A stretch of DNA of 39,850 nucleotides, taken from IMG/VR virus record IMGVR_UViG_3300028837_000766, positions 1 to 39,850 of that record; one strand, given 5' to 3'. The notes beneath the pieces were generated by a model, which saw only the letters and a list, made by a program, of their open reading frames with translations, was not told where the DNA came from and made no database searches. Both the position numbers and the translations under genes were made by a program. Positions within the stretch are counted from its first letter, which is position 1. Each line of letters begins with the position of its first letter. The stretch is from a virus. Shown one piece after another: positions 1-39,850 of this stretch.

Positions 1-158
1 AAGTAGGAGCCTTTGATATTTAGCATCCCTTTGCTGTCATCACCGAACCAGCCTATTGACTTGTCGGATTGAACCATGTATCGACCTTTGTCTGTGCGAG
101 TTACTATGAACTCTTGGGCTTTCCTCATGTTACCTAGCTTTGCTGTTACTGTATACAT
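1..158 (-). CDS. Hypothetical protein, cut by left edge
   Basis: An open frame starts at the ATG at 158-156 and runs leftward off the window after 52 codons (begins MYTVTAKLGNMRKAQEF). A strong SD (GGGGGAAGGAT) directly precedes the start; the same leader precedes the gene starting at 873. Dense, mostly polar sequence with no recognised domain. It is the last gene of the leftward cluster in linear view. If the ends are joined, the frame continues without a stop into the DUF3560-like gene at 39846. Function unknown. Confidence 0.6.
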   Translation of the reverse strand, partial: MYTVTAKLGNMRKAQEFIVTRTDKGRYMVQSDKSIGWFGDDSKGMLNIKGSY

Positions 159-244
159 ATCCTTCCCCCTTATTTATTTGGCTAACCTGGCCATCCCTGC
201 CTACCATCATAATGATAGGCAGAGGGACGAGGTTAACTATCGAG

Positions 245-454
245 CTATGTTAGGTGTTTTCGTACAGCCCAAGGGACTCCATCTGGCAAAGGGCCATAAA
301 TGTGTTCTAGTTGTGCTTGGCACCCGAGGCATCCGCAGTTGCGAGATAGGATTTCCGCCTCGGTGGGCCAGGGGTCAGTTTTCAGATGCCAGTTATAGCC
401 TCCACCATGTTCCGATCTGAGCTCCATGTCATCCTGATTCACTTCTTGCAACAT
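245..454 (-). CDS. Hypothetical small protein
   Basis: A 69-residue frame preceded by a strong SD (GGGAGGG about 6 nt before the ATG at 454). It holds a C-x-C-LG-C cluster (around residues 39-45, NCGCLGC), suggesting a small metal-binding or redox-sensitive protein, but no family was recognised. It lies between two other leftward genes with short gaps, consistent with one operon. The overlapping plus-strand frame at 76-420 lacks an SD and is judged a shadow. Confidence 0.6.
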   Translation of the reverse strand: MLQEVNQDDMELRSEHGGGYNWHLKTDPWPTEAEILSRNCGCLGCQAQLEHIYGPLPDGVPWAVRKHLT

Positions 455-471
455 TGTTTTCCCTCCCTTGC

Positions 472-873
472 CTATTCCCTAAAATAGTGGCGATAATCAA
501 TCCGATCTCTCTCAAATTTGTGTTTAAATGTTAGGTAGACCTCCTCCTCGTGTCTGTTGCGAAAGTATAACCATACGTCATTCAATTGTGTAGGCCGAGT
601 ATTTAATACGACGTTCCAGGGTACATTAGCCCTGACCCAATCAATGAGAATATTGGCCACCTGTCTAGCCTGTTCCCATTCTGCTATTGTAGCTATCGTA
701 TATTGGGCATAAGCTCCTTCCGCTTCATCCGGGCGGTGATTACGACCTATGAGATGGAGCAGATAGTCACATTCGCCCTCGTGCCACTTTTGCAGGAGCC
801 TCTCATAAAATTGAACCTGTCTTTCTGTCATCTCACTCCTCTCTGATTGATACTTAACTGTTATTGTTCTCAT
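472..873 (-). CDS. Hypothetical protein
   Basis: A 133-residue frame starting MRTITVKYQSE behind the SD GGGGGAAGGAT. Its start overlaps the stop of the upstream gene by 4 nt (ATGA), the usual sign of translational coupling. The protein is rich in aromatic and charged residues and probably helical; no motif was recognised. Its first 11 residues resemble those of the DUF3560-like gene at the right end, and the two share 16 identical bases around the start, but similarity stops there. An internal ATG (residue 15) is a possible alternative start. Confidence 0.65.
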   Translation of the reverse strand: MRTITVKYQSERSEMTERQVQFYERLLQKWHEGECDYLLHLIGRNHRPDEAEGAYAQYTIATIAEWEQARQVANILIDWVRANVPWNVVLNTRPTQLNDVWLYFRNRHEEEVYLTFKHKFERDRIDYRHYFRE

Positions 874-1061
874 ATCCTTCCCCCCTTTTGATTTGATACT
901 CTTATATATTCTATTAGCCGATTATCATCTTCTTGCCTTTGCCAACCTTCCTTGCCGTAATTTTTGCTTCGGCGATAGGATTGACCACAAATTCTGCAAC
1001 ACGCAATGTGTGGGGTAATTATTTCTATATTGGCCCGGCATTCCTTAGCTGTGTGTTTCAT
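870..1061 (-). CDS. Small CxxC protein, first gene of leftward cluster
   Basis: A 63-residue protein with a CCRICG motif (around residues 21-26) resembling half of a zinc knuckle and a basic middle (SYRRSKNYGK). It is the promoter-proximal gene of the leftward cluster; a TTGACA/TAAGAT pair lies only about 6 nt before the ATG, so the transcript may be leaderless. No clear SD precedes the start, which fits that idea. A small regulatory or nucleic-acid-binding role is possible but not shown. Confidence 0.6.
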   Translation of the reverse strand: MKHTAKECRANIEIITPHIACCRICGQSYRRSKNYGKEGWQRQEDDNRLIEYIRVSNQKGGRI

Positions 1062-1067
1062 GCTGTT

Positions 1068-1097
1068 ATCTTACCAGATGCCATTGTCATTTGTCAA
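1068..1097 (-). promoter_or_regulatory. Candidate sigma-70-type promoter for leftward genes
   Basis: On the minus strand a perfect -35 box TTGACA (1097-1092) is followed after 18 nt by TAAGAT (1073-1068), matching the -10 consensus at four of six positions. The -10 box ends 6 nt before the ATG at 1061, so initiation would fall on or next to the start codon and the mRNA would be leaderless or nearly so. Confidence 0.45.
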
Positions 1098-1107
1098 TAG
1101 GGTAACG

Positions 1108-1129
1108 CAACAAAATGCTCATTTTGTTG
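1108..1129. repeat. Perfect palindrome, 10-bp arms
   Basis: CAACAAAATG, a two-base spacer, then CATTTTGTTG: a perfect inverted repeat in the divergent intergenic region. It lies immediately before the plus-strand terminator hairpin and just upstream of the leftward promoter. It may be an operator for a dimeric repressor, an RNA hairpin, or part of a packaging site. Confidence 0.6.
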
Positions 1130-1130
1130 T

Positions 1131-1153
1131 AACCGTCCAATAGGGCGGTTTTT
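1131..1153 (+). terminator. Rho-independent terminator, plus strand
   Basis: AACCGTCC (1131-1138), a 4-base loop AATA, then GGGCGGTT (1143-1150) running into five Ts (1149-1153). The stem has one G-U pair that forms only in plus-strand RNA, which sets the direction. It would stop plus-strand transcription entering from the left, which would be antisense to the leftward genes, before the terminase operon. Confidence 0.55.
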
Positions 1154-1158
1154 GCATC

Positions 1159-1258
1159 GCTAGGGCGAGTAACCCTGGCCTGACAGCTTCGGCTGTTTCT
1201 AATACCCTAGGGAGCTGGGGAGCCAAGTTGTAAGGGAAGTCTTACAGTAATGCTCCCC
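1159..1258 (+). ncRNA. Candidate structured RNA or leader before terminase
   Basis: About 100 nt that can fold almost completely. Stem A: GCTAGGG (1159-1165) with CCCTGGC (1173-1179). Stem B: ACAGC-UUCG-GCUGU (1183-1196), a C(UUCG)G tetraloop. Stem C: GGGGAGC (1217-1223) with GCTCCCC (1252-1258), enclosing stem D: TGTAAG (1229-1234) with CTTACA (1241-1246). CTAGGG (1160-1165) can instead pair with CCCTAG (1205-1210), giving a mutually exclusive fold. The UUCG loop and G-U pairs favour plus-strand RNA. No known riboswitch family was recognised. It may instead be a DNA packaging (cos/pac) region. Confidence 0.45.
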
Positions 1259-1274
1259 GTACTATTGTGTTGCT

Positions 1275-1646
1275 ATGAATACTATGAATAATAAGATTGA
1301 AAAACACGGAAACAACAAAGGTGGCAATCCCAACTGGACGAAGGGCGTTAGTGGTAATCCCAATGGGCGACCCAAGCGGATAGTTAGCCTAACTTCTGAG
1401 ATGAAGGCGCAGTTGGGTAATGTCTGCCCCTATGATTCCGAAAAGCGCACTTGGCTGCAATATCTAGTTGAGAGATGGTTAGCACACTCAATTGAAAATG
1501 CCACTTATTTTAGAGAGCTTATTGAGAGGTTGGAGGGCAAGGTAACTCAGCCGATAGGTGGCGATGAAGAAAAGCCTTTTAGGCATGTTATTCAAGTTGT
1601 AGACAATGAAACCAAGAAGGCACTGACCGACTTTCTCCAAGAATGA
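1275..1646 (+). CDS. terS: Terminase small subunit (DUF5681-like)
   Basis: A 123-residue protein whose N-terminal part holds the GNPNWTKGVSGNPNGRPK signature (around residues 16-33) typical of DUF5681 proteins encoded next to phage large terminases. The small subunit recognises phage DNA at the packaging site and loads the large subunit. The remainder is helical and acidic at the end. It overlaps terL by 4 nt. There is no obvious SD before the ATG at 1275; the ATG at 1284 is an alternative start. The structured region just upstream may regulate it or be its binding site. Confidence 0.75.
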   Translation: MNTMNNKIEKHGNNKGGNPNWTKGVSGNPNGRPKRIVSLTSEMKAQLGNVCPYDSEKRTWLQYLVERWLAHSIENATYFRELIERLEGKVTQPIGGDEEKPFRHVIQVVDNETKKALTDFLQE

Positions 1647-2836
1647 AGACTACACATATATTCTCAGAAAATCTGTTCGCTTATCGAGAGGGCAAACGAC
1701 GGGCGCTGAACGAAGGCGGTACTGCGTCAAGTAAGACATGGTCCATCCTACAGCTTCTTATTCTCATAGCGCAGAAAGCCAAATCGTCAGTGCTAATATC
1801 GGTGGTAAGTGAGTCCTTGCCCCATTTGAAACGTGGGGCAGTGCGTGACCTGTTTCGTGTTCTGGACGAGAGCCCTGACAATAACCCTAGATATAATAAG
1901 ACAGAGCAGACATACACCTTCGGCAAGGGGAAGATAGAGTTCTTCGGTGCCGATGAATCTGACAAGGTTCGTGGACCCCGGAGGGATATTCTGTTTATTA
2001 ATGAGGCCAACAATGTGCCCTGGGAGACAGCCCGAGGTCTAGATATACGGACTAACAAGTTCACATTCTGCGATTGGAATCCTGTTAGTGAATTCTGGGC
2101 ACACGAATACTGGATAGGGCAGACAGAGAACGCTTATGTCCATTCGACTTATCTGGATGCTCTTGCTGTCCTACCGCCAGAGGTTATAGCCAATATCGAA
2201 TCCAACAAGGACAAGGACCCGAACTGGTGGAATGTCTACGGATTAGGTAGGCTCGGAAAAGTAGAAGGATTGGTGTATCCCTACTTCAATCAGGTAGATG
2301 TCTCCCCTGGGGGCGACATATTCTATGGGTTGGACTTTGGTTATTCTAACGATCCTACGGTATTAGTGCGGTGCGTGCTATTAGGGGATGGACTATACTG
2401 CCAAGAATTGATTTATGAGACGGGGCTTACCAATGACGCTATTGCTTACCGCATGGGAGAGATAGGTCTTCGGAAGCATGATGATGAGATATTCGCTGAC
2501 TCTGCCGAACCGAAGTCCATAGAGGAAATCTATCAGCATGGATTCAATATAAAAGGGGCGCCGAAAGGCCCGGGGAGCGTGGAATACGGTCACCAGAAGG
2601 TAAGGCAGTTTAAGCAGTACTGGACTAAAGATTCTGTGAACTGTATCAAGGAGCAAAGGAATTTTAGATTTATAGCCGATAAGAACGGTAAACTCACAGA
2701 GAAGACAACACATACCTTCTCGCACGGCATGGATGCCAGGAGATACGGAGTCATAGGCAAGGTTGAACCCAAGGAACAGGAAGAGATAGTTATCTATGAC
2801 TCGATGGAAACTGTACGAGACTTGGAGCTAAGATGA
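1643..2836 (+). CDS. terL: Terminase large subunit
   Basis: A 397-residue packaging motor and nuclease of the PBSX/Terminase_3 type. Walker A is GGTASSKT (residues 25-32); Walker B with the catalytic glutamate is ILFINE (116-121). The RNase H-like nuclease domain shows acidic residues in GLDFGYSND (D231) and EIFADS (D286), with a further HGMDARRYG near the end. It translocates DNA through the portal and cuts genome units. The start overlaps terS (ATGA), and the stop overlaps the portal start in the same way. Length is normal for the family. Confidence 0.93.
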   Translation: MKTTHIFSENLFAYREGKRRALNEGGTASSKTWSILQLLILIAQKAKSSVLISVVSESLPHLKRGAVRDLFRVLDESPDNNPRYNKTEQTYTFGKGKIEFFGADESDKVRGPRRDILFINEANNVPWETARGLDIRTNKFTFCDWNPVSEFWAHEYWIGQTENAYVHSTYLDALAVLPPEVIANIESNKDKDPNWWNVYGLGRLGKVEGLVYPYFNQVDVSPGGDIFYGLDFGYSNDPTVLVRCVLLGDGLYCQELIYETGLTNDAIAYRMGEIGLRKHDDEIFADSAEPKSIEEIYQHGFNIKGAPKGPGSVEYGHQKVRQFKQYWTKDSVNCIKEQRNFRFIADKNGKLTEKTTHTFSHGMDARRYGVIGKVEPKEQEEIVIYDSMETVRDLELR

Positions 2837-4230
2837 AAGACAAACAGGAAGTCCGTTTAAGAGAGCTTGCACCAAGGGACGAACTTGAAATCCTGATAAG
2901 GGAAGCTACCGCCAGCGTCGAGGCGGATTTAGCCCTAGAGGACGAAGGTTGGATAAACCTGAGCGGTACTACTGGCGATATTATCACGTCAGCCGAGCGG
3001 GTAGCGAACTTGAAACTATCTCGGCTCTATGCGCTCAAAGACCCAATGGGTAAACAGGCTATAAGATTATGGACTGATTATACCTTCGGATCCGGTATGA
3101 CATGGCAAGCTGAAGATGACAAGGTCACGAAGGTGTTGGAGGCGTTTTGGGACGATAAGGCTAATCAAAATGTCCTGTCTGCAAAGGGGCAGCGCAAGTC
3201 GTCTGACAAGGTGCTGATAGATGGAGAGATATTCTTCGCTATCTTCCTGGGGGCTAATGGTTCAGCTACTATCAGGTGGATTGATCCATTAGAGATAACT
3301 GAAATCATTACTGATCCCGACGATAAGGAAAACGTGATGTTCTATCGCAGGGAATGGACGGATGGCCAAGGGCAACCGCATAAGGATATTTACCGAAGCA
3401 CGAGCAATATTGCAAATGAGGCCACAAAGGATTCCCTAGGCGCAAGTGTTCAACAGACCGAAAAAGCTTTGGTTTACCATTTCCCCCATAATACTATTAC
3501 CCAGAGAGGCAATCCATTATTACTGCCAGCCCTTTTGTGGATGAAGTACAATACAAAGTTCTTGGCAAGCCGTATAGCGATCATGCTGGCATTGTCCAGG
3601 TTTGCACTGAAGACAAAGGTGAAGGGTGGCCAGGCAGCAGCAGATGCCATTAAAGCCAAGACGCATGATGTGGAAGTAGCCGCAGGCTCACACCTTGTAG
3701 AAAACCTTGGGGCAGAGACTACAGTAATGAAACAAGAAACGGGCGCTTCTGCTGCCTATCAGGACGGTAGGATGATCAAGCTTCAAATCGCTGCTGCGGT
3801 AGGCATTCCCGAACAGTATTTCGGCGATATATCAATTGGAAACCTTGCCACAGCGAAGACTGTTGAACTTCCTATGATGAAGATGTTTCAGTCTTATCAG
3901 GCCATCTGGAGCGATGTTTACCAGGATATTGACGAGGTTGTTTTGGAGCATAATCAGATACCGCCTGATAAATGGTACATCGATAGGGACTTCCCGGCGA
4001 TAGCACCGGCGGATGTGGCACAGGCAGCCGCGGCACTTGTTCAGATACTTCAGGTTATGCCCGAGCTTGCTTACTCGGATGATGTCAAGCAGATAGCGTT
4101 GCTGACGCTGGGGGTAAACAATCCAGCGGAGGTGATAGGTCAATTAGACAAGGAATCACGGGGGAACCCCGAAATTGCTTTGACCAAGGCACTTAAACAA
4201 TTCAGGGAGAATCTAAAGAAAAAGGAGTAG
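2833..4230 (+). CDS. Portal protein
   Basis: A 465-residue protein directly after terL, the standard place for the portal. It contains the portal-like stretch QYFGDISIGNLATAKTVEL (about residues 329-347), followed by a long helical region, and an acidic N-terminus. Portals form a dodecameric ring at one capsid vertex through which TerL pumps DNA. Translation is coupled to terL through an ATGA overlap. Length is in the usual 400-550 residue range. Confidence 0.9.
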   Translation: MKDKQEVRLRELAPRDELEILIREATASVEADLALEDEGWINLSGTTGDIITSAERVANLKLSRLYALKDPMGKQAIRLWTDYTFGSGMTWQAEDDKVTKVLEAFWDDKANQNVLSAKGQRKSSDKVLIDGEIFFAIFLGANGSATIRWIDPLEITEIITDPDDKENVMFYRREWTDGQGQPHKDIYRSTSNIANEATKDSLGASVQQTEKALVYHFPHNTITQRGNPLLLPALLWMKYNTKFLASRIAIMLALSRFALKTKVKGGQAAADAIKAKTHDVEVAAGSHLVENLGAETTVMKQETGASAAYQDGRMIKLQIAAAVGIPEQYFGDISIGNLATAKTVELPMMKMFQSYQAIWSDVYQDIDEVVLEHNQIPPDKWYIDRDFPAIAPADVAQAAAALVQILQVMPELAYSDDVKQIALLTLGVNNPAEVIGQLDKESRGNPEIALTKALKQFRENLKKKE

Positions 4231-4233
4231 CTG

Positions 4234-4479
4234 GTGAGAATAAAGAAACGCATAGAATTAAGAAATGATGAAGTCGTAATGGTGAAGTTAAATCAAGGCC
4301 CTTTTAGTATAAGGCTGACCTGTTGCGATTGCGGGCTGACGCATGATGTTAAAATGCTACAATGGGAAGGATTAGGTGGAGAAGTGGAGATGACATTCAG
4401 GCGTAATCGGAGAAGCACGGCATTGAACCGAAGATGTAAAGGTAAAGCTATTGAAAAAGGAGTGAGCAATGAAGTTTAG
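4234..4479 (+). CDS. Hypothetical small protein, Cys pair
   Basis: An 81-residue frame with a GTG start behind AAAAAGGAG, 3 nt after the portal stop. It has a CCDCG cluster (around residues 30-34) and a basic C-terminus with many arginines. It could be a small metal-binding or nucleic-acid-binding protein. It overlaps the next gene by 11 nt. No family recognised. Confidence 0.6.
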   Translation: MRIKKRIELRNDEVVMVKLNQGPFSIRLTCCDCGLTHDVKMLQWEGLGGEVEMTFRRNRRSTALNRRCKGKAIEKGVSNEV

Positions 4480-4699
4480 AATATGGGAAGATGAACAAAA
4501 CAAGAAGCATATCTCATTAGATGGCATTGAGGTGACTCATATCGTCACCGGTGTAGATGTCTGCCTACGCCCTCACTCACAGCCTCGTGTTGACTTGCAG
4601 ATAATGCCGTCTATCGTTGAAGTAGAGATTGATACAAATGACGTTGCTCTAGTGATTGAAGACAATGGATACCAATTGAGATCCATAAGAAAGGAATAA
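4469..4699 (+). CDS. Hypothetical small protein
   Basis: A 76-residue protein with a good SD (AAAAAGGAGTG) and an ATG inside the end of the preceding gene. It is mostly alternating hydrophobic and polar residues, so probably beta-rich (ITHIVTGVDV, RVDLQIMPSIVEVEI). No motif recognised. Similar small genes often sit between portal and head genes in phages. Role unknown. Confidence 0.65.
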   Translation: MKFRIWEDEQNKKHISLDGIEVTHIVTGVDVCLRPHSQPRVDLQIMPSIVEVEIDTNDVALVIEDNGYQLRSIRKE

Positions 4700-4702
4700 G
4701 CG

Positions 4703-4948
4703 ATGGCTACAGACAAGGTTAAGGAGCTACACCAAAAACTAGCGGATCGTTTGAGTGGCTTTAAGTTGGGAATGGCAGGGCGTATCCTCTACTTTGATCC
4801 AGAGCAGCAGATGTTTATTTTAGCCATGCACGCTACAAGGCCTGAAATGGCAGAAGAGGCAACCACTTTCGCTTGGAACAACATACCAGAAGACTTAAAG
4901 GCAGAATTACAGGCGGCTAATATAGGCTTCGCTGGTAAACAAATATAA
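4703..4948 (+). CDS. Hypothetical small protein
   Basis: An 81-residue protein starting at an ATG behind AAGGAATAAGCG, 3 nt after the previous stop. Predicted helical N-terminus (KVKELHQKLADRLSGFK) followed by a strand-helix pattern. No recognised family. Part of the small-gene set between portal and MuF-type genes. Confidence 0.65.
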   Translation: MATDKVKELHQKLADRLSGFKLGMAGRILYFDPEQQMFILAMHATRPEMAEEATTFAWNNIPEDLKAELQAANIGFAGKQI

Positions 4949-4965
4949 AGGATTAGGAAAATGAA

Positions 4966-5145
4966 ATGTCAGTAACAGTAGCAAAATTAGATATAACTAG
5001 ACACATAATGCCAGAGTGTGTGATGACAGTAAGAATTGTAAATACAAAGGAATGGCATGCACGCCTATGGATAGCCACTAGATTATTCAAGTTAGGTGCG
5101 GCAATAATGAATACCGAAATTAAGTTTGAGGGGCAGGAAAATTGA
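4966..5145 (+). CDS. Small conserved-looking phage protein
   Basis: A 59-residue frame from the ATG at 4966 to the TGA at 5143-5145. It alternates short strands and helices (VTVAKLDITRHIMPECVMTV, then an amphipathic RLWIATRLFKLGAAIM). AGGAAAATGA precedes the start. Its stop overlaps the TTG start of the next gene. The pattern resembles short proteins often seen among phage head genes, but the function is unknown. Confidence 0.55.
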   Translation: MSVTVAKLDITRHIMPECVMTVRIVNTKEWHARLWIATRLFKLGAAIMNTEIKFEGQEN

Positions 5146-5360
5146 GTATATGTACTGAATGCCAAGGTAGAGGCTTTACTGAATTAGAACATGGCCTGAT
5201 ACAAGTTCAGTGTCAAGTGTGCAACGGAACGGGAGTAATTGATGACAGTAACAGCGGAGATAGACGCAATAATAGGGATTCTCGAAGCGCAATTGCCAGC
5301 GAATCCAAACAGCCCCCAGAACGTAAGATTAAGAAAAGGGCTAGAAAGGAAACTGGCTAG
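5142..5360 (+). CDS. DnaJ-like CxxCxGxG zinc-finger protein
   Basis: A 72-residue frame with a TTG start (SD GGGGCAGG) overlapping the preceding stop. It carries two CxxCxGxG motifs, CTECQGRG and CQVCNGTG, spaced as in one zinc module of the DnaJ cysteine-rich domain. It could act as a small assembly chaperone or zinc-binding scaffold. The zinc module ends by about residue 33; the last 39 residues are basic, low in complexity, and lie wholly inside the next gene in another frame, an overlap of 119 nt. The tail may be read-through sequence without its own function. Confidence 0.6.
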   Translation: MSICTECQGRGFTELEHGLIQVQCQVCNGTGVIDDSNSGDRRNNRDSRSAIASESKQPPERKIKKRARKETG

Positions 5361-6576
5361 TTACTTTGACGATCTACAGCGGGCATTTCCGTATTCTAAA
5401 CTGGCAGGAATTTATAATAAACATGTTATAACGGAAAGTCTCGGCTCGGAAACAAGGAATATCCTTGACCCGCTATTGACTACCTTCGACGATCGGTTGA
5501 CCACTACGATTGGGGGGCAACTAGCCGAGGTCTATATCTCGGGGCAAGCCGAAATGATAACCTGGGGGCAAACGAAGGCAGGAATACCCATAGCCTACGA
5601 AGGCCCTCCAATTCAGCAGGCAATAGATTGGGCAGAACAGCATGGTGCTAGTCTGGTTAAGGGCATGGACGAGGAAACGAAGCGGCGATTGGCTCACACT
5701 ATCAGCCAGGGGATAGAAAACAAGAGAGGTATCCCGGGGCTATCGAGGGATATAAGAAATACCTTCGACCATATGAGCAAGTACCGAAGTGAACTTGTGG
5801 CTCGTACTGAGACGGCGAATGCATTGTCGCAAGCCAGCCTTGACTCTATGGAGGATATGGGGATTGATGGCAAGGAATGGATAACGGTGGGAGATAGCCA
5901 GGTAAGCATTGAATGCCAGGGCAATGAGGCAGAGGGCGTGATCCCAACTAAGCAGTTGTTTAGCGGTGGTGTTAGTGCTCCTCCTCAACACCCAAATTGT
6001 AGGTGTGCTTTGGCCCCGGCTACCTTACCTGTTAAAGCAAAGCCTCCTGCTAAGGAGCCGCCGGCCGAAGATGTTTCCCCAGAAATGCAAAACCTTATTG
6101 ATAACAAGTTAAAAGTTACAGGGAGAGCTCAGTATGATAAAGATGGTCTTCTCCCAACCTTGAATGAAGTAAAAGCTGCGAAGCTCCCTGATAGCCACTT
6201 GGCATCTATTCGGAGTATTGAGCTTAATACTGCAAAAATTGGCAAGCGTGGTGGCGGAGCGATGGCTTCCTGTGATAAAGGGAATAATATAGTTTTAGCA
6301 GGACATGTTGGACGTGAGAATATTGTGCATGAAATTGGCCATTCTTTTTGGAACAAGAGGGTTTTTGTTCCAGATAACATTTCCAAAATCAAATATAATA
6401 TTCTTGACGCTTTTGGGGCTTCGACAAAGACAGGAAAAGGATTTCCCTCGCTATACGCACGCACAGATGTAGAGGAGTTTTTCGCTGAATGTTATGCTGC
6501 TTATGCTAGAAACGCGGCAGCGTTTACGAAGCTAAATCCTACTATGGGTAAAATACTAAAAAGCTATTGGAAGTAG
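5242..6576 (+). CDS. MuF-type head protein fused to a zinc-peptidase-like domain
   Basis: A 444-residue protein. Residues 1-260 match the SPP1 gp7/Mu gpF head morphogenesis family: ARTETANALSQAS (from residue 187), then KEWITVGDSQVS and the closing HPNCRCAL (250-257). A proline-rich linker (about 261-280) follows. The C-terminal part (about 285-444) has a HExxH zinc site, HEIGH (363-367), and EEFFAE (411-416) about 45 residues later, the arrangement of ATLF-like/gluzincin metallopeptidases. Such MuF fusions are known as phage-delivered effector toxins; a capsid-maturation role is the alternative. The ATG at 5242 has SD GGGAG; a TTG directly precedes it. Confidence 0.8.
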   Translation: MTVTAEIDAIIGILEAQLPANPNSPQNVRLRKGLERKLASYFDDLQRAFPYSKLAGIYNKHVITESLGSETRNILDPLLTTFDDRLTTTIGGQLAEVYISGQAEMITWGQTKAGIPIAYEGPPIQQAIDWAEQHGASLVKGMDEETKRRLAHTISQGIENKRGIPGLSRDIRNTFDHMSKYRSELVARTETANALSQASLDSMEDMGIDGKEWITVGDSQVSIECQGNEAEGVIPTKQLFSGGVSAPPQHPNCRCALAPATLPVKAKPPAKEPPAEDVSPEMQNLIDNKLKVTGRAQYDKDGLLPTLNEVKAAKLPDSHLASIRSIELNTAKIGKRGGGAMASCDKGNNIVLAGHVGRENIVHEIGHSFWNKRVFVPDNISKIKYNILDAFGASTKTGKGFPSLYARTDVEEFFAECYAAYARNAAAFTKLNPTMGKILKSYWK

Positions 6577-6580
6577 TAAT

Positions 6581-6700
6581 ATGCAAAAAGATGGTGTATT
6601 CATAGACCCCGCGCTAAGGGACGATAGATTTGATTTTAGTGGTGAACCCTTGCCAGAAGAAGATGTTGAAAAGCAAGAGGATATAAGACTGGGCAAATGA
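6581..6700 (+). CDS. Small acidic hypothetical protein
   Basis: A 39-residue acidic frame starting 4 nt after the MuF-peptidase gene (MQKDGVFIDPALRDDRF...) and ending in ATGA that starts the next gene. No strong SD; translation probably depends on the upstream gene. No domain recognised. Its position directly behind a possible toxin-like domain leaves an immunity or chaperone role open, but nothing in the sequence shows this. Confidence 0.4.
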   Translation: MQKDGVFIDPALRDDRFDFSGEPLPEEDVEKQEDIRLGK

Positions 6701-6840
6701 CTGAAGAACAGAAAGATATAGAACTAAAGAAGGAACTTGACAGAATAGATTGGCATCTGGACTATGGAAGTATTAAGATACAGATACGTCAAGGCAAGCC
6801 GACTCTGATAACTATCGAGAGGACGGTTAAACTGGACTAA
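6697..6840 (+). CDS. DUF2292-like small protein
   Basis: A 47-residue frame with an ATGA-coupled start. The core YGSIKIQIRQGKPTLITIER resembles the YGS-x-I-x-I-x2-GK-x3-IE pattern of DUF2292 proteins, small proteins of unknown function common in phages and Firmicutes. An N-terminal charged helix precedes the beta hairpin. The match is by eye only. Confidence 0.55.
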   Translation: MTEEQKDIELKKELDRIDWHLDYGSIKIQIRQGKPTLITIERTVKLD

Positions 6841-6854
6841 AAAGGAGGAACCTT

Positions 6855-7130
6855 GTGAAAACAATAGTCCATTGGGACTCTAATTACCGACATCCAGCAA
6901 CCGAAATACAACTAGTAAATTTGGATTGTTGTCGTATAGGCAAAGATGAACAATTGTTATTGAAATACCAGAAGGATAAAGATTGGCGAGTCAAAGTTAT
7001 ATACTCAACGATAGTTCTTGATTTGACAGAAAATGAATCGGAACAGCATCTTTTTGTTTCACCATGTGATGAGGATGGTTTCATTCTGGACTATGACCAA
7101 ATAAAAAGGCTAGAAGATAGATTGGAATGA
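6855..7130 (+). CDS. Hypothetical protein
   Basis: A 91-residue frame with GTG start behind AAAGGAGG. Beta-rich centre (LLLKYQKDKDWRVKVIYSTI) and an acidic end; two adjacent cysteines at about residues 25-26. No family recognised. Followed by a hairpin with a T-rich tail, so it may close a transcription sub-unit. Confidence 0.6.
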   Translation: MKTIVHWDSNYRHPATEIQLVNLDCCRIGKDEQLLLKYQKDKDWRVKVIYSTIVLDLTENESEQHLFVSPCDEDGFILDYDQIKRLEDRLE

Positions 7131-7165
7131 AGCCTAAGTAAAATAGAATATAAGCCAATAGACGG

Positions 7166-7220
7166 AGGAACCGCAGGCTTTTGAGTGAAAAACTCAGGTC
7201 TGCGGTTCTTTTGTTGTTTA
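7166..7220 (+). terminator. Terminator-like hairpin with T-rich tail
   Basis: GAACCGCAG (7168-7176) pairs perfectly with CTGCGGTTC (7200-7208), extended by a G-U and an A-U pair, around a 23-nt loop that can form a small inner TGAG/CTCA stem. CTTTTGTTGTTT follows. It may partly end transcription before the scaffold and capsid genes, or stabilise an mRNA end. Confidence 0.5.
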
Positions 7221-7229
7221 GGAGGAAAG

Positions 7230-7436
7230 ATGAACATAGAGACAATGTCAAAACTGATTCAGGACATAGCGATAGCAGAGGTATTTCGCTATGACGATGA
7301 TATTTGGATTAAAACGAATGCATCTCATAATGATGCTGGATTTCAATGCGTTGATCTCCGTGTTGGAAGCTTGGTATATCTGAAGCAAGGAACGAAAGTT
7401 ACACAAGTTCAGGCTTGCGTCTATCTATACACATAG
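7230..7436 (+). CDS. Hypothetical small protein
   Basis: A 68-residue protein from the ATG at 7230, chosen because TTTAGGAGGAAAG precedes it. A GTG at 7185 in the same frame is rejected because it lies inside the hairpin loop and has no SD. Alternating beta pattern (AEVFRYDDDIWIKTN, SLVYLKQGTKVTQ). No family recognised. It sits directly before the protease/scaffold gene. Confidence 0.6.
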   Translation: MNIETMSKLIQDIAIAEVFRYDDDIWIKTNASHNDAGFQCVDLRVGSLVYLKQGTKVTQVQACVYLYT

Positions 7437-7445
7437 GAGGTAACC

Positions 7446-9425
7446 ATGCCATATAGGACAGTGGCTGAACTGCCAGACAATGTTAAGGCATTACCCGCCC
7501 GTGCTAAGGAAATCTATATGAAGGCATTTAATAGCGCCTTCGATCAATACGAAGGCGAGGAACACAAAGCCCACGCTACTGCATGGACAGCCGTGGAGAG
7601 GGTATATAAGAAAGTGGGCGACAAATGGGTAGCCAAGGAGGCAAAAATGGAATCAGTGAAATTAAGTGAAGCAGAACTCAGTGCTGAAGATAAGAGGACT
7701 AGGTTGCAAGCGGCTTTAACCACTGAGTATCACCTGGATGTGGATAATACTATCCCGAGAGGTGTATGGATTGAGGATGTTTTTGAGGGATATGTAATTT
7801 ATAGAGTTAATGACCAATGTTATAAGGCAACTTATAAGTTGGGTGAAGATGGAGAGGCTACTTTTGGAGAACCGAAGAAGGTAATCTCTGAAAGAATCTA
7901 CAAGCCGATGGAATCACTCCAGATGAAATACTCCGAGATTCTACACGAAGTCGGCAAGCGCAATGCGACGCTAGATGCCGCTAGAGTGAAAAAAATCGTA
8001 GCTTTATGCCAGGAGTTATTGTCGTCTGAGGCAGAGCCAGAGGAGAAGAAAACTGCCGAGGCATTGAAAGAGGCAACCTCCGTGTTGGTGTGGCTCCAGG
8101 AACAAGCGCCAACTAAAAGAGAGGAAGGGCAAAGTTATCCTGCGGCCGCCTTTGCTTATGTGGCTGATTCAGAGAAATCAACAACATGGAAACTCCGCCT
8201 ATGGGAAGACCTGGAGAAGAAGGTCACTCGGGCTCAGTTGGGTAGGGCTGCCGCCGCATTGAGTCCCGGTGGATTCCGAGGACAGAAGGTAGCAATACCG
8301 GCTGCTGCTTTATCTGCTGTCAAGCGGACGATAAGGGCCGAATATAGGAAACTGGGAGTGGAAGACGAGGAGATCCCAAAGTGGGTAAAGGAAACGGAGA
8401 CAAGGGAGCTCGTACAGAATTATACACCACTTACCGAAGCCAAGTTTGACAAGGGGCGGGCTGCTGTCGTTGTTATCAAGGCTGGCTTCAATGCTACCGA
8501 GGACCGCTACTATCCAGCCGAAGTTCTCAAAAGGGATTACGGGATATTTGAAGGCATGAAAATGTATGCGGATCATCCAACTGAAGAAGAGGACAAAGCA
8601 CGTCCTGAGAGATCTATTAAGGACTGGGTGGCCACATTAACCGAAGTTCAGTGTGACGGAAACGGCGTAGTTACTGGTGTTGCCGAGATTGTCGAGCCGT
8701 GGCTGATGCAGAAGTTAGCCTCGCTGCGAGATAAGCAAATGCTCTCAGAAATGGGCATTTCTATCAATGCGGTGGGCAGTGCTTCCAAAGGCACCATCGA
8801 CGGCAAGGAAACCCTGGTGATAGAGAAACTTGTAGCTGCCAGGTCAGTTGATTTTGTGACTGAACCTGGGGCTGGCGGAGTCGTCACATTTTACGAATCA
8901 GATAGAAGCCATGATATTGACTTAGTGGAACTGTCGATCTTAAAGGAGAAGCGCCCTGATTTGGTGAAACTTATTGAAGCCACAGTTAGGGCAGAAATAA
9001 CCCAGGAGGTAAAGAAAGCAATGGAGAACGAGGAACTTATCAAGGAAAAGGATACCCAGATTGCGACTCTTACCAAAGAGCGTGATGACCTCAAAGAAGT
9101 TGCTGAGAAGGCAGAGAAGGAGAGAGTGAAAGCTGAAGCACAAGCCACTATTAAAGAGGCTGTAGACAAGGCCGAGCTACCCGATGCTGCCAAGGAACGT
9201 CTTATCGAGAGGTTCAAGGATGCTGAGACTGCTGATGGAATAGTGGAAGCGGTACAGTCTGAAATAGATTATATCGCTAAGCTGTCGGAAAGCGGCAAAG
9301 TGAAGGGCATGGGAGCCAGTAAATCTGACCCCGAGAAGGACAAGGAAGCCCTTAAAGAGAGCTTCAAGCGAATGAACCCGGACTGGACGGACGCACAATT
9401 AGATGTTGCCGTCGCTGGGCGCTAA
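7446..9425 (+). CDS. ChaB domain-prohead protease-scaffold fusion
   Basis: A 659-residue protein with three parts. Residues 1-60 match the ChaB family (LPDNVKALPARAKEIYMKAFNSA...TAWTAVERVYKK). After a linker, residues about 345-480 form a phage capsid maturation protease: YYPAEVL, then MYADHPT with candidate His377, and SVDFVTEPGAGG with candidate Ser467. The end (about 500-659) is a long charged coiled coil typical of internal scaffolds. It would shape the prohead and then cleave scaffold and itself before packaging. SD AGGAGGT is ideal. An internal ATG at 7647 could give a shorter product without ChaB. Confidence 0.82.
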   Translation: MPYRTVAELPDNVKALPARAKEIYMKAFNSAFDQYEGEEHKAHATAWTAVERVYKKVGDKWVAKEAKMESVKLSEAELSAEDKRTRLQAALTTEYHLDVDNTIPRGVWIEDVFEGYVIYRVNDQCYKATYKLGEDGEATFGEPKKVISERIYKPMESLQMKYSEILHEVGKRNATLDAARVKKIVALCQELLSSEAEPEEKKTAEALKEATSVLVWLQEQAPTKREEGQSYPAAAFAYVADSEKSTTWKLRLWEDLEKKVTRAQLGRAAAALSPGGFRGQKVAIPAAALSAVKRTIRAEYRKLGVEDEEIPKWVKETETRELVQNYTPLTEAKFDKGRAAVVVIKAGFNATEDRYYPAEVLKRDYGIFEGMKMYADHPTEEEDKARPERSIKDWVATLTEVQCDGNGVVTGVAEIVEPWLMQKLASLRDKQMLSEMGISINAVGSASKGTIDGKETLVIEKLVAARSVDFVTEPGAGGVVTFYESDRSHDIDLVELSILKEKRPDLVKLIEATVRAEITQEVKKAMENEELIKEKDTQIATLTKERDDLKEVAEKAEKERVKAEAQATIKEAVDKAELPDAAKERLIERFKDAETADGIVEAVQSEIDYIAKLSESGKVKGMGASKSDPEKDKEALKESFKRMNPDWTDAQLDVAVAGR

Positions 9426-9450
9426 GTAAATAACTAGGAGGTAAAATACT

Positions 9451-10389
9451 ATGAGTCCACAAGGAGTTTATCCAGTAGCGGATGTCTGTGCTATAGGAGA
9501 TGAGATTTCATCTACCTATGAAGGCAGACACATAACCCTATACGCTGACAACCTGCAACACGGCAATCTAACAGTAGTCACCAAAGGCTACCCCGTCTGG
9601 TGGGGTGATACTGGTGTTGGTGTGGCATTTGCGACACAAGTGCTAGGAGAAAATCCCCTTATTGCTGTAGATACTGAGGGTATCTGGTGTCAGGACGTCT
9701 ACGCCTTTGATGCCATCCAGAATTCTGATGTTGCTCCTGGAGACCAGCTCTTCATCAACGATACTACCGGAGTGATTAGCAAAAACAACGATATGGCAGT
9801 CGGTAGACCTTTCGGCTATGCCCTAGGGACTATCACTGGTGGCAATGAAGAAAGCATCGCTGTCAAGGTTCACTGGGACCCATCCTTAGACCCAGCTAAG
9901 CGAGAGTTCTATACTGCAGGCGATGGTGCGTATGCCTATGGCAAACACTACACAGCCATCTTTGCTGGTGGGCAGAATACCGGCCTTGAGTATCATGACC
10001 AGCGAGTAACCGGTGCACAGGATGGAGGCATCTATGGTTGGGCCACATGGATGGAACTTGCCGCAGCCTTCGTGCCTGATGGCAATTTGATAGTGGCTCA
10101 CGAAATCGGCATCTATGATGTTGGTTGTGGTCTCAACGTCGCTGGCAGAGTTGTTATGCAACAGATGCAGGCACAGCTAGCCGCAGTTCCTAATACTTCA
10201 TTCCACTGGTTTAGGCTGAACCTTGCTGCTGCGGGCGGGACTGCTACGGCTGTTATAGCTGCAGCTAACCCCGAATCAATCGGCTTTGTCATAGACGTAG
10301 CCATAAACGCAGCTAACAAAATCGGCAATGTTCCATTGTTTGACATTGTCGGTCATGGCATTGGCTTTGTCGAAGTCTTCAGTGTGTAA
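9451..10389 (+). CDS. Capsid decoration-like protein
   Basis: A 312-residue protein between scaffold and capsid genes. Residues about 60-130 (VDTEGIWCQDVYAFDAIQNSDVAPGDQLFIN) resemble DUF2190/capsid cement proteins that lock the outer capsid lattice. The C-terminal half is glycine- and alanine-rich, beta-like and unrecognised. The perfect SD CTAGGAGGTAAA predicts high expression, which fits a virion protein made in many copies. The longer than usual C-terminal half could be an exposed domain. Confidence 0.6.
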   Translation: MSPQGVYPVADVCAIGDEISSTYEGRHITLYADNLQHGNLTVVTKGYPVWWGDTGVGVAFATQVLGENPLIAVDTEGIWCQDVYAFDAIQNSDVAPGDQLFINDTTGVISKNNDMAVGRPFGYALGTITGGNEESIAVKVHWDPSLDPAKREFYTAGDGAYAYGKHYTAIFAGGQNTGLEYHDQRVTGAQDGGIYGWATWMELAAAFVPDGNLIVAHEIGIYDVGCGLNVAGRVVMQQMQAQLAAVPNTSFHWFRLNLAAAGGTATAVIAAANPESIGFVIDVAINAANKIGNVPLFDIVGHGIGFVEVFSV

Positions 10390-10418
10390 AAACCAAACAA
10401 AAAGGAGTGAAAAGGAAA

Positions 10419-10760
10419 ATGCGTAAACTAAATCTAAAGAACTACACCGTAATAGTTGATGTCCCTGACCAGATGAATCAGGGACAGCTAATGAAGGCCG
10501 AACTTCCCTATCAGGTCAAGACCTCACTTCTTAATCTAATGTTCATTCCAGATTTGCAGTTGAACGGTGCTGAACTGGTCAAGCAGAATGTGCTGGCTAT
10601 GAAGCTAGAGACCTGCAAAGAGGATGAAATCCTGCTAGAAGACGAAGAGTACAACAGGATTAAAAGAGCAATAGATACCTTCAAGGGCTTTGGTAGAAAC
10701 GATGTAGAATTAGTAACACGCATTAACGAGGCGGAAGTGGTGGAGGTGAAATCAAAATAA
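10419..10760 (+). CDS. Hypothetical head-region protein
   Basis: A 113-residue protein from the ATG at 10419; an in-frame GTG at 10407 overlaps the GGAG SD and is rejected. It lies between decoration and major capsid genes. It has a beta-like N-terminus (YTVIVDVPDQ) and a helical centre. KGFGRNDVELVTRI near the end looks conserved in character. It may be a capsid assembly or cement component, but this is inferred from position only. Confidence 0.6.
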   Translation: MRKLNLKNYTVIVDVPDQMNQGQLMKAELPYQVKTSLLNLMFIPDLQLNGAELVKQNVLAMKLETCKEDEILLEDEEYNRIKRAIDTFKGFGRNDVELVTRINEAEVVEVKSK

Positions 10761-10779
10761 ACACAGGGAGGAAACTCTA

Positions 10780-11913
10780 ATGGAACTTATGCAATTGATG
10801 GAGGATTGGAAGGGGTATGTCGCCCTTAACGATGTGAACAGGGGCGAAGGCTATGAGCAGAAACTAAAGGAGACAATTGACCTGCTCAGTAATGCTAAAA
10901 ACCTTCCTCCTCATAAGCACGAATACCTAATCAAGGAAGCACTGACCACATCCGATTTCCCTTTACTGTTCGGCGATGTGCTGGACAGACAGGTTTTGGC
11001 ATCCTATAAGGCGGTTGATCCTGTATGGAAGGCATTTGTCAGAATGTCCACGAATCGGGACTTCAAAGTATCAAAACGCTTTGCCGTTACCGGTGGTGAC
11101 CAATATCTGGCTCGTGTGACTGAAAAGGGTGAGTATCTAGCCAGCGAACGGAATGAGGCCGAGTACGAACTGTCTGTCTTGAAATACGGACGCCAGTTCG
11201 ATATTTCCTGGGAATCTCTGATCAACGATGACCTGGGAGCCTTGAAAGACACGCCAGAACGATTTGCTAGGGCTGCGGTGAGGACTGAGCATCGACTTGT
11301 TACCGCTATGTATGCCGACGACACTGGTACTCATGGTGCTCTTAATCTCTACGACAATGCAACTGCCGGTCCCCCGGATGAACGAAACTGGGTAGCAACC
11401 GCTTTGAGCATTGCTGCTCTTGAGACTGGTCTTGAGAGAATGGCCGCCTTTGTCGATGTCAATAACGAGCCGATAATGAATAGGGCTAAATTCCTTGTGG
11501 TCCCTCCAGCCCTAGAAATGACGGCTCGCCAAATCCTGACTTCGGCAAACAAGATGTGGGTTAGTAATGCTGCTGGTGCTCCTGTTGCATATCCCACCAA
11601 CAACGTGGTGGCGCAGATGGGCTTGACTCTCATCGTTGATCCATATCTGCCTATTCTGGACACTACACATGGTGACACTGGCTGGTATCTATTTGCTGAC
11701 CCAAGGGATATTGCGGCTATGGAATGGGCGCACCTCAGAGGGCATGAGCGACCTGAAATCTGCATGAAGGCAAGCGATAAGGTAACTATCGGCGGTGGGC
11801 CAATCGGCCCGCTCAGTGGCGACTTCGCAACCGACAATGTTCTCTACCGAGTTCGCTTGGTCTTTGGTGGATGCAAGCTCGATTGGAGAGCCACTTACGC
11901 AGGCGGCTTGTAA
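10780..11913 (+). CDS. Major capsid protein (HK97 fold, gpT-like)
   Basis: A 377-residue protein following protease/scaffold and decoration genes. ELSVLKYGRQFDISWESLIN (about residues 130-149) and the length fit Mu gpT-like/HK97-fold major capsid proteins: helical N-arm, E-loop region, then P-domain. It forms the icosahedral shell. SD GGGAGGAAA. The SDFPLLFGDVLDRQVLASY stretch in the N-arm is also typical. A strong hairpin follows the gene. Confidence 0.85.
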   Translation: MELMQLMEDWKGYVALNDVNRGEGYEQKLKETIDLLSNAKNLPPHKHEYLIKEALTTSDFPLLFGDVLDRQVLASYKAVDPVWKAFVRMSTNRDFKVSKRFAVTGGDQYLARVTEKGEYLASERNEAEYELSVLKYGRQFDISWESLINDDLGALKDTPERFARAAVRTEHRLVTAMYADDTGTHGALNLYDNATAGPPDERNWVATALSIAALETGLERMAAFVDVNNEPIMNRAKFLVVPPALEMTARQILTSANKMWVSNAAGAPVAYPTNNVVAQMGLTLIVDPYLPILDTTHGDTGWYLFADPRDIAAMEWAHLRGHERPEICMKASDKVTIGGGPIGPLSGDFATDNVLYRVRLVFGGCKLDWRATYAGGL

Positions 11914-11946
11914 TCTAAAAGGAGCATATAAAACCTGAATCTGCTT

Positions 11947-11988
11947 GTCGGGGAGTCGGCGGGTTACTCCTTTCCCGCCTTCCCCGGC
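11947..11988 (+). other. Strong two-part RNA hairpin after capsid gene
   Basis: GTCGGGGA (11947-11954) pairs with TCCCCGGC (11981-11988), with one U-G pair; an inner stem GGCGGG/CCCGCC (11958-11963 and 11974-11979) closes a 10-nt loop. No T-run follows, so it is not a standard terminator. It may stabilise the capsid mRNA, adjust downstream expression or be a processing site. Confidence 0.5.
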
Positions 11989-12002
11989 ACTAAGGAGGCA
12001 AC

Positions 12003-12302
12003 ATGGGTTCTGCAATTGATTTCCCTTGGGAAAAAGTAAATGTTATCGCTGATGCTATAGTCCACACGGGGCCGTGCGTGCTACATTCAATCGTTTGTAA
12101 CGGCATGACTGCTGTAGGTGACGTTGCTATCTACGATGGTGTTACTGCCGGTGGTACTCTTATCGGCACGCTTATTCTCAGGAGTGCCGTGCAAGTATCC
12201 TGTCAGCCATTTACCGCACTATATGATTGCGAAATGGATGTGTGTATTTTCATTGACTACGATGGTGCATTCGCTGGTAACTTCACGGTGATGTTTAAGT
12301 AG
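12003..12302 (+). CDS. Small beta-rich probable virion protein
   Basis: A 99-residue beta-rich protein with SD AAGGAGG. It contains several cysteines (VHTGPCVLHSIVCNG, DCEMDVCIF) and a jelly-roll-like pattern of short strands (VAIYDGVTAGGTLIGTLIL). The DGVTAGG-type loop is common in small phage decoration proteins. First gene of the module between capsid and neck genes. Assignment is by character and position. Confidence 0.6.
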   Translation: MGSAIDFPWEKVNVIADAIVHTGPCVLHSIVCNGMTAVGDVAIYDGVTAGGTLIGTLILRSAVQVSCQPFTALYDCEMDVCIFIDYDGAFAGNFTVMFK

Positions 12303-12307
12303 GCAAT

Positions 12308-12475
12308 ATGGCACAGGATAGAGAGCCTTACAACTCCAAATTCTGTAAAGCGGTTAAGTGCACTGAAAGGCATGGGAATAAGTGCAGCGTAGAGGAGTGT
12401 ATCTATAACCACAAGTGGGTTTTATACTGGGAAGCAACCGGCGAATATCCACCAGGGGAGGCAAACGATGCCTGA
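12308..12475 (+). CDS. Cys-rich 55-residue protein
   Basis: A frame from ATG 12308 to TGA 12473-12475. It has four cysteines in FCKAVKCTERHGNKCSVEEC (about residues 12-31) plus a histidine, suggesting a small zinc-binding fold. The SD is weak, and it overlaps the next start by 8 nt, so coupling is likely. No family recognised. Confidence 0.5.
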   Translation: MAQDREPYNSKFCKAVKCTERHGNKCSVEECIYNHKWVLYWEATGEYPPGEANDA

Positions 12476-12773
12476 TCCAAGAATATTTCCAATAGAAAGA
12501 GCAGTTGACAACGGAGGAGGCGTAGTTGATGTTAGTGGTTTGATACTTGCCGCCAATGACCATAGAGCAGACTTAGAAATTACCAATGACGGGGATTATG
12601 ATGTCTGGATCGGTCGAGGCAATGCAGCTGTAGTCGGCCTTGGGATATTCCTTGTTAATAGGGGTGGTTCCTATACTATGGACACGCAAAACCTGTTCCT
12701 TGGTGCCTTCCATGCTATCTGTGATATAGGCGAGGATAGCCACGTCGCTATAAGCGAAGGAGAATGGCAATGA
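12468..12773 (+). CDS. Small beta-rich probable virion protein
   Basis: A 101-residue protein with SD AGGGGAGG. The pattern LEITNDGDYDVWIGRGNAAV followed by G-S-Y resembles short beta-sandwich decoration or neck-whisker domains. It overlaps the next gene's start (ATGA). Function inferred from position within a block of similar genes. Confidence 0.6.
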   Translation: MPDPRIFPIERAVDNGGGVVDVSGLILAANDHRADLEITNDGDYDVWIGRGNAAVVGLGIFLVNRGGSYTMDTQNLFLGAFHAICDIGEDSHVAISEGEWQ

Positions 12774-13261
12774 CCGTCCACAATCCTGCAAGCCTATTTC
12801 CGATTTTAGATTTGATTGGTGACTTTGAGGACATTGAGGAAACCCTTGCCGCCATTTCTGAGAAGATACTGGAAGATACCGAGGCCATTCGGGAAGTCAC
12901 CGATTCTGAGGCTATCCTTACTGAGATAGCAGGGGAAATCACAACTACCGCGGCAGAACAGAATATCTATGTCGCCGTTGCCCCAGCGGGTATTTTCAGA
13001 CCTGTGTGCCTCAAGATAGACTTTACGAATCAGACAGCTACGGAGACGGTGGTTTTGAGAACTTATTATCGCATCTCGCCTGTTGCCGGTGCTCTTTTGA
13101 TTTTACAGGACACAGTAACCTATGCAGGCGTGGTTAGTCCCGAGTTAATTAATATAGACCTAGAACCTAACCGATATGGTGTTGCGGTAACGATTCAAAA
13201 CACTGCGGTAGGAACGCACCGAGCCTATGATTGGGAAGTCTTTTATTCGGAGGCTCCATGA
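12770..13261 (+). CDS. Probable virion protein, helix plus beta domain
   Basis: A 163-residue protein starting at ATG 12770, whose ATGA overlaps the previous stop and lies at good spacing from GAAGGAG; the ATG 6 nt upstream is too close to the SD. An acidic helical N-terminus (FEDIEETLAAISEKILEDTE) precedes a beta-sandwich-like domain. The helix could trimerise a fibre-like protein. No family recognised. Confidence 0.6.
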   Translation: MTVHNPASLFPILDLIGDFEDIEETLAAISEKILEDTEAIREVTDSEAILTEIAGEITTTAAEQNIYVAVAPAGIFRPVCLKIDFTNQTATETVVLRTYYRISPVAGALLILQDTVTYAGVVSPELINIDLEPNRYGVAVTIQNTAVGTHRAYDWEVFYSEAP

Positions 13262-13971
13262 TACATTATGACGCTTTAGCTATAAACAGGAATATGGCAT
13301 TAGACCTCCCATTTAGGGAGGGTGTTGGGACAATTACGCATAGTCTTGCCAAAACTAAACCTCTCATAACAATAGTGGATGTTGGGGGAGTATGGACAAC
13401 CCTTGATTCACACCTACAGGTCCTTACCCTTGATGGTGTAAATGATTACCTGTGGGCGTCTGCGGCGGATACCGGACTGTTGGACTTTACCAGTCAGGAT
13501 TATAGTATTGGCGGATGGTTCTGGCTTACGACTGGCGGATCCGATGACAAAACCTTGCTAAGTCGTTTCCTTGTAAGCACCGATGGATGGGAAATATACC
13601 ACTATACAAACCAAATTTTAACCTTACGGCATCATCATGCGACCCAAGCTCCAAATATTCGCTCAGGAGCTTTTTCAAGGAATTGGGCTTTTAATAAGTG
13701 GTGGTTTATGGGAATCAGCCGTTCAGGGGCTGCTGTTCAATTCTGGCGTGGTGATATAAACAGTTTTGGAGCTATTACAACAACTATAGACGTAGGGGGC
13801 ATAGTTGACGCAGATTCTTGCAATCGCAATCTTAATATTGGGCGTAGCCCTGCGAATGAAAATCACCATAACGGTTGCCTCTGGAGACCCCGAATATGGT
13901 TTGAGAGATATATAACCGAAGCCGAATGGCAACAGATATGGGAAAAAGAAGTGGAGTGGTTCAGGTCATGA
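13258..13971 (+). CDS. LamG-like (concanavalin A fold) protein
   Basis: A 237-residue protein beginning at the ATGA overlap at 13258 (SD CGGAGG). It has the LamG/Laminin_G_3 signature: LTLDGVNDYLW early, SQDYSIGGWFWL in the middle, RNWAFNKWWFMGISRSG, then LNIGRSPAN and a closing helix ITEAEWQQIWEK. Such domains bind carbohydrates and are exposed on capsids or fibres. Its place in the capsid-neck module suggests virion surface display. Confidence 0.75.
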   Translation: MIHYDALAINRNMALDLPFREGVGTITHSLAKTKPLITIVDVGGVWTTLDSHLQVLTLDGVNDYLWASAADTGLLDFTSQDYSIGGWFWLTTGGSDDKTLLSRFLVSTDGWEIYHYTNQILTLRHHHATQAPNIRSGAFSRNWAFNKWWFMGISRSGAAVQFWRGDINSFGAITTTIDVGGIVDADSCNRNLNIGRSPANENHHNGCLWRPRIWFERYITEAEWQQIWEKEVEWFRS

Positions 13972-14414
13972 TAGATAAGATAGGAAGAATCAGAGATATT
14001 GATGATGCCACACAGCATGTGACTTCTATATTCCCCTCAGACACCAATTTGACCTGCACATTTACAGCTCATGCCAGTGCTCATACTTGGAGCACATGGG
14101 CTGAAATTCAGGACAGTGGAGCTACTAAACTATCAGCTTCCTTCGCTGACACTCCAGGACATATCACATCCATAGTAATAGAGACAGTCAGCGATGATAC
14201 CGCTCTCTATATGTACGAAATATCCTGGGGTGCCGCTAAGAACCTCATTACATCAGGGCGGTTTGCAGGAGTTGGTAAGTTCCAAGCAGCTCATATGCAG
14301 GATAGATTCTGGGCCCCCGCCTTCCCAGCGGGACAATTGATTTATTATAGAATGAAAACCGAAACAGCAGTAGCCGATACTTGCACGATTCATCTTAGGT
14401 ATCACGCGCATTAA
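13968..14414 (+). CDS. Probable virion protein
   Basis: A 148-residue beta-rich protein. The start at ATG 13968 overlaps the LamG stop (ATGA); an in-frame ATG at 13926 lies inside the LamG gene without an SD. It resembles small phage proteins with strands and His/Trp-rich loops (FTAHASAHTWSTWAEIQDSG). Likely a surface or decoration component; no family recognised. Confidence 0.55.
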   Translation: MIDKIGRIRDIDDATQHVTSIFPSDTNLTCTFTAHASAHTWSTWAEIQDSGATKLSASFADTPGHITSIVIETVSDDTALYMYEISWGAAKNLITSGRFAGVGKFQAAHMQDRFWAPAFPAGQLIYYRMKTETAVADTCTIHLRYHAH

Positions 14415-14439
14415 GGAATACATTTAGGAGGTAAATACA

Positions 14440-14862
14440 ATGGCAGCAGGAGCATGGACTTTTACCAATGGAGCACGGACGGATATTTTAAGCGCCGTGG
14501 CGAACTTTGAAACAGCCTCATTTAAGATGGCGTTGTTTCTGAGCACCTCAGACCTCGGGGCAGCAAGCACAACCTATCCAGCAACTAATGAGCATGCTAA
14601 CGCTAACGGCTACACGACTGGGGGAATAGCGGTTGCTTTATCATTAACTGGAACGACCACGGTTAAGTGTGATATAGACACCGACCCAGTATGGACGGCG
14701 GCGGGTGGTTCAATAGTAGCCAGGTTTGCGTGTATCTATGAAGTAGCTGGTAATATAGTTTGTTATTGTCTACTTGATTCCACGCCTGCGGATGTAACCG
14801 TTACGACAGGGAACACATTGACCGTAGCAGCTCACGCTTCTGGGATTTTTGACCTGAGCTAG
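14440..14862 (+). CDS. Probable virion protein
   Basis: A 140-residue beta-rich protein with a perfect SD (TTAGGAGGTAAA), hence probably abundant. The N-terminus (WTFTNGARTDIL) and the pattern LSTSDLGA...ANGYTTGGIAV match the character of phage structural proteins that stud heads or tails. No certain family. A hairpin follows the gene. Confidence 0.6.
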   Translation: MAAGAWTFTNGARTDILSAVANFETASFKMALFLSTSDLGAASTTYPATNEHANANGYTTGGIAVALSLTGTTTVKCDIDTDPVWTAAGGSIVARFACIYEVAGNIVCYCLLDSTPADVTVTTGNTLTVAAHASGIFDLS

Positions 14863-14872
14863 AAAGTCAGCG

Positions 14873-14894
14873 GAGAGGGGGAAATCTCCCTCTC
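14873..14894 (+). other. Intergenic RNA hairpin
   Basis: GAGAGGG (14873-14879) pairs with CCCTCTC (14888-14894) over an 8-nt loop. No T-run follows; TAAGGAGGAACTATG of the next gene begins about 11 nt later. Possibly an mRNA-stabilising or weak attenuating element. Confidence 0.4.
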
Positions 14895-14915
14895 TGGGTT
14901 CTATAAGGAGGAACT

Positions 14916-15245
14916 ATGCCTTTAACATTCCCAGTAGATTGTGATTCCCCTAGAAGGAGAACCGAATACTGTTATCGGGCACAGGAACTTCTAAGGCTGG
15001 TTCATAATGGAATGGGTAGGTGGTACAGGGAAGGCTTGACGGAAACTCAATGGGGCAAGTTTCCCCAAAGGGTTAAGAACCGCTATCCCTACAAACCACA
15101 ACTAACCGAAGAGGATTGGAGGGATTTTGTCAGTCTGTTTGGTAGATTAAACCACAAGGTTGCGGTGAAGCTCTTGGAAAGCAGAGACCAGCTCAAGGAA
15201 TCTATCGCCTGGGCTATTGATGTAAACGAAATCCTAGAGGAATAA
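14916..15245 (+). CDS. Hypothetical helical protein
   Basis: A 109-residue, mainly helical and basic protein (SPRRRTEYCYRAQELLRLVH) with SD AAGGAGG. It ends one base into the next start. No domain recognised. Unlike its neighbours it is not beta-rich, so it may serve assembly rather than decoration. Confidence 0.6.
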   Translation: MPLTFPVDCDSPRRRTEYCYRAQELLRLVHNGMGRWYREGLTETQWGKFPQRVKNRYPYKPQLTEEDWRDFVSLFGRLNHKVAVKLLESRDQLKESIAWAIDVNEILEE

Positions 15246-17404
15246 TGGCTGTAGAAGATTACACCACTTATACTGAGCTTGACGATAATACTCATATCGC
15301 TCTTGTAGGCACAAACCATATTGACTTTGATGCCTATAACAATGAGGATGCCTGGCTCTATAAGGACAAGGACCCAGGGCATTTTACCGATTTTGAGCAT
15401 TTGGTTAGTACCCAACTTATATCGGGGAGTGCAGACTATAGTTTCGGGAATTGTTGGGTATTAAGTAACGAGATTGATGATACTTGGGGGATTTGGCAAG
15501 CCTCCAAGACTTGTATTCTTGTCATGCACGGGCGATGGCCTACAAATGCTGCCTGGCTAGTCATGCAAGAGTTCTATAGTGGCAGCGTGTACTACGATTA
15601 CTATATCGGCAGTTACAGCACCTGGTATTATCTGAAAATCTCCAAGTCAGGCACCACTTACACCTGTTTGGTCTATGATGATGAAGCAAGAACAAGCCTA
15701 GTTGATACTCTAGAGCTAACTCTCCATGCAGACCATTCCTTTCGTTATATCTGGGCTGCCAATACCCACAATGAGGGAAATGCTAGGCATGCTGTCCTTG
15801 ATATTGAGAACTTTGACCTTCAGGAAGCAATACCGACAGTACTTACTCCAGCAACAATCAGCCTGACCCTAACTGCATATATCCCTATTCTAAAGGAAGT
15901 TATTACCCCTGCTACTCTGAGCCTGACCATAACAGAATATGCTCCGTCAATAATCATAGGCACGATAGTAACTCCGACAACATTATCTCTAACTATAACT
16001 GAATACGTGGCTGTATTCGGAGACGGCGTAGTACCTGCTACTTTATCTCTAACCGATACCGAATACATACCAGTCCTAAAAGAAGTTACTACGCCGAGCA
16101 CATTATCCTTGACTTTAACAGAGTATGCCCCGGTATTTGGAGATGGCGTAGTTCCTACCACCCTAAACCTCAGTGATACCGAGTATGCCCCGATCCTAAA
16201 AGAAGTCACCACGCCTAGCACCCTAAACCTAACGATTACAGAGTACATCCCAATACTTAAAGAAGTTACCACTCCTATTACACTTAGCTTAGTTTTAACA
16301 GAATATACGCCGATATTTGGCGATGGCGTAGTACCCGCTACCCTGAATCTAACCGATACTTCCTATATACCAATCCTTCAAGAAGTCACCACGCCCAGTA
16401 CTTTAAGCCTGACTTTAACTGAATATGCACCAACGATAACTATAGGGAAAACAGTAACCCCTGGTACATTAAGCCTAACGATTACCTCTTATGCGCCTGT
16501 AATAGATATTGATGTTGTCGTTGTACCTACTACCCTGAATCTGAGTGACACAGAATATATACCAATCCTGAAGGAGGTCACTACTCCTGGCATAATCAGC
16601 CTGACTATCACTGAGTACACGGCCGTCTTTGGGGATGGCGTAATACCCGCTACCCTGAATCTGAGTGACACAGAATATATACCAATCCTGAAGGAGGTCA
16701 CCACCCCTGGTACGCTTAGTCTGGTAATCACATCCTATATCCCCGTGATAGGCATTACTATCATCCCTCCGACTCTAAACCTGACTATAACCGAATACGC
16801 TCCTATCCTTCAAGAGGTCACCACTCCTAGTACTTTAAGCCTGACGATTACAGCGTATGCCCCTATTCTTCAAGAGGTCACTACACCCACGACACTGAAT
16901 CTAACAATAACAGAATATGCAGCCGTATTCGGGGATGGCGTAGTTCCTATTACGGCAAATCTAACGATTACTGGCTATATACCAAAACTAGGGCAGGTGC
17001 TAACTCCGACAACTTTAAGCCTGCTCCTGGCTGCATACATACCCATCCTGAGGCAAATTACCATACCGCCAACATTAAGCCTGCTTCTGGCTAGTTACAT
17101 CCCTGTTCTGAACGAAACTCTTACCCCTGACAAGCTTGGGCTGAATACCGTCCCCTATATCCCTATCCTTGAAGAAGTCATTACTGCTGGGGGCGTGAGC
17201 CTTGTTACGACAGGATATGCTCCTATTCTAGGAGAGGAGATAACTCCGAATTTACTGAACTTGGTAACTGATACCTACGAGCCCACCATTCGTTATTGTG
17301 AATGGTTCGATTTACCCACAAAGGTTCCAATATCACAACTGGATACTACGACAGTTCCGATTTCAAGCTTACCGACATCACGCTGGGTGCGGAGGTGCAA
17401 ATGA
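15245..17404 (+). CDS. 719-residue protein with 24 tandem repeats
   Basis: Residues 1-199 form a unique domain rich in aromatic residues. Residues 200-685 are 24 tandem units, 21 of 20 residues and three of 22 (units 2, 10 and 11). The unit reads TP-x-TLSLT-x-TEY-x-P followed by either ILKEV or a FGDG-type turn. Residues 686-719 are a short end holding KVPIS and TVPISSLP. The regular hydrophobic alternation suggests a long beta fibre or solenoid. Position before the connector gene suggests a virion fibre or head-surface protein. No family recognised; the closing frame overlaps the next start by 4 nt. Confidence 0.75.
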   Translation: MAVEDYTTYTELDDNTHIALVGTNHIDFDAYNNEDAWLYKDKDPGHFTDFEHLVSTQLISGSADYSFGNCWVLSNEIDDTWGIWQASKTCILVMHGRWPTNAAWLVMQEFYSGSVYYDYYIGSYSTWYYLKISKSGTTYTCLVYDDEARTSLVDTLELTLHADHSFRYIWAANTHNEGNARHAVLDIENFDLQEAIPTVLTPATISLTLTAYIPILKEVITPATLSLTITEYAPSIIIGTIVTPTTLSLTITEYVAVFGDGVVPATLSLTDTEYIPVLKEVTTPSTLSLTLTEYAPVFGDGVVPTTLNLSDTEYAPILKEVTTPSTLNLTITEYIPILKEVTTPITLSLVLTEYTPIFGDGVVPATLNLTDTSYIPILQEVTTPSTLSLTLTEYAPTITIGKTVTPGTLSLTITSYAPVIDIDVVVVPTTLNLSDTEYIPILKEVTTPGIISLTITEYTAVFGDGVIPATLNLSDTEYIPILKEVTTPGTLSLVITSYIPVIGITIIPPTLNLTITEYAPILQEVTTPSTLSLTITAYAPILQEVTTPTTLNLTITEYAAVFGDGVVPITANLTITGYIPKLGQVLTPTTLSLLLAAYIPILRQITIPPTLSLLLASYIPVLNETLTPDKLGLNTVPYIPILEEVITAGGVSLVTTGYAPILGEEITPNLLNLVTDTYEPTIRYCEWFDLPTKVPISQLDTTTVPISSLPTSRWVRRCK
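15842..17299 (+). repeat. Tandem 60/66-bp coding repeat array
   Basis: This array encodes the 24 units above: 21 copies of 60 bp and three of 66 bp, 1458 bp in all. Most copies have diverged in sequence, but 52 bp at 16530-16581 recur exactly at 16650-16701, 120 bp apart, which points to recent unequal exchange of a two-unit block. Confidence 0.85.
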
Positions 17405-17736
17405 GTTATGACATAACAACCTCAGTAGGGAAGGTGCGCCTAATAATAGGTGACACGGATGCCACTGTATTCGCAGAGGAGGAGATAGAATACTTCCTGA
17501 CTAAGAATTCAAGCGATGTGACTTTGGCTGCTGCTGATGCCGCAGAAGCATGGGCGGCTAAATACGCCACGAATCCCGACAGCGAGAAGATCGGTGACTA
17601 TGCCTACACTCAAAAGATAGTCGCTAATATGCTCTCTCTGGCAAATCGCCTCAGGGAAACAGCTGCAGCAACACCGTATCTTACTTGGGCTGAATTAGAT
17701 TTGACAGGAGAAACGGCATCGGGGGATGACTCGTGA
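17401..17736 (+). CDS. Head-tail connector (adaptor)
   Basis: A 111-residue helical protein from ATG 17401 (SD GGAGG, ATGA overlap). It begins KVRLIIGDTDATVFAEEEIEYFL, the typical beginning of HK97 gp6/SPP1 gp15-type adaptor proteins that bind below the portal. The order adaptor, head closure, tail completion, terminator that follows supports this. An upstream in-frame ATG at 17302 lies inside the repeat gene and is not used. Confidence 0.75.
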   Translation: MSYDITTSVGKVRLIIGDTDATVFAEEEIEYFLTKNSSDVTLAAADAAEAWAAKYATNPDSEKIGDYAYTQKIVANMLSLANRLRETAAATPYLTWAELDLTGETASGDDS

Positions 17737-18077
17737 CGTTCGCCAGTTTGCTTATTGATACGTGCACTATCCTTGAAGATACTGGAACCGTACCTGATGC
17801 TTATGGCACTGTCACGCCTAACTGGACGCCAGTAACGGATATGGAGGATATTCCATGCCGCCTGGCAACTGGTAGTGGGCGAGAGGTGACAATAGGAGCT
17901 GAAGTCGTCATTGCCGATTATAAATTGTACTTAGAGGATGCACTGGGAACGCTTGTCATTACGGAGCAAAACAGGGTGCGGATTGCTGGTATTGATTACG
18001 ACATACTGTTGGTAGCGAATAGACAGGATGGCGTAGGAAGCCACCACAAACAGCTTTGGCTTAGGATAACACGATGA
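17733..18077 (+). CDS. Head closure protein
   Basis: A 114-residue beta-rich protein with a GTG start overlapping the previous stop (GTGA). The pattern DTCTILEDTGTVPDAYGTVTP...IPCRLA...KLYLEDALGTLVITEQNRV with GIDYDIL matches the SPP1 gp16-type head closure proteins, which plug the connector after packaging and form the tail docking surface. Confidence 0.78.
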   Translation: MTFASLLIDTCTILEDTGTVPDAYGTVTPNWTPVTDMEDIPCRLATGSGREVTIGAEVVIADYKLYLEDALGTLVITEQNRVRIAGIDYDILLVANRQDGVGSHHKQLWLRITR

Positions 18078-18478
18078 AGATAATGATGCAGGTCATCGCA
18101 AGCCTAAAAACCAAACAGGCTAATCAAGCTATCCATCAAGCTACCAAGTTGGCTATGAGGGACACAATAGTCGCTATTCATGGTGATAGTGTCAAGAATG
18201 CCAAAGCGGTTGGGTTTTGGGAAACAGGTCACAATGCCCGCTCTATAGCTAGTGAGGTATCAGGAATGGGAGTAGTTAAACAGGGCGAAGATGCTGCACC
18301 AGAGAGAGTCGTCGATGACAAGAAGATAGAAGGTGCAGTCTATTCGACTTCTGGCTATGGCGGTTTTGGAGAAACGGGAACTGTCAAAATGGCGGCACGA
18401 CCTTATATGAAGCCAGCACTGGACAAGAACTTTACAGATGAGAAATTTGCTGAGAAGGTAAAGAGGCATTTATCATAA
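18074..18478 (+). CDS. HK97 gp10-like tail completion protein
   Basis: A 134-residue protein with helical N-terminus and the closing motif TSGYGGFGETGTVKMAARPYMKPAL, which matches HK97 gp10-like neck/tail completion proteins (a PARPFL-type signature). The start overlaps the previous stop. It probably helps join the finished tail to the head. Confidence 0.78.
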   Translation: MKIMMQVIASLKTKQANQAIHQATKLAMRDTIVAIHGDSVKNAKAVGFWETGHNARSIASEVSGMGVVKQGEDAAPERVVDDKKIEGAVYSTSGYGGFGETGTVKMAARPYMKPALDKNFTDEKFAEKVKRHLS

Positions 18479-18900
18479 TGGCAATAGCAGATACTAATGC
18501 AATCATAAGAGCTTATCTAATAACTTGTGGGGCTCTAATCGCTCTTATTGGCGGGGTTAATCCTAGAATTTACTGCCCACGATTACCTGAGAACACGGTA
18601 TTACCAGCGTTGGGATTCTTCACACGTGGTGGTACTTCTACTCCGTACATCCCGTGCATAGTCTCGCCAAGTGTGCAATTCGATTGCTGGGCTACAAGTC
18701 CTTTGACTGCCAGACAGGTTTATCGAGCGCTTTACGATGTGCTACAGGGAATCCAGAATGAACCTGTTACGGTCGATGGTAGTGATTATATGATTTTGAA
18801 TGCTGCGGAAGAAGTGCAAGGGCAGGATCTACAAGATGTAGACATACCAACTTACTATCGAGTGCTAACGTCGTTTAGCATCATGATAAGAGCAGAATGA
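18478..18900 (+). CDS. Tail terminator (DUF3168-like)
   Basis: A 140-residue protein in the tail terminator position. LIGGVNPRIYCPRLPENTVLPALGF and VQFDCWA match the DUF3168 pattern (short strands, then a D-x-W segment). It forms the ring that stops tail tube polymerisation. Coupled to the previous gene by a 1-nt overlap. Confidence 0.72.
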   Translation: MAIADTNAIIRAYLITCGALIALIGGVNPRIYCPRLPENTVLPALGFFTRGGTSTPYIPCIVSPSVQFDCWATSPLTARQVYRALYDVLQGIQNEPVTVDGSDYMILNAAEEVQGQDLQDVDIPTYYRVLTSFSIMIRAE

Positions 18901-18916
18901 TCTTAGGAGGTAAATC

Positions 18917-19288
18917 ATGGCAGATGTGACATTTACAGTAGTGGATAGTATCAAGGCAGGCATCCTTGACGTGGAAGCTCACGCAGAAAAGGAACTAGGT
19001 AATGCGGCAGATGGAGGGCATTTCTACATGCCGAATGATGGCAAAACTGTCCTTGTATGTGTGTGTCAAGCTGCTTCTAAACAGCTTGCGTTCACGGCCG
19101 TGGCCGATAGGTACGGAAGAACAGAGAGCTTAACGCCGACACCAGGAGCAAGCCTGACGAGTATTATTGGCCCGTTTCTGCCTGAGTTATGGAATAGGGC
19201 AGATCACACTATCGAATTCGATGCCGGAGGTGGGACAGGCTCCGCTACTGACATATACCTAGCGCTTCGTGTAGGAAAGCCTACCTAA
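18917..19288 (+). CDS. Probable virion protein, paralogue A
   Basis: A 123-residue beta-rich protein with a perfect SD (TTAGGAGGTAAA). It is clearly paralogous to the next gene: both share IKAG-I/L-LDVE, MPNDGKTVLV, FTAVADRYGRTE, GPFLPELWN and DLYLA-like ends. Probably abundant; likely a tail or head surface component. No database family is known to me. Confidence 0.65.
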   Translation: MADVTFTVVDSIKAGILDVEAHAEKELGNAADGGHFYMPNDGKTVLVCVCQAASKQLAFTAVADRYGRTESLTPTPGASLTSIIGPFLPELWNRADHTIEFDAGGGTGSATDIYLALRVGKPT

Positions 19289-19315
19289 AGCTAATTTCAC
19301 GAGGAGGTAAACAAA

Positions 19316-19684
19316 ATGGGAGATATAACAATGGTGGTAACGGAAGCAATCAAGGCAGGTCTCCTGGATGTGGAAGGGCACGCAAACACGGTGGAAGGTG
19401 ATGATGCAGTTACGGACAATTTCTTTATGCCGAATGACGGCAAGACGGTTCTCGTCGCTGTCTGTGGCGCTGCCCCTAAACTAATCACGTTCACGGCTGT
19501 AGCCGACAGATATGGACGGACAGAGACCTTAACGGTGCAGCCTACAGCAGACAAGACAACCGTCACCGGGCCATTTCTGCCTGAGCTGTGGAACAACGCC
19601 GCTCACCAGATTGTATTTAAGCCTGCTGCTGGCGGACTATCAACAGATCTCTATTTGGCCGTACGAGTAGGAACACCTACGTAG
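19316..19684 (+). CDS. Probable virion protein, paralogue B
   Basis: A 122-residue paralogue of the preceding gene with its own AGGAGGTAAA SD. Conservation is strongest in the middle (MPNDGKTVLVAVCGAAPK and FTAVADRYGRTETL), variable near residues 20-35. Tandem duplication with retained SD in both copies suggests both are made in quantity, perhaps as alternating subunits. Confidence 0.65.
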   Translation: MGDITMVVTEAIKAGLLDVEGHANTVEGDDAVTDNFFMPNDGKTVLVAVCGAAPKLITFTAVADRYGRTETLTVQPTADKTTVTGPFLPELWNNAAHQIVFKPAAGGLSTDLYLAVRVGTPT

Positions 19685-19710
19685 CAATGAATCTTTAGGA
19701 GGTAAATAAA

Positions 19711-20199
19711 ATGGCAAAGGTATGTTCAGAAGTATTAGTGGGCGAGGGCACGCTTTCGCTGAAATATCCCGTCGGGGGTGCCTATGTTGACGTTGGTTAC
19801 ACGGAGGATGGCGTGGTTATGGAGACCACGACTGAGACTATCGACATTAACGTGATGGAGCTCACATTCCCGATAAAAAGGGTCATTACCAGGGAAGGCG
19901 CCAAGTTCACGTGTAATTTGGCACAATCGAGCATGGCGAATCTCAATAAGGCTATCCCTGGCGGCATAGTAGCAGGAAGTGTCCTTAGTATTGGTGGGGG
20001 AGTTATCAAGGAAATGCAGGCCCAATTCGTTGGCACGAACCCTGCTGGCTATGCCAGGACGATTGTAATGGCATTGTGTACCGCTACCGCCGGGCCGACT
20101 ATCAGTTTCAAAAAGGACAAGGCAATCGTGCCTATCACTATTGAAGCCCTAGACAATTGCTCGGAGGAGCCGGTAGTCATAACTGATAGCACATCGTAG
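19711..20199 (+). CDS. Major tail tube protein
   Basis: A 162-residue protein before the tail chaperones, in the tube position, with perfect SD (TTTAGGAGGTAAA). VGEGTLSLKYPVGGAYVDVGYTE and VVMETTTETIDINVMEL fit the beta-sandwich of siphophage tube proteins. It polymerises as stacked hexamers around the tape measure. Confidence 0.72.
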   Translation: MAKVCSEVLVGEGTLSLKYPVGGAYVDVGYTEDGVVMETTTETIDINVMELTFPIKRVITREGAKFTCNLAQSSMANLNKAIPGGIVAGSVLSIGGGVIKEMQAQFVGTNPAGYARTIVMALCTATAGPTISFKKDKAIVPITIEALDNCSEEPVVITDSTS

Positions 20200-20207
20200 G
20201 AGGATGA

Positions 20208-20600
20208 ATGGCTAAAGTCAGAACTGAAGAACAGAAGATTCTAAGTGCTCCTATAGTCGTCGAGTTTGGCGGAAAGACATACGAAATTGCACCGCTTGTA
20301 ATTCGTGATTCCCGTAAGTGGCGGGCGCATATGACCAAAGCACTAGCGTCATTACCAGTTTATGCTGAAGTGACATCTGATAAACCAGATAAGTTCAAAG
20401 ATGCGCTTTACGCTATGCTTGTGACGATGCCTGACACGGTTATCGACTTGTTTTTTGAATACGCAAAGGATTTGAATCGGGAAGAAGTCGAAGCTGTGGC
20501 TACGGATAGCGAAATGGCGAAGGCGTTTGATCAGGTGGTGGAACTAGCATTCCCTTTAGCACGGACTCTGGTGGGAGCGATGGGAAACTTATCTCAATAG
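20208..20600 (+). CDS. Tail assembly chaperone (G-like)
   Basis: A 130-residue helical protein (SD AGGAGG) between tail tube and tape measure, the place of lambda gpG. It reads a conserved-looking start (EEQKILSAPIVVEFGGKTYEIAPL) typical of tail assembly chaperones. Just before its stop is a slippery heptamer in the correct frame. Most ribosomes would give this short form, which coats the tape measure during assembly. Confidence 0.78.
   Translation: MAKVRTEEQKILSAPIVVEFGGKTYEIAPLVIRDSRKWRAHMTKALASLPVYAEVTSDKPDKFKDALYAMLVTMPDTVIDLFFEYAKDLNREEVEAVATDSEMAKAFDQVVELAFPLARTLVGAMGNLSQ
20582..20588 (+). promoter_or_regulatory. Programmed -1 frameshift site GGGAAAC
   Basis: The zero frame reads ATG-GGA-AAC, so G-GGA-AAC fits the X-XXY-YYZ rule exactly; lambda G/GT uses GGGAAAG. 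After a -1 slip the frame runs from 20588 through 20818 without a stop. The zero-frame stop follows four codons later at 20598. Confidence 0.8.
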
Positions 20601-20818
20601 GGGAAGCCTTTGAATCGTTGATGGTAGAGTGGCATGTGCCACCGGATTATATCGCCAACCACTGGACTGACGAGCTACTCGACCTGATGGTTGAAAAGTT
20701 AATTGCACGGAAAGGGCGTTATGCAGACAGGCAAGCTACATCTCCGCCCGCAACGCGGGTGACGGATAAGGAGCATATAACCATGTTAGGCAAGAAAATC
20801 AAGGTGGTGAATAAGTAA
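20588..20818 (+). CDS. Tail chaperone extension (GT product, -1 frame)
   Basis: This frame has 76 codons from the slip point and no stop until 20816-20818, so the G-GT fusion is about 203 residues (127 plus 76). Its sequence (EWHVPPDYIANHWTDELLDL) is like the T part of tail chaperones. Independent starts exist (TTG 20618, ATG 20621) but no good SD precedes them, so fusion by frameshift is preferred. It would bind tail tube and tape measure. Confidence 0.75.
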   Translation, partial: LISIGEAFESLMVEWHVPPDYIANHWTDELLDLMVEKLIARKGRYADRQATSPPATRVTDKEHITMLGKKIKVVNK

Positions 20819-23016
20819 TGGCGATTTCGATAGGCGATGCGGTACTGAAAATCACTGGTGATACCAAAGGGCTTGATAGATCATTGAATGATGCTAACCG
20901 AAATGTCTCTTCAATGGCCCAAAAGATGCAGAAGTCGTTACTTCCAATGGGTGCGGCATTCACGGCTATTGGTGCGGGCGGCCTGGCCATGCTTAGTTCA
21001 ACCAAGAAGATAAACGCCCAGCTTGGTGTAACGGCAATCAATCTTGGTATCACTACCAAGGAAATGCGAGACATGACCTTGGCCATAACAAACGTGACTT
21101 TCTCCATAGATGAAGTCACCAAAACTTTTGATCTATTAGCCCGAGCTGGAGTGAAAGATCAAGAAGTTATGAAAAGCGTGGCCACGGCATTTGATACCCT
21201 CGGCGACGCTATCGGTATCCCTGCAGGCTTGGTGACTGCCCAATTAGTTCCGGCCATGAAAACATTTAATGTCTCGGCGGAAGAGATGGCTGCTAAGACC
21301 GATTCATTGACTTGGCTTTTCCGAAACACCACGGTTTCAATAGCGGACTTCAATCGGATGGTCGGTTATGTCACGCCTGATCTTGTTGCAATGGGACTGA
21401 CAACAGAGGATATGATAGCTATTCTGGCGGAATTGGAGGAACAAGGTTACGCAGGGGAAGTAATGACACGGGAGTTTAGGAAGGCTGTAACCCGTGCTAG
21501 GGATGAGCAAATCTCACTTAACGAGAGCTTGGGTATTTCAAACGAGACGATTGAGGGATATAAGGAACAACTTGATGGGGCTACAGGCTTGACCCAGGAA
21601 TACGCCGATGTAGCTAACCAACAATACACTATCATGGATAAGCTAAAGCAGAAGTGGTCAGAATTGACACTTCGGGCAAGTGGATTCCTTGAGCCCTTAG
21701 AACCGATATTAGTTGGAATGACAGCGCTTGGCCCTTTGATGATGGCCCTGAGCTTCGTGAATATCCCGAGGCTTATCGCAAGCCTTGGAAGGCTACGCAT
21801 AGCAACAAAATTGGCTGCAGCGGCACAATGGCTATTGAACGCCGCTATGACGGCTAATCCTATAGGTCTGGTTGTCATTGCTATAGCTGGTCTTATAGGA
21901 GCAATCATAGCACTAGAACGTAAATTTGGTTGGTTGACGAAGAGCACTAAAACTGAGTTAGAGAAACAAACGGAGATATGGCAAACCGAGATTAACAAGC
22001 AGCGTGAGATAGCTCGTAGTGCGCATGATGAGCGTATGTCCCAATTGAGTGAGTATTGGGCGGCTCAAATCGCTAGCTTGGATGAGGAAACAAAGGCTCG
22101 ATTAGCGCCATATTTGGCCGAAATTGGCATGTTAGAGGAATGGGCCAAGGATACAGAAGAGGCAAGAGAAGAAACTGCCAATCTTGCTGAAGCAAGAGAA
22201 CTCATAAGGCGGGCTCAGGCTGCCACGACGGCGAAAGAAATAGAAGCCCTTGAAGAAGAGATAGCGGCCTTCAAGGAACGCATCGGGGAAGCTGGTTTCA
22301 ATGCGCTTATATATCTGATACAGGAAGAAGCACGGGTGATTCAGGATGCTGCGGATACTGAAAAGGCTCTTATGGAAAAGACAGCGAAGGCACAGGAGGC
22401 TGCGCTAGCAAAGCAACTGGCAGACCTTCAGCAGTATATCACAGATGCGGAGACCTTGTTGCAAGAATATCACGATAAGCAATTGGCCCGCATTGAAGAG
22501 GCAGAGAAACCAAGACTAACGCCTTGGGGCCCGACACTTGGAATACCTAAATGGTTAGCGACTCTGATACCGGCGATATACAAGCCTCCACCGGCGCCGA
22601 TCGAGGAAGTGCCCCCTGAAATAAAGGCACTACGGGAGGCACTAGCAAGTTTAGGTGATTCCACAGAATCACAAACTGAAGGAACGGATGACCTAATCGA
22701 AGCGATTGGTGATTTAGCAAAACAGATGGAGAACCTTAGCAAGACCATCGCATCTCACCCAATCATTGAAGTTCCTGAACTTGGCGGAGGTGCCTTGATA
22801 AAGAAACCTACATTGGCACTTCTCGGAGAGCGTGGCCCCGAGGTTGTAACTCCTCTTGCGGGTGCTACAGGCGGTTTGGCCCAAGGAAACGTGACTATCA
22901 ACATCAGTGCTGGCGCCTTAATGGGTAATGAATCTGAAGCCAGGAAGTTTGCCCGCCTCATACATAGATACCTCCGAGAAGAAACAAGAACAAGGGCTGT
23001 AGGGATAACGGTATGA
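20818..23016 (+). CDS. Tape measure protein
   Basis: A 732-residue protein after the chaperone pair. It has the N-terminal pattern DTKGLDRSLNDANRNVSSMAQ, TP901-type core (YVTPDLVAMGLTTEDMIAIL), a hydrophobic segment around residues 345-365 (IGLVVIAIAGLIGAIIALE) and long charged coiled coils (about 370-560). It sets tail length and enters the host during DNA ejection. It starts one base before the end of the chaperone frame. Relatively short, predicting a tail of about 100 nm by the usual rule of 1.5 angstrom per residue. Confidence 0.9.
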   Translation: MAISIGDAVLKITGDTKGLDRSLNDANRNVSSMAQKMQKSLLPMGAAFTAIGAGGLAMLSSTKKINAQLGVTAINLGITTKEMRDMTLAITNVTFSIDEVTKTFDLLARAGVKDQEVMKSVATAFDTLGDAIGIPAGLVTAQLVPAMKTFNVSAEEMAAKTDSLTWLFRNTTVSIADFNRMVGYVTPDLVAMGLTTEDMIAILAELEEQGYAGEVMTREFRKAVTRARDEQISLNESLGISNETIEGYKEQLDGATGLTQEYADVANQQYTIMDKLKQKWSELTLRASGFLEPLEPILVGMTALGPLMMALSFVNIPRLIASLGRLRIATKLAAAAQWLLNAAMTANPIGLVVIAIAGLIGAIIALERKFGWLTKSTKTELEKQTEIWQTEINKQREIARSAHDERMSQLSEYWAAQIASLDEETKARLAPYLAEIGMLEEWAKDTEEAREETANLAEARELIRRAQAATTAKEIEALEEEIAAFKERIGEAGFNALIYLIQEEARVIQDAADTEKALMEKTAKAQEAALAKQLADLQQYITDAETLLQEYHDKQLARIEEAEKPRLTPWGPTLGIPKWLATLIPAIYKPPPAPIEEVPPEIKALREALASLGDSTESQTEGTDDLIEAIGDLAKQMENLSKTIASHPIIEVPELGGGALIKKPTLALLGERGPEVVTPLAGATGGLAQGNVTINISAGALMGNESEARKFARLIHRYLREETRTRAVGITV

Positions 23017-25463
23017 TACACGAACAGCGGGTGATTACAGGGGGCCAATCACTTTACAATGGCCTTATTATCAGGTTCGGGCAACGGCTGTTTGCCAGAG
23101 GTCAAACAATACAGAAGCTATCATTTCCTCTATTGAAAGTTGGTGCGCCTACTGGTGATGTCACTTTTACCGTTCGCAAACTTGACGATACGATAATCCT
23201 GAGTAAGGTTTTATCTGATGCCAGTGCCATATCTGATGAAATAGGTTGGTATGAAGTTATCTTTGATACCCCTGCATTCGTAGACGAGGAAGTGAGGATT
23301 CTTGTCGAATTCAGTGGCGGTATTGACGCCGCTAACTGCATCGCCGCATATGTGACCGATAATGTAATGGCGGACGAAAAGAAAACGCAGTATATTGCTG
23401 CGTGGGCAGATTCGTCTATTTACGATGCCGCTTATTCCTACACCTACGAACCTTGTATTTCCGTGGCTGCCAGCGCAGATGATTGTTATGTACTGCCGTC
23501 TGCCTCAGACTTAGGTAAGGTTATTCCTTACGTTGCGGCGGGTTACCAGAACGCAGGAGCTCCCGACTTTGGTAGCGCAATGCGATTTCTTAGCCTACCA
23601 ATACCGCCAGGAGCCAATGTATTAGAAGCAAGGCTAAGATTTAGAGCATTTTATTCGCTCTCCAATAATAATGTTAATACTCGGATACGGTGCCAGAAAG
23701 CCATCAATCCCCCGACATTCTCTACATATGCTGATTTTGCTGCCCGCACATGGACAACGGAATATATCAATTGGGATGCCATAGGTGGTTGGACAGCGGG
23801 CGAAATCTACATCAGCCCCGATTTCAAGACTCCCCTCCAAGAAGTGGTTGACCAGGTGGATTATCAGGTTGGCGATGCCCTTGTCGTGTTATGGGATGAT
23901 TTTGAGGAAAGAAGTAGCGCTAATGACAATACCTATAGAGCTGGTTACTCTTTCGATGGTGACCCTGATAAATCCGTAGAACTATATGTCCGCTTTGAAA
24001 TACCTCCTCCATCTTATCGAGTATATATTGATTGGGAAGACGATGCTCTTAATACGCTCTATGGGAATGTCTCCCGAGACGTTATATACCCAATTACGTG
24101 GGAGATAGGCAAAAACGAGGGATTAGGCAGGGTTGATGCTGGTACTGCCGAACTTCATTTGACCAACCATGACTACAAATACTCACCCGAATATGCCAGT
24201 TCGCCACTTTTCGGGTATGTCCGCCCGGGCAAAATGGTTACGATAACCGCCTACGCTAACGGTATTGCGTATCCTCAATATTATGGGCGTATTAACGAAA
24301 TTGTGCCGCATCCGCATCCGGAAATGCAAGAAGTCTATCTTTACCTCGTGGATGACATGGATATTCTAGCGACCGCTCGTATCAACTTGCCATTATATGA
24401 AGACCAAAGGACAGGTTATCTTATTGGAAAGATTCTTGATGCCGCTGGATGGGATGCCGATAAGAGACAAATAGCATTAGGTAGCGTGGCGCCTAATTTT
24501 TTCTATGCGTCTGAAGAATTTGCGCTTGATAAAATACACGAGCTAGAGGACTTGGAAGGTGGTCTGTTTTATGTCGATAGGCGTGGTTATGCGGTTTGGG
24601 ATGATCGCTATTATAGGCAAGTAGCGCCGCAGATATTCTCCCAGTACACAGTGACGAAAACAACAAATATCGACTATAAGTACAGCTTGCAGAACATCAT
24701 AAATGTTGCTCGTGGCACTTATATTATCCAAACCTATCAAGATACGCCATTCTCAACGAGTTATAAGGAGGAAACGTATCCTCCCGAAGGGCTTTATGCC
24801 AAACGCTTTATGCTTAAATTGGCGAGTAGTGGTCCTTCCATTTGGGTTGTCGATTACGAATGGAACGTAGAACATATCTTTGCCGCAGGACGATATAGGC
24901 TCGGATATTATTGGGGTACTGAGGGTACGTGGTATAACTCTGATGCCACCGTTAGTTTGAAGGGACATATCGCTACCGTCCATTTCAATTCCGTGCATTG
25001 TGTAACACCCTGGTTATGTTCTGTCGTCTTTGAGGGATTTTCCCTCGAGGAAACAGGGGGACTTGTAGTAGAAGTAGAGGATGCAACCTCAATTACTGAA
25101 TATGGTAGGCGTCATTACTATATAGATATTCCACTTAGCACGAGCGAAGTAAAACTGAGGTCTTTATTAAAGCGATTAATAGCACGTAACAAAGATGTGA
25201 GAGTCACCGATATGCCTATTAGCCTAGTGAATTATGACGAGGATATATGGGTGCAACTTCTGGAGCGTCATATTTCCGACAAAATAACATTACAGAATGT
25301 TCCTCTGGGAATTGACGGCAATTACTTCATTAACAAGGTCATTCATAGCATTTCGAGCGGCAATATCCATGAAACAACATGGATTTTGGAAAAGGTAGTA
25401 GCGGGATACTACTGGACATTGGGATTGAGTCAGTTGGGAGTTAACACGAGACTGGGACATTAG
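23013..25463 (+). CDS. Tail tip/minor tail protein
   Basis: An 816-residue protein starting at the ATGA overlap with the tape measure gene. The N-terminal half is beta-rich with jelly-roll-like domains (VTFTVRKLDDTIILSK); the middle (about 330-560) resembles baseplate/tail-hub proteins (TAELHLTNHDYKYSP, PGKMVTITAY, then LIGKILDAAGWDAD). It probably combines tip structure and host contact. No peptidase motif recognised. Confidence 0.68.
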   Translation: MIHEQRVITGGQSLYNGLIIRFGQRLFARGQTIQKLSFPLLKVGAPTGDVTFTVRKLDDTIILSKVLSDASAISDEIGWYEVIFDTPAFVDEEVRILVEFSGGIDAANCIAAYVTDNVMADEKKTQYIAAWADSSIYDAAYSYTYEPCISVAASADDCYVLPSASDLGKVIPYVAAGYQNAGAPDFGSAMRFLSLPIPPGANVLEARLRFRAFYSLSNNNVNTRIRCQKAINPPTFSTYADFAARTWTTEYINWDAIGGWTAGEIYISPDFKTPLQEVVDQVDYQVGDALVVLWDDFEERSSANDNTYRAGYSFDGDPDKSVELYVRFEIPPPSYRVYIDWEDDALNTLYGNVSRDVIYPITWEIGKNEGLGRVDAGTAELHLTNHDYKYSPEYASSPLFGYVRPGKMVTITAYANGIAYPQYYGRINEIVPHPHPEMQEVYLYLVDDMDILATARINLPLYEDQRTGYLIGKILDAAGWDADKRQIALGSVAPNFFYASEEFALDKIHELEDLEGGLFYVDRRGYAVWDDRYYRQVAPQIFSQYTVTKTTNIDYKYSLQNIINVARGTYIIQTYQDTPFSTSYKEETYPPEGLYAKRFMLKLASSGPSIWVVDYEWNVEHIFAAGRYRLGYYWGTEGTWYNSDATVSLKGHIATVHFNSVHCVTPWLCSVVFEGFSLEETGGLVVEVEDATSITEYGRRHYYIDIPLSTSEVKLRSLLKRLIARNKDVRVTDMPISLVNYDEDIWVQLLERHISDKITLQNVPLGIDGNYFINKVIHSISSGNIHETTWILEKVVAGYYWTLGLSQLGVNTRLGH

Positions 25464-25472
25464 GAGGCAGAT

Positions 25473-25943
25473 ATGGCACCAAGCGCAACATGGACTGCAC
25501 CTAAAGATTGGGCCCATGAGGAGCAAGTAGGCGAAGGAGATATGGATGAGCAACTGAGCTCAAATCTTCTCTATCTAAAAGCCAGGCTTGATACTGTGGG
25601 CTACGCAAAGGCTTATGAAATCCTTGACCTGTCGGGCGCCGCTCAATCAGATGTTGTAATAGCGCACTTTAGCGGTGGTGCCACATTGAATAAAATAATT
25701 CTGCTCTATACCGAGGCTTCAAGTGCCGATGCAGGGGTAGCAATCAAAATCGGTAAAGAGACAGATGACGATTATTACTACACAGGGACATCCGAGATCA
25801 ACAAGGCGAAGTGGTATGAGAACGATGTTACTTTATTACAGACTGCTGTGGCGGCGGGTGATACCGTAGTTTGCAGCTCCGCAGGTGGCAAAACAGGAAC
25901 TGGCGAAATCCTGGTGTGTATGGAATACCTTGTAGATGTATAA
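25473..25943 (+). CDS. Probable tail-associated protein
   Basis: A 156-residue protein with SD TTAGGAGG. It begins WTAPKDWAHEEQVGEGDMDEQLSSN, a pattern seen at the start of phage tail fibre or tip proteins, and continues as beta strands. Likely a short fibre or tip component behind the tail-tip gene. No catalytic motif seen. Confidence 0.6.
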   Translation: MAPSATWTAPKDWAHEEQVGEGDMDEQLSSNLLYLKARLDTVGYAKAYEILDLSGAAQSDVVIAHFSGGATLNKIILLYTEASSADAGVAIKIGKETDDDYYYTGTSEINKAKWYENDVTLLQTAVAAGDTVVCSSAGGKTGTGEILVCMEYLVDV

Positions 25944-25960
25944 GAGTAAGGAGAAACCAG

Positions 25961-26173
25961 ATGGCGAAGGGAAATTGGGACAACCACCCGAATAAAAAGT
26001 ATGCCCAGATTAAGGACCTAGAACGGGTAGAGAAGAAGTTTGACAAGTTCCTTACTAATGACTTTTACCATCTAATATTGAAAGTCAAACTCAACACCAA
26101 GCTTCTATGGATATTGCTTGGTGCTCTTATCGGGGCAACAGTCTTTGACCAGCTTTTCAAGTTCTTCAGTTAG
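25961..26173 (+). CDS. XhlA-like small membrane protein (holin accessory?)
   Basis: A 70-residue protein from ATG 25961 (SD AAGGAG). Charged helical N-terminus with DLERVEKKFDKF, then one C-terminal membrane segment (LLWILLGALIGATVFDQLF). This is the layout of XhlA-type lysis accessory proteins or single-pass holins. It is the last gene of the tail cluster, a usual lysis position, but no endolysin follows. Confidence 0.6.
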   Translation: MAKGNWDNHPNKKYAQIKDLERVEKKFDKFLTNDFYHLILKVKLNTKLLWILLGALIGATVFDQLFKFFS

Positions 26174-26197
26174 GCTAGAATCCTTTATCTTGCACAG

Positions 26198-26224
26198 AAA
26201 GGCACCAAAACAGGGGGTCTTTTG
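26198..26224 (+). terminator. Weak terminator at end of tail operon
   Basis: AAAGGCACC (26198-26206) pairs with GGGGTCTTT (26214-26222) with one mismatch and one G-U pair over a 7-nt loop. The second arm itself ends in a short T-run (26220-26223). It could reduce transcription after the membrane protein gene. Confidence 0.35.
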
Positions 26225-26284
26225 ATTCGCTAGTACAATTCCCTTAATCCGCTTGGAAATCTGCATAAAGTATAAGGAGGGAAC

Positions 26285-26491
26285 ATGGACATAGAAGACA
26301 GGCACGAGATTAGGATGATGGTTAGGGAGGAGTTAGATGAGCGATTCCCAGCAAAGCATTGCCCTGAGTGCAAGGGGTGGCAACGTATGATGGTGCTCAC
26401 GAAATACCATGATGAGAAAGACGAGTACGTGACTTCCTTCAAGTGCCTCTATTGCGGCAGTGAATTTGTAGAAGAGCTACGCAAGGTGTGA
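26285..26491 (+). CDS. Small zinc-ribbon protein
   Basis: A 68-residue protein with SD AAGGAGGG. Two CxxC pairs, CPEC (about 26-29) and CLYC (about 54-57), form a zinc ribbon; the N-terminus is an acidic helix (RMMVREELDERF). A regulatory or nucleic-acid-binding role is likely but not defined. Confidence 0.65.
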   Translation: MDIEDRHEIRMMVREELDERFPAKHCPECKGWQRMMVLTKYHDEKDEYVTSFKCLYCGSEFVEELRKV

Positions 26492-26492
26492 A

Positions 26493-26720
26493 ATGAGCTA
26501 CGGAAAGGATTTAGTAATCGGCGAGTGCAAAGGCTGTGGTGAAAGGAAAACTGTCGGTGAAGTTAAATGCAAGGATGGCACAGTCGAACGTTTCTGCGAG
26601 CAATGCCTTGCTCCCCCATACCTAGGGTTAGTCGCTTGCAGAAATGCCTTGGAGGAGCGAGACAAGCAAGTGGAGGGCGACAAACCACACCAACCATATC
26701 GGCATACCCAGGTTGATTAA
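26493..26720 (+). CDS. Small zinc-finger protein
   Basis: A 75-residue protein starting 1 nt after the preceding stop. CKGCGERK and CEQC motifs, with an extra cysteine, form a likely zinc site (about residues 12-42). C-terminal end polar with histidines. Partner or target unknown. Confidence 0.6.
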   Translation: MSYGKDLVIGECKGCGERKTVGEVKCKDGTVERFCEQCLAPPYLGLVACRNALEERDKQVEGDKPHQPYRHTQVD

Positions 26721-26735
26721 GAGGTGGTACTTCTG

Positions 26736-27098
26736 ATGGGCGAGCATCGAGAGACACTAGAGGATTTTCTAGGTCAACTGGATTCCAATTTGGAGTTTAT
26801 TCCTGATACTGACTCTGGCCCTATTAGCGAAGCACTGGCGAAAGCCAAGCGGATACTGGAAGGCTCTGAATATTTGACCCAACTGGACCGAAAGTGGATA
26901 GATGGAATTAAGTACCAAGCTATCAAGTATCTACCACAATCGAATGATGTTGCAAACCTCTATATATTAGCTAACGAATTAGCGCAAGCAGGGCTTCCCC
27001 GAACCGCTGAAATCCTACGTGCCTTTTCTTACGGCATGGCATATCAAGTGCGGTTGGACAAACACTACGAAACGACAAACGAGGAGGCTAAGGAATGA
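26736..27098 (+). CDS. Hypothetical helical protein
   Basis: A 120-residue helical protein. Start ATG 26736 is chosen over the in-frame GTG at 26724 because AAGAGGTGG lies at a fitting distance. Pattern includes ISEALAKAKRILEGSEYL and ANLYILANELAQAGLPR. It overlaps the next gene by 4 nt. No family recognised. Confidence 0.6.
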   Translation: MGEHRETLEDFLGQLDSNLEFIPDTDSGPISEALAKAKRILEGSEYLTQLDRKWIDGIKYQAIKYLPQSNDVANLYILANELAQAGLPRTAEILRAFSYGMAYQVRLDKHYETTNEEAKE

Positions 27099-27310
27099 AA
27101 GCCGCTACCATGAAACGACACCTGGAAAGCGATAACTGGTGGACCATAGCTGATAAAGGCTGGCCGCTCTATGTATGTTTCGATGGCAAGCAGATTGTCA
27201 TGGTACTAATGAAAGAGTGTAGGAACACAATAGCCAAGGCCCTCAAAGGGAATCTCCGCTGCTATAAGCGGATTGATAACAACGATTACAAGCTGGTGAA
27301 GGATGTCTAA
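27095..27310 (+). CDS. Hypothetical small basic protein
   Basis: A 71-residue basic protein with an ATGA-coupled start. Beta-hairpin-like centre (WPLYVCFDGKQIVMVLM). It overlaps the metallophosphoesterase start by 8 nt. No domain recognised. Confidence 0.55.
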   Translation: MKAATMKRHLESDNWWTIADKGWPLYVCFDGKQIVMVLMKECRNTIAKALKGNLRCYKRIDNNDYKLVKDV

Positions 27311-28157
27311 GGACGAATCACCAATAATTATAGGTGAACCGATTTATTATGCTTTCACCCTAGACCCTGATTTTAAGATGCTAGAGTTGCCCCCAATCAG
27401 CGATGGCCATAGGGGGAACCCTTTGTTTTCTCCGCGGCATTTCCTAGGTACTGTACGATATATTGGAGAGAAGCCAAATGCTGTCACTGTCCTGAATGGC
27501 GATCTCTGTGAGTCTAGTCTACGGACTTCAAAGGGCCAAATCTATAGACAGGTCGGGACTCCACAGGATCAGAGAGATTGGATGATAGAAAAGCTATACC
27601 CAATCCGAGGGAAGATTTTAGGTGTGACTGAGGGGAATCACGAAAGACGTATCCGCAACGAATGTGGAGTTGATATTTCCAAGGATATAGCCAGCGCATT
27701 AGGTGTGCCATATAGGCCAGCAGGAATACTCCTCAAGATTAGTTTCGGTGACAATAACAAGGATGTGAAGGGCAAACCTTACACATATTTTATCTATGCT
27801 ACGCATGGCTATGGCGGAGCCAGAACTAAATCAGCAAAGGCTATCAAAGTCGAGCGAACAGCCACCTGGATTCATGCAGATGTCTATATAATGAGCCATG
27901 ATCATGTCGTTAATGTGGCACCAGACGTCTACTTGATGCCAGACAATAGAACTCATAGACAGAAAGATGAGAAGGGCAACGAGACCGGTTTCGTAATCGG
28001 TGCTGTAAAGGCCCACCGAAAGATGCTCGTAAAGAGCAATGCTTATTTGAAATGGGGTGGCTATTCCGAGGCAGATGGCTTCCCCCCTGTTGATATGGAA
28101 ACCCCAATTATAAAGCTCATGGGAACAGGCAAACCCAAAGTTAAAGTTGAAATCTAG
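27303..28157 (+). CDS. Metallophosphoesterase (calcineurin-like)
   Basis: A 284-residue enzyme with the family's metal ligands in order: SDGHRG (D34, H36), NGDLCE (G66-D67), GNHERR (111-116), ATHGYG (H168) and SHDH (198-201). These bind two metal ions for phosphoester hydrolysis. Substrate unknown; phage members may act on nucleotides or nucleic acid ends. It is the last gene of the rightward late block and is followed by a terminator. Confidence 0.88.
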   Translation: MSKDESPIIIGEPIYYAFTLDPDFKMLELPPISDGHRGNPLFSPRHFLGTVRYIGEKPNAVTVLNGDLCESSLRTSKGQIYRQVGTPQDQRDWMIEKLYPIRGKILGVTEGNHERRIRNECGVDISKDIASALGVPYRPAGILLKISFGDNNKDVKGKPYTYFIYATHGYGGARTKSAKAIKVERTATWIHADVYIMSHDHVVNVAPDVYLMPDNRTHRQKDEKGNETGFVIGAVKAHRKMLVKSNAYLKWGGYSEADGFPPVDMETPIIKLMGTGKPKVKVEI

Positions 28158-28187
28158 TAATTAACGCCGGGCTCGGGTTAATGAATC

Positions 28188-28226
28188 TGCCCCTGGTAGT
28201 CCCCCTGCCAGGGGCACTATTTTCGT
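28188..28226 (+). terminator. Rho-independent terminator after metallophosphoesterase
   Basis: TGCCCCTGG (28188-28196) pairs perfectly with CCAGGGGCA (28208-28216) over an 11-nt loop, followed by CTATTTTCGTTT. A small ATTAAC/GTTAAT hairpin lies just before it. This separates the late block from the early block. Confidence 0.7.
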
Positions 28227-28254
28227 TTGTCAACAATCAAGGATAAGCTCAGTC

Positions 28255-28273
28255 TGAATACAATCCGTATTCA
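28255..28273. promoter_or_regulatory. Candidate operator, 7-bp inverted repeat
   Basis: TGAATAC, 5-nt spacer, GTATTCA: a perfect inverted repeat in the 200-nt gap before the HTH gene, with a GTATAC palindrome a few bases on. Position about 40 bp upstream of the candidate promoter suggests a repressor or activator site. Confidence 0.5.
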
Positions 28274-28310
28274 ATCGTATACAAAATCATCATTTCCTTC
28301 CCCTAGGGAC

Positions 28311-28337
28311 TTGACAAATATATCAGGCATTTACTAA
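28311..28337 (+). promoter_or_regulatory. Candidate promoter for early block
   Basis: A perfect -35 TTGACA (28311-28316) and a weak -10, TACTAA (28332-28337), 15 nt apart. The remaining gap up to 28357 holds no gene. The weak -10 suggests activator dependence, or a different start point. Confidence 0.4.
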
Positions 28338-28357
28338 ACTTGCAACGGGTGTAGCAA

Positions 28358-28558
28358 ATGGTAACACAAGCAATGCGACAGCCTAGAGTAACTCTATCAT
28401 TTGATAATGTATTTACTGTAGCTGATGCTGCCTCACAACTCCATGTCCATCGTACTACAGTTTACCGATGGATTAAGTCTCAGCAGATATTGGCTTCAAC
28501 AATAGGTCATACGCTCCTAATTCCTAAGAGCGAAGTCGAGAAGAGGTTGAAGGGATGA
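28358..28558 (+). CDS. Excisionase-family helix-turn-helix protein
   Basis: A 66-residue protein. FTVADAASQLHVHRTTVYRWI followed by a short beta wing and LLIPKSEVEKRL is the MerR-like HTH_17/excisionase pattern. It is the first gene after the candidate promoter and inverted repeat, so it may regulate the early block. No integrase was found, so a regulatory role is more likely than excision. Confidence 0.75.
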   Translation: MVTQAMRQPRVTLSFDNVFTVADAASQLHVHRTTVYRWIKSQQILASTIGHTLLIPKSEVEKRLKG

Positions 28559-28815
28559 GTAAGGAAATGGAAGCCAAAGCGCTTGAAAGACTCAGGGAAG
28601 CGTTCAAGGACGTGGCGCTTAAACGGTTTGGATGGGAAATTGATCGCGGTGCATTTGATTCTACTATACTAAGCTTTACGGACGGGGACACTTACAAACT
28701 TAAATTTGCCTTCGACTTGCTGCCTACCGACATTATATTTATGAGGAAGTTGGCAGGTTTCCCTGAAGAGCTTGGCGTATTCGAGAAAGTCAAGGCTATG
28801 TGGAACGAGGAATGA
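28555..28815 (+). CDS. Hypothetical small protein
   Basis: An 86-residue protein coupled to the HTH gene by an ATGA overlap. Helical start (ALERLREAFKDVALKRF) and a short beta section. No family recognised. The 97 nt after it hold no gene that I could support. Confidence 0.55.
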   Translation: MSKEMEAKALERLREAFKDVALKRFGWEIDRGAFDSTILSFTDGDTYKLKFAFDLLPTDIIFMRKLAGFPEELGVFEKVKAMWNEE

Positions 28816-28912
28816 TACCTCACAAAGAGAGAACAAGACTTTTAATACGCTTCACTAGCTGACACAGAAGTGGCAGAGAAGCATAGGCAGTTTAGTCCTT
28901 TGAGGGGGGTTT

Positions 28913-29560
28913 ATGCCTAAGTTATTAGATTTATGTTGCGGTGCTGGCGGAGCAAGTATGGGATATTACGCCGCTGGTTTTGAAGTCACAGGCATTGACA
29001 TTAAGCCACAGCCTAATTATCCCTTCCATTTCTATCAAGCGGATGCCCTTGAATTTCCGCTTGAGGGCTACGATGCTTACCACGCAAGCCCACCTTGTCA
29101 GGCTTATTGCGCCTATAACCGCAATGGGGCTAGCTCAACGAAGCACCCACGGCTAATAGAGCCTATAAGGGAGCGTCTCATAGCGACAGGGAAGCCGTAC
29201 GTTATAGAAAATATCTATAAGGCACCACTGCAGGCACACATAATGTTATGTGGTTCGATGTTTGGGTTACGGGTAAGACGACACAGATATTTCGAGGCTC
29301 CTTGTTTGCCATTGCTCTGTGTCCCCTACAGTTGTAACCACAAATTAACTGTATCGAGTGGCGAATTAGTTGGCGTGTATAGCCGGGGTGGAAAAGGACC
29401 TCGACATGGTAGAGGCGTAAGGGAAGCCAAACCAAAAGTTGCCAAACTCACACCATTTCAAGCAATGGAGATTTACTGGATGACATTCAGTGAACTAAAG
29501 GAGGCTCTACCACCGAAGTATACCCAGTTCATAGGCGAGTATTTACTAGACGTTGTTTAA
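28913..29560 (+). CDS. DNA cytosine-5 methyltransferase
   Basis: A 215-residue enzyme that methylates C5 of cytosine using AdoMet. Motif I LDLCCGAGGAS (5-15), motif IV SPPCQ with catalytic C62, motif VI ENI (99-101), motif VIII RRHRYF (122-127), and motif X PPKYTQFIGE near the end. Short for the family because the target recognition region is small. Probably a solitary phage enzyme protecting DNA from host restriction; no partner nuclease seen. SD GAGGGGGG. Confidence 0.88.
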   Translation: MPKLLDLCCGAGGASMGYYAAGFEVTGIDIKPQPNYPFHFYQADALEFPLEGYDAYHASPPCQAYCAYNRNGASSTKHPRLIEPIRERLIATGKPYVIENIYKAPLQAHIMLCGSMFGLRVRRHRYFEAPCLPLLCVPYSCNHKLTVSSGELVGVYSRGGKGPRHGRGVREAKPKVAKLTPFQAMEIYWMTFSELKEALPPKYTQFIGEYLLDVV

Positions 29561-29611
29561 TAATGGGCAGAGCTAAGAGGGAACAGTAAATAAACAAAAG
29601 GGGGAATAAAG

Positions 29612-29833
29612 ATGGAACAGGTAAGCACAACGGAACGGAGACACATAGATAACACGGGGGAAACAAGGGAAGTGGTCTATAACTATGAGGCGATGTGGGA
29701 CAAGCTACGACTGGAAATGGAACGTCTTATACAATGGAATGTTACTACGCACCCAGTCATAGTATTGGCGTACATGGGCTTCATAAGCCAGGAAGAAAGG
29801 ACGAGGCAGCTACTAAAGGGGGATGATGATTGA
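29612..29833 (+). CDS. Hypothetical small protein
   Basis: A 73-residue protein with SD AAAGGGGG. Charged start, one moderately hydrophobic helix (TTHPVIVLAYMGF) and an acidic end. It overlaps the next start by 11 nt. No family recognised. Confidence 0.55.
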   Translation: MEQVSTTERRHIDNTGETREVVYNYEAMWDKLRLEMERLIQWNVTTHPVIVLAYMGFISQEERTRQLLKGDDD

Positions 29834-30545
29834 TAATCCACAGGTAGCAATAAAGGAATTACAAACTCGGGAATCGAGTCTATTGACCTGGCTGGATAAT
29901 GTTCAGGTTAGCACAAAAGAAGAACAACACTACGCTGAAGACATGCTGATCAGTGCGAAGAGGGCTGTCAAAGAAGCCGAGGAGGAGCGGAAGCGACTAA
30001 CCAAGCCACTCGATGAAACAAAGGCTGGGATCATAACACTGTTCAAGCCTTATATCGAGAGACTGCAAACAGGGATTGGGCTACTCAATACTGCTCTTTT
30101 CCAATACCACGAGAAGCAACGGATTGAGGCCGAAGCTGCACGGTTAGCGGCGCTGGCAGAACAAGCGGCCAGAATAGCAGCAGCCAAGGATACCGGCGAA
30201 ATGATTGAACCCTTGGCACGCGCCACTGAGCCCGAGGTTGCCACGACTTCCCATGCTCACTTGGGCAGTGTGACATATCGTGAGGATTACGATATTCAGA
30301 TTATCCGCCCAAACGATGTGCCACGAGACCTATGCGAGCCGTCCATGAGCAAAATCAGGGCTCGGGTCAAATCAGGGGTCACTGACATCCCAGGGGTGTT
30401 AGTCTCGAAGAAATACATCTCTGTGGCAAGGACGGAAGGTAGCTACAGGAAAGAGGAAAGCGAGGTTCCATCTCCAGCCGCAGTCTATCCCGAATGGGAT
30501 GAATCCGACATAGAACAAGACTATCGTGGGAAGGCAAGCCAGTGA
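29823..30545 (+). CDS. Coiled-coil phage recombination-type protein
   Basis: A 240-residue protein. Residues about 35-120 form a long coiled coil (KRAVKEAEEERKRLTKPLDE). The C-terminal part has DIQIIRPNDVPRDLCEPSM followed by KIRARVKSGVTDIPGVLVSKK, a pattern seen in phage proteins near recombination or ssDNA-binding genes. Possibly an ssDNA-annealing or accessory protein. Two ATGs (29823 and 29826) are possible starts. Confidence 0.6.
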   Translation: MMIDNPQVAIKELQTRESSLLTWLDNVQVSTKEEQHYAEDMLISAKRAVKEAEEERKRLTKPLDETKAGIITLFKPYIERLQTGIGLLNTALFQYHEKQRIEAEAARLAALAEQAARIAAAKDTGEMIEPLARATEPEVATTSHAHLGSVTYREDYDIQIIRPNDVPRDLCEPSMSKIRARVKSGVTDIPGVLVSKKYISVARTEGSYRKEESEVPSPAAVYPEWDESDIEQDYRGKASQ

Positions 30546-30787
30546 AAATGACACGAGCAGAGATAGAAGAAAGATGGTTGGTGGTTACAGGAAATATAAC
30601 GGATACATCAGAAGGCTATTTCTCAAAGGCAGCCTCAACCTTCGCTCTAGATATGGTCTGCCTTCAAGAGAAGCGCACTATAGAGGAGATAGAGAATCGG
30701 GCTATTATCCTATCTAACGAAGATGGCGCCGGCATCTTGATGCTCCCTCTTGATGAATGGGCAACTTTCAAGAAGGAGGAGATATGA
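30542..30787 (+). CDS. Hypothetical small protein
   Basis: An 81-residue protein with a GTG start overlapping the preceding stop (GTGA); the ATG two codons later is an alternative. Helical with an acidic end; no domain recognised. Coupled to the next gene by ATGA. Confidence 0.55.
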   Translation: MKMTRAEIEERWLVVTGNITDTSEGYFSKAASTFALDMVCLQEKRTIEEIENRAIILSNEDGAGILMLPLDEWATFKKEEI

Positions 30788-31068
30788 AACACTGGGGCGA
30801 TTGTGCAGTCCATAACGAGCTAGGATTTCCTAAAGGGGAGTGCGATTGTGGAGGCATAATTGAAACCTTCCCAGAGGAATTAATGTTTATCATAGGATTG
30901 AATAAAAGGGAGGATACTTGGGAGTGCCCCATTTGCAGTGGAACAGTGAAGGCTAGTGGATCCATGGGTCATTATTTTTGTTGGGGTAAATGTTACTGCT
31001 ACATAACATCGCTGAAGTATAACAGACTTAGGAGAGACCTGCACGACAAGGAGGGGGGAAATGACTGA
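30784..31068 (+). CDS. Cys-rich small protein
   Basis: A 94-residue protein starting at ATG 30784 (SD AAGGAGGAG); an earlier in-frame ATG at 30757 is rejected. It has CDCGG, CPIC and later CWGKCYC clusters, enough to bind one or two zinc ions. Probably nucleic-acid-binding, but no family recognised. Confidence 0.6.
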   Translation: MKHWGDCAVHNELGFPKGECDCGGIIETFPEELMFIIGLNKREDTWECPICSGTVKASGSMGHYFCWGKCYCYITSLKYNRLRRDLHDKEGGND

Positions 31069-31513
31069 AACAAAAAAGGAGCTAACTTGGGATGAGTTAA
31101 GGGAACAGGCCGTTGGTACTATCTTGCATGATGAGTTCATAAAGGGGATTCGTTTTATTGTCATGTGCGGACCTGTTAGTCTGTGTGGGTATGTTGGTAT
31201 TCCGTTAGACCATCCACTAGCAGGGCATGGCTATGATGATTTGCCCATAGAAGCTCATGGAGGCCTAACATTCTCCAGCACACCTCGAGACTCTTGGCCC
31301 GAAGGCTATTACTGGTATGGGTGGGATTATGCCCATTCTGGGGATTATTGCTTCTACTATGATAAGCCACCTTTAGTTGGCGAGTTCGACCATCAGCGTG
31401 AGCATAAGTGGTTGGTCAAGGAAGTAGTAAAGGATAGTTGGGGGACACTCTATGACTTTGAGAAGCTAATGAGGTTTGCCGAATCTATAGTAAAGGGGGA
31501 TAAACATGACTGA
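31061..31513 (+). CDS. Hypothetical phage protein
   Basis: A 150-residue protein rich in aromatic residues and histidines (VSLCGYVGIPLDHPLAGHGY, YYWYGWDYAHSGDY). Similar small proteins of unknown function occur in phage early regions. SD AAGGAGGGG; overlaps its neighbours at both ends by 8 nt. No catalytic motif identified. Confidence 0.6.
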   Translation: MTETKKELTWDELREQAVGTILHDEFIKGIRFIVMCGPVSLCGYVGIPLDHPLAGHGYDDLPIEAHGGLTFSSTPRDSWPEGYYWYGWDYAHSGDYCFYYDKPPLVGEFDHQREHKWLVKEVVKDSWGTLYDFEKLMRFAESIVKGDKHD

Positions 31514-31673
31514 CCTAGAGCGTGATGTTCTAAGGTTATGGGACAGGGTAGTACCACCAGAGGATATTGCTAAGTATCTAATGGTTACAGAGGAGACGGT
31601 ACAGGACATTATCGAATGTGAAGCCAATTATATAGAACAGGAGGAGATATGCCAATCGTCAGACAGAAGCTAA
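31506..31673 (+). CDS. Small HTH-like protein
   Basis: A 55-residue protein from ATG 31506 (SD AAAGGGGG). The centre PEDIAKYLMVTEETVQDII reads as a helix-turn-helix. It overlaps the next gene by 25 nt in another frame. A small DNA-binding role is possible. Confidence 0.5.
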   Translation: MTDLERDVLRLWDRVVPPEDIAKYLMVTEETVQDIIECEANYIEQEEICQSSDRS

Positions 31674-32422
31674 CAGTTGAGAAAGCCCGGGAACCTAAGA
31701 GCTTCGGTGACAGAGGCGGGCAGAAGCTGGAGTTTACCTGTAGTGACGGCAAGAAGTGGGTCACATTCAAGAAATCACTATTCCAGTACATCATTGACGG
31801 CGCCGAGATAGATGCCGATACAGAAACAAAGGAACGTCCCCATGAGAACGGCGTCTACATAGACCATATTGTTCAGGAGATATACATTGATGGCAAGGCT
31901 GTAGGAGGACAAGCCAAGCAACGTTATCAAGATGGGGATTCGCCAGAGAAGCGAGCGTCAATTGAGGCACAACAGGCAGCGGATTTCACAACACAGCTCT
32001 GGATAGCAGATAAGCTCGATGCTGATTCAGAGGAAGTCAAGGGGCTTAGGCTATGGTTACTCGCACGCCTAAGACCATCAGTACATGTTTCAGCAAAAGC
32101 TGAAACATCCAAAGGGACTGAAACTAGCGCCGTTGCGAAGCCACCTACCAAGGCGGCAGTACCCCTAGCAGGCTCCGGTGAAATCACCCTGGCAGTCCCG
32201 AAGGAAGGGGTGCCAGAGGGAAAACCAAAGCCTAAGCGTGATCCTGTGGCAATTAAGAACTATACCCAACTTTGCAAAGCCTGTCATGAGGACTGGGGTA
32301 TGCAGCCGAATGATGTGCTGAGTGACTTGAATGTTAATTCGCAGTCTGAGATTACTCAGACCATGCCCGACTGCTATATAGCGATAGCAGCCGCCAGGGA
32401 AGCACCAAAGGAGCAAGAATAG
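31649..32422 (+). CDS. Hypothetical protein, possible SSB-like N-terminus
   Basis: A 257-residue protein with SD GGAGGAG. Residues 1-100 are beta-rich and may form an OB-like fold (KLEFTCSDGKKWVTFKKSL, YIDHIVQEIYIDGKAV). A low-complexity Pro/Ala/Lys linker (about 150-205) leads to a helical C-terminal part. The layout recalls phage ssDNA-binding proteins, but no definite motif supports it. Confidence 0.5.
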   Translation: MPIVRQKLTVEKAREPKSFGDRGGQKLEFTCSDGKKWVTFKKSLFQYIIDGAEIDADTETKERPHENGVYIDHIVQEIYIDGKAVGGQAKQRYQDGDSPEKRASIEAQQAADFTTQLWIADKLDADSEEVKGLRLWLLARLRPSVHVSAKAETSKGTETSAVAKPPTKAAVPLAGSGEITLAVPKEGVPEGKPKPKRDPVAIKNYTQLCKACHEDWGMQPNDVLSDLNVNSQSEITQTMPDCYIAIAAAREAPKEQE

Positions 32423-32453
32423 TTGTAGGAAAGAATTGATTGAGAGGTGAACC

Positions 32454-32756
32454 ATGATAGAAGTTCCTAACGAACACCCTACAGAATATCTTGATATGCC
32501 ATTAGGACTGAAAGGCTACTGGTGGGAGACACCAAACTTAATCTGTGTCCTTGTGGTTATAGCAGATCAGGCAGGTGATGGCAGTTTTAGCGCGTTTCTC
32601 AAAGGTATTGAAGACAAGGGAAAGACAATATTTTTCCCCTCCATTATCAGTGCGCGCCTAGATGAAATCCTTAGAAGCAGGGGATATGTTGAGGGATTTG
32701 TTAATGATGAGACATTTGGCGTCGTCGATGGGCTTGTTAGATTGAGAGGTGAATAA
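32454..32756 (+). CDS. Hypothetical protein
   Basis: A 100-residue protein with SD GAGAGGTG. A mildly hydrophobic centre (LICVLVVIADQAG) and a helical part. It ends one base into the next gene. No family recognised. Confidence 0.55.
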   Translation: MIEVPNEHPTEYLDMPLGLKGYWWETPNLICVLVVIADQAGDGSFSAFLKGIEDKGKTIFFPSIISARLDEILRSRGYVEGFVNDETFGVVDGLVRLRGE

Positions 32757-33550
32757 TGTCTACAATGATTGAGTGGGTACAGAATCCAGATGGAACAAGG
32801 GGATTTACCTGCAACAGCAAAACAGGCTGCCGAAATTGCACACCTGAAGGGTTATGCCTGGGCGGATTATTCCCTTGCTATGCCTGTAGGTTAGCTAATA
32901 CCCGCCTAACTGATAGGTATTTGGCTAATAGCAATGTAGCACCATTACCTGTTTCAATGCCCGCTGACTATCCTCGGTTGTATGAGCCCTTCTATCCCCG
33001 CTGGTGGCCTGAGCGGCTAGAACAAATCAGGAAGCACAAGAAATCTGCTGGAATATTCTTAGATGATATGAGTGACTGGATGGGTGATTACTGGCCTGAA
33101 GAGTGGACGGAGCAAGAGCTTCAAGTGATGCGAGATTGCCCACAGCATAGGTTCTACACTTTAACCAAACAACCTCAAAACCTGGCGAAATGGAGTCCGT
33201 TCCCCGATAACTGCTGGGTGGGCGTGACGGCTACGAGTACACGGATGTTTGTAGAAGCTATGGACAATCTTCTCCATGTAGAGGCGAAGGTTGAATATAT
33301 TTCCCTAGAGCCACTTTTGGAATGGGATATTGACCCTTATATTCTGGAGAAGGATTTTACAGCACAACAGTTAGACTGGCTCATCATCGGTGCCCAGACG
33401 AAACCCTACAAGCCACCAAAACTAGAATGGGTACAAGAGATTGTCGAGGCTGCGGATAGCGCGGGTGTAGCTGTGTTCATTAAAAATAATCTACAAAATC
33501 TGTGCTGGCAGAATGGGATATCAGCGAGACAGGAGATGCCGGATGGCTAA
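32756..33550 (+). CDS. DUF5131 (phage Gp37/Gp68) family protein
   Basis: A 264-residue protein beginning IEWVQNPDGTRGFTC, then a cysteine cluster (CRNC, CLGG, CYAC) and later FYTLTKQPQNLAKW and VGVTATS, with LEPLLEWD. This follows the DUF5131 family, which resembles radical-SAM enzymes with N-terminal cysteines. Its reaction is not known; it is common in phages and mobile elements. The spacing of the Cys cluster here (CRNC-x6-C) is somewhat unusual. Confidence 0.75.
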   Translation: MSTMIEWVQNPDGTRGFTCNSKTGCRNCTPEGLCLGGLFPCYACRLANTRLTDRYLANSNVAPLPVSMPADYPRLYEPFYPRWWPERLEQIRKHKKSAGIFLDDMSDWMGDYWPEEWTEQELQVMRDCPQHRFYTLTKQPQNLAKWSPFPDNCWVGVTATSTRMFVEAMDNLLHVEAKVEYISLEPLLEWDIDPYILEKDFTAQQLDWLIIGAQTKPYKPPKLEWVQEIVEAADSAGVAVFIKNNLQNLCWQNGISARQEMPDG

Positions 33551-33833
33551 CGAATCTAATCAACCCTTCTGTATCTTCGGTAGCAAAGGGCGTTTCTATA
33601 GAGGCTATGAGGAGCGAGGTTACTTGCCCGCCCTTGTAATAACAGACGAACTCTTAGAAGCTACAATGAGCCCTTGGGAGAAAGAGGATTGGAAAGACAA
33701 GGAACTTATAAAGAGGGTCAAGCTACAAGGAATAGAAATCCAACAACTTAGAGGCGAGCTTCTATTCCTGAGGAATAAGCTGAATGAGCATCTTGATAAG
33801 TCTGGGAAGCCGAAACATAGAGGGAGGTATTGA
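33543..33833 (+). CDS. Hypothetical coiled-coil protein
   Basis: A 96-residue protein starting at ATG 33543 (SD CAGGAG) inside the end of the DUF5131 gene; ATG 33513 in the same frame has no SD. The C-terminal half is a short coiled coil (IEIQQLRGELLFLRNKLNEH). No family recognised. Confidence 0.55.
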   Translation: MANESNQPFCIFGSKGRFYRGYEERGYLPALVITDELLEATMSPWEKEDWKDKELIKRVKLQGIEIQQLRGELLFLRNKLNEHLDKSGKPKHRGRY

Positions 33834-34009
33834 TGCGTTTGTTGTGTTTGTTGCGAATGTTGCGAATGTTGCGGCTCGTTACCCCATGTTGCGATTTCGT
33901 TGCGATTTTTTTACGACTAGCTACGACTGCGAAATTCACAAAATCTTGGGGAAAACACTATACCCCTCCCCTCCCCTCCAAAGAGAATATACAAGGAACT
34001 TATAAGTAG
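33833..34009 (+). CDS. Possible small Leu-rich ORF over iteron-like repeats
   Basis: A 58-residue frame with a strong SD (GGGAGG, 5 nt before ATG 33833), ending in TAG directly before the next ATG. Its beginning reads MRLLCLLRMLRMLRL because of the underlying repeats. The SD and close spacing favour translation, perhaps as a leader for the ATPase gene; the odd composition suggests that the DNA, not the peptide, is selected. Confidence 0.35.
   Translation: MRLLCLLRMLRMLRLVTPCCDFVAIFLRLATTAKFTKSWGKHYTPPLPSKENIQGTYK
33850..33907 (+). repeat. Iteron-like GTTGCG repeats
   Basis: Five copies of GTTGCG at 33850, 33859, 33868, 33888 and 33899. The first three are in 9-bp register (GTTGCGAAT twice, then GTTGCGGCT); the last two are GTTGCGATT. 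A T-run, then three CCCC blocks (33963-33976) follow. This arrangement just before a helicase-like gene suggests a replication origin or operator. Confidence 0.5.
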
Positions 34010-34900
34010 ATGGCGCAGCAATTAAGTCAGGCTCTTATAGAAGAATGGATTGCATTAGCCAATGGTACATTTAATGTCCGTGATATTTGGTCAGAGATAG
34101 GCATTGAAAGCGAAGAGGGGAAAAAACATCTGCGCGTCATACTTGGGCGACTCGTAGATAAAGGAATACTCACCCGAACATCTCGGGATGGCACATATCG
34201 CAAACTAGATAACGAGCTAAAGCCTATGGATTGGCAGGCTGCTGATCCTATGAACATAATGCCGATCCAGTTTCCTTTTGAGATTGAGGAGTATTGCAAG
34301 ATTTATCCCCGCAGCATTGTTATTGTCGCTGGCTCCAAGCAGGCTGGCAAGACCGCCTTTCTATACAATCTAGTTCAGATGAATATGGATCGCTTTCAAG
34401 TAGACCTGTTCAATAATGAGACTGGGCTTGAGCAGATGCAAGAACGGTTTGCCCCTTTAGGGATTCCTGATCCGGCACCATTCAATACCTACGAGCGGTA
34501 TGATAATTTCGCTGACGTCGTAGACCCAGACCATCTAACAGTGATTGATTACCTAGACCTTAATAGCGAAGTTTACCTAGTAGGGACAGAGATAGATGCT
34601 ATTTTTCGCAAGCTCAGGACAGGCGTTGCTGTCATTGGGCTTCAGAAACCACCGCCAAGTGCTGTGTTTGTCAAGGGGGAGAAGAAGTTAATAGAAAGAG
34701 ACTTGGCCTATGGTGCTGGCTTCACGGCAAAGCGAGCTTGCCTGTATATCTCAATGGGTAGTGACAAATTGAAGCTCGTCTATGTGAAAACGCCGGCTAA
34801 TCCGAGGGTGAATCCTAACAATATGACCTGGACATTTTCCATCAACTCTAATGGGATCCATTTTATTAACGTGCAAAGGTATTATGGGGATATATTATGA
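34010..34900 (+). CDS. RecA/DnaB-like ATPase with winged-helix N-terminus
   Basis: A 296-residue protein. Residues 1-70 look like a winged-helix domain (LRVILGRLVDKGILTRTSRDGTY). The core has Walker A GSKQAGKT (108-115), Walker B LTVIDY (176-181) and a VAVIGLQKPP segment, as in DnaB/RepA-type helicases. Lacks the usual N-terminal primase-binding domain of DnaB. It probably acts as a replication helicase or initiator at the nearby repeats. Confidence 0.75.
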   Translation: MAQQLSQALIEEWIALANGTFNVRDIWSEIGIESEEGKKHLRVILGRLVDKGILTRTSRDGTYRKLDNELKPMDWQAADPMNIMPIQFPFEIEEYCKIYPRSIVIVAGSKQAGKTAFLYNLVQMNMDRFQVDLFNNETGLEQMQERFAPLGIPDPAPFNTYERYDNFADVVDPDHLTVIDYLDLNSEVYLVGTEIDAIFRKLRTGVAVIGLQKPPPSAVFVKGEKKLIERDLAYGAGFTAKRACLYISMGSDKLKLVYVKTPANPRVNPNNMTWTFSINSNGIHFINVQRYYGDIL

Positions 34901-34928
34901 ATCCACCTAAACTTAGCGAGGCTGGCTT

Positions 34929-35042
34929 ATGGCTATAGAGACCAGACCGAAAGAGCTGAAAGGCAACGTGAAGGTTAAGATGTCCTACTTAGCCAATGGG
35001 CAAAATGCAAGGGATTGGTGGATTATGCTGGAGCGGCACTAA
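34929..35042 (+). CDS. Short hypothetical protein
   Basis: A 37-residue basic frame from ATG 34929 (SD GCGAGG) to TAA 35040-35042. It overlaps the next possible gene in another frame. It has no recognised features, and it may not be translated. Confidence 0.3.
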   Translation: MAIETRPKELKGNVKVKMSYLANGQNARDWWIMLERH

Positions 35043-35194
35043 ACTACACATGGTTATCGACGGGTGGTGCCTTAATAGAGGAGGGTACTCCAGCGCGGGG
35101 GTTGCCAGTGCGTAATTCTTGCCTAAGAAGAAGGCAGTTGCTCAAAGCTGATGAGGCCGAACGAGTAGGCAGGCAACCTCCAATGAAAGGATAG
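35018..35194 (+). CDS. Small basic protein, GTG start
   Basis: A 58-residue frame from GTG 35018 (AAGGGA just upstream; TTG 35015 is an alternative) to TAG 35192-35194. Its text (LIEEGTPARGLPVRNSCLRR, then LLKADEAERVGRQ) reads as a real phage protein. It fills the gap between the ATPase and the next gene. Function unknown. Confidence 0.45.
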   Translation: MDYAGAALNYTWLSTGGALIEEGTPARGLPVRNSCLRRRQLLKADEAERVGRQPPMKG

Positions 35195-35206
35195 AAGGAG
35201 GATAAC

Positions 35207-35395
35207 ATGGATAAAGAACAGAAGGCTCTCTTGGTGCACGCATGGGAGCTGCACGCCAAAATAGTGAAGGACATAGGAAGGTTAGCGATCATGAGCCCAT
35301 TAATGGCCTATGGATGTATTCGGAGTGCTGAGACCATGATAGATGTGTTGATGGTGGATGACATAAGGAAGCGAGTAGAGTCCAAAGATGAGTAA
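35207..35395 (+). CDS. Hypothetical helical protein
   Basis: A 62-residue helical protein with SD GAAGGAGG. Pattern LLVHAWELHAKIVKDIGRLAI followed by another helix. It overlaps the next gene by 8 nt. No family recognised. Confidence 0.6.
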   Translation: MDKEQKALLVHAWELHAKIVKDIGRLAIMSPLMAYGCIRSAETMIDVLMVDDIRKRVESKDE

Positions 35396-35546
35396 CCAAA
35401 ACGTAAGTCCCTTGGTCTTCAAGCACAGATTGGAGAAGAAGATTGAGCGATATGAGGAAGAATACGGGTTGACACACTTGGAGATAGCGTGGGTATTGGC
35501 CCGGCTAGGTGCGGAGTATCTAACGAAGGCGATGAGCAAGCGATGA
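35388..35546 (+). CDS. Hypothetical small helical protein
   Basis: A 52-residue frame from ATG 35388 to TGA 35544-35546, coupled to both neighbours (8-nt and ATGA overlaps). Helical and charged (HRLEKKIERYEEEYGLTHLE). No recognised domain. Confidence 0.55.
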   Translation: MSNQNVSPLVFKHRLEKKIERYEEEYGLTHLEIAWVLARLGAEYLTKAMSKR

Positions 35547-35956
35547 AAATAGTTATTACGAGGCTAGATAAGCTCTTCTCAGAATACATACGAAGGCGTG
35601 CCATTTTCAGAAGTGGCGGCTGCGAGCGATGTTCAACAGCTAAGTATGATATACAAAAAGATAATGGTTCGATTTTACCTGCATACAAGCAACTTCAGAC
35701 AAGCCATTTTTGGGGGAGAGCCAACAGGGGCGTGAGATATGATGAGGACAATGCGGCCGGTCTTTGCCCAGGCTGCCATATGTACCTTGGTGGGCACCCA
35801 TATGAGCATAGCATCTTCTTCAGGGAGCGGTTAGGACAAGTGAAATACGACGAGCTAATGCTTCGGGCCCACAAGGTGCACAAGGTAGATTATGCGGCAG
35901 TGGAATTATATCTTAGGCAGAAACTAGAGGATCTCCAGGAGGCAATCGGTGTATAG
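35543..35956 (+). CDS. NinG-like/HNH-type recombination protein
   Basis: A 137-residue protein from the ATGA overlap at 35543. GGCERC near residue 27, then LQTSHFWGRANRGVRYDEDN and GLCPGCHMYLGG match the lambda NinG (Rap) and HNH-like zinc-bound nuclease pattern. Lambda NinG acts on recombination intermediates. The zinc pairs C..C and C..CH are intact. Confidence 0.72.
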   Translation: MKIVITRLDKLFSEYIRRRAIFRSGGCERCSTAKYDIQKDNGSILPAYKQLQTSHFWGRANRGVRYDEDNAAGLCPGCHMYLGGHPYEHSIFFRERLGQVKYDELMLRAHKVHKVDYAAVELYLRQKLEDLQEAIGV

Positions 35957-36182
35957 CTGCCCACTATGCGATTGGGTATCTACTAACAAGGATGATGCCA
36001 AGGCGTTAAAGGAACGAGAAATGCACTTGAAATACTACCATAACCACTCACAACCTGAGAAAGCGACGAAGGCGAATCCTGAGCAATCTGGCTTACCGCC
36101 ATGCCCCCAATGCGGAGGGTCTATGATACCAGGTGGCGGATGCTGGATATGCCAGAGCTGCGGATTTGATAAGTGTGGATAA
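35949..36182 (+). CDS. Two-zinc-finger small protein
   Basis: A 77-residue protein with GTG start (SD GGAGG) inside the end of the NinG-like gene. CPLC with two histidines (HLKYYHNH) looks like a C2H2 finger, followed by a zinc ribbon CPQCGG...CWICQSCG. Likely nucleic-acid-binding. Confidence 0.6.
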   Translation: MYSCPLCDWVSTNKDDAKALKEREMHLKYYHNHSQPEKATKANPEQSGLPPCPQCGGSMIPGGGCWICQSCGFDKCG

Positions 36183-36185
36183 GGT

Positions 36186-36995
36186 ATGAAACCTTACTAC
36201 CAGGATGATGCGGTAGTGATATACAACGGGGATTGCAGGGATATATTGCCTCAGTTGCCACAGGTGGACTTGGTGCTGACTAGCCCACCATATAACGTAG
36301 GTATGGAATATGGTATATGGAATGACAACATGAAGCATAAAGACTATCTTGAGTTTACGCAAGAATGGATAGCTCTATGCTACAGCGTTATGAAAGTTGG
36401 TGGACGAATAGCAGTCAATGTACCAAATATTGGAAATTCCCTAAATTACGGGGGGAAAGGCACAGGAATTATTCCCTTTATTCCAATGGTCTTTGATGCG
36501 ATGCGGGCAACGAATTTAACTGTAAGGGAATGTATAACATGGATAAAATCTTTTGCTAAAGAGATAGCAGCCTCAGAACATAGTTTCTGCGGAGGGAATA
36601 CTGCTTGGGGAAGTTGGTTGAGTCCCAGCAATCCGTTCTGTCGGTCCTTTTCGGAATTTATCTTGGTGGCGCACAAGCACATGCCTGAATTGCAACATTG
36701 TGGCAAAACGGACCTAACACGAGAAGAATTTATGTTATGGAGTAGGAACGTCTGGCTAATGCCAACGGATACCGACATTAAGCATCCCGCTGTATTCCCT
36801 GAGCAATTGCCCCATAGGTTGATAAAATTCTATACATATATTGGCGACTTGGTTCTTGACCCCTTCCTCGGCTCTGGCACTACAGCATGGCGTGCGAAGC
36901 AGCTGGGGCGAAAAGCCATCGGAATCGAAATAGAGGAGAAATACTGTGAGATTGCGGCACGTAGATGTAGCCAAGGAGTACTGCTGACGGCATGA
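36186..36995 (+). CDS. DNA methyltransferase, beta class (N4-C/N6-A)
   Basis: A 269-residue enzyme with motif IV TSPPYN (32-37) before motif I DPFLGSGTT (225-233), the beta-class order. SPPY is usual for N4-cytosine and some N6-adenine enzymes. No restriction nuclease neighbour is seen, so it is probably solitary. It may protect phage DNA along with the C5 enzyme. Confidence 0.88.
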   Translation: MKPYYQDDAVVIYNGDCRDILPQLPQVDLVLTSPPYNVGMEYGIWNDNMKHKDYLEFTQEWIALCYSVMKVGGRIAVNVPNIGNSLNYGGKGTGIIPFIPMVFDAMRATNLTVRECITWIKSFAKEIAASEHSFCGGNTAWGSWLSPSNPFCRSFSEFILVAHKHMPELQHCGKTDLTREEFMLWSRNVWLMPTDTDIKHPAVFPEQLPHRLIKFYTYIGDLVLDPFLGSGTTAWRAKQLGRKAIGIEIEEKYCEIAARRCSQGVLLTA

Positions 36996-37270
36996 ACACC
37001 TACGCTACTAGCTATGCTACAGATGCCCAAGGCTATAGGGATGCTGACAGCGGCTGTTCTGTCGCCAGCCACTTCATTAAAGGGAAATCGAGTTGCTTTA
37101 CCTGCCCGTTCCCTATGTGCGTTAACAATCTGCCTTTAGACGAGAGAGACCAAGCTATCTGCTGGTTTGCTAGTCACGGTTGGACTCGTGCGAAACTATC
37201 TAAACTGTTTGGGATGAAGCGAGAAGCTATACAGTCTGTGATTATAAGGAGAAACGGTAATGGGAAATGA
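36992..37270 (+). CDS. Cys-cluster protein with HTH-like end
   Basis: A 92-residue protein coupled to the methyltransferase (ATGA). It has CFTCPFPMC (about residues 35-43) and a C-terminal HTH-like segment (WTRAKLSKLFGMKREAIQSVI). A transcriptional regulator with a metal-binding part is plausible. Overlaps the next start by 11 nt. Confidence 0.55.
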   Translation: MNTYATSYATDAQGYRDADSGCSVASHFIKGKSSCFTCPFPMCVNNLPLDERDQAICWFASHGWTRAKLSKLFGMKREAIQSVIIRRNGNGK

Positions 37271-37511
37271 ATGGTTGTTGACAGAGAAGGAAATGGTAAA
37301 GGCTAAGAAGGTTGACACTTCTTATTGGCACGCCAAGGACGAAGCAATAGCCAAAGCCCAAGCGAAGAAGTTGGTGGAGTGGCTAGACTGGCAAAACACT
37401 CTCAAATTGAAATCCCTGAAAGGTACACCAGATGAGTTCAAACATTGTGGTTTATTGATTCCGATAGAACCATGGCAAGCCCTGAGAAAAGCGGTACTGG
37501 AGGGGAAATGA
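37260..37511 (+). CDS. Hypothetical helical protein
   Basis: An 83-residue protein with SD AAGGAGAAA. Mostly basic helices (EAIAKAQAKKLVEWLDWQNT). It overlaps the YopX-like gene by 4 nt. No family recognised. Confidence 0.6.
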   Translation: MGNEWLLTEKEMVKAKKVDTSYWHAKDEAIAKAQAKKLVEWLDWQNTLKLKSLKGTPDEFKHCGLLIPIEPWQALRKAVLEGK

Positions 37512-37915
37512 AAGAGGCTAGGTTTAGAGTTTGGAGCAAACAATCACGGACCATGTATTACTCTGGGGAGATAGAGGAATTAGAGGGGGAAGCTAACGGT
37601 TGTCATGAGGCTGAGTTGGTAGTGACACTTGAGGGTGACTTATGTATTGCAAATTGGGAGCTTGGTTGCCTATTTCGAACTGATAGCTTTGAACTTATGC
37701 AATACACAGGCTTGAAGGATAGCTATGGCACAGAAGAATACTTTGGCTACATTGTTGAAGAGGATGGTGGTACACGAAGGATTATTGAGGATGGATGTAG
37801 CGTTGTTCAATTCAGGAATCCTGCCAACAACGATATTAAACACTTCTGGGAACTTAGACCGCACAAGGTAATCGGCAACGTCTATGAGAATCCCGAATTA
37901 GAGGAGGGGAAATGA
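37508..37915 (+). CDS. YopX-like protein
   Basis: A 135-residue protein from ATG 37508 (SD GGAGGGG). The start RFRVWSKQSRTMYYS and the later LMQYTGLKDSYGTEEYFGYIV follow the YopX family closely (xFRxWD...MxYxG...QYTGLKDxxGxxIYEGD). Function of the family is not known. An upstream in-frame start at 37445 is rejected. Confidence 0.78.
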   Translation: MKEARFRVWSKQSRTMYYSGEIEELEGEANGCHEAELVVTLEGDLCIANWELGCLFRTDSFELMQYTGLKDSYGTEEYFGYIVEEDGGTRRIIEDGCSVVQFRNPANNDIKHFWELRPHKVIGNVYENPELEEGK

Positions 37916-38106
37916 ATGACTTACAAGAAACACTAAGAGCTGCGACTAGACCTGCGGTAACGGTGGTATTCGCAATCACTATCGCTTGTGTGGTAGTAGG
38001 GGAGATTGATGCACCTGGCTGGTTTATTAGCCTGGCTATCCCGATCATCCTGTGGTGGTTCGGTGAGAGAACAGTTAAGGCGATTAAGGCCAAAGGGGGC
38101 GAGTGA
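37912..38106 (+). CDS. Small membrane protein (holin-like)
   Basis: A 64-residue protein with two membrane segments (VTVVFAITIACVVVG and FISLAIPIILWWFG) and a basic C-terminus. The layout is holin-like but its position in the early block is unusual. Coupled to both neighbours by 4-nt overlaps. Confidence 0.55.
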   Translation: MNDLQETLRAATRPAVTVVFAITIACVVVGEIDAPGWFISLAIPIILWWFGERTVKAIKAKGGE

Positions 38107-38324
38107 AGATTGATTTGGCCTGGCATCGCTACTACTACCGCGTGATAGGTTTCGCTATCGCTGGCGGGGGAGCAGGACTTGTCTTGGATGAGCTTATACA
38201 TGGTCCATTTAAGCTCGGACCAGGAGACCACGAGACTTACGGCTTGATAGCCATTGTTATAGGGGCGATCCTGATAACTAGGAAACCGCATGGTAAAGAC
38301 TTAAACGGAAAGGAGGGCAAATGA
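38103..38324 (+). CDS. Small membrane protein
   Basis: A 73-residue protein with GTG start. Two hydrophobic segments (VIGFAIAGGGAGLVL and YGLIAIVIGAILIT) separated by a short loop. It forms a pair with the preceding membrane protein. Role unknown. Confidence 0.55.
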   Translation: MKIDLAWHRYYYRVIGFAIAGGGAGLVLDELIHGPFKLGPGDHETYGLIAIVIGAILITRKPHGKDLNGKEGK

Positions 38325-38500
38325 TAGTAGTAATGAAACTGCAACAGTTCGACTTCAAGCCCATTAGCTTCCCTTTACCCATAGAGATACAAACAGGCAA
38401 GCTCAAAGGGTTTTTGCCCGTATACGACAATATCGAGGATGCCAAAGAGGAATTTCCTGATTCAGACTACGTGTTTATCCAGAGAAAGGAGGGCGAATGA
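38321..38500 (+). CDS. Hypothetical small protein
   Basis: A 59-residue frame from ATG 38321 (SD GGAGGG) to TGA 38498-38500. A beta-like start and acidic end (YDNIEDAKEEFPDSD). Coupled to its neighbours. No family recognised. Confidence 0.55.
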   Translation: MIVVMKLQQFDFKPISFPLPIEIQTGKLKGFLPVYDNIEDAKEEFPDSDYVFIQRKEGE

Positions 38501-38700
38501 ATAGAGTGAAAGTGCAGCAAACAATAGAAGTCTATGAGGTAAATGGGGTGGATGTACCGATTGGCCAGAAGGTAGAACTTGGGATTGATTCGCACTGGCC
38601 TCTGAGTCAGAGAATCGTGCTGAATATAAGGGGGGTGAAATATACAGTGATAGGCCGTGACCTCATTACTGCTGTTCAGAACGCTATGAATACAGGATAA
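38497..38700 (+). CDS. Hypothetical small protein
   Basis: A 67-residue beta-rich protein (KVQQTIEVYEVNGVDVPIGQ) with SD AAGGAGGG and ATGA overlap. No domain recognised. Confidence 0.6.
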   Translation: MNRVKVQQTIEVYEVNGVDVPIGQKVELGIDSHWPLSQRIVLNIRGVKYTVIGRDLITAVQNAMNTG

Positions 38701-38703
38701 TAG

Positions 38704-39117
38704 ATGAGGACTGACGAGCGAGAACCATACCAGCTCTATGAGATAAGATTCACCCAGGACCAAGTAATCTGGCTCCTGGGGATATTGCCCTTACTTCGTA
38801 ACGGTTGGTGGCCTGAAAGCGACGATTGCCAGGGCTCTCATTCTAGGCGTGCCTATTTTGAAACCCCCATTTTACTAGCACGCGAAATAGATGCCAGATT
38901 AGAAAAGACGGAGACTGACGGAGCAATGGCAGAAGGGAGATATACATTGCTCAAATCCTATGAAAGTTTGGCGAAGCAATATCGTTTCCAGTATGAAGAG
39001 GTTGTATGGCGGATTGAGAAGGCTATAAAGTATATCTCAGGTTGGAAGCGGAAGCGCCGAAGCTATAAAGAATGGAAAGAGCATAGGAAAGGTGTTAAGA
39101 TTCCCTCCTCTGTCTAA
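38704..39117 (+). CDS. Hypothetical protein
   Basis: A 137-residue protein. Helical with a basic C-terminus (ISGWKRKRRSYKEWKEH) and a conserved-looking VIWLLGILPLLRNGWW segment. Its last 23 nt overlap the 3-prime end of the convergent minus-strand HTH gene. Last plus-strand gene in the window. Confidence 0.6.
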   Translation: MRTDEREPYQLYEIRFTQDQVIWLLGILPLLRNGWWPESDDCQGSHSRRAYFETPILLAREIDARLEKTETDGAMAEGRYTLLKSYESLAKQYRFQYEEVVWRIEKAIKYISGWKRKRRSYKEWKEHRKGVKIPSSV

Positions 39118-39259
39118 ACGTCTCCAACTCACTAGCATTTATCACCCAGAAACTACCGGTCCTCTGGGCTTTCAGCTTACGCATAGCGATCCACTGCCAC
39201 ACGCATTGCCGTGTGACACCACACATCTGAGCTACCTCTGCGATGCTGTACTGTTTCAT
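39095..39259 (-). CDS. Small excisionase-like HTH protein
   Basis: A 54-residue protein from ATG 39259 (SD AAGGTGA). YSIAEVAQMCGVTRQCVWQW followed by a short wing and FWVINASELETFR is the HTH_17/excisionase pattern. It is coupled by ATGA to the DUF3560-like gene and overlaps a plus-strand gene convergently. Confidence 0.65.
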   Translation of the reverse strand: MKQYSIAEVAQMCGVTRQCVWQWIAMRKLKAQRTGSFWVINASELETFRQRRES

Positions 39260-39846
39260 GCTGTCACCTTGCGCTTGCTTATAAAAGCCAGGTCTACCTT
39301 AAAGGTATGTGTCCCACTTCTGACGGTTATGGTCTTCTTGTTTATCTTACTGACTACGCTCGACCCATATATACCTGTTTCAATTTCCATGCCTACTTCA
39401 ACCCATGCCAAGTTATGATCCCTCAACGCTTGCCATCGCTTCTTTGCATCACCTTTTACTTGGACGTGGCGCAGGCTGGCGGCTTTATCTGTAAAGCGTT
39501 TGGCAGTCTGTAAGCTCTCTAATGCTCTGGTGTCGGCTTTATTCATTCTGTCTCTAAAGGGTATTCGCCCAGGTTGTGTAATAAACGCCCAATCATGGCG
39601 TATTTCGGGATAGCTATTGAGCTGTGCCGCCGCTACTGTTTCCCGTTTGGATGCCCAACTCTCATACTTGTCGGCTTTCCTATTGGCAGCCTCTTGTCGA
39701 TACTCCCTTATTTCCTCGGTGTCGGTTGGCTCACAGCTTGGGCAGAATAACCCAATATGTCTTTCGTAGATGGCATTATCCCCAACTGATAAGGTAGCTC
39801 CGCATCTTCGGCATTCACCACTATATTTGACCTCTATTGTTCTCAT
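39256..39846 (-). CDS. DUF3560-like protein with N-terminal zinc finger
   Basis: A 196-residue protein starting MRTIEVKYSGECRRCGATL. CRRC and CPSC pairs (about residues 12-15 and 35-38) form an N-terminal zinc site; TDTEEIREYRQEAANRKADK resembles the helical start of DUF3560 proteins. Function unknown; the family is common on plasmids and phages. The SD lies beyond the window edge. When ends are joined the frame extends upstream into the gene at 158-1. Confidence 0.65.
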   Translation of the reverse strand: MRTIEVKYSGECRRCGATLSVGDNAIYERHIGLFCPSCEPTDTEEIREYRQEAANRKADKYESWASKRETVAAAQLNSYPEIRHDWAFITQPGRIPFRDRMNKADTRALESLQTAKRFTDKAASLRHVQVKGDAKKRWQALRDHNLAWVEVGMEIETGIYGSSVVSKINKKTITVRSGTHTFKVDLAFISKRKVTA

Positions 39847-39850
39847 ATCC

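Follow-up and report, generated by a model that had tools for sequence, protein, structure and literature searches.

A candidate two-hairpin RNA family in phage late leaders, on plasmids and in defence loci

We examined the intergenic region ahead of the terminase operon in a virus record of 39,850 bases (the window, meaning the whole of that record). The region carries an element of two hairpins, H1 and H2, joined by a 2-nt linker, and relatives of this element occur in phage leaders, on plasmids and on chromosomes. Matching changes in the stems, together with absence from the RNA catalogues searched, make it very probable that the element is a structured RNA of a family not recognised before. 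We also assign it with good confidence to phage late leaders. Judged from sequence comparison, it is most likely an RNA module of mobile elements that binds a protein and that phages have taken into the late leader.

What began as a single odd leader is now a probable RNA family with a search model and a consensus (GAGYA loop, C-Y-GAC junction). It recurs in two contexts: in phage late leaders with a Q-like gene nearby, and in stand-alone form beside anti-phage genes. The carriers span a Thermus plasmid, a betaproteobacterial plasmid and MAGs of two phyla. To our knowledge, few RNA elements are common to phage late control and defence loci. Small structured RNAs carried by mobile elements are a kind already known. 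The family itself appears new, since the model R2 does not match HK022, BjrC68 was rejected and the literature searched contained no paper on a late-leader two-hairpin RNA of this sort.

The leader and its conserved core

All leader structures in the window lie between a block of leftward genes (first start at 1061) and the terS-like gene, which is followed by terL and portal (Table 1). The sequence-only reading of this region had described a perfect palindrome, a terminator and about 100 nt of nested, almost fully paired RNA that included a UUCG loop. The palindrome was confirmed: the arms of the dyad are perfect, it is the only such match in the window at up to three mismatches, and it had no equal in 100 shuffles. 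It lies outside the conserved RNA family and was not seen in the leaders of relatives. The terminator is present as the terminator-like hairpin T1, which our terminator scan missed (judging by eye, on account of its T count); the T1 sequence had no match in viral contigs, and terminators precede H1 in L057, L058, L060 and L120 as well. The further hairpins are present as H1, H2 and H3. They do not make up one conserved unit, however, because only H1-linker-H2 is conserved, and the dyad, the terminator and H3 vary.

Table 1. Features of the window and their coordinates
Feature	Positions	Strand	Description
Sigma70-like promoter of leftward genes	1068-1097	-	TTGACA-18-TAAGAT
Dyad	1108-1129		CAACAAAATG-CT-CATTTTGTTG; 10-bp arms, 2-nt centre; operator-like
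T1	1131-1153	+	terminator-like hairpin AACCGTCC-AATA-GGGCGGTT, then TTT; -11.5 kcal/mol
Whole element	1152-1205 (R2, R3); 1151-1205 (R1)	+	covariance models, 62.7-74.2 bits
H1	1159-1179	+	hairpin, 7 bp; loop CGAGUAA (GAGYA core)
H1-H2 linker	1180-1181	+	CU, 2 nt; CC or CU among phage members
H2	1182-1197	+	hairpin GACAGC-UUCG-GCUGUU; UUCG loop
Tail after H2	1198-1202	+	UCUAA, pyrimidine-rich; many members U-rich here
H3	1217-1258	+	hairpin, -22.7 kcal/mol; separates element from terS; sequence not conserved
terS-like gene	1275-1646	+	DUF5681-like, slightly below Pfam cut-off; no obvious Shine-Dalgarno site
terL	1643-2836	+	terminase large subunit, after terS
Sigma-region-4/Q-like regulator gene	38704-39117	+	near right end of record

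The segment 1100-1275 folds at -72.1 kcal/mol (z -4.96), a stability equalled by none of 200 shuffles, and 1155-1275 by itself gives z -2.59, with 2 of 200 shuffles as stable. The minus strand is likewise more stable than chance (z -3.7), so energy alone cannot assign the RNA to the plus strand. Covariation and wobble pairs do make that assignment: the alignment contains 27 G-U cells against 3 A-C cells (13 against 3 with the base pair of H2 excluded), an excess that points to plus-strand RNA as opposed to a DNA palindrome. The sequence-only reading had recognised no known riboswitch signature here; in a search of Rfam 15, no family reached its gathering threshold and nothing matched the element even at an E-value of 5.

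Carriers were sought first in the records of terL relatives and then by pattern scans of IMG/VR. The records of terL relatives match H1-linker-H2 only, at sites away from terS, and share the pattern GC[CT]A[AG]GG-CGAG[TC]AA-CC[CT]TGGC-C[CT]-GACAGC ... GCTGTTTC. The IMG/VR scans added further carriers, including four divergent ones (L103, L106, L117 and L120). The window copy has the 7-bp H1, the 7-nt loop, the 2-nt linker and an H2 that starts with GAC and closes with GU[UC], and the family shows compensatory changes. The base of H2 is constant, and its apical part ranges from 4 nt (the UUCG tetraloop of the window) to more than 60 nt (L058). The GAGYA loop of H1 may be likened to the GNR(N)A pentaloop of lambda boxB.

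Compensatory changes emerged when related phage sequences were aligned for a covariance model. Among the 10 IMG/VR members, which include the close relatives L057, L058, L060 and L061, 6 of 13 pairs changed on both sides and 98.5% of cells were paired; none of 500 shuffles reached any of the measures, and slid controls were 25-59% paired. With plasmid and chromosomal members added (22 in all, aligned by fitting to the model), 7 of 13 pairs and 40 cells changed on both sides. Carriers had been picked by sequence patterns that themselves fix parts of H1 and the junction. Before modelling, the loops of H2 were shortened manually; the E-values of the models rest on a short calibration, and the window's own R1-R3 scores are high by construction because the window helped to build the models.

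An element of 122 nt is 97.5% identical in L058 and L061, and the sequence directly flanking it cannot be aligned on either side; with near-identical copies in unrelated flanks, the element looks like a moving module.

Other routes from the window led less far. Its DNA had no direct match in sequenced phages, and homologues of terS were distant, with upstream regions that look coding. Pattern matches in L062-L065, L067, L069, L070, L073, L074, L077-L079, L099-L102, L104 and L105, and in L107-L116, L118, L119 and L121, have no paired H1 and look like chance; short matches in mycobacteriophage and Streptomyces phage contain no complete element.

Plasmid, chromosomal and defence-locus members

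We ran the model R2, built solely from the 10 IMG/VR members, on genomes from two phyla (396 and 398, respectively). Clear matches outside its building set were L137 (41.9 bits), L146 (36.1 bits) and L147 (34.3 bits), and genome matches of 22-28 bits were regarded as mostly chance. BLAST with a consensus of these three retrieved a Sulfuricystis plasmid (35/35 bases), Thermus oshimai pTHEOS01 (91%) and the Dolichospermum phage Dfl-JY45, which R2 scores at 33.5-36.1 bits; the Sulfuricystis plasmid sequence agrees with that of L146, so the two count as one carrier. Overall, plasmid and chromosomal members absent from its building set score 31-42 bits with R2. Within one class, the model R3 was positive in 6 of 369 genomes, with scores of 48-58 bits, a patchy distribution that fits mobile DNA. 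No match to the family was found in E. coli genomes, and a GTDB scan with the strict phage pattern gave three matches with poor model scores, which we took as chance.

The H1 loop of plasmid and chromosomal members reads AGAGYAU, AUAGYAU, AUCGCAU or UGAGCAG, with GYA constant. L066, from phage contigs, combines an H1 loop of the plasmid/chromosome type with an H2 of the phage type; this member and L080 had initially been selected by an H2 pattern. One contig, L147, contains three copies on the minus strand (870-938, 943-1012 and 1501-1569), two of them spaced 4 bases apart.

On plasmids and in defence loci the element has the appearance of a stand-alone RNA gene of roughly 65 nt. About 5-25 nt separate it from the end of an upstream sigma70-like promoter in L164 (TTGACA-17-CATAAT, 11/12), L170 (10/12), L147 and L169 (both 9/12) and the Thermus member L165 (TTGACA-17-TTTAAT, read by eye). 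H2 is followed by a U-rich tail, neighbouring genes run mostly in the opposite direction, and for most members on plasmids and chromosomes there is no gene in the same orientation that could be controlled in cis. This part of the family looks like genes for a small RNA, one of the readings suggested earlier.

Neighbours are often anti-phage genes, named here after PADLOC annotations: an HmaA-like helicase in L165 and L174, NYN/HEC-09 in L165, and further NYN genes, recognised by sequence, in L176, L178 and L179. With NYN (HEC-09) the element is divergent; with HmaA it sits where the helicase gene ends. A search that started from the protein gave a HEC-09 match in 14 of 369 genomes. At the two loci with the highest scores, L180 (an earlier member) and L181 (new), the element is found immediately upstream in divergent orientation, with a weaker instance in the same arrangement in L190. 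L181 and L190 keep CCGAC and the H2 base, with T runs behind H2; their H1 loops differ, so loop identity is not universal. L172 and L173 lie outside Hma/NYN-type loci, and no NYN gene was seen beside the element of the window. The layout is not that of a type III toxin-antitoxin system, in which RNA repeats would stand upstream of a nuclease gene and in its orientation, because the element is divergent from NYN.

Phage late leaders and Q-like genes

Phage members come from several lineages and lie mostly at the early/late junction ahead of the terminase genes. The sequence-only reading had suggested a cis-acting RNA of phage late operons; placement in a terminase-operon leader stood in several phages, and the element proved not to be confined there. 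The terminase operon directly follows the element in L106, a high-GC genome, as it does in the window, and lies some kilobases downstream in L117, L120, L039 and L058. The exception is L103, a contig that looks plasmid-like or unrelated to late genes and in which the next gene is convergent.

One family of sigma-region-4/Q-like regulator genes, to which the gene at 38704-39117 of the window belongs, occurs upstream of the element in five carriers. In L039, L117 and L120 it immediately precedes the leader, and in L058 and L060 small genes intervene. In the window, the leftward gene block and the record ends separate the Q-like gene from the leader. No end repeats were found in the record, which ends at a repeat of the AAGGATATG type and may therefore be a nearly complete genome that was broken there during assembly. 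At 160, 873 and 39846 (minus strand), leftward genes share a AAGGATATG-type ribosome-binding sequence upstream, and two of the leftward genes with this sequence begin MRTI.VKY.

A profile of the Q-like family was matched in 15 of 34 records; six of those sequences had served to build it. The L120 regulator matches phrog_79, 'anti-termination protein Q-like', at an E-value of 4e-4; the window protein has no significant Q match. A predicted model of the Q-like protein has a mean pLDDT of 82.8, and its helical core aligns to sigma region 4 with Z of 7-8.7. Foldseek returned Q21 entries for this model only among weak rows, at E-values of about 1 or more, and the VIA-align rows include no Q entry. 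Behind the Q-like gene, L039, L120, L051, L055, L036 and L005 have promoters scoring 10-11/12 and terminator-like hairpins. The Q-like gene is also present in G002, G013, G014, G017, G029, G030 and G032, which have no convincing match to the element; late control thus does not require it.

Several other sequences recur or stand out in these leaders. A TTGACAATAGGG-like stretch, which might be a pause or regulator site, comes straight after the late -10 box in the late leaders of L120, L051, L039 and L058, and the corresponding place in the window (1091-1103) is occupied by TTTGTCAATAGGGT. L036 has a tRNA-like sequence at about 570-645, between two late-leader terminators, with a CAT anticodon read by eye. 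Behind the element of L120 (flipped), several hundred bases at about 6900-7330 form more strong hairpins, and ORFs are scarce. A foldable GAGGCGACATAGGGTTTTGTCCTTATGAAGTCTC segment is repeated in L039 (about 2385-2440 and 2735-2790) and found in L061 (about 585-640), coding in one place and leader in others.

Modes of action

Constancy resides in the H1 loop, the junction and the H2 base, and not in stem sequence or H2 length, which argues for a protein-binding RNA over a plain terminator. In phages the element repeatedly stands where late transcription begins, which speaks for an effect on the nascent late transcript, and stand-alone genes without a cis target argue for action in trans; both can hold if the RNA binds a general factor. 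Action in cis in the late leader is our leading but tentative reading, slightly more doubtful than probable, and we hold with less confidence the possible mechanism in which polymerase and/or a Q-like protein acts where transcription terminates or continues. Rightward transcription would set out near 1100, pass T1 and H1-H2 and continue into terS, although no rightward sigma70 promoter was recognised in the window. A protein would read the constant parts, that is the GAGYA loop of H1, the C-Y-GAC junction and the H2 base; in phages the late transcript would be read as it is being made, in concert with RNA polymerase and/or the Q-like regulator, and the effect would be comparable to that of HK022 put or lambda Q-pR'-tR'. 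Release of the element as a small RNA would be an alternative outlet.

The serious competitor, which we regard as possible though rather unlikely, is a trans-acting small RNA. The leader would stop or be cut after H2 to give an RNA of roughly 50-100 nt (in its small-RNA form predicted at 60-70 nt, from near AAACCCCGCC to just after H2), the plasmid and defence-locus members would be the same RNA's own genes, and the protein partner would act in trans. Lambda pR' offers a parallel, as it yields the 6S RNA. Promoters just upstream, with convergent or no genes downstream (L164, L170, L147, L169 and L165), agree with such a product, as do the U-rich tails, the T runs in L181 and L190, and the divergence from NYN/HEC-09 that the protein-side search also recovered. 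In the window, however, H2 is short and a poor terminator (-6.0 kcal/mol, with an imperfect U tract), and the stretch from T1 to H1 showed no promoter.

If the leader simply carried tandem terminators or an attenuator, H2 would be an intrinsic terminator and H1 a spacer or second terminator, their likeness across members arising from terminator-like composition. We consider this improbable. T1 does precede H1, T-rich runs follow H2 in L120, L080 and L169, and tandem terminator-like hairpins are common in these leaders. Terminators require no particular loop or junction sequence, however, whereas the H1 loop, the linker and the GAC junction are conserved here; U tracts are poor in L103, L106 and L117, and covariation extends into H1, which has no U tract.

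With even less confidence, the stand-alone RNA could be imagined as serving Hma/NYN-type defence loci, either as a functional component or by controlling them, and the phage late-leader copy as a decoy that would disarm or silence it. A DNA-level site, whether a cos/pac packaging signal or a repressor operator, is very improbable: the element adjoins terS in the window and lies near the terminase genes in L106, and H1 is an inverted repeat as DNA too, but other members are kilobases from terS/terL, on plasmids or in defence loci, the H2 arms stand 4 to more than 60 nt apart, and the G-U wobble cells are strand-specific and favour RNA, so that the packaging site put forward earlier is not borne out. 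Scarcely credible is the bistable switch once proposed for CTAGGG, since its CCCTAG complement, perfect in the window, pairs with it in about 3% of the ensemble (95% for H1), costs 4 kcal/mol if forced and has no perfect Watson-Crick counterpart in the 12 other members checked.

Among known systems, HK022 put is likewise a pair of adjacent stem-loops carried on the leader transcript of a phage; it is about 70 nt long, lies in early leaders and binds polymerase via the beta' zinc-binding domain (PMC9378689). The element differs in sequence, in junction and in its late leader, and its polymerase action is only proposed; run one way against the HK022 genome, R2 gave only an 8-bit chance match. 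Several relatives resemble lambda/21 Q-pR'-tR' in their order of Q-like gene, promoter, terminators and late genes; the window itself yielded no such promoter. The Q site of lambda and 21 is DNA, and the Q system is not known to include a conserved two-hairpin RNA. Antitermination by conAn also combines a protein with an RNA component at the start of a mobile-element operon, in Gram-positive conjugation operons unlike the setting here (PMC8955417). BjrC68 (RF02353), a small RNA that ends in a terminator hairpin, overlaps the L147 element at 22.7 bits; we rejected it, as this is below its 39-bit cut-off and its matches in other genomes fall elsewhere. Hma is a candidate system, and an RNA component is not mentioned in those parts of its description that we draw on (PMC8565338). 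In the Hma and HEC-09 loci named by PADLOC, a homologue of the element occupies the other strand, in the space between the HmaA-like helicase and NYN genes.
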